A DNA stretch of 64,000 nt, taken from Candidatus Omnitrophota bacterium. Lineage in GTDB: Bacteria; Hinthialibacterota; Hinthialibacteria; Hinthialibacterales; Hinthialibacteraceae. The stretch is taken from assembly GCA_016934335.1 (NCBI GenBank), contig JAFGTC010000130.1:1-64000 (forward strand). Reading direction: 5' to 3'. The notes below the pieces were generated by a model, which made no database searches, was not told the origin of the DNA, and was given only the letters and a program-made list of their open reading frames with translations. Within the stretch, counting starts at the first letter, position 1. Each line of letters begins with the position of its first letter. Position numbers and translations under genes: made by a program. Below, piece after piece: positions 1 to 64,000 of this stretch.

Positions 1-714
1 CCCGATGATGTGAATGTCCGCATTATTGAAGGCGACGATAAAACCAGGAAAATTCAAATGCGCCTGGATCTCGGCCTGCTGCAGATGGAATTTTCGGGCC
101 GGCCGGATGGAAAGCGGCCTCATGGCTTTGAATCGTTCCTCGAATATTATCAACATCAACTAAAAGAACATGTTCAAGAAAATGGGGATGATTCCGGTTT
201 TTCCCTGGATTCCGATGAATGCGCGGCGTTGAAAAGCGAATCGATCCAATATTACTACCGTTACTTGAGTCTTTTTCATCTTTTGGAATATCAAGCGGTT
301 ATGCGGGATACTCAACGCAATCTGCAGGCATACGATTTCATTAAAATGTATGCGGAGAACGAAGATGACCGGTATATGCTGGAGAAATATCGGCCTTATG
401 TCATCATGATGCACACTCGATCGGCGGCCCATCTGTTTCTGGAAAAAAACCAACCGAATGAAGCCATTGAATTAATTGAAGATGCGCTCGAGCAGATCGA
501 GGTGTTTTACAGCGAATTACAACGACCGGACCTTGTGGAAAAATGCAATGAGATCCATTTTCTCAATCAATTCGCCGAAGAAATACGCCATCAATGGGAA
601 GATGATCCAGTCGGAGCGCTGCGGATTCAAATGCAGGAAGCCGTGAAGCGTGAAGATTATAAGACCGCCGCAAAAATTCGCGACGAAATCCGCCGCCTCA
701 TCGAAATTCAATGA
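1..714 (+). CDS. UVR-motif (UvrB/UvrC motif) protein, 5' end outside window
   Basis: The frame is open to the left edge (P-D-D-V-N-V before the GTG at 10), so the true start probably lies outside the window. The last 32 residues contain a UVR motif (EAVKREDYKTAAKIRDEI), the short helical hairpin UvrB and UvrC use to contact each other and which also occurs in McsA-like and other regulatory proteins. The rest is acidic, helical and rich in Y, E and Q, without catalytic motifs I recognise. A protein-interaction or adaptor role is inferred. The role in repair or proteolysis cannot be told from this fragment. The next gene, folD, is convergent. Confidence 0.7.
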   Translation, partial: PDDVNVRIIEGDDKTRKIQMRLDLGLLQMEFSGRPDGKRPHGFESFLEYYQHQLKEHVQENGDDSGFSLDSDECAALKSESIQYYYRYLSLFHLLEYQAVMRDTQRNLQAYDFIKMYAENEDDRYMLEKYRPYVIMMHTRSAAHLFLEKNQPNEAIELIEDALEQIEVFYSELQRPDLVEKCNEIHFLNQFAEEIRHQWEDDPVGALRIQMQEAVKREDYKTAAKIRDEIRRLIEIQ

Positions 715-770
715 ACTCTTGTTAAAAATCAGATTAAGTTTGGATATTTAAAGCAATTATAAACAGACGA

Positions 771-1643
771 TTAGCTTTTAATTTTAGCAATCGATCGAGC
801 GGCTTTTAATGTATTGACCAGCAACATGGCGATCGTCATGGGGCCCGGGCCTCCGGGTGATGGACTTAAATAACCCGCAACGCCTTCGGCCTCTTCGCGG
901 TCGACGTCGCCCACCTGCTTAAACTTGCCGTCCACTTCCTCGAAGCTGATCCCGACATCGATGACGGCGGCGCCCGGCTTAATCCAATCGCCTTTGATCA
1001 TTTTGGCCCTGCCGGTGGCGGCGATCAATATATCCGCCGTCCGGCATACGCCTGGAAGATCTTGCGTGCGCGAATGGCACATGGTGATCGTGGCGTGCTG
1101 CTGCATCAAAAGGCAGGCCATGGGTTTGCCGACGATATTGCTGCGTCCAACGATGACCGCATGCTTTCCTTTGATGGATATACCGGCGTGCTTCAGAATT
1201 TCCATGACGCCCAGGGGAGTGCAGGGAACCAGAGAGTCCTGCCCGATCCATAATTTTCCGACATTGACGGGATGGAAGCCGTCTACGTCTTTCATGGGAT
1301 CGACGCGCCGCTGCACCAATAGAGAATCGATCTGATCGGGCACGGGCAGCTGGACCAATATTCCATGGACGTTCGGATCGGCGTTCAGGTCGTCGATCCG
1401 ATCCAGGACTTCTTGTTGGGATGCGTCGGCCGGGAGTTTGTGCTCGATTGATTTCATTCCCGCTGCAACGCAGGCTTTTCCTTTGTTGCGAACATAGACT
1501 TGCGAAGCGGGATTTTCGCCCACTAAAATCACGGCCAAGCCGGGCTGTACGGAAGTTTCCCGGGTGAAATCATCGACTTGATGCTTCAATTCATCGCGAA
1601 TCGTCTTGGCAAGCGCTTTTCCATCTAAAATCTGTGCGGTCAT
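771..1643 (-). CDS. folD: Bifunctional methylenetetrahydrofolate dehydrogenase / cyclohydrolase FolD
   Basis: FolD interconverts 5,10-methylene-THF, 5,10-methenyl-THF and 10-formyl-THF with NADP in the cytoplasm, feeding purine and formyl-Met synthesis. At 290 aa the length is normal for the family. The N-terminal catalytic part carries the YVRNKGKACVAAG segment with the family's Tyr...Lys pair. The Rossmann part contains VIVGRSNIVGKPMA and the signature PGGPGPMTIAMLL near the C terminus. It starts at an ATG just inside a short intergenic region and is transcribed away from the thioredoxin-like gene. Nothing is unusual about it. Confidence 0.96.
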   Translation of the reverse strand: MTAQILDGKALAKTIRDELKHQVDDFTRETSVQPGLAVILVGENPASQVYVRNKGKACVAAGMKSIEHKLPADASQQEVLDRIDDLNADPNVHGILVQLPVPDQIDSLLVQRRVDPMKDVDGFHPVNVGKLWIGQDSLVPCTPLGVMEILKHAGISIKGKHAVIVGRSNIVGKPMACLLMQQHATITMCHSRTQDLPGVCRTADILIAATGRAKMIKGDWIKPGAAVIDVGISFEEVDGKFKQVGDVDREEAEGVAGYLSPSPGGPGPMTIAMLLVNTLKAARSIAKIKS

Positions 1644-1691
1644 TTCATCACCCTTCTAAAGCGGCGCCGGGCCGGGATTTCTGTTTGTCGA

Positions 1692-1727
1692 GCAAAACAA
1701 TACTTTATGGCAAAACAATACTTTATC
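1692..1727. repeat. 18-bp tandem direct repeat (x2)
   Basis: Two head-to-tail copies of GCAAAACAATACTTTAT(G/C), 18 bp each, differ only in the last base. They lie in the 225-bp region between the divergent folD and thioredoxin-like genes. They could be a regulator's direct-repeat site or a simple duplication. Confidence 0.6.
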
Positions 1728-1868
1728 ATGCCCCGCCGGCTCTTCAACTCTTCCGGATCGGCGTTTGCAATCGCCGGTTTTGATGCCATTCCGTTCCGGA
1801 GTATTATCGAATCGCTATAATGGTTCGGGTTTTTTATGAAAAATAATCAATGAAGGATTGTCTAAAAA

Positions 1869-2531
1869 ATGACGCTATTTCGAAATTCATGTCTCATGTC
1901 GATGCTGGCGATTCTGCTATCGCTCTCTCTCGGGTGCGGCGAACCGCAAAACGAACCGGTGATTTCCATGGAAGAAAACCAAGCCGCATCGACGCCTGCG
2001 GAACAGCCTGCACCTGTGGAAGAATCCGTCGTAAATCAAGAGCCGGAACTGACGTCGGAAGATGTTGAATCTCAGATCGTCCAAACGGCGGTGGCGTATA
2101 TCACTCTCGACGAATATCTGCAAACCGTTTCGCTGCGCCATAACAAGCCCTTGTTCGTCAATTTCTGGGCGACCTGGTGCGCTCCCTGCATCGAAGAGAT
2201 GCCTCATATTGTGGAATTGTATGAGAAATATGGAAAGCAGGTCGATTTTCTTGTGGTTTCCTGCGACAGTTTTACCGGCACCGTCGATACGGTTCCCGGC
2301 GCCATGAAGACGCTCAAAATGGCGTTCACGACGCGCGTTTTAAAAACCGGCGATCAAAACAAGGCCATTTCATCCATCGACGCAGACTGGCAAGGCGCTC
2401 TGCCTACGACTTTCGTATATGACGTCAAGGGGAAAAAGATCAAATCCCTCGTCGGCGCGCAATCCAAAGAAGCGTTTGAAGCCGCCATTCAAGAAGCGCT
2501 CCAAACCGTTCTCAAAGTAAAGTTGGATTAG
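1869..2531 (+). CDS. Thioredoxin-fold (TlpA/ResA-like) lipoprotein
   Basis: Extracytoplasmic thiol-disulfide protein. A short hydrophobic signal (residues 8-22) ends in SLGC, a slightly weak lipobox with Cys23 as probable lipid anchor. A Pro/Glu-rich linker of about 60 residues follows, then a thioredoxin fold with FWATWCAPC (CxxC at 104-107) and the cis-Pro segment ALPTTFVYD. TlpA/ResA-type proteins reduce periplasmic disulfides, for example on cytochrome c apoproteins, but no cytochrome maturation genes are nearby, so the partner is unknown. The ATG at 1869 has AAGGA 10 nt upstream, and a TATAAT stands at 1816-1821. Confidence 0.85.
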   Translation: MTLFRNSCLMSMLAILLSLSLGCGEPQNEPVISMEENQAASTPAEQPAPVEESVVNQEPELTSEDVESQIVQTAVAYITLDEYLQTVSLRHNKPLFVNFWATWCAPCIEEMPHIVELYEKYGKQVDFLVVSCDSFTGTVDTVPGAMKTLKMAFTTRVLKTGDQNKAISSIDADWQGALPTTFVYDVKGKKIKSLVGAQSKEAFEAAIQEALQTVLKVKLD

Positions 2532-2604
2532 ACTCAGACTGTATTTTTTGCTCTTGCAATTTTCAAATAAAATTCCAAATCGGGCCGGTGTTTTTCGATC
2601 ATTC

Positions 2605-3801
2605 ATGACAAGACAACTGCGAGAATTCATCTTTTATTGTTTCAATCAAATCAGCGTTGAACTGCAAAGCGAGAGCATGCTTTCGCTGGCGGAGCGAAAG
2701 ACCGGCTTGAACGATTGGGGGAATCTGGCATTTCGCGAACCGCTGGATGTTTTGTTGGAAGCGCTGCGACGGGAAGCGAAACTGAGCCAAAGGGGGAGGT
2801 TTGTTGTTGCGCAGCATTACATGCGCCTGTTGTGCAATATTTTAAAAATCGTGGATGATTGGAAGCGGCATCCGGAAATTGCGCATGTTCCTGTTGAGGC
2901 GCCTATTGTGATTTTAGGCTTCCCTCGAACAGGGACGACTTATTTGCACAGCCTGCTCAGCCGGGATCCAGCGTTTCGAACTATGCAATATTGGGAACTT
3001 TTGTTTCCCTCTCCGCCCCCCGATCCGGCCGCGCACCGACAGGATCCCCGAAAGAGACAGGCGCGGCGGTTTGCGTTTTTTATCGGAAAGATTTCACCGA
3101 AACTATCCGCGATTCATGAATTGTCGGCGGAGGCGGTTGAAGAGTGCTGCTTTATTTTTGATCACTTTTTTCTGGATAACATACATCATCTGGTTTTCGA
3201 CATCCCCTCGTATATCGAATGGTATGACAAACACGACGCACTTCCTTCCTACCGGTTTCATCGCCGCATGCTGCAGTATTACGGCTGGAAATTTTCGTTC
3301 GAGCGATATGCGCTGAAAGCGCCCCGGCATCTGTTCTGCTTGAAGGATTTGCTGGCCGTTTATCCCGGCGCCATGATCGTATGGACGCATCGCAATCCAG
3401 AATCGGCTCTGCCTTCGTTGTGCAGTCTAAGTGAAACCGCCCGGCGCATCATCTCGGATGACATCGACAACCGGCGCATCGGTCGACTTTGCCTGGATCA
3501 TTTCGATAAGGATTTTAAGGCGGGCTGGGCGGCGCGAAAAAATTTCGCTCCCGGGCAATTTTATGACGTCCCCTATCGAGAACTGGTACACGATCCCATT
3601 GGCGTCGTCCAGAAGATTTACCGGCATTTCAATTTATCCTATACCGAGGAACTGGACGCCAATCTGTGCGAATCAATCAGCCATGCTAAAAAACAGCCGC
3701 GTGAGAAGCACCGATATTCGTTAGAACAATTCGGGCTGCATCGCGATGCGATTCACGAGCGCCTTCGTGATTATTATGACCATTTCGGGAAATATTGCTG
3801 A
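2605..3801 (+). CDS. Sulfotransferase family protein (PAPS-dependent)
   Basis: Transfers sulfate from 3'-phosphoadenylyl sulfate to an acceptor that cannot be told from the sequence, probably a glycan or lipid given the neighbours. The 5'-phosphosulfate loop GFPRTGTTYLHSLL lies at residues 105-118. A second conserved segment, VWTHRNPESALPSLCSL, fits the 3'-phosphate-binding region with a helical R/S pair. The ORF track begins at a TTG (2548). The in-frame ATG at 2605 gives the more natural N terminus (MTRQLREF) and a 398-residue protein. It is the first gene of eight same-strand genes reaching to 13057, so it is likely part of a surface glycan or glycolipid operon. Confidence 0.85.
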   Translation: MTRQLREFIFYCFNQISVELQSESMLSLAERKTGLNDWGNLAFREPLDVLLEALRREAKLSQRGRFVVAQHYMRLLCNILKIVDDWKRHPEIAHVPVEAPIVILGFPRTGTTYLHSLLSRDPAFRTMQYWELLFPSPPPDPAAHRQDPRKRQARRFAFFIGKISPKLSAIHELSAEAVEECCFIFDHFFLDNIHHLVFDIPSYIEWYDKHDALPSYRFHRRMLQYYGWKFSFERYALKAPRHLFCLKDLLAVYPGAMIVWTHRNPESALPSLCSLSETARRIISDDIDNRRIGRLCLDHFDKDFKAGWAARKNFAPGQFYDVPYRELVHDPIGVVQKIYRHFNLSYTEELDANLCESISHAKKQPREKHRYSLEQFGLHRDAIHERLRDYYDHFGKYC

Positions 3802-3872
3802 GATGATGAATCTCGCAGACGCCTCTATTATTTTTTATTCTTAAAAGAACTAAGAGGAGTAGGGAATTCTCA

Positions 3873-5216
3873 ATGCAGCCGGATGCTTCTGAAGATATCA
3901 GATCGATTATTGATAAAGCGCGTTTGGCGGGTGAAAACGGACGGGTAGAAGAGGTCGGCCGTTTGCTGGAAGACTCGTTGAGCAAGAATCCCGAATCCGC
4001 GGAACTGATGGCGCATCTTGGATATTATTATTATCGGCGTGGACGAGGCGGCCGCGCGCTGGCCGTTTTTCTCCGCCGCAACGATCTGATCGAGCCGGAT
4101 GCGGGAATCTGCCGGATTCTCGCCGAACTCTATTCTAAGCGAGGGGAGTATACAAAGCAGCGTTTTTGGATGAAGCAAGCCCATTGGCAGGATCCGCAAA
4201 AAACATATGCGATACTGCTTCTTTACAGTTTCTTCAAGCAATTTTTTTCCTCCATTCGCCGCCGCTGTGCGCATTCAAATATTCTGCGCCGCTGCGCGTA
4301 TATTTTTCTTTGTTTGCAGGAAAAGTTTTCGCGGGGCGTCATTTATATTTTCGAAAAATTCATTCCTTCCCGGATGTATCCGGAATCGGGCGACGACTCG
4401 TTTCGCATGACTGAATTTCTGAGATTCGCTCGAGATTTTGACGCTCTCTATCGACGCGATGGACTCGCTTTCCATAAAGTTCGTGAAATTCTGATCGCGA
4501 CGCGCAATTTACCTGTCGCAAACCGTCAAGCAAATCTTCTTGACGTCGGTACGGGATTAAACACGGCCCCGTTGTTTTGGGCCATGAAGGGATCGTGCGT
4601 AACTGCCTTTGATGGTTCGATATACGGGTTCTCGCATCTAAAAAAAGTTCAGGAGAAGATATCCCAAGAAAATAATTCTATCCGTTTTCATTGCGTCGCG
4701 GGAGACGGCGCGCTGCTTCCATTTCAAGACGATGCTTTCGATGGAGCATCGGCGCTTTGCATGCTCGAACATATCCCTGAAGACGGCGACATCCATTGCA
4801 TGCAAGAGATGTTCCGAACGCTCAAGCCGGGCGGGTTGGCGGTTGTTACGGTGGAAGCCAATTCATGTTCAAAAGACGGCTGGCTCGAAGTCCCCTATGC
4901 CATAGGATTTCAAAGCGGGACGGATAAACCCGTGCAAGAGCGCGGCGGTTATGAGGAAGTCTACTGCCGGAATTATTCACCCGATGATATGATCGAACGC
5001 CTGGCGCGCTCCCGGCCTTGGGAGGTTGTTCAATCGGGATTTTATGACGATCGCGTTCTGCCCATGCGCAGGCGGCTTGCCCCGACTCATATATTCTCGC
5101 CTTTCCTGCGGGGGATGCAGCCGCTTCTTTCCCTGCTGTTTTTCCGCCCCGCTGCGCCGGATAAAAGCCTTTCTCCATCCAGCATCGGGTATCTCATACT
5201 TCGCAAGCCGCTGTAA
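3873..5216 (+). CDS. TPR-like N terminus fused to class I SAM-dependent methyltransferase
   Basis: Residues 8-105 look like two or three TPR-type helical hairpins (PESAELMAHLGYYYYRRGRGGRA). A hydrophobic and basic stretch at 115-165 follows. The methyltransferase domain starts near 220 with motif I LLDVGTGLN, then LPFQDDAFDGASALCMLEHI and the post-motif LKPGGLAVVTVEAN, typical of Methyltransf_11. Acceptor unknown. The ATG has a strong ribosome-binding site (AAGAGGAGTAGGG). The gap to the sulfotransferase is 71 bp, so co-transcription is likely. The N-terminal TPRs may dock the enzyme onto partners. That part is inference. Confidence 0.8.
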   Translation: MQPDASEDIRSIIDKARLAGENGRVEEVGRLLEDSLSKNPESAELMAHLGYYYYRRGRGGRALAVFLRRNDLIEPDAGICRILAELYSKRGEYTKQRFWMKQAHWQDPQKTYAILLLYSFFKQFFSSIRRRCAHSNILRRCAYIFLCLQEKFSRGVIYIFEKFIPSRMYPESGDDSFRMTEFLRFARDFDALYRRDGLAFHKVREILIATRNLPVANRQANLLDVGTGLNTAPLFWAMKGSCVTAFDGSIYGFSHLKKVQEKISQENNSIRFHCVAGDGALLPFQDDAFDGASALCMLEHIPEDGDIHCMQEMFRTLKPGGLAVVTVEANSCSKDGWLEVPYAIGFQSGTDKPVQERGGYEEVYCRNYSPDDMIERLARSRPWEVVQSGFYDDRVLPMRRRLAPTHIFSPFLRGMQPLLSLLFFRPAAPDKSLSPSSIGYLILRKPL

Positions 5217-5297
5217 AATCTTGTTAAAAGGCATCTCTTTCCAGTTGGATTCGTAGAATTTGAAAGTATGATCACTCGATAGAGCTGTAGAGTAGAA

Positions 5298-6071
5298 ATG
5301 GAACAAACAATGCCTGAAAAATCGCGGGATATTATGGACATTCAGCCAAAGTTATCCATCATTATCCCGATCTATAATGAAGAAAGACTGCTGCCCGAAG
5401 TACTGCAGCGCATTCGCTCCCTCGAATGGGCCAACCGGGAAATCATTCTGGTCAACGACTGTTCGACCGATACAACCGAAGCCATTCTCGAACCGGAAAA
5501 GAAGAAATCCGATACGGTTGTTTTGACTCATTCCGAGAATCTCGGTAAAGGCGCCGCCATCCGGACGGGATTGCGCTATGTAACGGGAGACATCGTTATC
5601 ATTCAAGACGCCGACATGGAGTATGATCCGGCGGAAATTGTGCGGGTCATTGAACCGATCGCCCAGGGAGAAGTGAAGGTTTGCTTTGGATCGCGCTTCA
5701 TGGGATCCGTCAAAGACATGCGCTTGCCCAACCGGGTGGGCAACTGGCTGCTGGCCCAGATGGTTTCATGGCTTTTCGGCCAGCGCATTACCGACGAAGC
5801 GACCGCCTACAAGGCGTTTCACCGATCGGTCATCGACCGAATTCCTTTGGAGTGTCATGGATTTGAGTTCTGCCCCGAAGTGACCAGCAAAGTGTTGAAG
5901 TTGCGATACAAAATTCTGGAAGTGCCTGTCACTTTTAAGGCGCGAACCGTGGCGGAAGGCAAGAAGATCGGCTGGCGCGATTTTATTGTCGCCGTCTGGA
6001 CTATATTAAAGGTGCGTCTGTTTTGGAGTCCGAAGAAGGCCACGCCGGCGATCATTCCATCGAAGCAATGA
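5298..6071 (+). CDS. Glycosyltransferase family 2 (dolichyl-phosphate-mannose-synthase-like)
   Basis: GT-A fold inverting transferase acting at the cytoplasmic face of the membrane. It shows the start LSIIIPIYNEERLLPEVL, the nucleotide-binding VNDCSTDTTEAIL, the NLGKGAAIRTGL segment and the metal-binding QDADMEYDP. This pattern belongs to the DPM1/DPG-synthase-like branch that loads a sugar onto a polyprenyl phosphate or starts a glycan. It lacks the C-terminal membrane helices of GtrB-type enzymes (257 aa). Its stop overlaps the next start (ATGA at 6068-6071), which suggests translational coupling to the FAD oxidoreductase and hence a shared pathway. Confidence 0.88.
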   Translation: MEQTMPEKSRDIMDIQPKLSIIIPIYNEERLLPEVLQRIRSLEWANREIILVNDCSTDTTEAILEPEKKKSDTVVLTHSENLGKGAAIRTGLRYVTGDIVIIQDADMEYDPAEIVRVIEPIAQGEVKVCFGSRFMGSVKDMRLPNRVGNWLLAQMVSWLFGQRITDEATAYKAFHRSVIDRIPLECHGFEFCPEVTSKVLKLRYKILEVPVTFKARTVAEGKKIGWRDFIVAVWTILKVRLFWSPKKATPAIIPSKQ

Positions 6072-7474
6072 ATGAGAATCGAAAAAAAATCGTTATTTTG
6101 GGCGCGGGCGCAGCCGGACTGTCCGCCGCATGGAAGCTGCTGCGCGAAGATCCCCGCCTGCATGTCGTTCTCATCGAGCGGGATCCGCTTCCCGGCGGAT
6201 TGGCCAAAAGCATTTCATGGAAGGGCTATGCGCTCGATTTGGGGCCGCACCGTTTTTATACGGAAATCCCTGAAGTTAAACAATTCATCAAATCCTTCTG
6301 CGAAGAGCGCATGATTCAAGTGACGCGCGCCAGCCGCATGTATCTTAACGGCCGCTATATTCCTTATCCGATCAAGCCGCTGCCGACGTTTCAGGCATTG
6401 GGATTGTCGAATACTCTATCTTTTTCCTTATCTGCATTGCGCGTCTTGTGGAATAAGCAATCTGACGCGGAGTCTTACGAAGATTACGTCATCGGATACT
6501 ATGGGGAAAAACTCTACCGGCGGATCTTTCAACCCTACGCCGAAAAAGTGTGGGGAATTCCCGCGGCTCAAATTACCGCTGAAACCGCGCGCGTGCGGCT
6601 GCGCGGCGAAAATATTTGGCATTCGCTGAAAGACGGATTGTTGTCCAAGCATGAAACCTATGTCGCGAAATTTCTTTATCCGCCCGGAGGCATCGGCGAC
6701 ATTCCACAGCAATTCGCGCAGGAAATCATCCGAGACGGAGGCGAGATCAAAATCAATCATGAGGTTACGGGCGTATCGCTGAATGACGGGCGCGTTCATG
6801 AGGTGGAAGTCTCCGGCCCGCAAGGCGTTCAAAAACTCGCATGCGATATATTGATCAATACGGCTCCTCTGCCCCAATTCGCCGAATTGATGCGGCCCGT
6901 GCCTCCCGCGGACATTCTATCGGCGTCCGCTTCCTTGCATTATCGAGCGATTACGCTGCTTTACTTGCAGTATGATGAAGACTTGAACATCAACGATACG
7001 TGGCTTTATTTTCCTGAGGAGCATGTTCCTTTTTCACGGATTTATGTTCCGGACAATTTCGCGCCGCACAAAAAACAGCCGGGAAAGACGTGTTTGTGCG
7101 TGGAATTCCCCTGCGACGTCGAATCGGATCTTTGGCGAATGGACGCTTTCCAACTAGCGGATCTGGCCGATCGTATATTGGCGCCGAGCGGCTTGATTCA
7201 TCGTCGCAGCATCGACGCCCTCGTCGTTCGTATTAAGGAAGGATATCCTTTATATGAAATTGGTTACGAGCATCGTGTTAACAAGACGCTTGAATATATT
7301 CGCTCCATGGGGAATTGCCTGACCACCGGCCGCCAAGGACTGTTCCGGCATAACAATCTGGATCAATCCCTGCAGATGGGCCTGCAGGTCGCCGAGCATG
7401 TTCTTGAACAGAAAGACAGCGATTCATGGTATGACAATATCGACCGGTACAAAGATTATCGAATTGTCGATTAA
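6068..7474 (+). CDS. FAD-dependent amine-oxidase / UDP-galactopyranose-mutase-like oxidoreductase
   Basis: The Rossmann FAD-binding start IVILGAGAAGLSAAWKL and the PGGLAKS segment mark the amine-oxidase / protoporphyrinogen-oxidase / UDP-galactopyranose-mutase superfamily. The following LDLGPHRFYTE is typical of a branch often found beside GT2 and methyltransferase genes in glycolipid clusters. The C terminus has the second FAD contact region (LTTGRQGLFRHNNLDQSLQMGL). I would not call it HemY: there is no haem context, and the substrate is probably a sugar or lipid (inference). The ORF track starts at 6023. The ATG at 6068, overlapping the GT2 stop, is preferred because it puts the GxGxxG motif at the usual N-terminal distance. 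Confidence 0.82.
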   Translation: MNENRKKIVILGAGAAGLSAAWKLLREDPRLHVVLIERDPLPGGLAKSISWKGYALDLGPHRFYTEIPEVKQFIKSFCEERMIQVTRASRMYLNGRYIPYPIKPLPTFQALGLSNTLSFSLSALRVLWNKQSDAESYEDYVIGYYGEKLYRRIFQPYAEKVWGIPAAQITAETARVRLRGENIWHSLKDGLLSKHETYVAKFLYPPGGIGDIPQQFAQEIIRDGGEIKINHEVTGVSLNDGRVHEVEVSGPQGVQKLACDILINTAPLPQFAELMRPVPPADILSASASLHYRAITLLYLQYDEDLNINDTWLYFPEEHVPFSRIYVPDNFAPHKKQPGKTCLCVEFPCDVESDLWRMDAFQLADLADRILAPSGLIHRRSIDALVVRIKEGYPLYEIGYEHRVNKTLEYIRSMGNCLTTGRQGLFRHNNLDQSLQMGLQVAEHVLEQKDSDSWYDNIDRYKDYRIVD

Positions 7475-7553
7475 TGAGTCATGAACCGCTCGCAGGCTGA
7501 CTTTGAATTTACAAAATAGGGCGAAGGCCGTTTTATGAAGGAAGGAAATTAAG

Positions 7554-8981
7554 GTGGCATTACAAAGGCCCTGGAAAAAAGCATTGCTTGTCGTTCCTCC
7601 TACGGGTAAATACATCCGAGAGGAGCGATGCCAAACTCCCCTGGACGAACTCCACACGGTTGCTCTTCGCCCGCCCATGGATCTTCTCTATATCGCCGGC
7701 GCTTTAGAGCAGATCGGCGTTCAAGCGAAAATTGTCGACTATCCCGCCCAAGAGGGCGCCTGGGAATCATTCGAGAACGACGTGCGCGGCTTCCAGCCGG
7801 ACGCGCTGATTCTATCCATCACAACGCCGACGCTTGAAGAGGATGTCAAAGCGGCGGCGAAGGCCAAGTCCATTGATCCGGAAATCGTCACTCTCAGCAA
7901 AGGCGCTCATTTTCTTCATCTCGATCGTCAGGCCATGCGGCGGCATTCTCAACTTGATCTGGTCATGCGCGGCGAATATGAGGAGACGGTCAAGGAACTG
8001 GCGTCGGGAAAGTCGTGGAGCGATATTCCAGGCATTACGTATCGGGAGAACACGGATATCACTCGCAATGAAGATCGGCCATTCATTCAAGATATTGATG
8101 CCATCGCTTTTCCCGCGCGCCATCTAATAGATAACGATCGCTATCGCCGGCCGGACACCGGCGAACCGCAAGCCACGATTGTCACCAGCCGGGGCTGCCC
8201 GTATCCCTGCATATACTGCCTGGCGCGCGCGGTCTCAGGCGCAGCGGTTCGCAACCGCTCGCCGGAAAATGTGGCGGCGGAGTTGAAGGAATGCATCGAG
8301 AAGCACGGCATTCGGGATTTTCTTTTCCGCTCCGATTTGTTTACAGCCAACAAACGATGGGTTCTTTCGCTATGTAAAGCCATCCAGGATGCCAGACTCG
8401 ACATCCAATGGTCATGCAACAGCCGGGTTGATACGCTCAATGAAGAAATGCTGGCCGAAATGAAAAAAGCGGGATGCTGGCTGATCGCTTTTGGCGTCGA
8501 GCACGGCGACCCGGTTATGCTGGAATTGATGCGCAAGCAGGTCAAATACGAGAATATCGAACCGGCCATCCACATGTGCCGGAAAGCGGGAATCAAAAGC
8601 AGCGTCTATTTTCTCATCGGCCTGCCTTGGGAAAGCCGGCAGACCTTCGAAAAAACCAAATCGTTTGCGCGCAAGTTGGATCCCGATTTCATCGAATTTT
8701 TCTATACGTATCCGTTTTACGGCACGGAATATTATGAAGAAGCCGTAAAAGAACAATTATTGCAGGAAGGCGAACTGCCCAAAATCGGCTACAATCAACC
8801 GGCGATACCGACCAAATATCTGACGATCGATGAATTGAAGCCATTGCGCAAAGAGGCGCTTCGCTCTTTTTATCTTCGCCCGCGTTATATCATTCGCACT
8901 CTGGCGGCCAATCCGTCTCCAAAGGTTTTGTTCAACTATTTCCGATACGGAATCCGTCAATTATGGGATTTATTGACTTGA
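7554..8981 (+). CDS. B12-binding-domain radical SAM protein (class B type)
   Basis: Residues 8-155 form a cobalamin-binding Rossmann-like domain (PPMDLLYIAGALEQIGVQAKIVDY). The radical SAM domain follows, with the cluster motif CPYPCIYC (C215, C219, C222, CX3CX2C) in RGCPYPCIYCLARA. The C-terminal tail with FYLRPRYIIR is shared with the second radical SAM enzyme at 10325. Enzymes of this architecture methylate unreactive carbons or rearrange lipids, hopanoids, antibiotics and tetrapyrroles (for example HpnJ/HpnR/BchE types). The start is GTG at 7554, behind GAAGGAAATTAAG. It probably acts in the same pathway as the flanking glycosyltransferases and FAD enzyme. Substrate unknown. Confidence 0.88.
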   Translation: MALQRPWKKALLVVPPTGKYIREERCQTPLDELHTVALRPPMDLLYIAGALEQIGVQAKIVDYPAQEGAWESFENDVRGFQPDALILSITTPTLEEDVKAAAKAKSIDPEIVTLSKGAHFLHLDRQAMRRHSQLDLVMRGEYEETVKELASGKSWSDIPGITYRENTDITRNEDRPFIQDIDAIAFPARHLIDNDRYRRPDTGEPQATIVTSRGCPYPCIYCLARAVSGAAVRNRSPENVAAELKECIEKHGIRDFLFRSDLFTANKRWVLSLCKAIQDARLDIQWSCNSRVDTLNEEMLAEMKKAGCWLIAFGVEHGDPVMLELMRKQVKYENIEPAIHMCRKAGIKSSVYFLIGLPWESRQTFEKTKSFARKLDPDFIEFFYTYPFYGTEYYEEAVKEQLLQEGELPKIGYNQPAIPTKYLTIDELKPLRKEALRSFYLRPRYIIRTLAANPSPKVLFNYFRYGIRQLWDLLT

Positions 8982-9039
8982 TTTTTTTGTATATATGAGA
9001 GAGATCGTTTTCTTATCAAGGGAGAAAGAGGAGATATTC

Positions 9040-10248
9040 ATGAATCGCCGAATGGTTTATTTTATGGCAGTTTTGTGCGTCTTTAGTTTATGCCGGAGCA
9101 GTTCGTTTTCGGCGGAAGCGCCCGCCTCTTCAATCAGTGAACCTTTTTTTGACGTGCGCGGCGGCGTTGATAACTGCCGGATCAAGTTTATGCAGCAAAA
9201 AACAGGGCGCATCGCTTATCTGGGAGGCTCCATCACAACCATGAAGGGGTGGCGCGAATTAACGTACGATCTCTTCAAAAAACGATTTCCTGAAACGAAT
9301 TTTGAATTCATCGATGCGGGCATCGGGGGAACCAATTCCACTCTCGGAGCATTTCGGTTTGAAGAAGATGCGTTCAAAAATGGGCCGGTGGATTTATTGT
9401 TTCTCGAATTTGCAGTGAACGACGGCGGCGGCGACTCTCCCGACAACCGCCGCATGCGCGCGATGGAAGGCATTGTTCGACGCGCCCGGCGCTTGAATCC
9501 CAAAATCGACGTCATCATGCAGTATTTTATTCATCAGGGGCAAATTCAAGAAATCAATCAAGGCAAAACGCCGGCCGCGATTCTCGATCATGATAAAGTC
9601 GCAAAACATTACAACATCCCCATCATTAATCTCTCACAGGAAATGACGCGCCGCCTGAATGCAGGCGAATTTACGTGGGATCAATTCTCACGCGACAGCT
9701 GCCACCCCAGTCCATTTGGACACGAACAATATCTTCAATGCATTGAAGCTTTTCTTGACGCCGCTTGGAAGAAGCCCATTGCGCCGGATGAAGAGATGCA
9801 GACTTATCCGACGCCGGCCCCGCTGGATTCCATGAATTATGAAAACGGCCGCTTTGTTAATGTAAGACAAACGCTGAGCATCCAAGGTTGGAAACTGGTG
9901 GAGGGATGGAAAGCCGAAAAGACCTGCAACTATGGCGGCCCGGTCGATGTTTATACGGCGGAACAACCCGGGGATGAACTGAAACTTGTATTCGAAGGCA
10001 GCTTGATCGGCATCTACGCCATCGCTGGATTCGACGCCGGCATTTTGGAGTATTCGATCGATCATGGAGAGGCTCAGACGCTCGACCTGTTCGATTATTA
10101 CTGCACACAGTTTCATCGCCCCGTCTGCCGCATACTCGCCGAAAACCTGACGGCCGGCCGGCATGAGATTACAATTCGTATGAAGAAGGACAAGAATGAG
10201 AAAAGCACCGGCCACGCCTGCCGGATTTTGAAATGGGCGGTTAATTAG
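9040..10248 (+). CDS. Secreted SGNH/GDSL-family hydrolase with C-terminal beta-sandwich-like region
   Basis: A signal peptide (MNRRMVYFMAVLCVFSLC...SFSA) is followed by an SGNH esterase domain: block I YLGGSITTMKGW (nucleophile Ser), block II Gly/Asn region AGIGGTNST, block III EFAVNDGGG, and block V DSCHPSPFGHEQY (DxxH). The last 130 residues look like a separate beta-rich domain. Such proteins deacetylate or de-esterify carbohydrates outside the cell. The ORF track starts at 8995. The ATG at 9040, with GGAGAAAGAGGAG just upstream and a signal peptide directly after it, is the better start. It lies in the middle of the glycan operon, so it may trim acyl groups from the product (inference). 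Confidence 0.82.
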   Translation: MNRRMVYFMAVLCVFSLCRSSSFSAEAPASSISEPFFDVRGGVDNCRIKFMQQKTGRIAYLGGSITTMKGWRELTYDLFKKRFPETNFEFIDAGIGGTNSTLGAFRFEEDAFKNGPVDLLFLEFAVNDGGGDSPDNRRMRAMEGIVRRARRLNPKIDVIMQYFIHQGQIQEINQGKTPAAILDHDKVAKHYNIPIINLSQEMTRRLNAGEFTWDQFSRDSCHPSPFGHEQYLQCIEAFLDAAWKKPIAPDEEMQTYPTPAPLDSMNYENGRFVNVRQTLSIQGWKLVEGWKAEKTCNYGGPVDVYTAEQPGDELKLVFEGSLIGIYAIAGFDAGILEYSIDHGEAQTLDLFDYYCTQFHRPVCRILAENLTAGRHEITIRMKKDKNEKSTGHACRILKWAVN

Positions 10249-10324
10249 AAATTTTAAGAAAATGCACCATAAGAAAAGATCAATCCTGATTCGAAATCAA
10301 TCCTGATGAAATCGAAGACGAATT

Positions 10325-11767
10325 ATGCGAGTTTTATTACTGAATCCTCCCGGCGATAAGCCGTATCTGCGCGACTATTATTGCAGCCACACCGCCAAAG
10401 GATATTATTATTGGCATCCCTACGATCTTGTCGTGCAGAGCGGCATTTTATCAAGATGCCATGAAGTCGAGTATCTTGACGCCATCGTGAACAAAATGAG
10501 CCGCAAGAGCGCGGCGGCTAAGATCAAAGCCATTCAGCCCGAAGCGATTGTTTTCTTGAGCGGCGGCGTCAGTTGGAGGCAGGATTTCGATTTTTTGGAA
10601 AGCCTGGACATCCCCCAAAATATTCCCGTTCTCGGCACCGGCGACGTGTTGGTCAGCAAGGGCAGGGAACTGATGACCAAGCATTCGTGGCTTTCCGGCG
10701 TATTGCTCGATTTTACATCCGACTCGATTGATACCTTCCTGAACGCCTGGGATCGCCGCACCGGGCAAATCGATTTGGACGGCGACGTCCCCAATTTGCT
10801 GTATCGGAAAGACAGTGAATTCATCCGAGGCGTCGATCCGGGGAAGCGCTATTACTCGTTCCCTATTCCGCGCTACGATCTGCTGCCTCTGCGGAAATAT
10901 CGCATCCCGCACGGGCGGCGAAAGTTGTTCGCTTCGTTTTTAACCGATTTCGGCTGCCCCTATCACTGTTCATTCTGTTTTAACGGCAAGTGGGATCATA
11001 AACTGCGCGATCTCGACAACGCCATGCAGGAACTGCGGTACGTCCGAGAGATCGGGATTCGCGAATTGTGGATCAAAGATTTGACGTTCGGCGTCAATCG
11101 CAAACATTCCACTGAATTCCTCCATCGCTTGATTCAAGAGAACCTGCGCTTCGATTGGATCACTTTGTCGCGCGTGGACGTCATGGATGAAGAACTTTTG
11201 TCTCTCATGGCCAGGGCGGGATGTCATACCATTCAGTTTGGCGTGGAATCCGCCGATCCGGGAATCCTCAATTCCATCGAGAAAGGCATTCAGCCGGCGC
11301 GAGTCATGGAAATTTTTCGCCTGTGCCGAAAACTGCGAATTCGAACGCTGGCGCACTTCATCCTCGGCTTGCCCGGAGAAACCGAAGAAACCGCCCTTCG
11401 CACCATCGAATACGCCAAAGATTTAGATCCCGATTTTATTTCGTTCAACGTAGCCGCGCCGCGCATGGGTACCGATCTGCGCTCCGAAGCCATTCGTCAA
11501 GGCTGGGTGGATAAAGACGTCGATTCGGTTGACAACTCGACTTTTCTGCCTCAAATGGAAATCAACAGCATTTCCGGGCGGCGCGTCGTCGAACTACGCA
11601 ACAAGGCCATCCGCGAATTTCATCTGCGACCCTCGTATTTATGCCGAAAAGCCGCCGATATTCGCTCTCCGCGAGAATTCTGGCGGGCTTTGCAGAACGG
11701 TTATACGCTGATTAAATCGACGCTGTACAAACCAACCATCGAGGAAATAATGGATGGTGAAATGTGA
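10325..11767 (+). CDS. B12-binding-domain radical SAM protein, second copy
   Basis: Same architecture as the gene at 7554: cobalamin-binding region at residues 1-170, radical SAM motif CPYHCSFC (C211, C215, C218), TIM-barrel segments (IQFGVESADPGILNSIEKGI, HFILGLPGETEETAL), and a C-terminal tail with FHLRPSYLCRKAA that lines up with FYLRPRYIIRTLA of its neighbour. The two are paralogues and likely act in successive steps. The N-terminal region is divergent and lacks a DxHxxG motif, as is common in this class, so base-off His-off cobalamin binding is assumed rather than seen. The ATG at 10325 starts with a clean beta strand (MRVLLLNPPG). Confidence 0.86.
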   Translation: MRVLLLNPPGDKPYLRDYYCSHTAKGYYYWHPYDLVVQSGILSRCHEVEYLDAIVNKMSRKSAAAKIKAIQPEAIVFLSGGVSWRQDFDFLESLDIPQNIPVLGTGDVLVSKGRELMTKHSWLSGVLLDFTSDSIDTFLNAWDRRTGQIDLDGDVPNLLYRKDSEFIRGVDPGKRYYSFPIPRYDLLPLRKYRIPHGRRKLFASFLTDFGCPYHCSFCFNGKWDHKLRDLDNAMQELRYVREIGIRELWIKDLTFGVNRKHSTEFLHRLIQENLRFDWITLSRVDVMDEELLSLMARAGCHTIQFGVESADPGILNSIEKGIQPARVMEIFRLCRKLRIRTLAHFILGLPGETEETALRTIEYAKDLDPDFISFNVAAPRMGTDLRSEAIRQGWVDKDVDSVDNSTFLPQMEINSISGRRVVELRNKAIREFHLRPSYLCRKAADIRSPREFWRALQNGYTLIKSTLYKPTIEEIMDGEM

Positions 11768-11866
11768 ATTTTATTGCGAGATCTACGCTCGATTTTAAAA
11801 TTCGATTTCTGATAGAATGAAACAGTTCCATGCGGCCATTCATTGGATCCATTATTAAGAGAAATT

Positions 11867-13057
11867 ATGAAGATTTTATTCATAACACCATGTGTTCCAA
11901 CAGCTTCTGATGGAAGGAGACCTTTTAATTTCCTTCGCTATCTCGCGCCGCGTCATGAAATTCATTTGTTATGCATGAAACTGCCCTCTCAAACGCCGGA
12001 CGACATCCGCCGCATTCAGGAAATGGGCGTTCGCGTCATGACGGTGGAATACGAAAAATCGCGATCTCTTTTCAATTGTCTCCGCGGCGCCGCCGCGGCT
12101 CGACCTTTGCGCGTTTCCTGGTGTCAGTCTTTAGAGTTTCGCTCGGCTCTCGAAAAGACGCTTGAGCATCGCCGTTTTGATCTTGTCCATATCGACCGCA
12201 TGCGCATGGGGCAGTACGCGCCGATAATCTCATCCCCCAAACTGGTTGATTTTACAGACTCTCTAACTCTTTATCTAGAACGATCTTTAACTCACCGGCG
12301 CAAACTTGGACAGCGTATGATCGATGCATGGGAGTTGCGGACGATTCCTCGCTTTGAACGCTGGCTGCTTCCCCGAATCGACGCCGCATTGGTTTGTTCC
12401 GAAGTCGATGCGGCGGAATTCAGAAAATGGCATCCAAAATATCAATTCGATGTCATCGAAAACGCCGTCGACAGCGACCAATACAAACCCAAATCACACC
12501 GGCCAAATCATGAAGCCCGCTGCGTGCTGACCGGTACGTTGTTTTATTTCGCCAATGTTGACAGCGTGCTGTATTACCATGATGAAATTCTCCCTCCACT
12601 TCGAAAATTATTTCCCAATTTGGAGACGCATGTGATCGGGGCGCGTCCAGTCCACGAAATCCGTAAATTGAACGAACGCCATGGCATTCAAGTATTCGCC
12701 GATATTCCAGATATGGCCGATTATCTCTATCAAGACGATATTTACTTATGTCCTTTACGGGTGGCGGCCGGCGTGCGCAACAAGCTGCTGGAAGCCATGT
12801 CGGCCGGAATGCCGATCGTCACCACTCGCCTGGGAGTGGAGGGCATGTCGGTGCAGGATGATCGCGAAGTGCTTTTCGCCGAAACGCCCCGAGAGTTTTG
12901 CGATTGCGTGCAGCGTCTGAAGGCCTCGCCGCCGCTGCGCCAAAAACTCGCTGAAAACGGGCGAGCGTATGTTCAGAAGAATCATTGTCTTGAAATACTG
13001 GGCAGTAAATTAGAAGATCTGTACGATCGAATGGTGAAGGAATCTGCGAACGCATAA
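11867..13057 (+). CDS. Glycosyltransferase family 4 (resembles TIGR03087-type, EpsH-associated)
   Basis: GT-B retaining glycosyltransferase. The N terminus MKILFITPCVPTASDGRRPFN, the HIDRMRMGQY segment and the C-terminal donor-site region RNKLLEAMSAGMPIVTTRLGVEGM are typical of group 1 transferases. The opening resembles the transferase family associated with PEP-CTERM/EpsH exopolysaccharide loci, although neither exosortase nor PEP-CTERM proteins occur here. The ORF track begins at a TTG (11843). The ATG at 11867 places the first beta strand at the N terminus. It is the last gene of the cluster, followed by a convergent helicase gene 42 bp away. Confidence 0.86.
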   Translation: MKILFITPCVPTASDGRRPFNFLRYLAPRHEIHLLCMKLPSQTPDDIRRIQEMGVRVMTVEYEKSRSLFNCLRGAAAARPLRVSWCQSLEFRSALEKTLEHRRFDLVHIDRMRMGQYAPIISSPKLVDFTDSLTLYLERSLTHRRKLGQRMIDAWELRTIPRFERWLLPRIDAALVCSEVDAAEFRKWHPKYQFDVIENAVDSDQYKPKSHRPNHEARCVLTGTLFYFANVDSVLYYHDEILPPLRKLFPNLETHVIGARPVHEIRKLNERHGIQVFADIPDMADYLYQDDIYLCPLRVAAGVRNKLLEAMSAGMPIVTTRLGVEGMSVQDDREVLFAETPREFCDCVQRLKASPPLRQKLAENGRAYVQKNHCLEILGSKLEDLYDRMVKESANA

Positions 13058-13099
13058 TCATCAAAAGTCATAATCAAAAAAGATCATAATCAACAGCGA

Positions 13100-14896
13100 T
13101 TATTTCTTTGATTCGACTTTGGCGAACGCTTCCTTCAGCAATGACTGCAGTCCTGTATGACGGGCGCGTATTCGATTATTGCGGACGGCCATTTGCAGCG
13201 CGCGCTGTTCTCCCACTAATACGACCAGTTTTTTGCCGCGGCTGACGGCGGTGTACAACAAGTTGCGCTGCAGCATGGGGAAATGCTGCATAACCAGCGG
13301 CGCCACCACCGCCGGATATTCGCTGCCCTGCGACTTGTGAACCGTCACTGCATAAGCCAGTGTCGTATTGTCGAGTTCATGCCGCTCATATACGACGCTC
13401 TTTCCCTCGAAATTGATGGTAGCTGTGTTATTTTTGGCGTCGATTTCCCAGACATAACCGATGTCCCCATTGAAGACATCCTTTGAATAATCGTTTTTGG
13501 TCTGCATGATCTTGTCGCCGGGCGACAGAGAATAAAACGGCGCTTTATAGCGGCTTTCCGCGGAATTCAGCGATTCCTGCAAAATGGCATTCATCGCCTC
13601 CACTCCCACGTCTTTTTTTATCATCGGACACAAAACCTGCACGTCTTCTTTGGGATCGAAACCGAACTGCAGGGGAATTCGCTGGGTCACCATTTCGACG
13701 ATCGCCTCCCGAACGCCGAGAGGCGTCGGCCGATTGATGAAAAAGAAATCTTGTCCCTCGTCGACGCCGCCGCTGTTCATCTCGGGCATCTCGCCTTGAT
13801 TGATCTTTTGCGCATTGATCGAGATTAAACTGCCTTCGTCCTGCCGGAAAATCTGCGACAGGCGAATCGTACATAAACATTCGCTTTCGATCAGATCGTG
13901 GAGTACGAATCCCGGCCCGACGGCGGGAAGTTGATCGACGTCGCCCACTAAAAGCAGATGGCAGGACGACGGCAGCGCTTCCAGGAGAGACGCCATTAAC
14001 GCCGTGTCGATCATGGACGATTCGTCCACCACCATCAAATCGACTCGCAGAGGGCGTTTGGAATTTCGTTTAAACATGGATATTTCGGGATCGTACTCCA
14101 ACAGCCGGTGAAGCGTGAAGGCCTGCCGGCCGGTGCTTTCCGATAAACGTTTGGCGGCTCGTCCGGTCGGGGCGGCCAATTTGATGCGCGCGCCTCGCTG
14201 CTTCCAGAGTCGCAAGACTCCGCGGACGATGGTGGTTTTGCCGGTTCCCGGACCGCCGGTAATGACAACCAGTTTATGGGTCAGCGAAGCGACGATCGCG
14301 TCCCGCTGGGCGGGGGCTAAATCGATGCGAAGGTCTCGCTCGACGTGATCGAGTTCCTCTTGAGCCGGCGCTTGCAGCGCCATACTCGACGCGGAAGCGT
14401 GCATCTCGGCGAAGCGGCGGGCGATTTGCGTTTCGGCCAAATAAAGATCGCGCAAATAGACGGACGAATCTTCCGCCGAGGACGCTTTCCGCATCATCAA
14501 TTCGCGATTATGCAGCATGGAGTGCATGGCGTCTTCCCACTGATCTTCCTGGATCATTCGTATCAATCGCGCCGTTTTTTGTTGTAATTCGCCCAAAGGC
14601 AGAAAAACATGACCGTCATTCATGGAGGACAATAACGCATATCGGATGCCGCCGCTGATTCGCTCCGGCGACGATTCGGCTATTCCCAATTGCAGCGCCA
14701 GGCGATCCAATTCCATCCACTTGATTGACGAATTTAAAAACAACGCGGAGTACGGATCCTGCCGCAAAACATCCAACGCGGAAGAGCCCCACTGACTATA
14801 CGCCTGGCCGGCCACTGTCTTGCTCCAACCCAGGCGCATTAAATCCTGAACAATATTTCTTCTTGTACGAGCCATGCTTGTTTCATTCGCTTCCAT
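13100..14896 (-). CDS. RecD-like superfamily 1B DNA helicase (RecD2/YrrC-like, short form)
   Basis: ATP-driven 5'-3' helicase of the RecD2 type, acting in DNA repair independently of RecBC. The helix-hairpin-helix-like region (DVLRQDPYSALF, then GIRYALLSSMNDGHVFLP) occupies residues 1-110. Walker A GGPGTGKTT is at 214-222, the adjacent motif is APTGRAAKRLSE, Walker B is VVDESSMID, and the C-terminal UvrD_C_2 part contains AVTVHKSQGSEYPAV and YTAVSRGKK. At 598 aa it is shorter than typical RecD2 (over 700) and lacks the N-terminal OB-like domain. An alternative start is the ATG at residue 8 (14875). Confidence 0.88.
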   Translation of the reverse strand: MEANETSMARTRRNIVQDLMRLGWSKTVAGQAYSQWGSSALDVLRQDPYSALFLNSSIKWMELDRLALQLGIAESSPERISGGIRYALLSSMNDGHVFLPLGELQQKTARLIRMIQEDQWEDAMHSMLHNRELMMRKASSAEDSSVYLRDLYLAETQIARRFAEMHASASSMALQAPAQEELDHVERDLRIDLAPAQRDAIVASLTHKLVVITGGPGTGKTTIVRGVLRLWKQRGARIKLAAPTGRAAKRLSESTGRQAFTLHRLLEYDPEISMFKRNSKRPLRVDLMVVDESSMIDTALMASLLEALPSSCHLLLVGDVDQLPAVGPGFVLHDLIESECLCTIRLSQIFRQDEGSLISINAQKINQGEMPEMNSGGVDEGQDFFFINRPTPLGVREAIVEMVTQRIPLQFGFDPKEDVQVLCPMIKKDVGVEAMNAILQESLNSAESRYKAPFYSLSPGDKIMQTKNDYSKDVFNGDIGYVWEIDAKNNTATINFEGKSVVYERHELDNTTLAYAVTVHKSQGSEYPAVVAPLVMQHFPMLQRNLLYTAVSRGKKLVVLVGEQRALQMAVRNNRIRARHTGLQSLLKEAFAKVESKK

Positions 14897-14980
14897 GCGA
14901 TGATTGATCCATGCGGTAGTTTATCTTGACCGGCTTTGAAAACAAATCAACGAGCGCTGTGCATGAATCAGCGAATCGCT

Positions 14981-15007
14981 TTGAAATAGAAAGTTTTCTT
15001 CTATACT
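14981..15007 (+). promoter_or_regulatory. Putative sigma70-type promoter
   Basis: TTGAAA (14981-14986), a 15-bp spacer and TATACT (15002-15007) lie upstream of the FAH-family gene. The spacer is short, so this is tentative. Confidence 0.35.
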
Positions 15008-15065
15008 ATCCGGTTAGGGATATTGGAAGATTCTTAAACAACCGATTTTTTAATGAGAATTTTGA

Positions 15066-15923
15066 ATGAAACTGCTGCGTTTTGGAGAAATCAATCAGGA
15101 AAAACCCGGCGTTTTGAACGAGGAAGGCGAGATTGTAGATGTTTCGTCCTTCACGGATGATTTCGATCCGGCGTTCTTTTCGAGGAACGGAGTGGAAACT
15201 CTATCCAGCTGGCTTCAGCAAAATCGAGATTCGCTGTCCACCTATCCGGCGTCGATGCGCTTGGGATCTCCTGTTGCGCGCCCCGGGAAAATTATATGCA
15301 TCGGATTGAATTATTCCGATCATGCCAAAGAATCGGGCGTCGAACCGCCGCGGGAGCCCCTGATTTTCTCCAAATCTCCAACCGCCTTAAGCGGTCCCAA
15401 TGATCCCATTGAAATTCCCAGACATTCCACTCACACCGATTGGGAAGTGGAACTGGCGTTCGTGATCGGGCGACGCGCCAAATATGTCGATGAAGAAGAT
15501 GCGTTTTCTTATATCGCAGGCTTTTGCATCATGAACGATGTGAGCGAGCGCGAGTTTCAAAAAGAACACTGCGGTCAATGGGTGAAGGGGAAAAGCCACG
15601 ACACGTTTGCGCCTTTGGGGCCGTATCTCGCGACGCCGGATGAAATAGCCGACGTCCAGAATTTGAATATGCGACTCGACGTCAACGGAGAATGCATGCA
15701 GGACGGCAATACAAGCAACATGATTTTCCGCGTCTCATTTTTAGTGAGTTACATCAGCCGATTTATGACGTTGGCGCCAGGCGACATCATCAGTACGGGC
15801 ACGCCGCCGGGCGTGGGCATGGGGAAAAAGCCGCCGCTCTTCCTGAAGCCGGGCGATGTGGTCGAACTATCCGTCGATGGGCTTGGAGGGCAGCGTCAAG
15901 AAATAATTTCGCATACATCATGA
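15066..15923 (+). CDS. Fumarylacetoacetate hydrolase (FAH) family protein
   Basis: FAH-fold enzymes cleave or isomerise C-C bonds in acylpyruvate-type substrates using a divalent metal. An N-terminal domain of about 75 residues (MKLLRFGEINQEKPGVLNEEG) precedes the FAH domain: ICIGLNYSDHAKESG, DWEVELAFVIGRRAK (metal-ligand Glu residues), and ISTGTPPGVGMGKKPP. The 285-aa length and N-terminal segment resemble HpcE/2-hydroxyhepta-2,4-diene-dioate isomerase-like and ureidoglycolate lyase-like members. No aromatic catabolism genes are adjacent, so the substrate is open. It ends 24 bp before the HD-GYP gene, which may be co-transcribed. Confidence 0.88.
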   Translation: MKLLRFGEINQEKPGVLNEEGEIVDVSSFTDDFDPAFFSRNGVETLSSWLQQNRDSLSTYPASMRLGSPVARPGKIICIGLNYSDHAKESGVEPPREPLIFSKSPTALSGPNDPIEIPRHSTHTDWEVELAFVIGRRAKYVDEEDAFSYIAGFCIMNDVSEREFQKEHCGQWVKGKSHDTFAPLGPYLATPDEIADVQNLNMRLDVNGECMQDGNTSNMIFRVSFLVSYISRFMTLAPGDIISTGTPPGVGMGKKPPLFLKPGDVVELSVDGLGGQRQEIISHTS

Positions 15924-15947
15924 ATCAGCAGAACGAGGTAAAGTTTC

Positions 15948-17198
15948 TTGGTACGTTTGTTTTTTGAGGATTGTACTCCCAACTTATTCATCCCCACTGA
16001 TATTTATTCTGGCGAAGCCAAAAAGCGCTTACTGGTGAAGAAGGGAACTCCTTTGACGGAAAGGGTCAAAGACCTTCTTCGTCAAAACGAAATTCATTAT
16101 TTGGATTTTCCTCTCCCCTATGAAACGTCGTCTTCCGTTCCTTACACTTTCTCTGAAGAGACGGAACTTGCTTTCTTTCGCTTGGCCCAAAAGACGTATC
16201 GCGCGTTTCAAGCGGACAGCCTGGATAATCCCCTGGATATTCGCAAAGAGGCTTACGATATCATCACCGGCGCGTTTCAGGAGTTTCAACAAATCGCCCG
16301 GACGGAAAATCCATCCGACGGCCGATCGGCAAGGCGCTCTCTTCGATCGATTCTTCACCTTCGAACCATCGGCGCGTTGGATGATTATTTGTTCGAACAC
16401 GCTAAAAACGTTTCCCTCTATTGTTTAACTTTGGGATACGATTATTTTCGGGAAAGCCGGCGCCAACTGGCGGATATTCATAAAGTCGCCGTGGCCGGTC
16501 TTTTCGCCGATATCGGGATGATGAAAATTCCAGCGAGCATTCGTCAAAAAAAAGAAAAATTAACGGAGCGCGAACTCGAAGTCATCCGAAAACATCCAAT
16601 CATCAGCGGGCAATTCACGGAGTCTTTGTTTCGTCAAAAGAATTTTGTTACGCCAAGAATCGTCCGGCAGCATCATGAACGCTGCGATGGAAGCGGATAT
16701 CCGAAAAAACTGCGCGGGGATGAATTGGAACCGTACTCTTTCATCGTGAGCGTCGCCGACTCGTACGCCAGCATGATTTCGAAGCGAAATTTTCGCCCGC
16801 CTATGAATCCCATCGAAGCAATTTGGGAATTAAACGATCAAGCCGGCCGCAGTTATGATGAAAAAACGGTGCGCTGCCTCAATTTTCGTGCGGCGCCTTA
16901 TGCGGTTGGATCGGTTGCTCGTTTCGCCGGAAGTCGTTTGGTGCAAGTCGTCGATCTTGACAATATCCCCCTTCATCTTGAAGACGTCCGCATCGTCAAA
17001 AAAAAAGGGAAGGAAAATCCCTACAATAGTCCCAAATCAATCCGCGTATTTGCCGTCGACAAACTGATTCACCGGTTGAAAGTCGTCTCGATTCGAGGCC
17101 ACTTGGATAAAATGGGATCTCTATTGGATCAATATGATTTGTTGGTGCTTTACGATTATGCAACAAAAGAAATGCTGGGTAATAAAAAACTAGATTGA
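15948..17198 (+). CDS. HD-GYP domain protein with degenerate HD pair
   Basis: HD-GYP domains hydrolyse cyclic di-GMP. Residues 1-135 are an unassigned N-terminal region. The HD-GYP core shows H151 (FEHAKNV), then FADIGMMKIP, where Ala187-Asp188 replaces the usual His-Asp, followed by KHPIISG, QHHERCDGSGYPKKL (HHE 242-244, GYP intact) and VSVADSYASM. The HD His is a metal ligand, so activity may be reduced or lost and the protein may be a c-di-GMP sensor. The start is TTG at 15948: an in-frame TAA lies at 15939 and GAGG stands 9 nt upstream. There is no Met before residue 191. The stop overlaps the convergent EamA gene by 9 bp. Confidence 0.87.
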   Translation: MVRLFFEDCTPNLFIPTDIYSGEAKKRLLVKKGTPLTERVKDLLRQNEIHYLDFPLPYETSSSVPYTFSEETELAFFRLAQKTYRAFQADSLDNPLDIRKEAYDIITGAFQEFQQIARTENPSDGRSARRSLRSILHLRTIGALDDYLFEHAKNVSLYCLTLGYDYFRESRRQLADIHKVAVAGLFADIGMMKIPASIRQKKEKLTERELEVIRKHPIISGQFTESLFRQKNFVTPRIVRQHHERCDGSGYPKKLRGDELEPYSFIVSVADSYASMISKRNFRPPMNPIEAIWELNDQAGRSYDEKTVRCLNFRAAPYAVGSVARFAGSRLVQVVDLDNIPLHLEDVRIVKKKGKENPYNSPKSIRVFAVDKLIHRLKVVSIRGHLDKMGSLLDQYDLLVLYDYATKEMLGNKKLD

Positions 17199-18194
17199 AT
17201 CTTCTGCTTCCTTCCGATCTGTCGCACAGCTGAATTCTTCGATCTCAGGAACCTCGGCGGCGGGAACCGGCGATCCTTCGGCTCCCAGATGTTTTTGCGC
17301 CAAGAGAAGCAAACCCGCACCTCCCAATAAACCCAAGCCAAAAATCCACTGCCCCGCGCTGAAGGTTTCTCCATAGATGAAATAAGAACCGATCGTCGTG
17401 ATAAAGGGTAAGGATAGTTGACAGCCGGCGCTGATCGATGCGCCGAGATGCTCGATGGCGTAGTAAAAAGTAACATGAGCAAAGGCTATGCCCACCAAGG
17501 CGGAAATGACAAGAACGGCGAGCCGGTGCGGCTTCATGAGGGTTAAGTCGCTCGTTTTCCCAAAGAGAAGCATGATGATAATCAAACCGGCCGCCGTATA
17601 AATGCAAATGATGGGAAACGATACCCAGGGTTTGACTCCCCGCATGTAGTAGCGCACCGATACGCCGTACATCCCCAAAAAGACGGCGTTGCCCAGAATG
17701 AGCAGGATGCCGGTCCAGGATTCTTTCGATTGGAACGTCCCGCGCATTACATTGAGTCCGACGAAGCCAATTAACAACAACAGCATGCCCCCCCAGAAAT
17801 AGGGGGATCGCACAAGCGCCAGTTCATCGGGGAAAAGAGCAAAGGAAGCCAGGATGGTGAAGATCAGCGATAGACGGCTGAGAAACATCACCAGCCCCGG
17901 CTCTAAAAAGTAGACGGTCCACGCCCAAAAAGTTTGAGCGATAATGTTGATCAGCGAAGGGATGACGGCGTAATAAAAGAGTCGGCGAGGCACTTTTCCG
18001 CGGCGCATCGAAATGATCAAAGGCAGCAGCCACATCCCCGCCGCGACGCCGTAGCGCGAGCCGTTGGCCGTCCAGCCGTCCAATTCGTGAATGAACGAAC
18101 GCAAGAACAGAGGAACCGTCGCCCACAGCAAAATGGAAGCGGCTAACGAGATGGTTGCAGGCGCATGAAATGAAGATCGAGTTGTTATTCGCAT
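17190..18194 (-). CDS. EamA/DMT-superfamily transporter
   Basis: Ten predicted membrane segments arranged as two EamA repeats (first about residues 12-150, second about 160-310), with 334 residues as is usual. Family members export or exchange small metabolites such as amino acids, nucleotide sugars or purines. Sequence alone does not tell the substrate. Helix-ending motifs such as LSRLSLIFTILASFALFPDELA in repeat 1 and LGASISAGCQLSLPF in repeat 2 occupy the family's conserved places. The last 30 residues are a hydrophilic tail. The gene diverges from the SbcD-like gene. Confidence 0.87.
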   Translation of the reverse strand: MRITTRSSFHAPATISLAASILLWATVPLFLRSFIHELDGWTANGSRYGVAAGMWLLPLIISMRRGKVPRRLFYYAVIPSLINIIAQTFWAWTVYFLEPGLVMFLSRLSLIFTILASFALFPDELALVRSPYFWGGMLLLLIGFVGLNVMRGTFQSKESWTGILLILGNAVFLGMYGVSVRYYMRGVKPWVSFPIICIYTAAGLIIIMLLFGKTSDLTLMKPHRLAVLVISALVGIAFAHVTFYYAIEHLGASISAGCQLSLPFITTIGSYFIYGETFSAGQWIFGLGLLGGAGLLLLAQKHLGAEGSPVPAAEVPEIEEFSCATDRKEAEDSI

Positions 18195-18317
18195 TGTCTT
18201 TATCTATAGCGATTTGGGAAGAATCTAATTAAGATTGTAACTGTTGATTGTAACCGAGATAATCGGTGAGTCTCCGCCTGCATGACGAGATCATTAAAAA
18301 TAAGGGAAAATCATATC

Positions 18318-19583
18318 GTGAGCGATGAAATTAAATGCCTGCATCTCGCCGACCTTCATTTCGGCGTGGAAATCTATGGAACGACCAATTCGCAAACCGG
18401 ACTCAATACGCGGCTTGAAGATTTTTCCCGCAGTTTGGAACAAATCATCGATCATGCGCTGCAAGAAGAAATTGATTTATGCGTGTTCGCCGGCGACGCC
18501 TACAGGCGCCATACGCCCTCGCCCACGCAGCAGCGCGAGTTGGTCAAACATTTCTGCCGCCTGGCCGACGAAGGCGTTCCCACGGTCATGATTTCAGGGA
18601 ATCATGACATCCCCGTCATGCATGGAAAAGCATCCTCCATCGATATTTTTCGATCGCTGCGGCCGGGTCTGTTTCATGTCTATGTCAACCAACCGACCTG
18701 GGGCGAGAACAAGCCTCCGATCATCGAAACCAAACGCGGCCCGATTGCGGTCTGCTGCCTGCCTTATATCAGCCCCAGTTTTTTGCGCAGCATCGAAAGT
18801 TTCAGGAATCTCGGGCGAGAAGATTTTCTGGATCAATGCGAAGGATTCATCAACACGGTCGTCGAAACGATGCCGGAATCGCTTCCCGACGACATCCCCC
18901 GCATGCTGGTCGCTCACCTGACGGTGGAAAGAGCGAAATTGGGAGGCTACCGCGGTTCGATGCTCATGACCGACGACATCCAGATCACGCCCGCCAATCT
19001 CGCCAACGCGGGGTACGATTATGTCGCGCTCGGGCATATTCATCATTTTCAAAATTTATCGCCCCACGAGGATGCGCCGGTTGTATATAGCGGCAGCATC
19101 GACCGCGTCGATTTCGGCGAACGCGACGAGGAGAAAGGATGCGTCATCGCCCGCATTCGCCGGGGAGGGGCCGAGGTGGAGTTTACGCCGATCCGGGTGC
19201 GCCCTTTCATTGAAATTTCCGTAGAAACAGAGCCAGGCGCCGATATTACTGAAGCGATCGTGGAAGAGATTGAAGCCGAAGAGATCGAAGACGCCGTCGT
19301 CCGCGTCAGATTCAAGGCGGATGATAAAGAGATTCAACACATCGATATGAAGCGGATTCACGAGGCGCTCAAGCCGGCCTATCACAAAGCCGGCTTTATC
19401 CGCATTCCCCGCGAGACATCCGTCAGGCGCCGCAGCCTGTCGCTTTCATCCGATATCGCTCTATCTGACGCCATGTCCGCATACCTGCGCGAGCATGAAG
19501 AATGGAAGGAAGACGGAGACGATCTGCTCAAAAGAGCCAAAGAGATTGAAAAGACGGTTCAGTCGGCCCTGGAAAATGAATAA
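18318..19583 (+). CDS. SbcD/Mre11-like metallophosphoesterase (nuclease), no SbcC partner nearby
   Basis: Calcineurin-like phosphoesterase of the SbcD/Mre11 branch. Metal-binding motifs in order are LADLHFGVE (DxH), FAGDAYRRHTPSP (GDxxxR form), SGNHDIPVM (GNHD), VAHLTVERAKLGG, and YVALGHIHHFQ (GHxH). A C-terminal region of about 140 residues resembles the capping part of SbcD. SbcD normally works with the SbcC ATPase, encoded directly downstream in most genomes. Here the next gene is a DUF1080 protein. The ORF track starts at an ATG (18282). The GTG at 18318, behind AAGGGA and directly before the first beta strand, is as likely. Confidence 0.82.
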   Translation: MSDEIKCLHLADLHFGVEIYGTTNSQTGLNTRLEDFSRSLEQIIDHALQEEIDLCVFAGDAYRRHTPSPTQQRELVKHFCRLADEGVPTVMISGNHDIPVMHGKASSIDIFRSLRPGLFHVYVNQPTWGENKPPIIETKRGPIAVCCLPYISPSFLRSIESFRNLGREDFLDQCEGFINTVVETMPESLPDDIPRMLVAHLTVERAKLGGYRGSMLMTDDIQITPANLANAGYDYVALGHIHHFQNLSPHEDAPVVYSGSIDRVDFGERDEEKGCVIARIRRGGAEVEFTPIRVRPFIEISVETEPGADITEAIVEEIEAEEIEDAVVRVRFKADDKEIQHIDMKRIHEALKPAYHKAGFIRIPRETSVRRRSLSLSSDIALSDAMSAYLREHEEWKEDGDDLLKRAKEIEKTVQSALENE

Positions 19584-19740
19584 AAAGATCGAAAGAGCAT
19601 CAGCGGAAATGCGATAGTTTTTTCTAATTCGCTGAAGTTGCTTGAGATTCTCCGCAAATATTGGTAAAACGATGGAGAGGAATTTCAATGGGTAAGGAAC
19701 ATCATTCCCAATCCAACCATATTTTAAGAAGGAGTCTCTC

Positions 19741-20406
19741 ATGAAATACAAAACAGTGGCATGGGGAGTCGTGATTGCGTCGTTGATGTGCATCGGGATG
19801 TCTCTCAATGCGGCGGAAACAGAAGAAGCCGGCAGGGGCTCATGGACGCCTTTGTTCGATGGAAAAACGCTGGACGGCTGGGAGCAGATAAACGGAACCG
19901 CCAAATATGTGGTTGAAGACGGCGCCATCAAAGGAACCACCGTTGAAGGCAGCCCCAATTCGTTTTTGTGCACAAAGAAGCACTATTCCGATTTCGTGCT
20001 GGAATTTGAGGTTCTGGTCGACGATAGGCTTAATTCCGGCGTGCAAATTCGCAGCAACAGCTTCTCCGATTTCAAAGACGGACGCGTACACGGCTACCAG
20101 GCGGAAATCGCCGTCAATGGAAACGCGGGATTGATCTACGATGAGGCCCGTCGCGCTCAATGGGTCGATATGGAGAATTGCGAACAAACCGACGAAGCCA
20201 AAGCCGCCTTCAAAAAAGGCGAATGGAACAAATTTATCATCCTATGCGTCGGCGATAATATTTTCACTTGGATCAACGGCGTTAACATCGCTCATATTTC
20301 AGACTCGATGACGAAATCGGGATTCATTGGATTACAGGTTCACGCGTTTCGCGGCGAAACGCCGGCTTGGGTCAAATGGCGCAATATCAGGATTCGAGAA
20401 TTATAA
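19741..20406 (+). CDS. Secreted DUF1080 (3-keto-disaccharide hydrolase-like) protein
   Basis: A signal peptide (residues 1-24, ending LNAAE) is followed by a single DUF1080 domain: WTPLFDGKTLDGWEQI, VEDGAIKGT, YSDFVLEFEVLVDDRLNSGVQIRS, and the end AWVKWRNIRIREL. The fold is a concanavalin-like beta sandwich, and members are annotated as 3-keto-disaccharide hydrolases or laminarinase-like carbohydrate-active proteins. The family is greatly expanded in Planctomycetota and allied phyla. AGAAGGAG is close upstream of the ATG. The gene stands alone and is closed by an intrinsic terminator. Confidence 0.9.
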   Translation: MKYKTVAWGVVIASLMCIGMSLNAAETEEAGRGSWTPLFDGKTLDGWEQINGTAKYVVEDGAIKGTTVEGSPNSFLCTKKHYSDFVLEFEVLVDDRLNSGVQIRSNSFSDFKDGRVHGYQAEIAVNGNAGLIYDEARRAQWVDMENCEQTDEAKAAFKKGEWNKFIILCVGDNIFTWINGVNIAHISDSMTKSGFIGLQVHAFRGETPAWVKWRNIRIREL

Positions 20407-20461
20407 TCCTGACAAATTCGTTAAAGTATCTTGATGTAAGTTGAATAATGATAGATGGTGA

Positions 20462-20500
20462 GAGGGGCGGCGTCTATGCGTCGGCCCCTCGTTGTTTTTA
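20462..20500 (+). terminator. Intrinsic terminator after DUF1080 gene
   Basis: GAGGGG (20462-20467) pairs with CCCCTC (20485-20490), with further G-C pairs inside the hairpin, and GTTGTTTTT follows. The T tract is on the + side, so it serves the DUF1080 gene and not the convergent ftsY. Confidence 0.75.
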
Positions 20501-20503
20501 TCC

Positions 20504-21544
20504 TTATTTCTCATCTTCATCTTCATCCTGCTCGCCTTCCACCTGAAAGAGAGCCTTGGTGAATGCGTCCGGATCGAAGGGCTCTAAATCTTCAATGCTT
20601 TCGCCCACGCCGATAAATTTTACCGGAAGATTCAGTTCTTTATGGACCGCAAGCACGACGCCGCCCCGGGCGGTTCCGTCTAGTTTTGTGAGAATTAATC
20701 CGGTTACGCCGCATGACTGCAAGAACTGGCGCGCCTGGCTCAACGCATTTTGCCCGGTTGAAGCGTCCAACACTAATAAGATTTCATGCGGCGCCCCTTC
20801 AAATTCACGACCGATCACCCGAGACATTTTCGACAGTTCTTGCATCAAGTTGGACTTAGTGTGCAATCGTCCGGCCGTATCGATGATAATGACGTCGGGA
20901 GGATCGATTTTGGCTTTTTCCATAGCGTTGAAGACGACCGACGAGGGATCCGAGCCTTCTTTTCCCAAGACGATGGGGACGTCCGCCCTCTTCGACCAAA
21001 TATCCAATTGATCAATGGCCGCGGCGCGAAACGTATCCGCCGCCGTCAAAAGAATCTTGCGGCCTTCGCCTTTCAAACGATGCGCCAATTTTCCAATGGC
21101 CGTGGTTTTACCGACGCCGTTGACGCCGATAATCAAATAGATGCTCGGCCCTTCGGGCGCCGTCTTCAGCGTCCGGTCGCCTTGCTCCAACATTTCGCGC
21201 ATCAACGAACGCAAAGTATCCGTCAGCCATTTAGAATCTTCCGAGCCTCTTTTCTTTTCCCGGCGAATGCGCTCCCGCAATTCTTCAATCAATTCCGTGG
21301 TCGTATGAACGCCCACATCGGCGGAAATGAGAATCTCTTCCAGCTCTTCCAGCAGTTCGTCGTCGATCCGCCCGCGCAGCCGGAACAGGTTCAACGCTTT
21401 TTGCGCAATGGATTCGCGTGTGGCTTTCAGCCGATCGCGCAATTTGGCGAACAATCCCTTGGGCGCCGAGTCCTGCTTCTCCACGCCGGCGGTCTGAGCT
21501 TCCTGAACCGACTGAACTCCATCCTGCTTCTTTTTCCAAAACAT
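20504..21544 (-). CDS. ftsY: Signal recognition particle receptor FtsY
   Basis: Membrane-associated GTPase that receives SRP-ribosome complexes and passes them to SecYEG. An N-terminal basic and charged region (about residues 1-50, short A domain) leads into the NG domain: P-loop GVNGVGKTT at 140-148, DTFRAAAIDQL, DTAGRLHTKSNLM, and TKLDGTARGG. The C-terminal tail is strongly acidic (GEQDEDEDEK), which is unusual in position because acidic stretches are more often N-terminal in FtsY. At 346 aa it is a compact form, and the GTPase motifs are intact. It diverges from an AT-rich methyltransferase gene across a palindromic 68-bp region. Confidence 0.96.
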   Translation of the reverse strand: MFWKKKQDGVQSVQEAQTAGVEKQDSAPKGLFAKLRDRLKATRESIAQKALNLFRLRGRIDDELLEELEEILISADVGVHTTTELIEELRERIRREKKRGSEDSKWLTDTLRSLMREMLEQGDRTLKTAPEGPSIYLIIGVNGVGKTTAIGKLAHRLKGEGRKILLTAADTFRAAAIDQLDIWSKRADVPIVLGKEGSDPSSVVFNAMEKAKIDPPDVIIIDTAGRLHTKSNLMQELSKMSRVIGREFEGAPHEILLVLDASTGQNALSQARQFLQSCGVTGLILTKLDGTARGGVVLAVHKELNLPVKFIGVGESIEDLEPFDPDAFTKALFQVEGEQDEDEDEK

Positions 21545-21570
21545 ATCTGAAAAATCCTCTTATAAACCAT

Positions 21571-21598
21571 TTAACTATAGCTTTTCCGCTATAGTTAA
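21571..21598. repeat. Perfect 11-bp inverted repeat between ftsY and the methyltransferase gene
   Basis: TTAACTATAGC, a 6-nt TTTTCC spacer, then GCTATAGTTAA. It is symmetric and lies between divergent genes, so it could be an operator or a stem-loop in the leader of either transcript. There is no T tract on either side, so it is not a terminator. Confidence 0.7.
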
Positions 21599-21660
21599 TA
21601 CATCATAGCGGGATGAATAGAGTGGGAAAGACATACAGGAAAGGATCAAGAGTAAATTTC

Positions 21661-22326
21661 ATGGATAAGAAATTATATAAATGGTTTTATGATAACATTC
21701 ATAGTAAATATTATGATTTCATGATCCAGTTGTTTTCTTTGCCATTCGGAGGAGAGAAGATTTTCCGGACTACGCTTCTGAAACCCATTCAATTTCGATC
21801 CAACGAGAAAATTCTTGATATGTGCTGCGGAACGGGAGGCGCAACCCTGTTCATTTCACAAAAAGCGAACCGTTCCGCTGGCATAATTGGGATTGATCTA
21901 TCAAGAGGGCAATTGAAGCGCGCGCTAAACAAGAATTATGGATGTCCTACTTTTTTCGCTGAATGCGATGCTTCTTGTTTAAGTATTTTAAATTGCATGT
22001 TCGATAAAGTCTTTATTACCCATGCCATCCATGAAATGCCCCGGAGCGAACGCTTGCAAACGTTGAAGGAAGCAAAACGAGTTTTGAAATCCAATGGCGA
22101 ACTCATTATTCTTGAACTGGATAATCCACCGAACTTTTTTTTGCGAATCTTGATTGGCTTTCTGTTTTTGTATTGGCTTCCGGGGAATTTCGAGACCGTT
22201 ACTCGAAGAGATTTAATGAAGCATGGCTTGATAAACGAAATGGCGGAATGTGGATTCGCTCATGTAAGAAAATTTCCCTCTTACAAGGGAATCTTACAAA
22301 CCGCTGTCGGAATTAAGAATACGTAA
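21661..22326 (+). CDS. Class I SAM-dependent methyltransferase (UbiE-like), AT-rich
   Basis: The SAM-binding motif I is EKILDMCCGTGGATLFISQ, then GIDLSRGQLKRAL, the acceptor-side DKVFITHAIHEMP, and the post-motif RVLKSNGELIILELDNP, in the style of UbiE/COQ5 or phospholipid N-methyltransferases. A hydrophobic segment (FFLRILIGFLFLYWLPG) suggests it meets a lipid substrate at the membrane. Codon use is visibly more AT-rich than in its neighbours (for example AAATTATATAAATGG), hinting at recent acquisition. The ATG at 21661 is chosen over the track's 21613 because AAGAG lies in range. Its stop is 23 bp from the convergent permease. Confidence 0.8.
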   Translation: MDKKLYKWFYDNIHSKYYDFMIQLFSLPFGGEKIFRTTLLKPIQFRSNEKILDMCCGTGGATLFISQKANRSAGIIGIDLSRGQLKRALNKNYGCPTFFAECDASCLSILNCMFDKVFITHAIHEMPRSERLQTLKEAKRVLKSNGELIILELDNPPNFFLRILIGFLFLYWLPGNFETVTRRDLMKHGLINEMAECGFAHVRKFPSYKGILQTAVGIKNT

Positions 22327-22349
22327 ATATGACCGCCGAAGAACTGATA

Positions 22350-23693
22350 TCAAATTGGATTTCGGGTTAGCCGGCGCGAAATCCAATAGACAGGCAAACC
22401 GATGATGACGATCCCGAATCCAATCCACGAACCGTATGGCGTAATGCTGTTGCCATAATTGAAACTGCTGTAAAGAAGCATGCCGCAGGTGGCGAGATAC
22501 ATCAGGGGGATGAAAGGATAGAAGGGAACTCGAAACGGCCGCTCGACGTCCGGTTCGCGCCGCCGCAGGATGATCAATGTTACGCCGACCATCGCCATAA
22601 AAAGCCAATGCGCCGCCGATGTATAAATGACTAACTGAGCGAAGGTGCTCGTCAACAGCAGAATGCACGAAATCACGCCTTGAACGACCAGCGCAGTCGT
22701 CGGAACGGCGGAGCGAGAATCCCATTGTCCCATGAAGCGAAAGAGAGCGTGATCTCGACCGAAGGCGTGGTAGATTCGACCGCCGACCAGCACCATGCCG
22801 TTCACCGATCCCAAGGCGCAGATGATGACGACGGCCGCCATCAATCGTCCTCCCATCGGCCCCAATCCCATTTCCATGACCTTGGCCATGATTCCGCTCG
22901 ATTCGGCCATGCCTTTCGGGCCGAGCGAGTACAAAAGGGCGGCGTTGACCAGGCAGTAAATCAGAGTGACGACGGACAGGCCGATCAGCAGCGCCCGCAA
23001 AACATTTTTGCCGGGATTCTTGATGTCCGCCGCCACAAATGCGCAGTCGCTCCACCCGCCAAACGCCAACTGGACGAAAATCAATGAAAGAAAGAACGCT
23101 CCGAAAGTAAAACTGGCGGGCTCTGCCGGTTGAACGCTCTGCGGAGTCTGCGGAGAAACAAAAAACGCGACGAGTATGATGCCGGAGAGGCCCAACACCT
23201 GCGCGGCCGATAGGCCGTTCTGCGTCCATTTTCCCTGCTTCAACCCCAGACAGTTAATCGCTGTAAATCCGACGACGGCTGCCAGCGCGTACACTGTTTT
23301 CGCGTAGGGAAAAGCATAGAGTTGCTCGCCGTAAATTCCGGCGATGGACGCCATCATGGCGATGTTGCCGCTGTGAATCACCCAAATGCGCCCCCAGGCG
23401 TAGAGAAATCCCGCCCAGGATCCGTAGGTATGATGCAGAAAAAAATAGTCTCCCCCCTCGCGCGGATAGGCGGAGGCCAATTCCGCATAGCAAAGCGCGC
23501 CTAAGAAGGACAATATTCCTCCCATCATCCATACCAGCATGATCCATTTTCCCGAACCGAGAAGTCCGGCGATGTCGGAGGGAGTTTGATAAATGGCGCT
23601 GCCGATAATAATGCCGACAATAATGCAGACCACGTCAAAGAGCCCCAGCGAACGTTTAATCAGAGGCGTCGAATTATCATTCGGATGATTCAT
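22350..23693 (-). CDS. APC-family amino acid permease
   Basis: Twelve predicted membrane helices with the APC opening LGLFDVVCIIVGIIIGSAIYQTP, in which the GxxIGSxIY-type helix-1 break binds the substrate, and the FLGALCYAELASAYPREGGDYFF segment of helices 2-3. These are typical of LAT/CAT-like and SteT-like amino acid antiporters or symporters. The ORF track begins 40 codons upstream. The ATG at 23693 (MNHPNDNSTPLIKRSL) is preferred because the preceding residues are unlike the family. It lies 100 bp downstream of the same-strand NUDIX gene. Confidence 0.9.
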   Translation of the reverse strand: MNHPNDNSTPLIKRSLGLFDVVCIIVGIIIGSAIYQTPSDIAGLLGSGKWIMLVWMMGGILSFLGALCYAELASAYPREGGDYFFLHHTYGSWAGFLYAWGRIWVIHSGNIAMMASIAGIYGEQLYAFPYAKTVYALAAVVGFTAINCLGLKQGKWTQNGLSAAQVLGLSGIILVAFFVSPQTPQSVQPAEPASFTFGAFFLSLIFVQLAFGGWSDCAFVAADIKNPGKNVLRALLIGLSVVTLIYCLVNAALLYSLGPKGMAESSGIMAKVMEMGLGPMGGRLMAAVVIICALGSVNGMVLVGGRIYHAFGRDHALFRFMGQWDSRSAVPTTALVVQGVISCILLLTSTFAQLVIYTSAAHWLFMAMVGVTLIILRRREPDVERPFRVPFYPFIPLMYLATCGMLLYSSFNYGNSITPYGSWIGFGIVIIGLPVYWISRRLTRNPI

Positions 23694-23793
23694 GCTTTTG
23701 GATGCATCCTTTTTACGAATTTTTTTTATAATTCGGGTTTTATTCGGATTGCATGTTTCAAATTGCATAAAATGGAAAACAAATATTGACGCA

Positions 23794-24249
23794 TTATTCC
23801 CAACGATTGCCAATCGATCGCTGAGAAATAATCTTCGATTGCGCCCAATCTACAATTTCGCGCGCCGTCGGCGGAAATATCAACAGATGGGGAATATCCT
23901 CGATCGGATGCCATTGGGCGTCGCGCAGCACGGCGTCGGGATTGACGGTCATCTCTCCGCCGACAATCTCTCCCTCAAAATAATAATTGATCACATGGCG
24001 ATGTTGATCGGGGGGGATGGTTTCAGAAATAAACAGCAAATCGCCGATGCGAACATCCAGGCTGCATTCCTCCATGAGCTCCCTCTGAGCGGCTTCGCTC
24101 AAAGTCTCGCCGTATTCCACGCCGCCCCCCGGGATCAGCCAATAGGTTCTGCCGTATTTTTCATGTTGAACAAGCAGGATTTTCCCATCCTGTTCGATGA
24201 TGACGGCGACGCGATTGCGAATGTATCTTTTATCTTTCCGTTCGGCCAT
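23794..24249 (-). CDS. NUDIX hydrolase
   Basis: The NUDIX box is GGGVEYGETLSEAAQRELMEEC followed by SLDV, fitting Gx5Ex7REUxEExGU except that Ser replaces the last Gly. NUDIX enzymes cleave nucleoside diphosphates linked to another moiety, using Mg bound by the REUxEE glutamates. At 151 aa it is a single-domain housekeeping type (MutT/ADP-ribose or nucleotide-sugar pyrophosphatase cannot be told apart). It starts with ATG, has the same orientation as the permease downstream and the radical SAM gene upstream, and may share a transcript with them. Confidence 0.9.
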   Translation of the reverse strand: MAERKDKRYIRNRVAVIIEQDGKILLVQHEKYGRTYWLIPGGGVEYGETLSEAAQRELMEECSLDVRIGDLLFISETIPPDQHRHVINYYFEGEIVGGEMTVNPDAVLRDAQWHPIEDIPHLLIFPPTAREIVDWAQSKIISQRSIGNRWE

Positions 24250-24350
24250 TTTAATCCGTTGATATTTCTAATTCGACATAATGTCGAGAAATTCCCTTAT
24301 CCGAAAGAGCGGCGGCGCCTTTCGTCTTTTATGTGCGTGGCGATTGACGA

Positions 24351-25655
24351 TTAACTTTTTAATTGATATCCAGCCGGCGGCGGCGGAGATTGCTCGGCGT
24401 CGACGTCAATTTTGCAGGGCATGCTTTTTTTGCGGAATAAATAATGCGCAAAGGGCTTCATCATCGCCAGTTTCGTTTTGTATAGATAATAAGACATCGA
24501 CGGTTCGACGAGATATTCGGCGTCGGTCGGCTGTACGACAAGGCTTACTTCAATATTCGGGGTCAATCCGATGGGGATGCCGTACTGCATGCACGATTCG
24601 TAGACCTGTCGGAAAACGCGGATCATATCTTCATAGGATGGCGACGGCCATTCTTCCATGATCGCCCCTTTGACCGGACGGAAAATACAGACTGTGGGAA
24701 ACGCGCCGACGCTGCAAATGTAATCGATGGCTTTCAGCGTATCTTCGATCGGCTCGATCCCTGCGATGATTTCGCCGGAAATGCGCCCTTTCCCAAGCAG
24801 TTTGCTGGTGTATTCCATCGCCCGGAAAAAAGTTTCTTGGCCGATGTGCTTGGTTTTGCCGGGCAGATAGCGTTGAAAATATTCTTTGTTATGAAGTTCG
24901 TAACAGAACGAAAAATGATCGGCGCCGCATTCCGCCAGCCAGTCGTATTTCCATAGCTCCTTTTGGGGGATGGCCTGCACGCCGACCAAATTGCCAACTT
25001 GCTCTTTGATCGCTTTCACGAATGGCGCGCATATTTCCAGCCCCTTGCCCGACTGGTAGCCGGTATTGAAATGCGTAAACGTTACGCCTGATTCTTCTTT
25101 GGCGACTTGAGCCACTTCGACTACTTCATCGACCGTTTTTTCGGATTTATCGCCGCCCGGGCTTCCTACGTTCAGACCGGTAATGCAGAACTGGCAGTTT
25201 TCTCGAGGATCGGAATTCCAAAAGGCGCAGGCTTTCCCTAGATAGATCCCCAGATAGGTTCCCTGAAGAACGCCGATTTCCCGCATAATCACGCCGGAGG
25301 ATGTCTTGCGGGCATACCATTCCGGCGCCGGCGGCAAAGAGACGGGGTATTTCTCTTGATCCTGAGTATGCGCAACAACATATCGGCCGTCTTCAAAGCG
25401 CAATTCATAGGGGCTGTAAGCAGCAAAACCCTCTTTTACAGGAGCGTTGAGCCAGATTTCCCGCTTTTTACCGGGCAGCAAAAGTTCGAGTCCGCTGCCC
25501 AGGCCTGCGCGGGCGCGCGCAAAGGTTCGCGCATCTTTCTCGAGATTGCACGATTCGTGAATGCGTATTCCTTTACAGAAGAGATCGATTTCCAATTCCG
25601 CCGGATTCAGGCGGCGTCCGTGGGATGCGTATTGATAATCTTTTGAATCAATCAA
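24351..25655 (-). CDS. Radical SAM protein with unusual CX10CX2C cluster spacing
   Basis: The cluster-binding segment is CAFWNSDPRENCQFCITG with C143, C154 and C157, spacing CX10CX2C rather than the canonical CX3CX2C. The reading is confirmed on the DNA (TGC GCC TTT TGG ... TGC CAG TTC TGC). Barrel motifs follow: THFNTGYQSGKGLE, GADHFSFCYELHNKEYF, and ISGEIIAGIEPIEDTLKAIDY. The order (GG/E-type and ribose-contact motifs) fits a radical SAM core, preceded by about 130 residues of unknown function. The start is TTG at 25655 behind AGGAGAATACGGCC. Function unknown. Neighbours (NUDIX, permease) give no pathway. Confidence 0.75.
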   Translation of the reverse strand: MIDSKDYQYASHGRRLNPAELEIDLFCKGIRIHESCNLEKDARTFARARAGLGSGLELLLPGKKREIWLNAPVKEGFAAYSPYELRFEDGRYVVAHTQDQEKYPVSLPPAPEWYARKTSSGVIMREIGVLQGTYLGIYLGKACAFWNSDPRENCQFCITGLNVGSPGGDKSEKTVDEVVEVAQVAKEESGVTFTHFNTGYQSGKGLEICAPFVKAIKEQVGNLVGVQAIPQKELWKYDWLAECGADHFSFCYELHNKEYFQRYLPGKTKHIGQETFFRAMEYTSKLLGKGRISGEIIAGIEPIEDTLKAIDYICSVGAFPTVCIFRPVKGAIMEEWPSPSYEDMIRVFRQVYESCMQYGIPIGLTPNIEVSLVVQPTDAEYLVEPSMSYYLYKTKLAMMKPFAHYLFRKKSMPCKIDVDAEQSPPPPAGYQLKS

Positions 25656-25843
25656 GGCCGTATTCTCCTAACTACATGATTTCACATGCAACTCCAGTTT
25701 ATCATGCATTCAATTAATGCTATAGAACCGCGATACGCTCTGGAAAAGGCTTTCTTCGTCTCACCTCGAAGAGCATTTGCAACTAAAATGCCGGATAGCG
25801 TCACATCTCCGTGCAATGAATCATCCAATAAGGAGTAAATGTA

Positions 25844-26809
25844 ATGGTTGAATTACGACGAAATCCACAGTTAGACTCGTGGGTTATGGTTAGCGCCCAG
25901 CGGCAGCATCGCCCGCAAATGCCCAAAGATTGGTGCCCTTTCTGCCCCGGCTCCGGCAAAGTGCCCGATGATTACGACGTTTATCTGTATCCCAACGATT
26001 TTCCCCATTTATTAGCCGCCCCCCCCGAACCCGAGTATCCCGGCGATTCGTTCTATCAAACAGAGAAGGCGTTCGGGCATTGCGACGTGGTGTTGTATTC
26101 GCCCAATCACACCGGCTCGATCAAGGAACTTTCTGAAGGTCGCCTCATGAAATTGTTCGCCTTGTGGCGAGACCGCACCGAAGAGATGAAAACCAAAGAT
26201 TACGTCAAATATTGTTACATCTTTGAAAACAAAGGCGACGTGATCGGGGTTACCATGCCCCATCCGCACGGGCAGATCTATTCCTATCCCTTCATCCCCA
26301 TGCGAGTCGCTCGCGAGTTGGAATGCGCTAAAACTCATTTCGATAAAAATCAAAGAAATCTTTATGAGGATATTGTTCAAAAGGAGCTTCGCGAAAAAAC
26401 GCGATTGATTTTTGAATCGGAATCTTTCATTCTCTGCTCGCCGTTTGCGGGCGACTATCCCTATGAAACCCACTTGTTCTGCAAAAAACAGAGACTTCAT
26501 CTGGCCGATTTAAGCGAAAAAGAAGCCCTCGACTTGATGCGAAGCATCGTCAAGACCGTCAAGATGTATGACGCCCTGTTTGGATTTCAACTGCCTTTCA
26601 TGATGGCTTTCCATCAAGCTCCGGTCGACGGCGGCGAATATTCTTTCTATCGCTATCATGTCGAGTTCTATCCTCTGCACCGCGCCTCCAACAATCTGAA
26701 ATACAACGCGGGCAGCGAAACCGGCGCATGGGCTTCCACCAATCCCTCCGCGCCGGAAGACAAAGCGGCGGAATTGCGCGAGGTCTTGAAAACCGTGGAG
26801 GAAGTTTAG
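25844..26809 (+). CDS. galT: Galactose-1-phosphate uridylyltransferase GalT
   Basis: Second step of the Leloir pathway, exchanging UMP between UDP-glucose and galactose-1-phosphate through a uridylyl-histidine intermediate. The active-site HPHGQIYSYPF (HPH) is present, as are Zn-ligand candidates in WCPFCPGSG and the C-terminal FYPLHRAS. The N terminus VELRRNPQLDSWVMVSAQRQHRP is typical of the bacterial enzyme. At 321 aa it is of usual length. The ATG follows AAGGAG. It is the first gene of a four-gene operon with galE and galK, and the next start is only 7 bp after its stop. Confidence 0.94.
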   Translation: MVELRRNPQLDSWVMVSAQRQHRPQMPKDWCPFCPGSGKVPDDYDVYLYPNDFPHLLAAPPEPEYPGDSFYQTEKAFGHCDVVLYSPNHTGSIKELSEGRLMKLFALWRDRTEEMKTKDYVKYCYIFENKGDVIGVTMPHPHGQIYSYPFIPMRVARELECAKTHFDKNQRNLYEDIVQKELREKTRLIFESESFILCSPFAGDYPYETHLFCKKQRLHLADLSEKEALDLMRSIVKTVKMYDALFGFQLPFMMAFHQAPVDGGEYSFYRYHVEFYPLHRASNNLKYNAGSETGAWASTNPSAPEDKAAELREVLKTVEEV

Positions 26810-26816
26810 TTCATTC

Positions 26817-28823
26817 ATGAGACGTTGGGGCGGCTGCATACTACTTTTTTTATTCATTTTCCAGTCCTTTTTTGTCCAGGCGGAGACGTGGCATCCTTTT
26901 CCCATGGCTTGGGATCAAGCCCCGATCCGCCTTTCCTTCCTGCTCGATCCCCCCGCCGGCAAACACGGCTTTCTCGGCGTCGAGGGGGATCGATTCGTTT
27001 TTGAAGACGGCGTAGAAATTCGATTCTGGGGAGCGACGCTGACCGGTTCGGGCTGCTTCCCTTCGCAGGATATCGCTCCGATGGTCGCCGAGAGGTTATC
27101 CCAGTTCGGCGTCAACCTCGTTCGCTTCCATCAAATGGACGCCGAATGGGCGACGCCGAATCTATTCTCCATGGATCCCGACGCCCGTGAATATTTGAAT
27201 CCCGAAGCCTTGGATCGCTTGGATTTTTTTCTTTACCAGTTGGAAGGCCGGGGAATCTATGCCTGGATGGACGGTCTTTCCGCGCGCCGCCTTCGGGAAT
27301 TCGACGGCATTGCATCCTGGAAATATCTTCCTCCCGGCCTGAAAGGCTACATCTTTTTCGACGCGGGTCTGCAGGATGTCCATCAGGAATTTTTGCAGGC
27401 GTTCTGGAGCCATCGCAACCGCTATACCGGCCGGCAGTATCGCGATACGCCCGCCATTGTCATGACGGAATTGTTTCACGACAACCATTTGCTTTTGGAT
27501 CGTCCCCGCATTCAACCTTTTTCGACCGATTTCGCGGATCAATGGAAAGAGCATCTGCGCAGCCAGGGCGCCGAGGACGATCTGGAATTTGATTGGGAAT
27601 CGCCTACGCTGGAAATGCGGCGGTTCGCTTCCCAATTGATGGGCGCCGCGTCGGCCGATTTTTTTCATTCATTGCGCGCATTCAGCGTCAAATCGCCGGT
27701 TACGTCGTCAAACGCCGTTCTTTCCCTTTTTGACCTCCCTTTGGCTTCTCTCCTGGATTTCACTCATGCGGAAGGCCTCTGGAATGCGCCGGGATTGCAG
27801 ACTGAATTATTCAGCAATCGAAGAATGACCGACGTCGATTTGCGCCAGTCCGATAACCTATTCTCGAATTTGGCCTTCAGTCGAGTTGAAAAAAAGCCGT
27901 TCGTAGTCTCCAAATGGGGCGAACCCTGGCCCTGCGACTACCGGGCGGAAATGCCGCTGTGGATGGCCGCCATGGCGCGTTTCCAGAATTGGCGGGGCGC
28001 GATATCCTCAACCTGCCATTCGTTTTACGATCCGGATCTCGATTCCATCGCCGCGCCTTTGGAGTCATTCAACGATCCCTGCGTTTTCGGATTGATGCCC
28101 GCCGCCGCCTTGTTATTCCACCGCGGGGGAATGCAGGAAAACCGGCAAAAAGCCACGATGGCCGTCCCGGATTTTCTTTTTGAACAGGATGATCCCATCG
28201 CGCCGTCCGCCTGTCGGACAACCCGGCTGGTCGACGATAGAGCCGTCTATGTTAAACTGAAAAGCCGCGCGTCGGGCAAGAATATTTTTCTGCCGACCGA
28301 ACCGCTTGATTTGGATTCGTATGAAAGTCGAGATAATAGCGCCTGGCATCGGCGCGATGCAAAGCGAGGGCTTGTCTTTATCGACGATTCTCAAACGCAG
28401 GCGATGATCGGCAGGATCAAACTGGCGCAGTTCGGTGAATTGAACTATCTGGATGTAGAGAGCGGCGAAGATTTCGCCGTCGTCAGCCTGAACAGTTTAG
28501 ACGGCCGGCCGATCCCGCAGTCGCGTGATTTATGGGCGACCGTCGCATCCCAGGCGCGCAACCAGGGATTCCAAGCCCGGCAGATCGACGAAGAAACATA
28601 TCGGATTGAAGACAGGGGCCGCGCGCCCGTTCTGATCCGCGAAACGCCGGTTCGACTATTTGTTAAGACGAACCATGAAGAGTGGACTGTTTCGGTTGTA
28701 GACGGCGGCGGGGAGGCCGGGGAGAATCTTCCGTATCAGATTGAAGAGGGGCGTCTCTCCTTCCGCGCCGGGGTTCACGGAACGATCTATTATCGGTTAT
28801 CATGTCGTGCGCGAGACGAATGA
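26817..28823 (+). CDS. Secreted GH5-like TIM-barrel protein, catalytic glutamates apparently replaced
   Basis: A signal peptide (RRWGGCILLFLFIFQSFFVQAE) is followed by a clan-A glycoside-hydrolase-like barrel: FWGATLTGSGCFPSQD, GVNLVRFHQMDAEWA, LDFFLYQLEGRGIYAWMD, then a C-terminal beta-rich part from about residue 450. In related cellulase-like proteins the acid/base lies in a VxxNEN motif and the nucleophile in SEW. Here the matching segments read TELFHDNHLL and VVSKWGEPWP, so both Glu residues may be missing. The protein sits between galT and galE with short gaps and probably handles galactosides at the surface or binds them (inference). 668 aa. Confidence 0.7.
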   Translation: MRRWGGCILLFLFIFQSFFVQAETWHPFPMAWDQAPIRLSFLLDPPAGKHGFLGVEGDRFVFEDGVEIRFWGATLTGSGCFPSQDIAPMVAERLSQFGVNLVRFHQMDAEWATPNLFSMDPDAREYLNPEALDRLDFFLYQLEGRGIYAWMDGLSARRLREFDGIASWKYLPPGLKGYIFFDAGLQDVHQEFLQAFWSHRNRYTGRQYRDTPAIVMTELFHDNHLLLDRPRIQPFSTDFADQWKEHLRSQGAEDDLEFDWESPTLEMRRFASQLMGAASADFFHSLRAFSVKSPVTSSNAVLSLFDLPLASLLDFTHAEGLWNAPGLQTELFSNRRMTDVDLRQSDNLFSNLAFSRVEKKPFVVSKWGEPWPCDYRAEMPLWMAAMARFQNWRGAISSTCHSFYDPDLDSIAAPLESFNDPCVFGLMPAAALLFHRGGMQENRQKATMAVPDFLFEQDDPIAPSACRTTRLVDDRAVYVKLKSRASGKNIFLPTEPLDLDSYESRDNSAWHRRDAKRGLVFIDDSQTQAMIGRIKLAQFGELNYLDVESGEDFAVVSLNSLDGRPIPQSRDLWATVASQARNQGFQARQIDEETYRIEDRGRAPVLIRETPVRLFVKTNHEEWTVSVVDGGGEAGENLPYQIEEGRLSFRAGVHGTIYYRLSCRARDE

Positions 28824-28901
28824 TGGAAGCGTGATCGATATCGTGATTCGCGGATGGATTGCACGCCACTGCATATAAAAGTCGTAAGGAAAAATCCCCA
28901 A

Positions 28902-29852
28902 ATGGATGAAATCAAACGTTGTTTAGTCACGGGCGGCGCCGGCTTCATCGGTTCTCATATTGTCGATCAATTGCTGGGCGCGGGGCATCATGTCACCGTC
29001 GTGGACGATTTAAGTTCAGGGAAAAAAGAAAACCTGCCGGAAAATGCAGTCTTGTATGAACAGGATATCTGTCACGATTTAAATGAGATTTTTGAAAAAG
29101 AGCGGCCTCAAGTCGTTTTTCATGAAGCCGCCCAGGTCAGCGTTTCCGTGTCGGTTCGCGAGCCGGAATTGGATGCGCAGCTCAATATTATGGGCTCTAT
29201 CAATGTACTCGAGCATTGCCGCCGGCACGGCGTGCAAAAAGTGATTTACGCCGCATCCGGCGCCGCCTACGGGGAACCTGAATCGCTTCCTCTGCGCGAA
29301 GACGGCCCTGCGCATCCTATTTCCCCCTATGGCATCAGTAAATTTACCGTCGAACAATATCTGTACGGCTACCAGCGTCAGTTTGGCATTCAATTCGCCG
29401 CGCTTCGCTACGCCAACGTATACGGGCCGCGTCAGGATCCCCATGGCGAGGCGGGCGTCATGGCGATCTTCTGCGAGAGAATGTTAAAAAACGAACAATG
29501 CGTCATTTTTGGCGACGGTGAACAGACCCGCGATTTTGTCTATGTTGAAGACGTCGCCCGCGCTAACTTGGCGGTTATGAACGCTTCCATCGATGCGTCT
29601 GTCCATCCCATTTTTAATGTGAGCACTCAGGTTCAAACCGATGTCAACACGATTTACGATTTAGTCGCCAAGCATACGGGTTGTTTGATGCCGAAGCAAT
29701 ATGCAGGTGAACGACCGGGCGATGTGCGCGATTCCTGCCTGGCGAATGAGAAAATCCGAGAACACGCCGGCTGGGCGCCTGAAATCGATCCCGATGAGGG
29801 GATTCGCCGCACGGTCGCCTATTTTCGCCAAAAAAGGCAAAAAACAGTTTAA
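28902..29852 (+). CDS. galE: NAD-dependent sugar epimerase, UDP-glucose 4-epimerase-like (GalE)
   Basis: Extended short-chain dehydrogenase. NAD-binding VTGGAGFIGSHIVDQ, catalytic Ser in AASGAAYGE, YxxxK as YGISK, and the RYANVYGPRQDP segment. The position between galT and galK supports UDP-galactose/UDP-glucose 4-epimerase, which closes the Leloir cycle. The sequence type is the shorter (316 aa) branch that also includes UDP-GlcNAc and uronate epimerases, so specificity rests on context. The ORF track starts at 28854. The ATG at 28902 is preferred because TAAGGA lies 11 nt upstream and the first beta strand follows at once. Confidence 0.86.
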   Translation: MDEIKRCLVTGGAGFIGSHIVDQLLGAGHHVTVVDDLSSGKKENLPENAVLYEQDICHDLNEIFEKERPQVVFHEAAQVSVSVSVREPELDAQLNIMGSINVLEHCRRHGVQKVIYAASGAAYGEPESLPLREDGPAHPISPYGISKFTVEQYLYGYQRQFGIQFAALRYANVYGPRQDPHGEAGVMAIFCERMLKNEQCVIFGDGEQTRDFVYVEDVARANLAVMNASIDASVHPIFNVSTQVQTDVNTIYDLVAKHTGCLMPKQYAGERPGDVRDSCLANEKIREHAGWAPEIDPDEGIRRTVAYFRQKRQKTV

Positions 29853-29938
29853 GCGGAACTTCATCAGCTTGTGCGTCTTATCATTCTATGTCTTAATCTG
29901 AACAAGGATCTTAAAAGATAAAGACAGGAGCTCGTTTG

Positions 29939-31096
29939 ATGATTCAGTCCAACGGTGAAAAACTCTACCAAGAGCGTTATCAAAATAATCCTACAGCGGC
30001 CAGTCAAGCCCCTGGGCGCGTAGAAATTTTGGGCAACCATACCGATTACAATGGCGGCTTCGTTTTGACTGTGGCCATCGATAAAACGATCTCCCTGCAC
30101 GGCGAGGCTTGCAGCGAACCCTTCGCTGCGATCTACTCGGCCGCATTGGATGATGAAACCCGCTTTCCCCTGGATCAAATCGAAAGAGATCCACAACATA
30201 TGTGGGCCAATTATGTTAAAGGCGTTCTCTTGCAGCTGCGAAAACGGGGAATCTCGTTCGGCGGTTTTCGAGCCGTGATCAGCGGCGATCTGCCCATCGG
30301 CGGCGGCGTCAGCAGTTCGGCGGCTCTGGAGGCCGCCTCGGCTCTGTTCGTCAAGGCTCTCTATCCTTACGACATGGATGTTATGAATATGGCGAAATTA
30401 TGCCGCGCCGCTGAGAACGAGTTTGTTGGAATGCCTTGCGGATTATTGGATCAGTTTTCCTCGTTTTTCGGCAAGCAGGACTCTTTCCTATGCTTGGATT
30501 GCCAAACATTGGAGCATAAAAGCCTGACCTTGACCGTCGAAGCGCCCCGCCTGGTCTTGTGCGATTCGGGCGTGAAGCATGAATTGGTGGAAAGCGAATA
30601 TAAAGACCGGCGAGGGCAATGCGAAGGCGCCGCTCGAACCTTGGGCGAGCATTTGGGGCGTGAAGTAAGCATGCTTCGCGATATCTCCATCCTGGAATTC
30701 ATGGATCTGGAAGACGTTCTCGACGATGTCCAGCGCATTCGCGCTCGTCATGTGTTTTACGAAAACCAGCGCGTCCAACGAGGCGTCGCCGCCTTGCAAT
30801 TGAACGACTTAAAGCACCTGGGCGAATTGGTGCATCAATCGCATGAAAGCTCGCGCGACTTGTTTGAAAACAGTTGTCCCGAACTGGATTTTCTTGTGGA
30901 GCAGGCGGTGCAGATCGAGGGGTGCTATGGCGCCAAACTAACGGGCGGCGGCTTCGGCGGTTGGACGGTCAACCTCGTCGAGTCGGATCAGGTCGATCCC
31001 TTTGTCGCCAAGATCACAGAATACTTTGAACAAAAATATGGCCGCGCCTGCAAAACCATGGTTTGCGCAATCGGCGACGGCGCGCGCATTCTATAA
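29939..31096 (+). CDS. galK: Galactokinase GalK
   Basis: GHMP kinase that phosphorylates galactose at C1 with ATP, the first Leloir step. The galactokinase signature reads PGRVEILGNHTDYNGGFVL, with Asn where enterobacterial GalK has Glu (GEHTDYN). The ATP-loop PIGGGVSSSAALEAAS and the C-terminal TGGGFGGWTVNLV are intact, and GLLDQFSSFFG carries the catalytic Asp. The ORF track begins one codon early at a TTG. The ATG at 29939 has CAGGAG 10 nt upstream. It is the last gene of the galT-galE-galK operon. 385 aa. Confidence 0.94.
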   Translation: MIQSNGEKLYQERYQNNPTAASQAPGRVEILGNHTDYNGGFVLTVAIDKTISLHGEACSEPFAAIYSAALDDETRFPLDQIERDPQHMWANYVKGVLLQLRKRGISFGGFRAVISGDLPIGGGVSSSAALEAASALFVKALYPYDMDVMNMAKLCRAAENEFVGMPCGLLDQFSSFFGKQDSFLCLDCQTLEHKSLTLTVEAPRLVLCDSGVKHELVESEYKDRRGQCEGAARTLGEHLGREVSMLRDISILEFMDLEDVLDDVQRIRARHVFYENQRVQRGVAALQLNDLKHLGELVHQSHESSRDLFENSCPELDFLVEQAVQIEGCYGAKLTGGGFGGWTVNLVESDQVDPFVAKITEYFEQKYGRACKTMVCAIGDGARIL

Positions 31097-31254
31097 TGGA
31101 AGAATTTTTTCATTTAAATCTTCGATGGTTCATCTTCGTGTTATTTGAATAATAACGTATGAATTCTGCATCAAATTGAGAATCTGATCATATGATTGTC
31201 TCTGGCGTCTATACGTAATGCTTTCTCCTCCAATATGAACGAGGACGAATAACT

Positions 31255-32499
31255 ATGTTTATTTGGTTATGGATTGGATTTCTTGCGCTGATATTGCTTT
31301 TATTGGCGCTGGATTTGGGCGTCTTCAACCGTAAAGCGCATGCCATCGGCATTGTCGAGTCGCTTTTGTGGACGACATTTTGGGTCGTTCTGGCGCTTCT
31401 CTTCAATGTCGGAATCTACTTTCTTTACGAACATCATTCTCTCGGCGCGGGGAATTTCGGCGGCCATGAAATCGGCGGGAAGGCCGCCGCTCTGCAGTAT
31501 TTCACGGCCTATCTTGTGGAGAAATCTCTCAGCCTCGACAATATTTTTGTCTTCGCTTTGATTTTTTCTTATTTTCGCATTCCGCTTAAATATCAGCATC
31601 GCGTTTTATATTGGGGGATTTTAGGCGCTTTGATTATGCGGGGGGCTATGATCGCCCTGGGATCGGTTTTGATCAGCCGATTCGATTGGATCGTTTATGT
31701 CTTCGGCGGGTTTTTGATTATAACGGCGATAAAATTGCTGATCAGCCGGCATGAAAAATTTGAGCCGGAAAAAAATCTTTTTTTCCGGTTAGCGCATAAA
31801 ATCTTTCCCGTGACCGCCGACATCACCGGGACGCATTTTTTTACGCGCATCAATGGCGTGTTGACGGCCACCCCGCTGTTTTTTGTCCTGGTTTTAGTTG
31901 AAAGCTCCGATGTCTTGTTTGCGGTCGATTCGATTCCAGCGGTCTTCGCCGTAACCACGGATCCATTTCTGGTCTTTACATCCAATATCTTCGCCATACT
32001 CGGCTTGCGCTCGTTGTATTTCGCCTTGGCGGGAATTATCAACCGGTTTCGCTTTTTACGGCTGTGTCTCGTGATTCTTCTGGCCTATATCGGGGTGAAA
32101 ATGATTCTTTCGCATCATTATCCCATCCCCACTGACGTTTCCTTATACATCATCGGCGGCGTCTTGATTACCGGCATCATCGCTTCCATCCTGGCGCCGC
32201 TTCCCGAAAGCGAGCAACCGGAATTTTCGTTTACAGATGATTTGGCCCAGGCAGTCGATGTTACCTGGCGGCAGGTGCGGAAAGTCGTCGTGCTTATCGT
32301 TGGATCCGCCGTGATTCTGGTCGGGGTGATCATGCTCGTCCTGCCCGGGCCGGCGTTTGTCGTCATCCCGATGGGCATCGCCATCCTCAGCATCGAGTTC
32401 AGGTGGGCGAAGCGCTTGTTCCAGAGAATCCAAGATTATTTTATAATGGCAAAAGAATTCCTCTCCTCCCGCCTTCAAAGGCGTAGGAAGCCGAAATAG
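31255..32499 (+). CDS. TerC-family membrane protein fused to a PGPGW-like transmembrane domain
   Basis: Residues 1 to about 310 form a TerC/Alx-type membrane protein (YLVEKSLSLDNIFVFALIFSYFRIP, LVESSDVLFAVDSIPAVFAV) with the acidic membrane residues of the family, linked to Mn(II) export and tellurite resistance. After a soluble linker, residues 340-395 have the two-helix pattern of the PGPGW putative transmembrane family, with LPGPAFVVIPMGIAILSIEFRWAKR. The PGPGW motif itself is degenerate (PGPAF). TerC proteins are usually about 320 aa, so the 414-residue fusion is notable. I see no yybP-ykoY Mn riboswitch in the 158 bp upstream. Confidence 0.86.
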   Translation: MFIWLWIGFLALILLLLALDLGVFNRKAHAIGIVESLLWTTFWVVLALLFNVGIYFLYEHHSLGAGNFGGHEIGGKAAALQYFTAYLVEKSLSLDNIFVFALIFSYFRIPLKYQHRVLYWGILGALIMRGAMIALGSVLISRFDWIVYVFGGFLIITAIKLLISRHEKFEPEKNLFFRLAHKIFPVTADITGTHFFTRINGVLTATPLFFVLVLVESSDVLFAVDSIPAVFAVTTDPFLVFTSNIFAILGLRSLYFALAGIINRFRFLRLCLVILLAYIGVKMILSHHYPIPTDVSLYIIGGVLITGIIASILAPLPESEQPEFSFTDDLAQAVDVTWRQVRKVVVLIVGSAVILVGVIMLVLPGPAFVVIPMGIAILSIEFRWAKRLFQRIQDYFIMAKEFLSSRLQRRRKPK

Positions 32500-32518
32500 T
32501 ATTACCCTCCGTATGGAT

Positions 32519-32884
32519 TCATCCCATGCCTGCAGGTTGAAGAAAGGCGTTCACCTTCTCTTTGAGAATGCTGAGATCGCCCGACTTCACCACAAAAGCA
32601 TCGGCGTTCCAACTCATAAAATTATCTTGATAATGAGGATATGCGGAATGGATTATGACTGGTCTGCTGCGGTCATGTTCTAATATATGCGAGATTGTAT
32701 CCAACCCGTCCATGCCAGGCATGCGAATATCGACGACCACCAGATCGGGATTTTCGCGTTTGCACAATGAAATGCCTTCAAATCCGTTTTTCGCCAAGAC
32801 CACTTCATACCCTTCTTCAGTAAATTCGGTCTGGTAAAGTTGACGCAGATGAGTCTCATCTTCTATGATCAGAATCTTTTTCAT
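32519..32884 (-). CDS. Stand-alone CheY-like response regulator (receiver domain only)
   Basis: A 121-aa receiver domain: acidic pocket IEDETH, phosphoacceptor Asp in VVVDIRMPGMDG, Ser/Thr switch position in VIIHSAYP, and Lys in DAFVVKSGD. There is no output domain, so it acts by protein contact. Its ATG lies within the end of the sensor-kinase gene (29-bp overlap), which makes the kinase its almost certain partner. It is transcribed toward the convergent TerC gene. Confidence 0.93.
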   Translation of the reverse strand: MKKILIIEDETHLRQLYQTEFTEEGYEVVLAKNGFEGISLCKRENPDLVVVDIRMPGMDGLDTISHILEHDRSRPVIIHSAYPHYQDNFMSWNADAFVVKSGDLSILKEKVNAFLQPAGMG

Positions 32885-35054
32885 CCGCTCTCTCCTGCTT
32901 TCGAGGCAGTCGTATGGTCACCTCGGCGCCTTGGTTCAAATGACTCTTGACTTCGATCGATCCTCCGTGATTTTGTATGATTCGCTGCGAAACGTGCATT
33001 CCTAAGCCCGTTCCTGCATGCTTGGTCGAAAAAAACGGTTCGAAAATCCGTGGAAGGTTCTCAGGAGATATGCCCTCCCCCGTATCGCGAACTTCGATGA
33101 TGATTTCACCGTTTTTTTCGCGAGTGCCTATATATAGTTTACCCCCTTTTTCCATGGATTGAAAACTATTTTGAATAATATTAACGATTACCTGACGTAT
33201 TTGGTTACGGTCAAAGGGAAATGGCTCCTGGGTGGCGAATTCTGTTTTCACTTCGATGCCGTTTTCCTTGAATTCCGTTTCGAGAAGAGAAAGCGCGCCT
33301 ACGATAAGAGGCTCAATCAATTGGACTTCAAGCTGAGGCATACTGGGCCGCGCATAGTAAAGGAGCCTGTTAAGGACATCCTCCAGCCGAAACGCTTCAT
33401 CCCGCACCACTTTTAAATGAGGATATTCGGGATCGTCCGGCTTCCGTTTTTTAATCAGCAAATTGACAAATCCCCCGATGGCGACCAGCGGCGTGCGAAT
33501 TTCGTGCGCCACGGTAGCCGCCATTTGTCCGAGGGCGGCGAATTTGCTGGCCTCGATTAACTTTTCCTGGCTGGCTCTCAATTCAGCGTAGGCGGCTTCG
33601 GTTTCTTTCACTTTCCGGGCCAACTGTTCCATCGCGTCCGCGTGGGCGATGGCCAGGGCGGCTTGAGCGGCCAAGATTTCCAATAACTGGATATCGTCTT
33701 CTTCAATCGGACGCCGCGTAATGATGTTATCGACGACCAGAACTCCGATGGGATTATTTTCTACAAGCAGCGGTACAACGGCAAAATGATCGTTTCCCAG
33801 CTGCTTCAGAATGATCGGATCGAATTCGACTTCGCCGGTCCCGTTCTTGATCACTACCGCGCGGCGCAGATGAATGGCTTTGGTAAGAATGGAGGAAGAA
33901 TCGTCAAGCGGGACGCCGATTTTCTGAGCGATTTGATTGGCTTGAATTTCTCCCTCGCCCGCATACTGCAAATAGGATTGCAGCGTATCGGCCAGGGATT
34001 TAGAGCGGGGGATCTGATCGACGCGCTCCCAGAGAATTCCGGCTTCTTCCGGCGTCGAAGGCCCGAAGGCAATGCGCCCCTCCAGGTTCTTGTTCGATTT
34101 GTCGACCAGCAGGAGAAAGGCGCGGTTGAACCGGAACACTTCATTGGCGGTGGCCGATATCAACAGCAGTCGCAGCCGTTTGTCGAGAGTTTGAGCGCTA
34201 TGGAAAAGTTGGGTGATATCATGGAGATTGGCGAGTTCCTCCGTCCTTTCGGCTACCATGCGCTCCAAATTATCGGAATAATCAACCAACTGTTTTTCGA
34301 TTTTCTTGCGTTCAGTTATGTCTCGCTGGACGCAAATGAAGCCCACGACCTGTTTCTCTTCCGTTAAAATGGGCGTCATTCGCATTTCGACGTTGTACGA
34401 AGTGTGATCGCTCCGAATCCATTTCATCTCTCCCGACCAGGACCGGGCGTTCTGGATGCATCGCCAAAGATCCTCGCGAAGCGAAGGCGAATCGTTTTCA
34501 CTCCAAAAATATTGAATTTTTTGTCCAAGTATCTGCTCGCGCGGCAGATTGACCTGATGTTCGAATGCGGGATTGGTGAAAAAAATCAGTCCATTGCCGT
34601 CAAAAATGAAAATGGCGTCGCCGGCGGCGTGAATCGCGGTTTTGAAGCTTTGCAGTTCTTGCTCCAGCAATAAAATCTCACTATGGTCTTCCACAAAGAG
34701 GCAATAGTTATTCTGGAGTCGTGAAACCGTGATGCGTACATGGATGTCATTCGCGAATGGCGATTGAAATGTGAAGGGAAGGGAGGCCTTTAAGGACGAT
34801 TTTAAGTAAGATGACAATAAATTCCGATCATGATTGTTTTTGCATAATTCTTCGATCGAAATCCCCTGCAGGTCTTCCCGGTGCAATAATATCTGCGATG
34901 CGCGAGGGTTGTTGTAGACAACATGAAAATTTTCATCGAGAATAACGATTCCGACCGGCGTATTTGTTATGATGGATTCCAGGTCGGCTTGCAGGGAAAG
35001 CCCGGTTGTTCTCGGCTCGGAACAGGGTTGGCGGCTGTTTAAATCATCGGGCAT
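32856..35054 (-). CDS. PAS-PAS-GAF sensor histidine kinase
   Basis: No obvious membrane segments, so likely cytoplasmic. In order: PAS 1 at about 24-130 (TPVGIVILDENFHVVYNNP), PAS 2 at about 140-255 (AGDAIFIFDGNGLIFFTNPAF) with the PAC end RDITERKKIEKQL, a coiled coil, GAF at about 290-470, a second coil, HisKA with the H box VAHEIRTPLVAIGGF, then HATPase_c with N box VNIIQNSFQSMEKGG and G boxes DTGEGISPENL and GTGLGMHV. The signal is unknown. It probably phosphorylates the overlapping CheY-like protein. Confidence 0.93.
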   Translation of the reverse strand: MPDDLNSRQPCSEPRTTGLSLQADLESIITNTPVGIVILDENFHVVYNNPRASQILLHREDLQGISIEELCKNNHDRNLLSSYLKSSLKASLPFTFQSPFANDIHVRITVSRLQNNYCLFVEDHSEILLLEQELQSFKTAIHAAGDAIFIFDGNGLIFFTNPAFEHQVNLPREQILGQKIQYFWSENDSPSLREDLWRCIQNARSWSGEMKWIRSDHTSYNVEMRMTPILTEEKQVVGFICVQRDITERKKIEKQLVDYSDNLERMVAERTEELANLHDITQLFHSAQTLDKRLRLLLISATANEVFRFNRAFLLLVDKSNKNLEGRIAFGPSTPEEAGILWERVDQIPRSKSLADTLQSYLQYAGEGEIQANQIAQKIGVPLDDSSSILTKAIHLRRAVVIKNGTGEVEFDPIILKQLGNDHFAVVPLLVENNPIGVLVVDNIITRRPIEEDDIQLLEILAAQAALAIAHADAMEQLARKVKETEAAYAELRASQEKLIEASKFAALGQMAATVAHEIRTPLVAIGGFVNLLIKKRKPDDPEYPHLKVVRDEAFRLEDVLNRLLYYARPSMPQLEVQLIEPLIVGALSLLETEFKENGIEVKTEFATQEPFPFDRNQIRQVIVNIIQNSFQSMEKGGKLYIGTREKNGEIIIEVRDTGEGISPENLPRIFEPFFSTKHAGTGLGMHVSQRIIQNHGGSIEVKSHLNQGAEVTIRLPRKQERADEKDSDHRR

Positions 35055-35257
35055 GATCGATTCCCGAAAATCTTTATTGGCTGTTGCTGTTCTTTATTAT
35101 ATCTTTAACGTCTTTTAGCGCCAAATGATTTATAAAATGCCGAGTTTGTTTTTATCCGGTCGCTGAAACGGCGGTTGGAAGGATTTTAGTTCGAGAATTT
35201 TTGCCGGTTTTAATAGCATTTTTCAATGTTTAAAATATCGAAATAGAAAGGAAAATA

Positions 35258-35653
35258 ATGACGAACGAGTATGGATTTCCTCAACCGCCCGAACCGCCCC
35301 ATAACAACGATATGACCAGCAGTCTGGTCAAAGAAATCAGTTATCCTCTCTATCAATCTAAAATCTGGCTGCGAATCATCGGAATCATCTCCATTCTATC
35401 CGGAATCATCAGCATCTTTACCATTATCGGCATTCTATTTTGCTGGATTCCCATCTGGCTGGGCGTGCTTCTTTATCAGTCGGCCACGTCGATTGAAATC
35501 GCACAGTTGAGTGGAAGTAAAGAAAAGTTTACCGATTCGCTGGATAAATTGCGTTTATATTTTCTCATCATGGGGATTATGACGCTGCTGGGCGTCATTG
35601 TATCGATATTCGCGCTGGGATTTGGAATGCTGGGCGTAATCTTCGGCGTCTAG
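35258..35653 (+). CDS. DUF5362-family small membrane protein
   Basis: 131 aa, with a soluble N terminus rich in Pro and Asn, then two strong hydrophobic stretches (IIGIISILSGIISIFTIIGILFCWIPIWLGVLLYQSA and FLIMGIMTLLGVIVSIFALGFGMLGVIF) around a short helical loop. It matches my memory of the DUF5362 family, whose function is unknown. The ATG follows GAAAGGAAA. The O-antigen ligase-like gene begins 28 bp downstream, so the two may share a transcript. Confidence 0.75.
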   Translation: MTNEYGFPQPPEPPHNNDMTSSLVKEISYPLYQSKIWLRIIGIISILSGIISIFTIIGILFCWIPIWLGVLLYQSATSIEIAQLSGSKEKFTDSLDKLRLYFLIMGIMTLLGVIVSIFALGFGMLGVIFGV

Positions 35654-35681
35654 CAAGATCGATCGAAAAGGCGTCTTCATT

Positions 35682-37121
35682 ATGATGAAAGCATCTCGCG
35701 CTGAACATTCTTGTTATCTCCAGCCTTCTTCAATGTTGCTCATGCTTATAGTAACAGGCTGGGTCGGCGTTCTGACTCTAGCGGGCGTCGCCTGGCCGCC
35801 TTACACGGCTGTTGCGGCGGCGCTTATCATTCCCTGCGCCGCTCTCTTTATCGGGCGGCCGGATTGGGCCTTCGCTCTTTTTTTCGCGATCGAAACGATG
35901 TTTTCCGAAGACGTCCTTTTGGTAACCGAACAACTGGAGCAAACCATATACCGGATCCCGTTGCCTTATATGGGTCTCAATGGCTTCGAATTGATCCTGT
36001 TGATTCTCGTCCTGGCAACCCTTCTTCAGCGGCGGGGAGTCATTCGGAGGACGGCTCTGGATTCCAGCCTTTTTCTGTTTGGCGCCGCGTGCCTTCTTGG
36101 ATACCTCTCCTGTATACTCTTTTATCATGATCCGGCCCGTCTTTTCGAGCCGCGCCGTCTTCTGCATTTTTTCATCGCCTATTTTCTGACGGTTAACTTG
36201 ATCCGTACGAAATCGTCGCTTCGCGTTTTTTTAACTCTTTTTTTTCTCGCGGTCTGCCTCAAAGCTCTCCAAGGCGTTTATCTGTATACGGCGGGATCGG
36301 GCTTGCTTATCAAATGGAAAATTCGGGCGATTTTTACCGGCTGGGCCGATTCGCTCTGCTTTGTGACCTTCCTCTTGATGTTCGGCGCTTTTTGGATCGA
36401 AAAAATTCATTTTCCCGGCAAACGCTTTTTTTCTCTGATGGTTCCCGTCGTCGCTTTTTCGTTCCTTTTTTCATACAAACGAGCTTACTATGTGGCCATC
36501 GCGGCAGGGATCGCCGCTCTGTTTTGGGTGCAGGGCGGAAAATCGCGCTTTCGAATGATCCAGCTTGTTTTCATCGGCGTTTTGGTTTTTATTCTGTTGA
36601 TTTCCATTACCGGTCAGTGGCAGGCGATCGGCATGCGCGTTGAGTCCATTCTTAATCCCACGAAAGAAAGCAGCGCCAATTATCGACTGGTGGAATGGCG
36701 AAACGCCATGATCAGCATACGCCACAATCCTCTGTTGGGCATCGGCCTGGGAGGAGTCATGCCCATGGAAATCTGGTTGTCGCGCACTAATTTATTGGGC
36801 GTGCACAACACATTTCTCTGGGCGGCCGTGAAAATGGGAGTTTTGGGCTTTTTCTCGTTATGTCTTATTCATGCGGTTTTCTTGCAGCATCTTTTCCGGC
36901 AAAACAAGATCTTGCAGGATCCTTTTTTGAGAACGGTTTCCCGGGGCGCCGCCTGCGTTTTCATCGCCTTTACGGCCGCAGAAATGTTTGCTCCCATGTT
37001 TGCTCAAATGAGAACCGCGGCATGGTTCGGCATTATTTTGGGAATTGGCATGCTTTTGAAAGAAATGGATGAATTCGAACTGGAATCCCAGAACACCGGC
37101 GCGAGAGGGAAGAATTCTTAA
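35682..37121 (+). CDS. O-antigen ligase / polymerase-like membrane protein (Wzy_C-type)
   Basis: About 11-12 membrane helices with the characteristic long periplasmic loop and the segment NYRLVEWRNAMISIRHNPLLGIGLGG followed by HNTFLWAAVKMGVLG, which holds the conserved Arg and His of the Wzy_C superfamily (WaaL, Wzy and related enzymes). It would polymerise or transfer polyprenyl-linked glycans in the periplasm. No other glycan gene is directly adjacent, but a second Wzy_C-like protein is at 54208. 479 aa. Confidence 0.83.
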   Translation: MMKASRAEHSCYLQPSSMLLMLIVTGWVGVLTLAGVAWPPYTAVAAALIIPCAALFIGRPDWAFALFFAIETMFSEDVLLVTEQLEQTIYRIPLPYMGLNGFELILLILVLATLLQRRGVIRRTALDSSLFLFGAACLLGYLSCILFYHDPARLFEPRRLLHFFIAYFLTVNLIRTKSSLRVFLTLFFLAVCLKALQGVYLYTAGSGLLIKWKIRAIFTGWADSLCFVTFLLMFGAFWIEKIHFPGKRFFSLMVPVVAFSFLFSYKRAYYVAIAAGIAALFWVQGGKSRFRMIQLVFIGVLVFILLISITGQWQAIGMRVESILNPTKESSANYRLVEWRNAMISIRHNPLLGIGLGGVMPMEIWLSRTNLLGVHNTFLWAAVKMGVLGFFSLCLIHAVFLQHLFRQNKILQDPFLRTVSRGAACVFIAFTAAEMFAPMFAQMRTAAWFGIILGIGMLLKEMDEFELESQNTGARGKNS

Positions 37122-37184
37122 TCCAATCAAGTAATGAATCGCCGCACCAAAAAAACGGGCGACAATTACACTTTGTTTATTTTA

Positions 37185-37496
37185 CTACACTTTGTCCATT
37201 TTACCGTAGACTATATGACCTTTATCCCAGATGCAGACGAAATTGCGCTGCTCCAAATCTTTTTTATCCTGCGCAATGACGCCGGCCGGCGTCATTCCAT
37301 CCTTGCGATTCTTGATGCGCGGTTCATCGTCGGGAAACACTTCGCGCCACACTTCATATTCAGAATCATGGCGAGAAACGGCAAACGTTAATTTCTGCTC
37401 GATAAATTGCCGCACAACGCTGCGGATATCCTTCTTGGGGAGGCGTTTGGTGACTTGGACTTTTATTTTATCGTCATATTCATTTCGCGGCTTCAC
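37185..37496 (-). CDS. Small hypothetical protein
   Basis: 103 aa, charged (K, R, D, E) and soluble, with no motif I recognise: MKPRNEYDDKIKVQVTKRLP at the start and a YEVWREVFPDDEPRIKNRKDG middle. The start is GTG at 37496 behind an exceptionally strong Shine-Dalgarno (AGGGGGGAGGG), which argues that it is translated. An AT-rich 287-bp region that could hold its promoter precedes it. Function unknown. Confidence 0.55.
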   Translation of the reverse strand: MKPRNEYDDKIKVQVTKRLPKKDIRSVVRQFIEQKLTFAVSRHDSEYEVWREVFPDDEPRIKNRKDGMTPAGVIAQDKKDLEQRNFVCIWDKGHIVYGKMDKV

Positions 37497-37783
37497 AACC
37501 CTCCCCCCTTTCTATTCGGGAATGGGATGTGCTGAACGTCGAATGAAATAGTAACAACTCGCTTCGATATTAAAAGATATTGCATCCTTTGATCGATAAT
37601 TCATTTACATCATATAGATTACGACTTTTTTTTGAAATATACAAGAATAATTTTTGTTTTTTATTTTTGTCTAAACAAAAATCTTCATGCAAAACTCGTA
37701 AAGTGAGTTCATAGATAAAATGGTATAAACTTAATAAAATAAAATGTTTGATAGGTCGAAGAAAAGGGCGGCGTCTGGAGAGG
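37497..37783. other. AT-rich intergenic region
   Basis: Strongly AT-rich, with long T and A runs (TTTTTTTTGAAATATAC, TTTTTGTTTTTTATTTTTG) and a small inverted repeat TTTTTGTC...ACAAAAA around 37667-37680. It lies between the bifunctional-nuclease gene and the small hypothetical gene, both on the minus strand. It may hold a terminator for the first and a promoter for the second. No gene is seen. Confidence 0.4.
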
Positions 37784-38185
37784 CTACTCTTTGGCGACTT
37801 GATCGAGAACTTCTTTGGCTACAAAAATGGGCGAATTAGAGCGAACGGCCAACGCTATGGCGTCGCTTGGGCGGGAATCGACGTCGACCGGGCCGTTCGG
37901 CGTAGTGAAATGGATTCTTGCATAAAAAGTGGATTCACGCAGATCGTTAACTACAATGCGGTCGATCGTCGCATTCAGCGAACGGATGACATTGACGGTG
38001 AGATCGTGCGTTAAGGGGCGCTGTATATGGATGTCATTCAAAGCGAGATGAATGGATTGGGCTTCATAATACCCGATCATGATGGGCATCATGCGGCTGC
38101 CGCCTTTTTCTTTGAGAATGATGATTTGATCGGCGCCGGTTTCATCCAAGCGCAATTCAAAAAAATCCATTTCAATTTCTATCAT
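37784..38185 (-). CDS. Bifunctional nuclease (DUF151/BFN) domain protein
   Basis: 133 aa and essentially one BFN domain: ELRLDETGADQIIILKEKGGSRMMPIMIGYYEAQSI, then RPLTHDLTVNVI and RPSDAIALAVRSNSPIFVAKEVLD. Plant and bacterial BFN proteins have been reported with RNase and DNase activity, and the fold is a conserved beta-rich unit of about 130 residues. The exact role is uncertain. The ATG follows GAGGGAG. It is transcribed in the same direction as maf, with a 63-bp gap. Confidence 0.92.
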   Translation of the reverse strand: MIEIEMDFFELRLDETGADQIIILKEKGGSRMMPIMIGYYEAQSIHLALNDIHIQRPLTHDLTVNVIRSLNATIDRIVVNDLRESTFYARIHFTTPNGPVDVDSRPSDAIALAVRSNSPIFVAKEVLDQVAKE

Positions 38186-38248
38186 GAAGAATCACTCCCT
38201 CTTACGTTTCTTCTCTTTCATGGAGCGTAGAACTATTCTCGCAAAATT

Positions 38249-38875
38249 CTATGATTCCCGTTCATTGAATGTCTCCATAGGAAGACTGTCTATGGAGACG
38301 CCCAGATCCTCCAGCATTTTGGCTAGTTCAAACGTGGGCAGACCGATAACGTTATGGTAAGATCCTTTTAATTCTCGAACCAGATCTTTACCTTTGCCCT
38401 GAATCGCATACGCCCCGGCCTTGTCCATCGGTTCGCCGGTCTGAACGTAGCGAGTTATTTCTTCCTCGGTTAAATCTTTGAAGCGTACTTTCGAACAGAC
38501 GGCTTTTAATGCCTGGGCGCCGCTCTTTTTATGGTAAAGACAAATCCCCGTCCACACTTCATGCCATTGACCGGAAAGACGACTCAACATGACGATCGCT
38601 TCGTTGGGCGAGGACGGCTTTCCCAAAATCATGTCGTTGACGGCCACCACCGTATCCGCGCCGATGACTAAATGATCCGGATACGAATCCGCCGCTTCCA
38701 TCGCTTTTTCCAACGCCATCCGAGTGGAATAGGCGCCGGGACGTTCATCCCGGCAGGGAATTTCGATAATCCGGCTGGCCGCCACTTTAAAAGGAATGTT
38801 CATCTTTTCCAACAACGTTTTTCGGCGCGGCGACTGGCTGGCGAGTATGATGCCCGCAAAGTTAAATGAACTCAT
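38249..38875 (-). CDS. maf: Maf-family nucleoside triphosphate pyrophosphatase
   Basis: House-cleaning enzyme hydrolysing dTTP/UTP or modified nucleotides to the monophosphate. Motifs are ILASQSPRRKTLLEKM, VIGADTVVAVND and SGQWHEVWTGICLY, then a C-terminal QTGEPMDKAGAYAIQGKG. The last is typical of the YhdE (dTTPase/UTPase) subgroup. The ORF track begins at 38926, but a TATAAT -10 box overlaps that codon, so the internal ATG at 38875 (MSSFNFAGIILASQS) is the likely start, giving 208 residues. Confidence 0.93.
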   Translation of the reverse strand: MSSFNFAGIILASQSPRRKTLLEKMNIPFKVAASRIIEIPCRDERPGAYSTRMALEKAMEAADSYPDHLVIGADTVVAVNDMILGKPSSPNEAIVMLSRLSGQWHEVWTGICLYHKKSGAQALKAVCSKVRFKDLTEEEITRYVQTGEPMDKAGAYAIQGKGKDLVRELKGSYHNVIGLPTFELAKMLEDLGVSIDSLPMETFNERES

Positions 38876-38924
38876 CGGATTTTTTCTTAAAAAGGCTCGA
38901 TTCGGATAATTTCTTTCGCGAATC

Positions 38925-38952
38925 ATTATACTATGGAATAACTAAGTCCCAA
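38925..38952 (-). promoter_or_regulatory. Putative sigma70-type promoter for maf
   Basis: On the minus strand: TTGGGA (38952-38947), 16-bp spacer, TATAAT (38930-38925, perfect -10). It ends about 50 nt before the chosen maf ATG. Confidence 0.6.
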
Positions 38953-39294
38953 GGGATTTTGTTCTTCTGCTCATGGCGGATGAATCTCGTTTTGCGGATT
39001 CTGAGAGCGTAAAGTATTTGTAATACCAAACTCTCTTTTTTTCATTCAGATCATGAGCGCCGTCATCTCATTCGCCGGCTGCGTTGGTTGACAGAACTGC
39101 GGCCGGACATGAGAATCCTGTTTGCAAATAAAAGGAATAGAACATTGTCTCTTTTCTCCTTCCTGCAAAAAAATCATGAGATCTTTTGGGGAAAATAAAT
39201 TTTCGCAGGGAGATGATCGAGTGGAATCGGGATTCAAAAGATGAAGGGGGAGGTTCGAGTCTCCGGCGCCGTATAAATTGAGGGAGCGACAATC
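38953..39294. other. Intergenic region between divergent maf and Bcr/CflA genes
   Basis: No convincing gene. The track ORFs on the minus strand here (63 and 74 aa) have no ribosome-binding site or recognisable motif. Near 39250-39275 the string GGTTCGAGTCTCCGGCGCCG looks like the T-arm and acceptor 3' half of a tRNA, but no matching 5' half exists. GAGGGAG before the TTG at 39295 serves the exporter gene. Confidence 0.4.
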
Positions 39295-40524
39295 TTGAAG
39301 ATAAGCATCAGTAGCGATCGATCGTATCTATTTTTTCTCGGCTTGCTGGCTACGGCGCCTCCCTTGGCGACGGATATGTACCTGCCCGCCATACCCGATA
39401 TCGCTCAGTTTTGGAGCGTGAACGAAAGTCTGGTCAACCTTTCCCTGGTTCTCTGGTTTTTTAGTTTCAGCGTTTCGCTTCTTTTCTACGGTCCGCTGTC
39501 GGATCGATTCGGCCGCAAGCCCATTCTTCTTTATGGTTTGCTCCTATTCAGTCTCTCCAGTTTTCTTTGCGCCTTTTCTTCGAATATCTGGCAGCTGATT
39601 CTCTTTCGCATCCTGCAGGGAATGGGCGCTGCGTCGCCTTCGTCCATGTCGATGGCCATCTGCCGCGATCATTTTCAGGGGAAGCGCCGGCAGCAGATGT
39701 TCGCCTACATTGGAGTGGTTCTCGCTGTGATGCCCATGCTCGCTCCTTCGATCGGCAGTTTTCTGTTGTCTTTTTTCTCGTGGCGATTTATTTTTGCCGC
39801 ACAAGGATTCATCGTCCTTGTTTCTTTTCTTCTGTCTATTGTCTATCAAGAAACGGCGACCCGACTCCGAACCGGGAAAATCTTGTATGTGCTCGCTCGC
39901 TACAAAGGATTAGTCAAGAATCCGGAGTATTTCTTATCGAACTCGCTCATGGGCGTCTTGACCGGCCCCTTTTACGCTTATATCGCCATTTCACCGATTA
40001 TTTACATCAATATCTTTCAGCAATCCAAAAGCGCGTTCAGTCTTTTCTTTGGCTTGAACGCTCTTTTCTCGATGCTGGGGGCCTTGCTCTGCGCCCGGCT
40101 GGTTCGCCGGTATTCGTATAAACTATTGCTGCCGGTCGGCTTCGTCGGCTACATCGCCGGCAGCGTGATGATGCTTCTTTTGGGATCATTCAGCGCGTAC
40201 CTGTTTTTTATCGCGATGATGACAATCTCATTCTTCCTCGGATTAAGCCGCCCCATCAGCAATCATTTGGTATTGGATCAAGTCGATGAAGACATCGGCT
40301 CCGCTTCCTCTTTTCTGGTGTTTTATCAAATGATGGTAGGGTCGATTTGCATGTTTTTTACGTCTCTGCCTTGGCCGCAGCCCATTTTGGCGTTTGGCCT
40401 TTTAGCGCTGATCACGCCTGTTTCCGTGCTGAGTCTTTGGCCGACGCTGTTACGTCGTCTCGAAAAGAAAGAGAAGCGCACTGCGGCCAATCTCGTTGAG
40501 GATCCGATTGAACAATACCCGTAA
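39295..40524 (+). CDS. Bcr/CflA-family MFS drug efflux transporter
   Basis: Twelve-helix MFS protein of the DHA1 / Bcr-CflA type: early motif LATDMYLPAIPDIAQFW, loop 2-3 motif GPLSDRFGRKPILLYGL, and motif RILQGMGAASPSSMSMAICRDHF, all characteristic of the Bcr/CflA (bicyclomycin, chloramphenicol and sulfonamide) efflux group. Proton-driven export across the inner membrane is expected. The start is TTG at 39295 with GAGGGAG 8-9 nt upstream. No Met codon occurs before the first helix. 409 aa, normal length. tRNA-Ala follows downstream. Confidence 0.9.
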   Translation: MKISISSDRSYLFFLGLLATAPPLATDMYLPAIPDIAQFWSVNESLVNLSLVLWFFSFSVSLLFYGPLSDRFGRKPILLYGLLLFSLSSFLCAFSSNIWQLILFRILQGMGAASPSSMSMAICRDHFQGKRRQQMFAYIGVVLAVMPMLAPSIGSFLLSFFSWRFIFAAQGFIVLVSFLLSIVYQETATRLRTGKILYVLARYKGLVKNPEYFLSNSLMGVLTGPFYAYIAISPIIYINIFQQSKSAFSLFFGLNALFSMLGALLCARLVRRYSYKLLLPVGFVGYIAGSVMMLLLGSFSAYLFFIAMMTISFFLGLSRPISNHLVLDQVDEDIGSASSFLVFYQMMVGSICMFFTSLPWPQPILAFGLLALITPVSVLSLWPTLLRRLEKKEKRTAANLVEDPIEQYP

Positions 40525-40618
40525 AATGAAATTCACTGAATTTCATCGGCTTCCATGATATTGAAAAAAATAAAATCACTGCTGTGAGATTAAATTTATT
40601 GATTCGGCGGGGAAGGGC

Positions 40619-40646
40619 TTTGTTTTTTCAGAAATCAGCCTATAAT
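40619..40646 (+). promoter_or_regulatory. Putative promoter of tRNA-Ala
   Basis: TATAAT at 40641-40646 with a TTTGTT-like -35 (40619-40624, 16-bp spacer), about 15 bp before the tRNA. Confidence 0.5.
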
Positions 40647-40660
40647 TTTCACACGATTCA

Positions 40661-40733
40661 GGGGTGCTAGCTCAGCTGGGAGAGCGCTACCTTCGCAAGG
40701 TAGAGGTCGTGGGTTCGATCCCCATGCACTCCA
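40661..40733 (+). tRNA. tRNA-Ala (anticodon CGC)
   Basis: Cloverleaf read by hand: acceptor GGGGTGC/GCACTCC including the G3-U70 pair that is the alanine identity element; D arm GCTC..GAGC; anticodon stem CTACC/GGTAG with loop TTCGCAA giving anticodon CGC (reads GCG); T arm GTGGG-TTCGATC-CCCAT; discriminator A. The 3' CCA is not encoded (ACAAG follows). A palindromic intrinsic terminator lies 12 bp downstream. Confidence 0.96.
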
Positions 40734-40745
40734 CAAGAAAATCCT

Positions 40746-40774
40746 AACCCCTTGGCGCGCCAAGGGGTTTTCTT
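40746..40774 (+). terminator. Intrinsic terminator after tRNA-Ala (24-bp perfect palindrome)
   Basis: AACCCCTTGGCG/CGCCAAGGGGTT is a perfect 12+12 palindrome followed by TTCTT. The loopless centre must open into a small GCGC loop. It separates the tRNA from the riboswitch transcript. Confidence 0.8.
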
Positions 40775-40850
40775 ATGAGCGGTTCAAAAGAAATCCCCGC
40801 TATGACAGCCGAGCGTTTCGGCTTTGTTGTGTTGAGTCGTCCCGCTGTCC

Positions 40851-40878
40851 TTGCCTGCCGTTTTCTCCCTCGTATAAT
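40851..40878 (+). promoter_or_regulatory. Promoter driving the cobalamin-riboswitch operon
   Basis: TTGCCT (40851-40856), 16-bp spacer, perfect TATAAT (40873-40878). Transcription would begin within about 8 nt, just at the 5' edge of the aptamer. Confidence 0.7.
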
Positions 40879-40884
40879 GTACGT

Positions 40885-41066
40885 AGACATACCTGGTGCG
40901 GTCATCGCTTTCCATGCGATGAAGAAGGGAAGCCGGTGCGATTCCGGCGCGGTCCCGCCACTGTAATCGGTCATGCCTCGCCATGCGCTATACCCACTGT
41001 CTTCACGATTCGAAGATGGGAAGGGGGCGGGGATGACGGCCGTAAGTCAGGAAACCTGCCCGCCAA
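40885..41066 (+). promoter_or_regulatory. Cobalamin (adenosylcobalamin-type) riboswitch
   Basis: Conserved elements occur in the right order: GGTGCGGTC near the 5' side, GAAGAAGGGAAGCCGGTGCGATTCCGGCGCGGTCCCGCCACTGTAATCGG across the core (AAGGGAA, the GGTG...TCCGGCGCGGTCCCGCCACTGT arm typical of the class), a variable peripheral arm, and the 3' B12 box AAGTCAGGAAACCTGCC at 41044-41060. It is followed by an alternative hairpin, an intrinsic terminator and the secreted DUF4430-like gene. Cobalamin binding should favour termination and switch the operon off. A promoter is directly upstream. The long peripheral region suggests the AdoCbl class rather than AqCbl. That subclass call is inference. 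Confidence 0.95.
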
Positions 41067-41121
41067 GGTTTGTCACCTCTTCGGGGATTGAGAGCGTGGC
41101 ATGTGTTTGATGAGGATTGTC

Positions 41122-41158
41122 AAACGCCCCGTCCTTTGAGAAGAGCGGGGCGTTTTTT
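41122..41158 (+). terminator. Riboswitch-coupled intrinsic terminator
   Basis: AAACGCCCCG (41122-41131) pairs perfectly with CGGGGCGTTT (41146-41155) and TTTTTT follows. The base of its left arm overlaps TCAAAC (41120-41125), which can instead pair with GTTTGA (41105-41110). That is a candidate antiterminator and gives a simple on/off switch below the aptamer. Confidence 0.88.
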
Positions 41159-41233
41159 CGTCTCCGGCCCTTCTCTATGGAAGGGCCCTCCGTTTCTTCA
41201 TGCCCCGTCATCTTGTATAGGAGTGTATAAAAC

Positions 41234-42070
41234 ATGAAATGGAAAATCGGATTGGTTTTGGGATTGTATCTGGGGGCGTCGACAGGATGGACGGCCAACA
41301 AAGCCGGCGTCGTCATCCAAAATTCCACCGGCGAAGTGATTACGCGCTGCGTTGAATTTGAGGAAGAATTCGTCACTGTCGAAGATTTGCTCGCTCAATC
41401 GGGCTTCGCTATGATTACGGAGGATACGGCCTGGGGCGCTCAATTGCATTATCTGCACGATGACGGCGTTCCCTTCGGCGTAACGCATTCGCAGGGATGG
41501 TTTTGGAATTTCTTCCTGCGCGAGGATGATCAGTGGATCTCCGCGCCGGTTGGAATCTCTTCGGCAACGGCCGTTGACGGTTCGCTCTTTGGCTTCGGCT
41601 TCGGCGCCTGGGGCGAAGTAGAACTGCCGCAGCGCACTTATGCTGATGTTTGCGAAGTTACGAATCAAGCGGCTTTGGTCATCGATCACAGCAATGGGGC
41701 GCGAATTGTGCAGGTTGTGGAATTTTACGGCGAAACTATCACAGGCTTGCAGCTGCTCTTAAAATCGAATCTGGATGTCGTTTCCAAAGAAACCTTCTAT
41801 GGAACAGCAGTCTGTGCTATCGACGGTGAAGGCCAGCCCGCCGATGATTGCTTCGGCGACGCTGAGGGACGCTATTGGGGATTGAATATTCTCGATTCGA
41901 ATAACGCCTGGGCCGTCTCCATTGAAGGCGCCGGCGATTTGATTGTTCGCCGCCATGATGTTCATGGGTACATCTTCGGTTTGTGGGGCGTCATTCAACC
42001 TCCCATCGATCGCAGCGATATTTTCGAGATCCCCTCCGGCATCCCCTTCTGGGGTTCTTATTGGAACTAA
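41234..42070 (+). CDS. Secreted protein with two tandem DUF4430-like (transcobalamin C-terminal-like) domains
   Basis: Signal peptide 1-21 (MKWKIGLVLGLYLGASTGWTA). Two repeats align with each other: residues 24-127 (AGVVIQNSTGEVITRCVEF ... GWFWNFFL ... VDGSLFGFGFGAWG) and 145-252 (AALVIDHSNGARIVQVVEF ... GRYWGLNIL ... HGYIFGLWG). The V-x-V-E-D-L-L-x-x-S, W-x-W-x-x-F and terminal G-x-F-G-x-G-x-W-G pattern resembles DUF4430, the family related to the C-terminal domain of transcobalamin and intrinsic factor. A cobalamin riboswitch controls it, and AGGAG lies 10 nt before the ATG. Extracellular or periplasmic capture of corrinoids is the inferred role. Cys194 and Cys206 in repeat 2 may form a disulfide. 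A hairpin (GGCCCTT/AAGGGCC, 41166-41187) lies in its leader. Confidence 0.8.
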   Translation: MKWKIGLVLGLYLGASTGWTANKAGVVIQNSTGEVITRCVEFEEEFVTVEDLLAQSGFAMITEDTAWGAQLHYLHDDGVPFGVTHSQGWFWNFFLREDDQWISAPVGISSATAVDGSLFGFGFGAWGEVELPQRTYADVCEVTNQAALVIDHSNGARIVQVVEFYGETITGLQLLLKSNLDVVSKETFYGTAVCAIDGEGQPADDCFGDAEGRYWGLNILDSNNAWAVSIEGAGDLIVRRHDVHGYIFGLWGVIQPPIDRSDIFEIPSGIPFWGSYWN

Positions 42071-42088
42071 TTTTCGGATGATGACAGA

Positions 42089-43462
42089 ATGAAATCTTTT
42101 GAGTATTTACGTTTCACTTTGAGTTCAATGGTTCGTTGTTCAAACGGCGGGCTGGGCTTCGCTTTTAGCCCAACCTGCCAGATTTTACTATTATCTTTAG
42201 TATTGCTTGCTCCTCCGATTTGCGCGGTTGAATTTGATGAGCCGTTTCTGATTTATCAGGGCGGGGAAGAGATTCAGTTCTCCTATAATACCAGCGGAGC
42301 GATGGCCGTCGATTCTAAGGGGAGGATTCATCTCGTATATTTTATCGCCGACGCCGGCGGCAGTCTCCCTGACAATCGAATTCTCTATCAAACAATCGCG
42401 GACGGGAGCGTCTCGTCTCCCGCCCGCGTCGACAGCGGGGATCAAGGCGGGGGAAGACATCCCACCCTGGCCGTCGATTCGCAGGACGCCGTTCATATCG
42501 CATGGCAGGATTATCGCCATACGACTGCGCCGGGAAATTACATCGATAATCTCGAAATCTACTATGACAAAAAGACTCCCGGAGGCTCATTTTCCATAGA
42601 CGATGTTCGCATCACCAATACCAGCGCCGGCCACATGGGAGACAGCGGCTATGTTCCCAATATCGATATCGGCGCCGATGATCGCATCGAAATTGCCTGG
42701 TACGATTTCACGGCGAACGGAAATAACGCCGACGTCTACTTGCGAAGAAGCACAGGCCAAGGCGCCTTTCCTCTTCAAGAGGGCATTGAATCGTTTCGAA
42801 TCACCGACGCGTTGAGCGATCCAACAAACTATACCGCCAATTGGATGCCGGACGTCGCCGCCCTCGCGGACGGTTCTTCTTATGTGATTTGGGGATTCCT
42901 CGAAGGCTGGCAGGGCTCTTTCCAACTTCAGGGCCGCTCTATCCTTTCAGACGGCGGCTTGGGCCCCGTCGAAAAAATTGCGGATCAAGGAGGGCGCTTT
43001 CTCGATCCTCCTCGGTTGGCTTCGGATCGCGACGGCAATCTTGGATTGGCTTCCTCTGAATTTGTGGATGGCTTCTACCAGGTGAATTTTTATTACAAGC
43101 CCAAAGCGAGCGACTGGATCGGGCCGATTCGCGCGAACGACGGTTCTTTAAGTTCCTCTCAGCCCTCTCTCGCCTTCGATTCGTCCGGAATTGCTCATGT
43201 CGTCTGGCAGGAGGATTTAAGCGGGATGTATCAGGCCATGCTGGCATCCATCGATCCGCAAACGTTCGCCGTCAATGACCGCCGGATTTTGAGCAGTGAA
43301 GATCGCGATGCGCGCACGCCCGCCATCGCCGTCGATCCCCGAACCGATCAAATTTATGTTGTCTGGATCGAATTTGGCTGGGACGGCGATCGCTCCATCG
43401 TCGGCCGGAGCGAAGCGGCGACGGGTGTTACAGATTGGAAAATGTATGTCTCAAATAAATAA
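42089..43462 (+). CDS. Secreted seven-repeat beta-propeller-like protein
   Basis: After a hydrophobic export signal (ILLLSLVLLAPPICAVE, residues 32-48) come seven copies of a P-x-x-A-x-D-x-x-G-x-x-H-x-x-W-type repeat: AMAVDSKGRIHLVYF, PTLAVDSQDAVHIAWQD, PNIDIGADDRIEIAWYD, PDVAALADGSSYVIWGF, PRLASDRDGNLGLASSE, PSLAFDSSGIAHVVWQE and PAIAVDPRTDQIYVVWIE. Seven units imply a seven-bladed propeller of the BNR/sialidase-like type, probably a binding module rather than an enzyme because no catalytic residues stand out. It starts 18 bp after the DUF4430-like gene and so should share the B12 riboswitch. The N terminus before the signal carries a 36-bp repeat also found in the next gene. Confidence 0.72.
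   Translation: MKSFEYLRFTLSSMVRCSNGGLGFAFSPTCQILLLSLVLLAPPICAVEFDEPFLIYQGGEEIQFSYNTSGAMAVDSKGRIHLVYFIADAGGSLPDNRILYQTIADGSVSSPARVDSGDQGGGRHPTLAVDSQDAVHIAWQDYRHTTAPGNYIDNLEIYYDKKTPGGSFSIDDVRITNTSAGHMGDSGYVPNIDIGADDRIEIAWYDFTANGNNADVYLRRSTGQGAFPLQEGIESFRITDALSDPTNYTANWMPDVAALADGSSYVIWGFLEGWQGSFQLQGRSILSDGGLGPVEKIADQGGRFLDPPRLASDRDGNLGLASSEFVDGFYQVNFYYKPKASDWIGPIRANDGSLSSSQPSLAFDSSGIAHVVWQEDLSGMYQAMLASIDPQTFAVNDRRILSSEDRDARTPAIAVDPRTDQIYVVWIEFGWDGDRSIVGRSEAATGVTDWKMYVSNK
42145..42180 (+). repeat. 36-bp dispersed repeat, copy A
   Basis: CGGCGGGCTGGGCTTCGCTT... matches copy B at 43484-43519 in 31 of 36 positions. Both copies are read in the same frame (GFAFSPTCQ versus RFAFNPSCQ) and sit just upstream of the export signal of their gene. 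Confidence 0.6.
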
Positions 43463-44198
43463 GATCAAAGCGGATGATGGAAGCGGCGGGCGGCGCTTCG
43501 CTTTTAATCCATCCTGCCAAGGACGGTCAGGATTTACTTTGATAGAACTGCTGGCGGCTGTCAGCGTCATCAGCATACTCGCCGCGATACTCGGCGCGAA
43601 CTATATTCACGCCGTTCACCGCGCCGATGCGGCCGCCTGCCAGCAAAATTTGCGAACCGTATTTACCGCTTTGCAATCCTATCGTTTGGATTACAACCAT
43701 TTCCCCCCGGCGGACGGCGTCGCCGACGCTCAAGCCCGGCCGGATCACACGGAATATGGCTGCGGGCCGGCCGCCAATGGATTTTGGAGCGGCGTATCTC
43801 TGTTATTGGCCAAATATCATTTCTGTTCCGAAGAAAGCCTCTACTGTCCGGCTCTCAAGCGGCGCTATCAAAATTCCATTGAGGCCTGGCCCGGCTGCCG
43901 CGATACGCAATTCGCCGGCCGGCAGGCGCCGCAATGGCGATTCCTTCGATTCGCTTACAACAACGCCGCCGCCGACGCCGGCGGGTACAGCGGAGGCGAA
44001 CACAACATCGATGCGATAATCGACGACGATGTCTGGCTTGTTCGATGCCTGCATGTCGACGTCAGTCAATTCGACCCGGCCCGCGCCATCCCTTTTCCTT
44101 TCGAGATCGAACCGGACGAAGATCATCCCGGCAAGACCGGCCGGGGCGAATACGAACTCACTCTCCATGGCAGCATTCGCATGCGTCGCGTGAATTGA
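43446..44198 (+). CDS. Type II secretion / type IV pilin-like pseudopilin
   Basis: Prepilin signature: after a basic leader of 29 residues, G29-F30 cleavage in GRSGFTLIELLAAVSVISILAAILGANY with Glu at mature position 5. Then a globular part with LRTVFTALQSYRLDYNHFPPADG, as in GspG/GspH-like or planctomycete prepilin-like proteins. The leader is unusually long. The ORF track starts at 43296. The ATG at 43446 (MSQINKIKADD), overlapping the end of the propeller gene by 17 bp, is preferred. It would be processed by a prepilin peptidase encoded elsewhere. The C-terminal domain (about 160 aa) is not one I recognise. 250 aa. Confidence 0.8.
   Translation: MSQINKIKADDGSGGRRFAFNPSCQGRSGFTLIELLAAVSVISILAAILGANYIHAVHRADAAACQQNLRTVFTALQSYRLDYNHFPPADGVADAQARPDHTEYGCGPAANGFWSGVSLLLAKYHFCSEESLYCPALKRRYQNSIEAWPGCRDTQFAGRQAPQWRFLRFAYNNAAADAGGYSGGEHNIDAIIDDDVWLVRCLHVDVSQFDPARAIPFPFEIEPDEDHPGKTGRGEYELTLHGSIRMRRVN
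43484..43519 (+). repeat. 36-bp dispersed repeat, copy B
   Basis: CGGCGGGCGGCGCTTCGCTT... , partner of copy A at 42145. Differences are at positions 9, 11, 24, 25 and 29 of the element. It lies in the leader of the pseudopilin gene. Confidence 0.6.
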
Positions 44199-44694
44199 CT
44201 TGAAATAGGCATACGGCTGGCTGTTTACGATTTCCCGGCGGCTTCGCTTCGTTTCGAGGCAAACTTACATTTCAAAAAACTCAGCAAATTCATACGCCAT
44301 TTATCATCATCATCCATGATGGCAATGGATGCCATCATGAATTCATTTTCATCGATTCATATCCCAACCCATAGTCATATATAATTTCTGCAACTACCCG
44401 TCCAAAATCCGCATCCTTTCTCTATTCTTATGTCTGAACATGATTTATGTTGAACGGCAGTGTATCATGAGTCGGTTATTTTGGCATAATCGGATCCATG
44501 AAGATAACTTGGGAGATTGCATCGAGCTTGAATACAATGGGAATGGATGCGGCAGAGGGATTATCTTCTTAGATCAACGGAGCGTCATGCTCTTTCCATC
44601 TGCGAATTGGCTGAATAGCGCTGCAATTGGATGTAATGAAAAAGATGTGGAAGCGCGAAAAAAAGATATTTCAAGATATCTGGAGAAGGGAATC
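44199..44694. other. Intergenic region before GH95-like gene, with 10-bp inverted repeat
   Basis: AT-rich. CATGATGGCA/TGCCATCATG with a 5-nt loop (44315-44339) is a perfect inverted repeat with no T tract, so an operator is more likely than a terminator. The track ORF for the next gene runs up to 44440 through this region, but residues 1-85 have no recognisable content and the strong ribosome-binding site is at 44682-44690. No other gene is seen. Confidence 0.4.
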
Positions 44695-47175
44695 ATGTTC
44701 TCATATAAAAACAAGCGAGTTGTGATTAACGTATTATTTGTGTTTGCTTTTCTTATAACGCCGGGATGCTCTTCCGCTTTCGATTCCTTCGAACGCGCCA
44801 AACTCCATCCCATCGCCGCCAACCACGCTTGCGTGGATTTCTTCGAAGGCGCGCTGCTCGGCAACGGCGGCATGGGTGCGGTCGTAACTACCCGCCCCGA
44901 CGCCGTTGTGATCTACTTCGGCCACAACAATGTGTGGGATATCCGCGTCGCCGAAGACAATCAAGAGAAGATCGGAACGTTCCAAGAAATCTTTGAAAAA
45001 GTGAAGGCTATTTCCGAAGAGTTGCCTTCGCTCAACGACGATCCATGGTACAACCAATATCGAACCATGACGCGCGAGAATTATGCGAAGCCCTACCCGC
45101 GCCCATTTCCCTGCGGATCGGTGCTGCTCGGGTTCGATCGCCGCGAGGTCAGGCTGCTCGGCCATCGCCTGGATGTTTCGAACGGATTATGCGAAATCGC
45201 GCTGCGCGTCGGAGGCCGTCCTGCGACCTTGCAGGTGTTCGCCGATATGACCGCCGACCGCTTGTGGTTTCAACTGATCGACGAATTCGGCGACTTGCTG
45301 CCTTCCTGCTTCGAACGCATTCGCCTGTTCGCCGATCCAAAGACCCCGGAAGAATTTCCCCGATACACAATCCCCGAATCCCTGCCGGACGATGCTCTCT
45401 CCTTCCGCCAAACTTTACCCGCTCTGGAGCCGGATGAATATGACAAAGAAAAAGGCGATCCCAACGACCGCGCCTTCCACCTGTCGATTCGCTTGAACGC
45501 CAAACTGGAGCGCGGTGAGCGCATCAACTGGGAGGGGCTGCCCCAAGCGATGGAAGCCATGGAGCGGGCTCTCTTGCCCCAGGAAGGCCTCGTTGGCTGC
45601 ATTCAATTGGACGAAGGGCTTTCGGCCGACATCGATGAAGGATTGGGCGACGTTCCCAAACCCACCGGCTGGCGCTTCCATGAAGCCCGGCGTCAAAGCG
45701 ATGAAATATGGAAAGCCTATTGGAACCGGTCCGGCGTCGCTTTGGAGGACGAGTTTCTGGAGCGCGTCTGGTATTGGAATCTCTACTTCATCAACTGCTC
45801 GGTGCGCGATGGAGTCACGTGTCCCGGATTGTTCGCCAATTGGAGTCTTGGCGACATCGGGACAGCCTGGCACGGCGATTACCACATGAACTACAACACC
45901 CAGCAGCCCTTCTGGGCGACATTTTCCAGCAATCACGTGGAAAAGAATCTTCCATATGTTGATTTGGTAGACCATCTGCTGCCCGTCAGCCGAAAATGGG
46001 CCAAGGATTATTACGGTCTGAGAGGGTCGTATTTTCCTCATTCCGCTTATCCAACCCAAATGAACATGATGCCCTATCCCGTCCCCACTTGGGGCTGGGA
46101 AATCTGCGAGACGCCCTGGACGGTGCAGGGGCTCTGGTGGCACTACCTCTATACGATGGACGAATCCTTCCTGCGCGAACGCGCCTTCACTCCCATCCGG
46201 GAGGCGGTTCTGTTTCTTGTCGATTACATGAAACGGCCCGAAGCGCGCGGCGAACGCTGGGGCGACGACAAATATCATATCTTTCCCACCGTCCCGCCGG
46301 AGTTGTACGGGCTCAAACCGGGATTTCAATATAATTACGACTGCCTGGTCGATCTGACGCTGACTAAATTTATATTCAAAGCCTATCTCCAGGCTGTCGA
46401 TGTTCTGAATCAGGACGACGCAGAATTAGTCAGCGACGTCAATGAAATTCTGGAACATTTTCCCGATTACCCCACCGCCGAATCGAAGCGGGGAGCCGTT
46501 TTCGTCTCTGTGCCGGGCGAGCGCTCCGACGTCGTTTACAACGTCCCCAATTCGTTGATGACCGTCTTTCCCGGAGAAGAACATGGGCTCCATTCTCCTG
46601 CGGAAATATACGACATGCTCAAAGTCACCTATCGCAATACCCGCATTGAAGGCGGAAACGAACTGGTGTTTCTCAACCTTCAGGCGGCTCGAATCGGCCT
46701 TCTCGATCTGGAGGAATTTAAACGGCAAATCCGCTACTGCATGCTGCCTAATGGTTCTTGCACGGATATGGTGTTGCAGGTGCACGGGCGCTACAACGAT
46801 TACACAAACTACGCTTTCATGGAGCGTATGGGGATCTGGTTCGAAAATTTCGCTCTGCCGGTCGTGATAAATGAATGCCTGATGCAGAGTTACAACGGAG
46901 TCATCCGTCTATTCCCCAATTGGCCCGAAGAGAAAGACGCCCGTTTTTATTCTCTGCGCGCCGCCGGGGCCTTTTTGGTCAGCGCCGAATATGAAGGCGG
47001 CGCCGTCCAGGGAATTGAGATCGAAAGCGAAGCCGGCGCTCCTCTCCGCCTGATCAATCCCTGGCCTCAAGGCGCTAGAATCGTCGTCGGCCAGAGAGAA
47101 GCCATAGCGACTGGAGAAATCATGGAACAAAAAACAGAAGCGGGAGAGACGATAAGAATAACGCCGTTCAAGTAA
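44695..47175 (+). CDS. GH95-like (six-hairpin) glycoside hydrolase, probable lipoprotein
   Basis: The start at ATG 44695 (MFSYKNKRVVINVLFVFAFL) has GGAGAAGGG directly upstream and an export signal ending TPGC, a weak lipobox. The N-terminal GALLGNGGMGAVVTTRPDAVVIYFGHNNVWD matches the opening of GH95/DUF5703-type proteins. The (alpha/alpha)6 part shows HGDYHMNYNTQQPFWATFSSNH, placing the N-x-N pair that positions water in GH95 alpha-L-fucosidases/galactosidases, and EVRLLGHRLDVSNGLCEIALRVG in the beta domain. Substrate specificity is unknown. 826 aa. The upstream track start (44440) would add 85 residues before the signal. Confidence 0.75.
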   Translation: MFSYKNKRVVINVLFVFAFLITPGCSSAFDSFERAKLHPIAANHACVDFFEGALLGNGGMGAVVTTRPDAVVIYFGHNNVWDIRVAEDNQEKIGTFQEIFEKVKAISEELPSLNDDPWYNQYRTMTRENYAKPYPRPFPCGSVLLGFDRREVRLLGHRLDVSNGLCEIALRVGGRPATLQVFADMTADRLWFQLIDEFGDLLPSCFERIRLFADPKTPEEFPRYTIPESLPDDALSFRQTLPALEPDEYDKEKGDPNDRAFHLSIRLNAKLERGERINWEGLPQAMEAMERALLPQEGLVGCIQLDEGLSADIDEGLGDVPKPTGWRFHEARRQSDEIWKAYWNRSGVALEDEFLERVWYWNLYFINCSVRDGVTCPGLFANWSLGDIGTAWHGDYHMNYNTQQPFWATFSSNHVEKNLPYVDLVDHLLPVSRKWAKDYYGLRGSYFPHSAYPTQMNMMPYPVPTWGWEICETPWTVQGLWWHYLYTMDESFLRERAFTPIREAVLFLVDYMKRPEARGERWGDDKYHIFPTVPPELYGLKPGFQYNYDCLVDLTLTKFIFKAYLQAVDVLNQDDAELVSDVNEILEHFPDYPTAESKRGAVFVSVPGERSDVVYNVPNSLMTVFPGEEHGLHSPAEIYDMLKVTYRNTRIEGGNELVFLNLQAARIGLLDLEEFKRQIRYCMLPNGSCTDMVLQVHGRYNDYTNYAFMERMGIWFENFALPVVINECLMQSYNGVIRLFPNWPEEKDARFYSLRAAGAFLVSAEYEGGAVQGIEIESEAGAPLRLINPWPQGARIVVGQREAIATGEIMEQKTEAGETIRITPFK

Positions 47176-47270
47176 TGGAATATTCATCACAGCATGAGGC
47201 GATAAGAAATTCTTTGCGGATAAGGATGAAGTTGGAGCGGGTGATCAGCATGTAAGCATAGGAGGAAGCG

Positions 47271-48269
47271 ATGGCGGCGCAATATAATCCAGGATGTTCG
47301 AGTACGATGTCTCGACGCGCGTTTTGTCATAATTCGTTGGCGTTCGCGATGTGGCCCTCCTTCGCGAGTTGGATGTCCTCCGATCGTATGATCGAATCCA
47401 ACCGATCGTCCAAAGTGGTCGTCGTACGAGATCGAAAGGCGTTGGATTCCAGCCATGAGCCTTCTTTCGATTCCGTTCTCAGGATGCTCCACGCCGGCTT
47501 GTGCGAGCTCTGCGGAACGGGATCGGTCCGCCAGGCGTGGGAGCGGCTGTTTCCCTCGATTGAACGAGCGGCCGTCAAATCAAATGTAAGCGTGCGTCCG
47601 GTTCATGCCGCTTTTCATCAAGCGATCATGGAATCGTTGTCTCTGTATGGAATCCGTCAAGATCAAATGTGCGTATGGGATCGGAATCGAGGCGGGATTG
47701 GAATCGCTCAAGCGGATTCCAAGGATTGGGATTGGGCGCCGGGCTACGGAGACGATCATCTCAGCCGCGCCGTGCATTGGGCGGATGGGCTGATCAACGC
47801 TCCCATGTTGAAGACGCACCCCGTCACGGGGATTTCCGGGGCGGTGAAAAATTGGGCGGGGGCGGTCACCGGCATCAATCGGCGCGACGATCAGGCGACT
47901 TTCGCTATTCACGCCAATCGGTGCGCCGATATCGGGCGCATTCATGCATTGCCCGCCATCCGATCGAAAAGCCGGTTGATTGTAATGGACGCTTTAACTC
48001 CGCTTTTCCAAACAAGTGAGCCGAACCGTTCGTACGAATCTTGGCCCTATGGCGGATTGATTCTGGGATTGGATCCTGTGGCTGTTGATCGAGCGGGATG
48101 GGAAATATTGAATGAATATCAGAGTGCAATAGAAAATCGAACTTGGCGGAAGCCGCCTTTACCGCTGCATTTGATCGAATCGTCGCGGCGATATGGGTTG
48201 GGAAACTGGGAGGCCGGCTGCATTGAAACGAGATTCGTTGACTCGAACAAGGCTGTTTTCGGGAAATAA
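47271..48269 (+). CDS. DUF362 domain protein
   Basis: The N terminus has SRRAFCHNSLAFAMWPS, resembling but not matching a Tat signal. The body fits DUF362: VVVVRDRKAL, RAAVKSNVSVRP, ADGLINAPMLKTHPVTGISGAVKNWAGAVTGI and IVMDALTPLF, ending LGLDPVAVDRAGWEIL. DUF362 proteins are of uncertain function. Some carry ferredoxin domains, but this one (332 aa) has no CxxCxxC motif. AGGAGG lies 4-5 nt before the ATG. It is transcribed convergently with the NarL-type regulator 15 bp away. Confidence 0.85.
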   Translation: MAAQYNPGCSSTMSRRAFCHNSLAFAMWPSFASWMSSDRMIESNRSSKVVVVRDRKALDSSHEPSFDSVLRMLHAGLCELCGTGSVRQAWERLFPSIERAAVKSNVSVRPVHAAFHQAIMESLSLYGIRQDQMCVWDRNRGGIGIAQADSKDWDWAPGYGDDHLSRAVHWADGLINAPMLKTHPVTGISGAVKNWAGAVTGINRRDDQATFAIHANRCADIGRIHALPAIRSKSRLIVMDALTPLFQTSEPNRSYESWPYGGLILGLDPVAVDRAGWEILNEYQSAIENRTWRKPPLPLHLIESSRRYGLGNWEAGCIETRFVDSNKAVFGK

Positions 48270-48284
48270 GGTTTGGGGGGGGCG

Positions 48285-48938
48285 TCAAGTCGTAATTTCG
48301 TTGTGAACCCATTCAAACGCTTTCATGAGCAATTCGTTCGTGTTATGAAGGTTGAGTTTTTCTTTGACGCGGGAACGGTAGGTTTCGATGGTTTTAACGC
48401 TCAAATGCAATTGATCCGCAATTTGGCGGGTTGTGTAACCCTGGCCGATCAGGCGAAAGACGTCCAATTCCCGGTCGCTCAAAACTTCCATATCCGAAGC
48501 GATTGGCGATTGGCCTACGTCAGAGACGCGATGAAGGATTTTTGAAAGGATGGAATCGCTGACATACATTTCGTTGTTAAGAACTTTGCGTAAAGCCAGC
48601 ATGATTTTTTCGGTCAATTCGCGCTTCATAATGTAGCCGTTGGCGCCGGCTTTCAGCGCACGCTCGGCGTACAGGGTTTCCTCGTGGAGAGAAATCACCA
48701 ATATGGGAACCTTGTTCATAGTGGCGCGGATATTTTTGATTAAATCGATCCCATTGGTTCCCCCGAGGTGAATGTCAATAATGATGATGTCCGGTTTGTG
48801 AGTCTGGATCTCGGTGATGGCGCTATTGGCGTCGTCCGCTTCGGAGCAAACGCATAGATCGTCTTCCTGATCGATCAGTTGCTTCATTCCGTGGCGAACA
48901 ATGGGATGATCGTCTACTAACAGGACTTTCTTTTTCAT
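48285..48938 (-). CDS. NarL/LuxR-type response regulator (orphan)
   Basis: The receiver domain (residues 1-120) has KVLLVDDHPIVRHG, the phosphoacceptor in DIIIIDIHLGGTNG, SLHEE and the Lys in NGYIMKRELTE. A LuxR-type helix-turn-helix follows (about 150-215): LSDRELDVFRLIGQGYTTRQIADQLHLSVKTIETYRSRVKEKL. 217 aa, normal. No histidine kinase is nearby (the kinase at 32856 is paired with another regulator), so the partner is unlinked. It may regulate genes across its AT-rich upstream region. Confidence 0.94.
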   Translation of the reverse strand: MKKKVLLVDDHPIVRHGMKQLIDQEDDLCVCSEADDANSAITEIQTHKPDIIIIDIHLGGTNGIDLIKNIRATMNKVPILVISLHEETLYAERALKAGANGYIMKRELTEKIMLALRKVLNNEMYVSDSILSKILHRVSDVGQSPIASDMEVLSDRELDVFRLIGQGYTTRQIADQLHLSVKTIETYRSRVKEKLNLHNTNELLMKAFEWVHNEITT

Positions 48939-49288
48939 GAAATGATCTCTTCTGCCTGTATGCTAAAACGGGCGAGATCTTGGAAGGGCAGTAAGGCAAG
49001 AGGAGATCGTGCTATGTTGGATCGAATCCAAGCCGCCCGCTGCTAAAATTGACATGATTCATGCAGCAAGCCATCACTAATAAGAAGATAATATGTAAAG
49101 ATCTTTTTAATCTCCAATCACATTGTAAACGATTGGATCAAAAAAAGAAGTAGAAATTAACACAATCGTCAATTATTTAACAATTCACATAAAAGCTATT
49201 TTTCTACAAAATCAATGAATATTTATAGAATAGTATCGTTTTCTTGTCAATATGAAAAAACCATTCGTCAAGTTTTCCATTGATCCGA
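48939..49288. other. AT-rich intergenic region upstream of the orphan regulator
   Basis: Very AT-rich from about 49070 on. No gene-sized ORF. A ten-codon reading frame at 49013 (MLDRIQAARC) lies in range of AGAGGAG, but nothing else supports it. It probably holds the promoter of the NarL-type gene and the 3' end of the hypothetical gene transcribed toward it. Confidence 0.4.
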
Positions 49289-49669
49289 TCAGGCGGCTTG
49301 AAAACTTAGATCGATGCCCCATAGGATGTTGGATTCGTTGCGGTGGTTTCTCGTGTAAGTCGTCACCCACTCATATTCCCCGCACATCATTCCTTTGCTT
49401 ATAACGGCGATCAACTCGACTTCATTGCAGGGCAACTCGAAATACCAGGTAGGAATTCCCGCCTCTTTTCGCTGTTTATAGGCCGGGCGATATCCCCGCA
49501 TCCACATTTCGGAAAATGAAAGTTGGATGCTGCCGCAAAACATTTCAAAAGCGTCGTCCAGATCCGGCATGGCGCCGAGAAATTCTTCCATTCGCTCCAA
49601 GGCGTGTTCTTTGATTGAAAAGAATCCCGCTTTGCTGAGTTTTAGAAACTTATCGCCGCGTATCGCCAT
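49289..49669 (-). CDS. Hypothetical protein
   Basis: 126 aa from the ATG at 49669, which follows GGGAGGGCTGGAGCG. The track's start at 49741 has no ribosome-binding site. It is soluble, with KEHALERMEEFLGAMPDLDDAFEMFCGS and GIPTWYFELPCNEVELIAVISKGMMCGEYEWVTTY. The end pattern (basic, then beta-rich EYEWVTTYTRN) is reminiscent of small toxin-like or phage-type proteins, but I cannot assign a family. Function unknown. Confidence 0.55.
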   Translation of the reverse strand: MAIRGDKFLKLSKAGFFSIKEHALERMEEFLGAMPDLDDAFEMFCGSIQLSFSEMWMRGYRPAYKQRKEAGIPTWYFELPCNEVELIAVISKGMMCGEYEWVTTYTRNHRNESNILWGIDLSFQAA

Positions 49670-50049
49670 CGCTCCAGCCCTCCCTTCGTTTGTGTCGTTA
49701 TTAAAAAGCAAAATAGGCGCCAAAGGGATTGTTTTGGGCATTTGGAGAGACGACTCGCTTGAAAATATGAATTTAGGGAAAAGTCGCCATGCTATGCGCC
49801 TCCCTCGGGAAGCGCGATTTTCATGAAAAATGAATCAAAAATTGAGTGGAATTATTCAGTTTTTGATTGGTTATTCTTGATCTCATCCGTAAATGAATGC
49901 CGGGCTTGGAGCGGACGCCGAAAGCCGTGCGTTCAAACCGCCGCTCATTCAGTATTATGCTTTTCTGAACTAGGATAGTCTAAGAGGATAGTCTAAGAGA
50001 GGTTTTCCACTCCGGTCTCTCTTCGCGCAGAAGAGGAAGAAAGAGCAAA
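49670..50049. other. Intergenic region between hypothetical and inositol-monophosphatase-like genes
   Basis: No gene seen. It contains a 13-bp tandem repeat (AGGATAGTCTAAG x2) at 49972-49997, close to the ribosome-binding site region of the downstream gene (GAAGAGGAAG before the ATG at 50050). Confidence 0.4.
49972..49997. repeat. 13-bp tandem direct repeat (x2)
   Basis: Two perfect head-to-tail copies of AGGATAGTCTAAG about 55-75 bp before the start codon at 50050. It is a candidate regulator site or a recent duplication. Confidence 0.6.
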
Positions 50050-51069
50050 ATGTCGATGAACTTGGATTTGATACGCGATGTATTGATTCAAATTGGAAGG
50101 CGGGTGCGAGAGCGCGTTTATCATTCTCTGACGCACCAGTCGCTGGAGGAGCGCACCTCCGTTCATGCGGAGACGGAGGAGGATACGATCTACCAGATCG
50201 ATCGGGATGTCGAATCCATCATCCTCCCCGAATTGAATCGTCATGCGGCTGCATTGAACGGCGTTATCCTGATTGCGGAAGGCATCGGCGATGAGGACGC
50301 CGTCGCGCTCCCGCATGGATGCGATCCCCGCGATGCGGCCCTGCGCATCCTGATGGATCCCATCGACGGCACGCGCGGCATCATGTATGACAAGCGATCG
50401 GCGTTTTTCCTGGCGGGAGCGGCCCCCAATCGGGACGAGGCGGCTTCGCTCCGGGATGTCGTCGCGTCCGTCATGGTGGAACTCCCAACCTCGCGAAGTT
50501 ATCTCAGCGATGAAATATGGGCGTTGCGCGGGCAGGGAGCGCATCGGTCAACGTACAATATGAAATCGGGCGAAATCGAAGCGCGAAAAATCGCGCCCTC
50601 CCAATCGAAGACTCTTCTCGGCGGTTTTGGCCAGATCAGCCGGTTTTTCCCGCCGGCCAAGGAGATTCTCGCCCGCATTGAAGACCAATTGATAGAGCGC
50701 CTTTTCCCCGACGCGCCTGCGGGCCGGGCGATTCTTTTTGAAGACCAATATATTTCCACCGGCGGTCAATTGTATGAAATGCTAGTCGGACACGACCGGT
50801 TCGTCGCCGATTTGCGCGCGAGTCTCTATCGCCGGATCGAAAAAGAGGGCCGGCGAATCGGCTTGACCTGCCATCCCTACGATGTGGCCGCCCATAATAT
50901 CGCTCAAGAAGCGGGCGTGATTGTCACCGACGCCCGAGGCGCCGATCTCGATCCGCCTTTGACAACCACCGGCGCAGTGGATTGGATCGCTTACGCCAAT
51001 CCCAGCATCCGGGATGAAATTCAGCCGGTGCTAATGGATCTGCTGCGGGAGCAGGGATTGATTGAGTAA
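50050..51069 (+). CDS. Inositol-monophosphatase-family phosphatase
   Basis: FIG-superfamily Mg/Li-sensitive phosphatase. The metal-binding motif is ILMDPIDGTRGIMYDKRSAF (DPxDGT), preceded by VHAETEEDTIYQIDRDVES as the family's early helix. The C-terminal half carries CHPYDVAAHNIAQEAGVIVTD, where WDxAAgxxi is more typical, so the second motif is divergent. Substrates could be inositol phosphates, PAP or fructose-1,6-bisphosphate. PAP removal would suit the sulfotransferase at 2605 but is only a guess. The next gene begins 15 bp later. Confidence 0.85.
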   Translation: MSMNLDLIRDVLIQIGRRVRERVYHSLTHQSLEERTSVHAETEEDTIYQIDRDVESIILPELNRHAAALNGVILIAEGIGDEDAVALPHGCDPRDAALRILMDPIDGTRGIMYDKRSAFFLAGAAPNRDEAASLRDVVASVMVELPTSRSYLSDEIWALRGQGAHRSTYNMKSGEIEARKIAPSQSKTLLGGFGQISRFFPPAKEILARIEDQLIERLFPDAPAGRAILFEDQYISTGGQLYEMLVGHDRFVADLRASLYRRIEKEGRRIGLTCHPYDVAAHNIAQEAGVIVTDARGADLDPPLTTTGAVDWIAYANPSIRDEIQPVLMDLLREQGLIE

Positions 51070-51084
51070 AAGAGGCGTTAAACC

Positions 51085-53424
51085 ATGGGGGAGGCGATGC
51101 GCAGCGATCATTTTGCATATAACCAGAAATTGTTTGTTATTTTATCGGCTGTTTTTGTCGGCTGCATGGCGACCTTAATGCAGGTTGTTCTTTTTCGCGA
51201 GCAAATGGCTCTGCTGGAAGGGAACGAACTGACGCTCTCTTTGATGCTGGCCTGGTGGCTGTCGGGGATCTCGCTGGGCGCATTGCTGCCCAAGCATTTT
51301 TCCATCGACTGGGATCGGCATGATTGGCTTCCCGCCTTGCTTCTCTCTTTGCCTTTGACGCTCGCTTTTTGCGCCGTGTTGATTCGCCTGGCGCCTTGGT
51401 GGCTTTCCATCCCCCCGCAGGAAAATCCTTCGCCCATTCAAATCGTCATCCTTTCCGCCGCATCCGTCATGCCGGCTTCGCTGCTGATCGGTTTCTTGTT
51501 TCCACTACTGTCAATCGCGATGAAGAACGCCGCCGAGAATCATGCGGACGCTCTGACGGTCGGGCGCATCTTTTTCTATGAAGCGCTGGGAAGTTTTGCG
51601 GGAGGGATTTTACTGCTGCTTCGTCTTGTTCCTCGATTCTCATCCTATGAAATCGCGGGATTGTCGTTGGGCCTGATCGCGCTGGTCATTTCCATCTTGC
51701 TTCCCAAATCGTTTTGGCGCAAGGCGGGATTGGCCGTCTTGGCTATGGTCTGCATCATTTTTTGGAGCGGCCTGCCGCACCGGATGGACCAGTGGAGCGC
51801 GCAGGCCCGCTGGGACGCCCGGCAGGCGGGCTATCGATTCATCCAGTCGCTGGAAACGCCCTATCAACGCCTGGAATTGGGGGAGAGAGACGAACAGTAT
51901 ACCGTGTTCGGCAACGGCGCTCCTCTTTTTTCCTATCCGGACGAGTACGCCCATTCGCAATGGGCTTTCATGAGTTTATCGCAAAATCCCGATCCCCGTT
52001 CCATTCTTCTCATCGGGAACGCCGGCGGAGAGTTCTATCCGTACTTCGTTCAGCATCAACCGCAGGATTATTGGATTATCGAAATGGACGCGGGCGTGAA
52101 AGAGATCGTCGGCGATCGTTTGGATAAAATCGATTCTCAGGAAAATCCGTCGCCGCCGCCGACCTGGGTCAGCGGCGACGCCATACGCTTTTTCGGCCAA
52201 AAATATTGGAGCGGATATTTTGATTTGGCCGCCGTCAACCAACCCGATCCTACCAACGCCGTGATCAACCGCTATTATACGCGCGAATTTTTTACGCTGC
52301 TCCGGCGCATCATGTCCGACGAAGGCATTGCGGCGTTCAGCACGACGGGTACGCCCAATTATCAGCTGGGCGACGTGGGTTTTTATGCGGGGACGCTGTA
52401 CTGGACTTTGCGCGATGTCTTTGAACATGTACTGGTCGTTCCGGGAACGGAATGGTGGTTTTTCGCCGGCGCCAACCGCGATCTGCTGTCCGATCCCGCT
52501 GCTGTAATCGAGCGCTTCAAGCGCCTCCATCCCAAGACGACTGGCTTCTCGCCGGAAATATACAGTCTCTATTACGATGCTGAGCGCATCGAACAGACGC
52601 GCCAATCGCTGGAGCGCTATCGCAGCGTTCCCCGGAATACGGATTCCCGGCCGTTGTGCTATCTGTACAATCTGCTCATGTGGTCCAAGAAATACGGTTA
52701 TCTCAAATGGCTGCCGGTCGAGTCTCTGGCGGCGTCGGGGCGAACCTTGATGGGGATGGGGATCGCCGCGCTTTTGGGATTGTACATCGCCGCTTTGGCA
52801 TTCTTTCGTCTTTTTACGCCGCGATCCATACGAGCGTCCTCGATTCCTTTGGTCGCCTTATTCTTTGCGGGCTTCTCTTCGTTAGCCGCCGAGACCGCCA
52901 TTCTTTTGTTTTTTCAAAGCTGCGTCGGCTATCTCTATCAACACGTCGGGATCTTCTTCGGCGTGTTCATGCTGGGATTAGCCGCCGGCGCCTTAGCCGC
53001 CAATCGATTTGTGATCCGACGGCGAAGGCCGGCCGGATTATGGCTGACTTGCGCCGCGGCATTGTTCAGCATCCTGCTGGCTCTTTCTCCAGCCGTCTTG
53101 TCCCTGTTTTCACACGTATGGATTCAATTCTGGGTGGAATTCCTTTTGCTGTTCTGGCTCGGCGTTTTGGCGTTTCTGATGGGATGCCTGCTGCCCATCG
53201 CGGCGCGAACGGTGGAAGATCAGGGAATCGATATGGCGTCGCTGGCGGGTTGGATTGACGCCAGCGACTGCGCGGGCGGAGCGTTGGGCGCGCTGATAAC
53301 CGGTTTGCTGCTCGCTCCCTTAATTGGATTGATGAATACTTTTTATGGATTGGCGGGATTGAACGCTTTCAACGTTTTGATTCTGTTTTATTGGCTGCGC
53401 AAAAAAAATACACAATCTTATTAA
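51085..53424 (+). CDS. Fused MFS-like transporter / spermidine-synthase-like protein
   Basis: A long N-terminal set of about 8 membrane helices (1-235), a central Rossmann methyltransferase-like domain (about 260-500: RSILLIGNAGGEFYPYF, DYWIIEMDAGVKEIV, VSGDAIRFFGQKYW) as in spermidine synthases, then further helices (about 545-775). In the central domain, aminopropyltransferase residues are not clearly conserved, so polyamine synthesis is unproven. The architecture is known from many Planctomycetota and other bacteria. ATGs at 51085 and 51097 are both possible. Confidence 0.82.
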   Translation: MGEAMRSDHFAYNQKLFVILSAVFVGCMATLMQVVLFREQMALLEGNELTLSLMLAWWLSGISLGALLPKHFSIDWDRHDWLPALLLSLPLTLAFCAVLIRLAPWWLSIPPQENPSPIQIVILSAASVMPASLLIGFLFPLLSIAMKNAAENHADALTVGRIFFYEALGSFAGGILLLLRLVPRFSSYEIAGLSLGLIALVISILLPKSFWRKAGLAVLAMVCIIFWSGLPHRMDQWSAQARWDARQAGYRFIQSLETPYQRLELGERDEQYTVFGNGAPLFSYPDEYAHSQWAFMSLSQNPDPRSILLIGNAGGEFYPYFVQHQPQDYWIIEMDAGVKEIVGDRLDKIDSQENPSPPPTWVSGDAIRFFGQKYWSGYFDLAAVNQPDPTNAVINRYYTREFFTLLRRIMSDEGIAAFSTTGTPNYQLGDVGFYAGTLYWTLRDVFEHVLVVPGTEWWFFAGANRDLLSDPAAVIERFKRLHPKTTGFSPEIYSLYYDAERIEQTRQSLERYRSVPRNTDSRPLCYLYNLLMWSKKYGYLKWLPVESLAASGRTLMGMGIAALLGLYIAALAFFRLFTPRSIRASSIPLVALFFAGFSSLAAETAILLFFQSCVGYLYQHVGIFFGVFMLGLAAGALAANRFVIRRRRPAGLWLTCAAALFSILLALSPAVLSLFSHVWIQFWVEFLLLFWLGVLAFLMGCLLPIAARTVEDQGIDMASLAGWIDASDCAGGALGALITGLLLAPLIGLMNTFYGLAGLNAFNVLILFYWLRKKNTQSY

Positions 53425-53525
53425 AAATGTGTTATCATCTTTTGGGGATGATGAGAGGAATAAACGAGACAGCGTTTCATTTTGAGCCCGCCTTGTCCCG
53501 TCTCTTTCAGATTGCCTCTCCAATA

Positions 53526-54227
53526 TTATTCCACTACTCCGGGTTTCAGATTCCCGTCCTGTAGTTGTAGGTGGCGGTCGGCGTTTCGGGCGATGGATTG
53601 ATTATGAGTGACGATGACGATGGTCAAATGCCGGTTTTGCTGCTGTTTGCGAATCAACGCGATCAATTCGTCGCTGCTGGCCGGGTCGAGGTTGCCGGTC
53701 GGCTCGTCCATAAACAGAATGGCGGGCGAATTGATCATGGAGCGGGCGACGGCCGTGCGCTGCTGTTCGCCGCCGGAAAGACGGCTGGGTTTGTGGCTTA
53801 AGCGATGTCCCAATCCCAAGTCGGTCAGCAGGGATCGGGCTTTTTCGCGCAGGTCGCGGGCGGGCAGGCCGGCGATCATGCCGGGCAGCATGACGTTTTC
53901 CAGCGCGTTGAACTCGGGCAGCAGATGGTGAAATTGAAACACGAAGCCGAATTCGCAGTTTCGGATGCGGTTCAATTCCTCGCCGTTGGTTTGGGCCAAG
54001 TCGCGTCCCAGGTAGAGAATTTGTCCGGAGGTGGGGTGGTCCAGGCAGCCCAATAGATGCAAAAGAGTGGATTTTCCCGAACCGGATTCGCCGGTGACGG
54101 CTAAAAACTCATTTTTGTGAATCTGCAAGTGCAGATCGTGCAGAACGACTAAGTCTTCTTCGCCGGTCTTGAAGGTTTTTTGGAGACTTTTGGCTTCGAG
54201 CAAAATATTATTGAGATCCGGATTCAT
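53526..54227 (-). CDS. lolD: Lipoprotein-release ABC transporter ATPase LolD
   Basis: ATPase that drives extraction of lipoproteins from the inner membrane for delivery to LolA. Walker A GESGSGKST, Q-loop FVFQFHHLLPEFNALENVMLP (the LolD/MacB-type HLLPEF segment), signature LSGGEQQR, Walker B ILFMDEPTGNLDP. 233 aa. It overlaps the upstream Wzy_C-TPR gene by 20 bp. A LolC/E-type permease lies 7.5 kb away at 61730 on the other strand instead of beside it. Confidence 0.9.
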   Translation of the reverse strand: MNPDLNNILLEAKSLQKTFKTGEEDLVVLHDLHLQIHKNEFLAVTGESGSGKSTLLHLLGCLDHPTSGQILYLGRDLAQTNGEELNRIRNCEFGFVFQFHHLLPEFNALENVMLPGMIAGLPARDLREKARSLLTDLGLGHRLSHKPSRLSGGEQQRTAVARSMINSPAILFMDEPTGNLDPASSDELIALIRKQQQNRHLTIVIVTHNQSIARNADRHLQLQDGNLKPGVVE

Positions 54228-56469
54228 TCGAGCGGCCTTCCTGCTGCGATATGTCGCGTTCGAGTTTGTTTTGTTCCATGATTATCTGTTTTTCCAAGTC
54301 GCGCATGGAGAGCGCGCGGGCGCCTTCCAAGGCTTTATCGAAATGCTGCCTCGCTTCGGATAACTCGTTCAATTGGACTTGGATGAGGGCGAGTCGGAAA
54401 TGGATGTCGACCGAGCCAGGTTCGAGATCGAGAACCTTTTGATAGAGGGCCGCGGCTTCATCCAGATTGTTGAATTGCTCCTGCTCAATTCGGCCTAACA
54501 GAGCGATGGCGTTCGTGTTGTAAGGGTGCAGTTGAATTTCTTTCCGGAGATGGCGGGCCGCTTCCTGGTATTTGCGCGCTTTCTCATCGATCTGGGCAGC
54601 CAAGAAGTTCGCATCCTCGCGGTTGGGATCGATGATCAGCAGGATGTCGGACATTTTTTGCGCTTGCGCAAATCGGGATTCTTCCAAGTACAAATTGCAC
54701 AGCAGTTGATAGGTTTCAGGGACGCACCAGGTCTCTCGCGAGCGTTCGAGGTGGTCGATGGCGCGCATGCGCAAGCGCGGGTCTCGCTGAATTCGAAACT
54801 GCGAAGCGTATAAGCGGCCCAGGTCGAATAAGACGGCGCCGCGGCGGGGGAAAAGGCGATTGGCCTGGTTCAGGCGCGTCTCCGCCAAATGGAAATGAGT
54901 AAAGGCGCCGGCCGGATCGGATTGTTGAATGCTTCTCATGCCGTTCTGCCAATTAACAAAAGCTTTGTTGAGATTATGGCTGGAGGCCAGATGGCTCAGG
55001 ATCAATCCCGCCGCCGCGGCGAGAAGAGGGATGGCGGCCAGCGATATGATCCAGCGAAAATAAGCCGGGCGGTTTGAAAGAGTTCCTTTTTCTTTTCTGG
55101 TTAATAGGATGACGCCGCCCGCCGCTAAGGCGAAAAGTACTGCGCTGGCGGGAAGCAGAAGGGGGAAATCGTAAAGACATTGAATGATTATCATCACAAG
55201 AACGGCTGTGCATCCGGCCAGCAGCGCCGTTTTCTCTTGGGCGCGGTGGGAACGGAGCAGTCCGCACACGGCAAATGTCAGCAGAGAAATCAGAAATAAA
55301 ATCAGCAGGGAATAACCGATCAGGCCGGTTTCGGCGAGCGTCTGCAGGTAATCGTTGTGCGCTTGGTCGGTTCGGATGGTGTTCATTTCCCGGGTGACGT
55401 GCTGAATGCGCTGCGGATCGGTTTCCAGAGCGGACGTATAAATAGCGTCCAAAAACCGGGGGGCGTAGCGACCGAGGCCCTGGCCCCACAGGGGATTTTC
55501 CCGCCACATGCGCAGCGCGGCGTACCACATAAGAGGGCGGGCGCGCAGGCTGGCGTCGCGCAGTTGCAGGCCGTGGTGAAATCGCCGGGCGGTATTATGC
55601 AGGGGGCCGTTATTCGATTCCAAGGCAAAAAACGCGGTAATAAGGAGGATGAGCGCGCATGCGGCAAAACAGGCCTGCTTCCAGCGCCGTTGAATCGTCT
55701 GAAGAATGGAGGAATGAGACGCGTCTTTCCGATAGGCTAAGAAAAGAATGGTCAATAATAAAGTCGGGATTAAACTGATCCAAATGCCGCGCGTGAATGT
55801 GTAGGCTAACGTGATCAGCACAATGACGCTGTAAGCGATCCAAAGCAAGCGAGCCCGCCAATCGCGCGAGGCCGCCGCAAGGGTGATCAGCCATATCAAT
55901 AAGATTCCGCCGTAGCTGGCGTAATAATTTGGATTTCCTAGGCTGGACCAGATAACGGCGCGATCGGCGCCGATGAACGAACTTTGCCAGACCCAGGGCA
56001 GTTTTTTGATCCATGTCAAAAAAATAAATTCGCCGAAAATGTTGCCGACGGCTAGAATCACCGGCCCTAACTGGCCGATGGCGGCGATCCAAAGCAATTG
56101 GAAGAATTCTTTTCGCCCCGCGCAGGCGTCTGCAATCAGAAGGATCAAAAGCAACCAGGATATGGGTTGGAACGCCGCATCCATTGCGAATTCTCGATGA
56201 TCGTCCACAGCCGCGCGCGCCAGGATATACAGGATCCATGCGGCGATGACGGCGGCGATCGTGTTGAAGCGGCTATGCGTTCGCCGGGCGCACCAGAGCG
56301 GCAGTGTGAATAAAACAGCAAGCAATACGCCGTATTGCAGAAAACGGAATTTCGTTTCCGGCCCGGCGCCGACGCCGATCTGCAGGTCGACCAGCACGGG
56401 CGTCAGCAGCAGAACGGCGGCGATCGTCAGGAAGCGCAATTTTTCTATATAATCGAGAAGGATGCCCAT
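54208..56469 (-). CDS. O-antigen ligase-like membrane protein with C-terminal TPR domain
   Basis: About 11 membrane helices in residues 1-480, with the Wzy_C loop features RPLMWYAALRMWRENPLWGQGLGRYAP and RTDQAHNDYLQTLAETGLIGY (conserved Arg and His of the ligase/polymerase superfamily). Residues 500-735 are a set of TPR repeats (NAIALLGRIEQEQFNNLDEAAALYQKVLDLEPGSVDIHFRLALIQV). The TPR-tailed form is known in bacteria where it may recruit partners. It would assemble or ligate a glycan in the periplasm. 753 aa. Confidence 0.86.
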   Translation of the reverse strand: MGILLDYIEKLRFLTIAAVLLLTPVLVDLQIGVGAGPETKFRFLQYGVLLAVLFTLPLWCARRTHSRFNTIAAVIAAWILYILARAAVDDHREFAMDAAFQPISWLLLILLIADACAGRKEFFQLLWIAAIGQLGPVILAVGNIFGEFIFLTWIKKLPWVWQSSFIGADRAVIWSSLGNPNYYASYGGILLIWLITLAAASRDWRARLLWIAYSVIVLITLAYTFTRGIWISLIPTLLLTILFLAYRKDASHSSILQTIQRRWKQACFAACALILLITAFFALESNNGPLHNTARRFHHGLQLRDASLRARPLMWYAALRMWRENPLWGQGLGRYAPRFLDAIYTSALETDPQRIQHVTREMNTIRTDQAHNDYLQTLAETGLIGYSLLILFLISLLTFAVCGLLRSHRAQEKTALLAGCTAVLVMIIIQCLYDFPLLLPASAVLFALAAGGVILLTRKEKGTLSNRPAYFRWIISLAAIPLLAAAAGLILSHLASSHNLNKAFVNWQNGMRSIQQSDPAGAFTHFHLAETRLNQANRLFPRRGAVLFDLGRLYASQFRIQRDPRLRMRAIDHLERSRETWCVPETYQLLCNLYLEESRFAQAQKMSDILLIIDPNREDANFLAAQIDEKARKYQEAARHLRKEIQLHPYNTNAIALLGRIEQEQFNNLDEAAALYQKVLDLEPGSVDIHFRLALIQVQLNELSEARQHFDKALEGARALSMRDLEKQIIMEQNKLERDISQQEGRSNESGSQ

Positions 56470-56482
56470 CGTTTTCTTCGAT

Positions 56483-57574
56483 CTAATCTTCCTTGATGAG
56501 TTGATTGTAGAACCGAATCGTCTCTTCGGCGATGCGCGGCCAGGAAAATCGGGTTTGAGCGTCCTGGCGCGCCTGGCCGCCGAGGCGTTTTGCGGCCGCC
56601 GGATCGAGCATCAAATCGCTGACCGCCTCCGCCAGCGCCTGAGGATCGTCGGGGGGGACGAGCCGGCCGGTTTCGCCGTCGCGGATCACTTCCGGAATGC
56701 CGCCCACCCGCGTCGCCGCGATGGCTTTTCCATAAGCCATCATCAGCATTAGCGCGGCGCTTTGATCGATGTCGCGGTAGGGCAGCGCCGCAACCGCCGC
56801 CGAATCCAGGAGCGCAGGAATTTCTTCATCGGGAATGTAGCCGAAGCGCGTTTCGACGCACGACTGCAAATGATGTTCTTGGATCAACTTCTCGCATTCT
56901 TCGAACGGCCCCAAGGCCTGGCCGGCGATCAACAGGCGTGCGTCAGGGACTTTCCGTCGAATTTCGGGCATGGCTTTAATCAAAATATCGAGGCCTTTGT
57001 AAGGGCGGATATTCCCGAAAAAGAGAATGACGGGCGACGGCGACGGCGAGGCTTCCGGCGTTTTTTCTCCCAGCAAAAAACCGTATTCCCCGAGTGGAAT
57101 AACGGAGTGCTGCTTGCGAATTTCCGGAAACTGCCGCTCGAAAGCAACCCGCGAATGGTTGGTATGAAAAATCAATCCCTGCATGCGCTTGTAGGTTTTT
57201 CCATAGAGCGCCAACGAGGATTTTCGGATTTCATGAGGCAGCACATTATGAACCGTGTACACCCACGGGATGCGCTGCAGGGGAATCATGCGCATCACTG
57301 CGAGAACCAGCCGGGGGTATGTCGAACACTGCCAATGTACAATGTCGGCTTGACGGCGGAACGGGCGGCAGGCCGCCCATACGCGCAGCGGATTGGTGCA
57401 GAGTGCGTTAAAGACGCGGTGAACGCGAACCGAATCCGGCAAGGGACGGTCCAGCCAGCGAGAGGCGGTGATGATGTCGCATCGCGCGCCCTGTTCGCCC
57501 AACGCGCGCGCCAGGGCGTACGTGCAGTGCGATACTCCTCCAGCGCCGGAAGGTTCAATGAAAAGAATGTGCAT
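56483..57574 (-). CDS. Glycosyltransferase family 4
   Basis: GT-B retaining enzyme: MHILFIEPSGAGGVSHCTYALARAL at the acceptor domain, VILFFGNIRPYKGLDILIKAMPE opening the donor domain, and the E(x7)E-type motif region AAVAALPYRDIDQSAALMLMMAYGKAIAATRVGGIPEVI. 363 aa. It directly follows (13 bp) the upstream direction of the Wzy_C-TPR gene, so it shares its transcript. Sugar unknown. Confidence 0.88.
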   Translation of the reverse strand: MHILFIEPSGAGGVSHCTYALARALGEQGARCDIITASRWLDRPLPDSVRVHRVFNALCTNPLRVWAACRPFRRQADIVHWQCSTYPRLVLAVMRMIPLQRIPWVYTVHNVLPHEIRKSSLALYGKTYKRMQGLIFHTNHSRVAFERQFPEIRKQHSVIPLGEYGFLLGEKTPEASPSPSPVILFFGNIRPYKGLDILIKAMPEIRRKVPDARLLIAGQALGPFEECEKLIQEHHLQSCVETRFGYIPDEEIPALLDSAAVAALPYRDIDQSAALMLMMAYGKAIAATRVGGIPEVIRDGETGRLVPPDDPQALAEAVSDLMLDPAAAKRLGGQARQDAQTRFSWPRIAEETIRFYNQLIKED

Positions 57575-57703
57575 GAGATGTTGTTATCGTATGGATTTCT
57601 CCCCGGCGTATTGAATTTAAGCCGAAGGAGAGAGTCTTTTGCGGACTATTCTACCCTTCTGCATCGTTCTTTCTAAGAGAGAGAAGGACGGCTTTGTTAT
57701 GAA

Positions 57704-58819
57704 TCATCCGCCGGACATTGCCCGGCGATAGACGTTCAATGTTTCTCTAGCGGCGCAATCCCACGAAAACTGTTTGGCGCGCTCGATTCCTTTTTGAGAC
57801 CAGGCGTCCCGGTCGGAGGCCATCCACAGCCGGTTCATGGCCGCCATCCATTCGTCTTCTTCGTCCGAATCGATTAAAAGCCCCGCATCGCCTACGACTT
57901 CGGGAATCGAAGAATGCCGGGGAGCGATCACCGGCGTTCCGCAGGCCAGCGATTCGAGGCCCGGCAGCCAGAATCCCTCATACGCCGGCGTCAGAATCGA
58001 AAATTGAGCGGCGGAGTAGTAGAGGCGCATAACGTCCATGTCGCGCACGTAGCCTTCGAAACGGACATAAGGCTGGAGCTTCAGGGCATCCAGGGTTTCA
58101 TAGATGTCGTCATAGAGCCATCCTTCCTTCCCCACAATCACCAGCGTCGCGCCGGGATTGAATCGCTCCCGCCAGCGCGCAAATGCGCGCAGCAGGAACG
58201 GATAGCGCTTGCGCGGCTCGAGCGTGCCCACCGCCAGAATGAATCCCGGCTCCAGGGCTTTATCGTAGAGAAAGCGCCGCAAGCGCTCTGAATCCGGCTC
58301 GGGATAATAGGCCGGATCGGCGGCTTCATAAATGCGCGTGATTCGCTCTTCCGGGATGCCGAGCAGATTGACGACGTCGCGCTTGGTGTTGTCCGATACG
58401 GTTATGATATGGCGGGCCCGGCGGGCCATGATTGGAACCAGGCTGTTCCAAATCAGGCGCGACGTCAAATCTTTCTGCCGGGGAAACAGCATCGGCGAAA
58501 GATCGTGGATCGTCAGAATCGACGGATTTTCATACAGCAGCGGAATGGCCTGCCCCGGGCTGTGCAGCAGATCGATTCCCTCGCGCCGGCATAGGGATGA
58601 GAGGCGAGTCTGCGCCCAAATATGGGTGCTGGCCGGGCCGCTCAGGATATGGCGCAGGCGGCTGGGCAAGCGCAGATCCTGCGGCAGGGGGCGGTTATAA
58701 AGCAGCGTGTATTCCTCCTCGCCGGGCTGTTTGGCCAAGGCGCGCACTAAATTGTCCGTATAAAAGCCGATTCCCGCCCGGGAGCGCGTCAGTATGGAGC
58801 ATTCAATGCCGATTCGCAC
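57704..58819 (-). CDS. Glycosyltransferase family 4
   Basis: GT-B retaining enzyme of the mannosyltransferase-like branch: GIGFYTDNLVRALAKQPG, ILTIHDLSPMLFPRQKD, ERITRIYEAADPAYYPEP, LAVGTLEPRKRYPFLLRAFA, and donor-site LTPAYEGFWLPGLESLACGTPVIAPRHSSIPEVVGDAG with the usual Glu pair. 371 aa. Together with the adjacent GT4 and Wzy_C protein it forms a small polysaccharide assembly group on the minus strand. Confidence 0.9.
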   Translation of the reverse strand: MRIGIECSILTRSRAGIGFYTDNLVRALAKQPGEEEYTLLYNRPLPQDLRLPSRLRHILSGPASTHIWAQTRLSSLCRREGIDLLHSPGQAIPLLYENPSILTIHDLSPMLFPRQKDLTSRLIWNSLVPIMARRARHIITVSDNTKRDVVNLLGIPEERITRIYEAADPAYYPEPDSERLRRFLYDKALEPGFILAVGTLEPRKRYPFLLRAFARWRERFNPGATLVIVGKEGWLYDDIYETLDALKLQPYVRFEGYVRDMDVMRLYYSAAQFSILTPAYEGFWLPGLESLACGTPVIAPRHSSIPEVVGDAGLLIDSDEEDEWMAAMNRLWMASDRDAWSQKGIERAKQFSWDCAARETLNVYRRAMSGG

Positions 58820-59034
58820 AGTATCTGATTCTTTCTTTAAGATCGTTATTCTTACTCGTCGATTATTTCAGAAAGTATAAAGAAGAGCGGGCGCGCTCCC
58901 AACCCCGGCAGCCGCCGACTCGTCATCGATCCCCGCTTCTCATTGTCAAGAAGGAACTTTTCGACGATACTCTTACAGAACAAATGGATGCGCTTTTTAT
59001 CGCAGTTTGAGCCAATAATACGAAAGTTTCGATT

Positions 59035-59955
59035 ATGCTGTTTACGATTCTCAATTTTTTCTTCACCGTCATCATCGTCATTCTTTTTGTCCGTTATTTT
59101 GTAGAAAAATATCGGTTTTATGGATTCGGTCCGATTATGGTCTCGGTCGTCACCTTGACCGAACGCCTTATTCGGCCTTTGAAGCAGATCGCTCCGAAAG
59201 GCGCTCATCGTTTGGAAGAAAATATGCCTTTGGCCGCCATCGGGGTGATCCTGGTCATCCGCGGCCTCGCGATTTGGGCGCTGGGATCGGGGCCGTTGGA
59301 TGCGGCCGCCTTTATTCACCAGCAAAACAGCGGCGGCGTTTCAATCTTGAGCGCTATGGCGCTAAGTTTCAGCCAAGGGATCCTGCTGGTTGTCGAATTG
59401 TTGATCGCCTTCCTGTTCGCCAGCGTGATGGTCTCGCGGCGGGGGATCTCGATGAGCGGAAATGCGGGATTCATGTGTTTTCAAGAACGAACCTTCGCTG
59501 TGTTTCGGTGGACGCAGCAGTATTTCAAAAGCAACAATCTGATGTCCCTTTTTCTTGCAAGTTCCAGCCTGGCGCTCATTGCCGGTTCGGTTCTGGCGTC
59601 TCTGTTCAGTTTGACATTTTTCTATGGATCGTCGTTTTTCTATATGACGTTCATCGCTTATCTTTTCGATGTGCTTCTTGCGCTGCTGTATGTGTATTGG
59701 ATGGTGTTATTGCTGGCTATTCTTTCTTCGTGGATCGGCGCGGATCAATTTAGCATCGTGGTGCAGATTGTTCGGGCCATGGCCGATCCTTATTTAAACA
59801 TCTTCCGCCGCTGGATGCCCTGGGCGCGCATTGATTTCATCGATCTTTCCCCTATTTTTGCGTTTTTGTGCCTGAATCCCGGGTTGGTCTATCTGCTGAT
59901 GTGGATGCAGCAAATGGTTTTTCAGAATCTACGCGGATCGATTCAATGGATCTGA
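59035..59955 (+). CDS. YggT-family membrane protein
   Basis: 306 aa, with an N-terminal YggT-like unit (LFTILNFFFTVIIVILFVRYF, then PIMVSVVTLTERLIRPLKQI), middle helices that are less similar, and a C-terminal YggT unit (LLAILSSWIGADQFSIVVQIVRAMADPYLNIFRRWMPWARIDFIDLSPIFAFLCL). Single-unit YggT proteins are about 100-190 aa and linked to cell division or osmotic functions. This is a larger, two-unit form. Its stop abuts the stop of the convergent GT39 gene with no spacer. Confidence 0.82.
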   Translation: MLFTILNFFFTVIIVILFVRYFVEKYRFYGFGPIMVSVVTLTERLIRPLKQIAPKGAHRLEENMPLAAIGVILVIRGLAIWALGSGPLDAAAFIHQQNSGGVSILSAMALSFSQGILLVVELLIAFLFASVMVSRRGISMSGNAGFMCFQERTFAVFRWTQQYFKSNNLMSLFLASSSLALIAGSVLASLFSLTFFYGSSFFYMTFIAYLFDVLLALLYVYWMVLLLAILSSWIGADQFSIVVQIVRAMADPYLNIFRRWMPWARIDFIDLSPIFAFLCLNPGLVYLLMWMQQMVFQNLRGSIQWI

Positions 59956-61521
59956 TTATCGATCGCTTTCGAAAATCTCATACGCCGCCGAACCGTCCGG
60001 ATAATAGATCCTCTTGATCGGCTCCGCTTCAATCTCGCCGGCCGCCGCTACAAGTAGATTCCTGCCCCGCGCCAGGGTATACCAGCGCGCCGCGGTTCCG
60101 TATCGTCCATATCCGTTGTCGAAATCGGCGTACATTCGGACATAATGGGGAAAGGGTAGCACGTACTTTTTAAATTTTTCCGCTTCGAGGGGGCCGGGCT
60201 CGTAGTTCGTAAAACAGGCCAGCGCCACCGGGTGAAGTCGCACTTTGTGTGAAACGACGATTCGGTCGTACTGTTCTTTTTGGGAATCCACGAATTGCAC
60301 CGCTTCCCGCAGCCCGTACTGCCACACCGGAGCGGAGCGGGCGGGATACTGAAAAACGGCGTCATAGGCGATATACAGAGCATTCGCGATAACCAGCGCG
60401 GCAATCGCTTTCCCGGCGCATCGCCGCCATGGTTGGCTTTTTACCCGATTTAAAATCCATACAACGCCGATCGCGCTAATGATCTCGAGAAGAGGCATGC
60501 CGTTGATCGAGCGCAGGGGATTGGGCATGCTGAACGGATCGAAGCGGTCGTAGGTCATGCTGGATGGAATTGGAAATGTGAAAAACCAGGCGAGTAAAAT
60601 CCAATCCATTTTATTGCGGCGACGGAGCAGAAAAACCAGGCCGGCGAAAAAAAACGGCAGCAGGACGAACAGCGCGAGTCCCCCGGCGAGCTGATGCAGT
60701 GAATTCGGATTGCCGCGCAGAAATAGAAAATCGGGCGATAAATGCATGAAATATTGCTTTAAAAATAGTACGAATCCGTCGCCGCGATTGAAGACGGAGA
60801 CAAAATTCCAACGAGCCTGCATGGCCTGGTAATTCCGGCTGAGTACGGCGAGATAGGGCAGCAGCCAAAGTACAAAAAGTCCAACGGCGATCGCGGCTTG
60901 CTTGGGCCGCCGCTTCACTGTTTTCCAATAAACAATCCATAGAGCCGTCATCAACATCGTCGACGACAGGCGCGCCACCGGATAGGCGTAAATCGTCAAT
61001 CCCCAAAACGAGGCGGACGCCAGAAGATGCCGAAGCCGCTCGTTTTTCGTCCAGCGCAGGAATGCCCATAATCCTCCCAATTGGAGGGGAGCCAGCAGAA
61101 TGGCCTCCCAGCCGATTCGGCTGTAATGGACGTTCCAGGGAGAAACGGCGGCGAGCGCCGCCGCGATCAAGGCGGTTTTCCGGTCGGCGAACGCCTGCAC
61201 AAAGAAAAAGGTCATCAAAATGGAAAGCGTTCCCAGCAGGGAGGAAGGCAGGCGGGTTGTATATTCGTTGATGCCGAAAAAGGTGGAGAACAGCCCGGCG
61301 TAATAGATATACAATGGCGGGCTGTATTCGCCCGATTGTTTGAAAAACAGCGGCCAGGACTGGCCGTGATGATCCATGCCGGTGCGATAAACCGATGCCC
61401 CGTCAAATACTTTCAGCAGCTCGTCCGAATTCAAGGCGGGGGGATGCGTCGCCAAACCCGCCGCCCGGATTAAAAATCCGCCCGTCAACAAAAGAAGAAG
61501 AATTGTTCGCGTATGATTCAC
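59956..61521 (-). CDS. GT39/ArnT-like membrane glycosyltransferase
   Basis: About 12-13 membrane helices, with the first periplasmic loop acidic motif NSDELLKVFDGASVYRTG, where an Asp-Glu or Asp-Asp acts as catalytic base in PMT/ArnT-type enzymes. Then HGQSWPLFFKQSGEYSPPLYIYYAGL and EYTTRLPSSLLGTLSI. It transfers a sugar from a polyprenyl-phosphate donor to a glycan or lipid in the periplasm. 521 aa. The periplasmic C-terminal region (about 120 aa) is of unknown function. Confidence 0.88.
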   Translation of the reverse strand: MNHTRTILLLLLTGGFLIRAAGLATHPPALNSDELLKVFDGASVYRTGMDHHGQSWPLFFKQSGEYSPPLYIYYAGLFSTFFGINEYTTRLPSSLLGTLSILMTFFFVQAFADRKTALIAAALAAVSPWNVHYSRIGWEAILLAPLQLGGLWAFLRWTKNERLRHLLASASFWGLTIYAYPVARLSSTMLMTALWIVYWKTVKRRPKQAAIAVGLFVLWLLPYLAVLSRNYQAMQARWNFVSVFNRGDGFVLFLKQYFMHLSPDFLFLRGNPNSLHQLAGGLALFVLLPFFFAGLVFLLRRRNKMDWILLAWFFTFPIPSSMTYDRFDPFSMPNPLRSINGMPLLEIISAIGVVWILNRVKSQPWRRCAGKAIAALVIANALYIAYDAVFQYPARSAPVWQYGLREAVQFVDSQKEQYDRIVVSHKVRLHPVALACFTNYEPGPLEAEKFKKYVLPFPHYVRMYADFDNGYGRYGTAARWYTLARGRNLLVAAAGEIEAEPIKRIYYPDGSAAYEIFESDR

Positions 61522-61729
61522 AGCGCCTCTGTTCCTTCCTTAAGAATGCTATCATATTGAATTGTTGATCAATCATCAATTGATGGACGATCGATGGGAT
61601 AAACGCTCTCCCGCTCGCTCTCTTCCAGCGGGGGGAGGGAAGAACACAAACCGTCAAATCATTAGCGCCTTCCTGTCGCCTTCTCAGACTGTATGAGAAA
61701 TGATGGAGCGGCGCGGCACAGGATTTCTC

Positions 61730-63106
61730 ATGCGTTACGAATGGTTTATCGCGAAACGATACTTGAAGCCCCAGGGCGGCGCCACCTTTATTTTTCATTT
61801 AACTCTGATCAGCATGGCCGGCGTGGCGCTGGGCGTCGCTTCGCTCATCACCGTCTTGTCCGTCATGAACGGCTTCGGCAACTACTTGCGATCCATTATG
61901 GTCGAGGTGGGCTCTCACATCGTCATGAATTACGATTCCGCCGGGGGATTGAAGAACGTCGAAGAATTCATAGAAGAATTGGATAAAATCCCCAATGTGG
62001 AGGCTTGTTCGCCGATGATTCAATATTGGGGGATGATCCAGCGCACGAATTATCCCGGCGCCTCGCCTCAACTGGTCACCTTCATGGGCGTCGATCCGGA
62101 TCTCGAGTCGAAGGTCACGGGGCTTGGCGACAATATGATTGCGGGAAGTTTAGAGGGATTGAAGCAGGAAGTGCGCCCCGCCGCCTCTCAAGAAAAAGTG
62201 CGCTTGAGCGATTTGGTCGCCCGGGACGACGGCGTGAAAAAAAATCCGGGAATCATTATCGGAAAAGAGATGGCCTATCTTTATTTCGGCGCTCAAGAAA
62301 CGGATCGGATCAGCAAACAAGAGGCGTACGAATATGTGTTAGGGCAGAAATTGACGCTGCTCACCTATCTCAACGAGGGCGACTCCGTCACCGAGGGAAA
62401 GCCGGTCCAGCGAACTTTTGTAGTCGAAGGCGTTTTTGAAACTGGTCATTATCAATACGATTCTTCGTTGGTTTACATCTCTCTTCTTTCCGCGCAGGTG
62501 CTGCTTCAACTTCCGGAAGGGCGGGTCACATCGATTCAGTTCCATTTATATGACCATTCCCAAAAAGCCACCAATGAGACGTTTGACGCCATAGTCGCGA
62601 AAAATCAGGAATTATTGGGCTGGTATGGCGGAGGGACGACCTGGATGAGCCAGCACCAGATCTTTTTCCGGGCGCTGGACATCGAGAAGCGCACCATGGA
62701 TTACATTCTCAAGATCATTATTCTGGTCGCCACGTTCAACATTATCGCCACGTTGTTCATGGTCGTCACCGAAAAAACCCGCGACATCGGCCTCCTGCGC
62801 GCCATAGGCGCCGGGCGCAGAAACGTCATGAGCATCTTTATTCTGCTCGGCATCATCGTCGGCGCGCTGGGCGCGGTCTTCGGCGTCGCCGGCGGCTATA
62901 CGATCTGCTCCATCATCCAGATTTTTCCGCCCGAACTGCCGGGCGACGGGCAGGTGTATTACTTGAAATACCTGCCCTGCGATATGGAGGCGATGGATTT
63001 CATCTGGGTGAGCGTCTATACGCTGGTCGTCAGTTTTTTGGCGTCCATCTATCCGGCGGTGCGCGCCTCGCGCTTTATTCCGGTTGAAGCGCTGCGTTTT
63101 TCGTAA
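61730..63106 (+). CDS. Lipoprotein-releasing ABC permease, LolC/LolE-type
   Basis: FtsX/MacB-type permease. The N-terminal YEWFIAKRYLKPQGGATFIF and helix 1 LTLISMAGVALGVASLITVLSVMNGF are typical of LolC/LolE. A large periplasmic domain follows (about 60-330), then helices 2-4 with TRDIGLLRAIGAGRRNVMSIFILLG and the end YPAVRASRFIPVEALRFS. It should work with the LolD ATPase at 53526. The ORF track starts at 61700. The ATG at 61730 (MRYEWFIAKRY) matches the family N terminus. Only one such permease is here, so a homodimer (LolF-like) or a second unlinked copy is possible. Its 3' end overlaps the BrkB gene by 32 bp, antiparallel. Confidence 0.9.
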   Translation: MRYEWFIAKRYLKPQGGATFIFHLTLISMAGVALGVASLITVLSVMNGFGNYLRSIMVEVGSHIVMNYDSAGGLKNVEEFIEELDKIPNVEACSPMIQYWGMIQRTNYPGASPQLVTFMGVDPDLESKVTGLGDNMIAGSLEGLKQEVRPAASQEKVRLSDLVARDDGVKKNPGIIIGKEMAYLYFGAQETDRISKQEAYEYVLGQKLTLLTYLNEGDSVTEGKPVQRTFVVEGVFETGHYQYDSSLVYISLLSAQVLLQLPEGRVTSIQFHLYDHSQKATNETFDAIVAKNQELLGWYGGGTTWMSQHQIFFRALDIEKRTMDYILKIIILVATFNIIATLFMVVTEKTRDIGLLRAIGAGRRNVMSIFILLGIIVGALGAVFGVAGGYTICSIIQIFPPELPGDGQVYYLKYLPCDMEAMDFIWVSVYTLVVSFLASIYPAVRASRFIPVEALRFS

Positions 63107-64000
63107 GTGGAGGGGCATCTTTGAGTTGATTCAACGAGGACGGCGCGTCGAGAAGATCGGAGACGACGATATGACCGTCCCGGATCATTGACCGCGCGGT
63201 TTGCGCAACGGCTTCATCCAGCGGCTGCTTGGAATGCGAAGAGACGCCCATCAAGCGCTCCAGGATTTCTTTCAATTCCGTATGATGGGGGTCGGCGCTG
63301 GGGTAATAAAATCCTTTGCTGCTGTCCTTGTGGATCAAGTTGACGCTTTGAAGATCATAGAGGCAGCGGCGCAGCCGATTGGGCGTAATCCCTTCTATTT
63401 CTTCCAACTGGGGTAGAGAAATCCCCTCCTGAAAGTCGCGGAAATGCCGGCAGATGTCTAAAAACACATATAACGATTGGATCGGCCGGTGCATGGTCAA
63501 AGAGGTGCGCCGCTTCAGTCGCGCCAGGTGACGGGGATAATCCTGCACGGTTGTGGCGATCACCGGCCCGATCAGGAAGCACAGATAACTGTAATACAGC
63601 CAGCAAATAAACAGGGGGATGGCGGCCAGGGTTCCAAAAATGGAATAATAGCCTTCCGTACTCAGGACGTAATTCATGTAATAATCGAAAAGCACTTTGG
63701 CCGATTCCCACAAAATCGCGGAAAGAGCGCTGCCGATCAAAGCGGGTATCAATCGAACGTGCAGATTGGGCAGATAGCGATTGGCGACTAAAAAGGCGAA
63801 CAGGGTGAAAATATACGAGATGCCGTGCCAGAATATCCACGACCCCCATTCGATCCGCATGAATCGAGAGACCGCCTCCGACGAAGCAAACTCGGTCGTG
63901 TAATAATAAGAGAGCGCCAGGAGCAGCGGGGTGATCGTCAAAAGGATCCAGAAAGCCAGAAACTGGGCGAAAAAGGTGCGCCTGTGGCGCACGGCCCAGA
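63075..64000 (-). CDS. YihY/BrkB-family membrane protein, 5' end cut by window edge
   Basis: The frame stays open past the GTG at 63992 to the edge (W-A-V before it), so the N terminus is missing. It shows membrane segments FFAQFLAFWILLTITPLLLALSYYY and the family's IPALIGSALSAILWESAKVLFDYYMNYVLSTEGYYSIFGTLAAIPLFICWLYYSYLCFLIGP, as in YihY/BrkB (once misnamed RNase BN). A C-terminal soluble segment (ITPNRLRRCLYDLQSVNLIHKDSS) looks like a winged helix, which is common in the longer members. Function unknown. Confidence 0.87.
   Translation of the reverse strand, partial: WAVRHRRTFFAQFLAFWILLTITPLLLALSYYYTTEFASSEAVSRFMRIEWGSWIFWHGISYIFTLFAFLVANRYLPNLHVRLIPALIGSALSAILWESAKVLFDYYMNYVLSTEGYYSIFGTLAAIPLFICWLYYSYLCFLIGPVIATTVQDYPRHLARLKRRTSLTMHRPIQSLYVFLDICRHFRDFQEGISLPQLEEIEGITPNRLRRCLYDLQSVNLIHKDSSKGFYYPSADPHHTELKEILERLMGVSSHSKQPLDEAVAQTARSMIRDGHIVVSDLLDAPSSLNQLKDAPPLTKNAALQPE

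Follow-up and report, generated by a model that had tools for sequence, protein, structure and literature searches.

A conserved glycosyltransferase, flavoenzyme and radical SAM core in a Hinthialibacterota-type genome and its possible role in remodelling polyprenyl-phosphate-linked sugars

The stretch of DNA analysed (the window) comprises 64,000 nucleotides of a 64.7 kb contig. The draft genome (5.96 Mb) is that of a Hinthialibacterota-type bacterium, and the named genomes nearest to this host are 'Candidatus Omnitrophota' MAGs and Ca. Hinthialibacteria OLB16. Eight co-directional ORFs are found at 2605-13057 (Table 1). As originally predicted, they share one direction with gaps below 100 bp: the ORF calls place all eight on the + strand, and the intergenic distances are, in gene order, 71, 81, -4, 79, 13, 76 and 75 bp (gaps of 13-81 bp). 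The negative value corresponds to the ATGA overlap (4 bp) of the GT2 and FAD genes at 6068-6071, which had also been predicted. We infer that the eight genes form an operon. The block is bounded downstream by a convergent RecD2 helicase gene (13100-14896). The thioredoxin-like gene, which ends 73 bp upstream of the sulfotransferase gene, might be co-transcribed with the block. The enzyme families listed in the original prediction agree with the Pfam domains of all eight proteins (Sulfotransfer_3, TPR plus Methyltransf_11, GT2, Amino_oxidase/UGM-like, Radical_SAM twice, GDSL and GT4).

Table 1. Features of the locus, in order along the window. Core and optional members are given according to neighbourhood comparison among relatives.
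Feature	Coordinates	Strand	Evidence	Status
Thioredoxin-like gene	1869-2531	+		
Sulfotransferase (Sulfotransfer_3)	2605-3801	+	Pfam PF13469, 2.8e-43	Lineage-specific passenger
TPR + class I SAM methyltransferase (Methyltransf_11)	3873-5216	+	Pfam	Optional member
GT2: DPM-synthase/AglJ-like polyprenyl-phosphate glycosyltransferase (predicted)	5298-6071	+	TIGR04182; PDB 5mlz	Core
FAD: UDP-galactopyranose-mutase (UGM)-like enzyme (PRK07208 group; Pfam Amino_oxidase)	6068-7474	+	Aspergillus fumigatus UGM profile	Core
rSAM1: class-B-type radical SAM (B12-binding fold + CxxxCxxC)	7554-8981	+	PF02310; PF04055	Core
GDSL esterase/lipase	8995-10248	+	PF13472, 1.9e-15	Lineage-specific insertion between rSAM1 and rSAM2
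rSAM2: second radical SAM protein	10325-11767	+	PF04055	Core
GT4 glycosyltransferase, TIGR03087-like	11843-13057	+	TIGR03087, 194 bits (cutoff 317)	Optional member

The GT2 protein has a GT-A domain that is nearest to DPM/ArnC-type enzymes. Its best PDB match is the dolichol-phosphate mannose synthase 5mlz (2.9e-20), followed by the ArnC-type enzyme 9hwj (8.7e-19); the TIGR04182 model gives 117 bits, below its cutoff. The identity is 76-79% in genomes of the same family and 60-64% in L061, L133 and L134. Judged by sequence, GT2 resembles polyprenyl-phosphate sugar synthases, and its activity on polyprenyl phosphate is putative.

All 18 genomes tested encode the FAD protein, which matches the eukaryotic-type UGM of A. 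fumigatus over its full length (profile E 1e-43). Four of its residues are invariant in alignment A3: R176, R323, Y313 and Y392. They align with chain residues R185, R330, Y320 and Y422 (tag offset 3), which are R182, R327, Y317 and Y419 of A. fumigatus UGM; these counterparts are presumably catalytic. The aligned arginines and tyrosines are thus shared with UGM, but the protein is distant from it, and in the window one tyrosine is replaced by a histidine. The enzyme is called UGM-like, and not a UGM, because the UGM model TIGR00031 gives 40 bits for a cutoff of 304.

Both radical SAM proteins carry an invariant CxxxCxxC motif: C215/C219/C222 in rSAM1, C211/C215/C218 in rSAM2 (alignment A2). 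rSAM1 (identity 68-73% in same-family genomes) matches PF02310 (6e-13) and PF04055 (8e-25). Its AlphaFold2 model (pLDDT 92) has AprD4 as top Foldseek match (TM 0.78-0.82) and also matches the fold of the cobalamin radical SAM enzymes MgmA, TsrM and OxsB. With this motif and this fold, rSAM1 is a class-B-type radical SAM protein; the use of cobalamin is predicted. The original prediction of two B12 radical SAM enzymes agrees with the Pfam domains of rSAM1. In rSAM2, no B12-binding match was found in Pfam, and the N-terminal B12 fold is seen through AlphaFold2 and Foldseek: the model (pLDDT 82) matches AprD4 best over its full length (TM 0.72-0.76) and also matches the TsrM fold. This modelled fold and the motif assign rSAM2 to class B, again with cobalamin use as a prediction.

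AprD4 (PDB 6fd2), the radical SAM diol dehydratase of apramycin synthesis, works on paromamine together with AprD3 (PMC5461906). It acts on a sugar and is the top profile match, as well as the full-length fold match, of rSAM1 and rSAM2. It differs in several respects: identity to the two proteins is 22-26%; their scores (156 and 95 bits, respectively) lie far below the cutoff of the AprD4 model NF033070 (500 bits); its reductase partner AprD3 is missing from the cluster; and its substrate is a soluble aminoglycoside. The methylation of a carbon that had been proposed gains no support over dehydration or rearrangement, because this sugar dehydratase is the structure that both radical enzymes resemble most.

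Neighbourhood comparison separates a core (GT2, FAD, rSAM1 and rSAM2) from local add-ons (sulfotransferase, methyltransferase, GDSL and GT4). Gene-calling artefacts were allowed for (an ORF overlapping rSAM1 in L029, another in L073). GT2-FAD-rSAM1 are contiguous in all six family genomes (that of the window and five others), and rSAM2 follows in five of the six; it follows directly in four of the five relatives. In the remaining one (G005), rSAM2 lies 25 kb away; in the window, the GDSL gene separates it from rSAM1. This order is retained at 54-80% protein identity within the family and recurs in a second phylum, the Sumerlaeota: GT2-FAD-rSAM1-rSAM2-TPR in L061, FAD-rSAM1-rSAM2 in L067 and rSAM1-rSAM2-TPR in L053. 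Sister families retain FAD-rSAM1-rSAM2, with the GT2 gene partly located elsewhere. UBA6127 has the GT2-FAD pair by itself, on a different contig (L134) from rSAM1-rSAM2. In one sister family (f4), the three genes are extended by genes for a TPR protein and for a further radical SAM enzyme, rSAM3 (identity to rSAM1 about 42%). The genome from which the window comes has rSAM3 and a TPR gene on a separate contig (L034).

The add-ons behave otherwise. Homologues of the sulfotransferase are found in two and those of the GDSL protein in three of the five same-family relatives, always off the core contig; linkage of both to the core is seen in the window's genome only. The methyltransferase gene adjoins the core in two relatives (L023, L024), lies about 3 kb away in L025 and is missing from the vicinity of the core in the other two, L021 and L022. 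The GT4 gene is near the core in the first two of these (2/5). One conserved pathway of all eight genes was rejected on account of the location of sulfotransferase and GDSL genes on other contigs in relatives. Scattering among related genomes, named by the original prediction as the result that would count against it, was thus observed for these two genes and, in part, for those of the methyltransferase and GT4; GT2-FAD-rSAM1-rSAM2 stay together.

This distribution bears on a first alternative: the locus could be an exopolysaccharide cluster with the GT4, sulfotransferase, methyltransferase and GDSL proteins at its centre, the radical SAM enzymes serving to C-methylate a sugar of the polysaccharide. 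GT4 is TIGR03087-like, polysaccharides are often sulfated and associated with esterases, and the class B radical SAM methylases GenK and GenD1 work on sugars (PMC5461906). However, the tailoring genes do not share the conservation of the core, the nearest fold of the radical enzymes is a dehydratase and not a methylase, and a search of this genome found no exosortase. We consider this alternative unlikely. The PEP-CTERM/exosortase link hinted at by the GT4 model was dropped on the last of these grounds.

The explanation proposed here, to which we give about an even chance, is that the core builds a polyprenyl-phosphate-linked sugar and remodels it by radical chemistry; substrate, chemistry and product would be as follows. 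The reactions would take place at the cytoplasmic membrane. GT2, according to its family, would move a sugar from a nucleotide donor to polyprenyl phosphate. The FAD enzyme, according to its conserved residues, may isomerise the sugar on its nucleotide or lipid carrier in a UGM-like manner, with reduced flavin acting at the anomeric carbon. rSAM1 and rSAM2, being of AprD4/HpnJ type in fold and relatives, may take a hydrogen from the sugar, leading to dehydration, ring rearrangement or another C-H change. In some relatives, the TPR protein and rSAM3 would join the core. A glycan or glycolipid would receive the finished sugar unit, and the optional methyltransferase, sulfotransferase, GT4 and GDSL esterase could decorate the product further in this genome. 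The evidence in favour of a polyprenyl-phosphate sugar is as follows: the contiguity of GT2-FAD-rSAM1 in the family, with the recurrence of FAD-rSAM1-rSAM2 in sister families and of the core or parts of it in Sumerlaeota; the persistence of the GT2-FAD pair where rSAM1-rSAM2 lie elsewhere (L134); the affinities of the proteins themselves (DPM-like, UGM-like, AprD4-like for both radical SAM models, with HpnJ as best NCBIfam model); and the neighbours of the rSAM1 family given below. The glycolipid or exopolysaccharide pathway with radical chemistry originally suggested is in this way narrowed: a glycolipid or glycan fits and is sharpened to polyprenyl-phosphate sugars, but the eight genes are not conserved as a unit.

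HpnI, HpnK and HpnJ produce bacteriohopanetetrol cyclitol ether; as proposed for the core, a GT2 works there with a radical SAM enzyme whose substrate is a lipid-linked sugar (PMC12583986). The locus could accordingly be read as a hopanoid head-group pathway, with GT2 attaching a sugar to bacteriohopanetetrol and rSAM1 contracting this sugar to a cyclitol ether. Among the NCBIfam models, HpnJ (TIGR03471) scores best for rSAM1 as well as rSAM2, and a squalene-hopene cyclase is present in the window's genome. Against this, rSAM1 and rSAM2 score 239 and 141 bits for a cutoff of 577.6, GT2 has no match to the HpnI model (NCBIfam), and the cluster includes no HpnK deacetylase. A squalene-hopene cyclase passes its cutoff in only 8 of the 28 rSAM1 holders (missing in 20) and in none of the sister families that share the core. 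Because of this distribution and of scores far below that of HpnJ, a hopanoid role is very improbable.

A scan of named genomes for the rSAM1 family gave 80 loci, found in Sumerlaeota, Planctomycetota/Brocadia, Nitrospirota, Melainabacteria, a Woesearchaeote and others. In the rSAM1 tree, Hinthialibacterota and Sumerlaeota group together (99% SH-aLRT); a Nitrospirota clade, a mixed clade with Planctomycetota, and rSAM3 each stand apart from this group. Within two genes of family members, 16 DPM-like GT2 and 14 DPPR-synthase-like UbiA are found among 301 genes; at a distance of four or more genes, one of each among 581. The GT2 and UbiA pairings fall in separate clades. UbiA neighbours pass NCBIfam cutoffs for decaprenyl-phosphate phosphoribosyltransferase in L104 (one of two models) and L097. 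The Woesearchaeota neighbour is a PMT_2 protein, which, together with the GT2 and UbiA neighbours, is counted for a polyprenyl-phosphate-linked substrate. The large multi-TM neighbours in Nitrospirota were not identified by Pfam or PDB; the neighbour considered for a GT-C assignment is related only to the L076 protein, and this unconfirmed assignment was dropped and is not counted as evidence.

Some points count against the proposed action on polyprenyl-phosphate sugars. The neighbour statistic is weakened because the gene families were picked after the neighbours had been inspected. The Planctomycetota and Nitrospirota homologues and the rSAM3 paralogues may differ in function because they are only 41-45% identical to rSAM1. 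Most Sumerlaeota rSAM1 genes are not beside GT2 or UbiA; those checked are near the genes for GTP cyclohydrolase I (FolE) or SAM synthetase (MetK). This last location would suit separate pathways for rSAM1 and rSAM2 (for instance, a pterin- or SAM-linked reaction for rSAM1), the cluster then reflecting co-regulation with no common product. The separate locations of rSAM1 and FAD in some Sumerlaeota (G025 and G063 among them), the distant rSAM2 of G005 and the lack of rSAM2 in G025 at the threshold used speak for it; the gene order retained across the family and a second phylum speaks against it, and we judge it improbable.

More tentatively, and with doubt prevailing, polyprenyl-phosphate sugars may be the substrates of a widespread undescribed radical SAM family as a whole, giving deoxy, branched or carbocyclic carrier-lipid sugars. 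It would be used in Hinthialibacterota and Sumerlaeota (UGM-like partner), anammox-type Planctomycetota (DPPR synthase), Nitrospirota and some archaea. If so, bacteria, anammox relatives included, would have a new route to unusual cell-surface sugars through radical chemistry on sugars bound to carrier lipids, and an uncharacterised radical SAM family of many uncultured phyla would gain a function. The novelty is provisional: with the terms used, a search covering open-access papers found none that links radical SAM enzymes to UGM or to the phosphates of polyprenol, decaprenol or dolichol. The mycobacterial decaprenylphosphoryl-pentose pathway (UbiA/DPPR synthase, DprE1/DprE2) is not known to include a radical SAM enzyme. 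The window core differs from this pathway in carrying GT2 where the latter has UbiA; in anammox-type Planctomycetota, the rSAM1 family adjoins the decaprenyl-phosphate phosphoribosyltransferase (DPPR synthase), as a likeness to it.

Squalene-hopene cyclase, used as a marker of hopanoid synthesis, is encoded in the window's genome (see table) and was not found in the remaining Hinthialibacterota families tested.

The thioredoxin/TlpA-like gene and the eight-gene block could be carried by one transcript. The fragmentation of rSAM1 (radical SAM gene) in genome G011 suggests either gene decay or an assembly error. At three Sumerlaeota loci, rSAM1 is adjoined, in place of glycosyltransferases, by genes encoding GTP cyclohydrolase I (locus L082) or S-adenosylmethionine synthetase (L056 and L028); gene sizes suggest like neighbours in further Sumerlaeota. 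The ORF adjoining rSAM3, the third radical SAM gene, has a match confined to the C-terminal part of GcpE/IspG (PF04551); the ORFs at the equivalent position in L036 and L037 resemble it in size.

Location of the features. G, genome (G000, the window's own); C, contig; L, locus compared.
Feature	Location	Remarks
Thioredoxin/TlpA-like gene	window 1869-2531	same strand as the block, 73 bp upstream
Squalene-hopene cyclase gene 1	G000:C55:30983-32869	over cutoff
Squalene-hopene cyclase gene 2	G000:C117:10049-11812	over cutoff; internal stop present
rSAM1 of G011 (family f5)	L133:9704-11091	three overlapping ORFs, adjoining GT2-FAD
ORF adjoining rSAM3 (own genome, C97)	L034:9473-10132	219 aa
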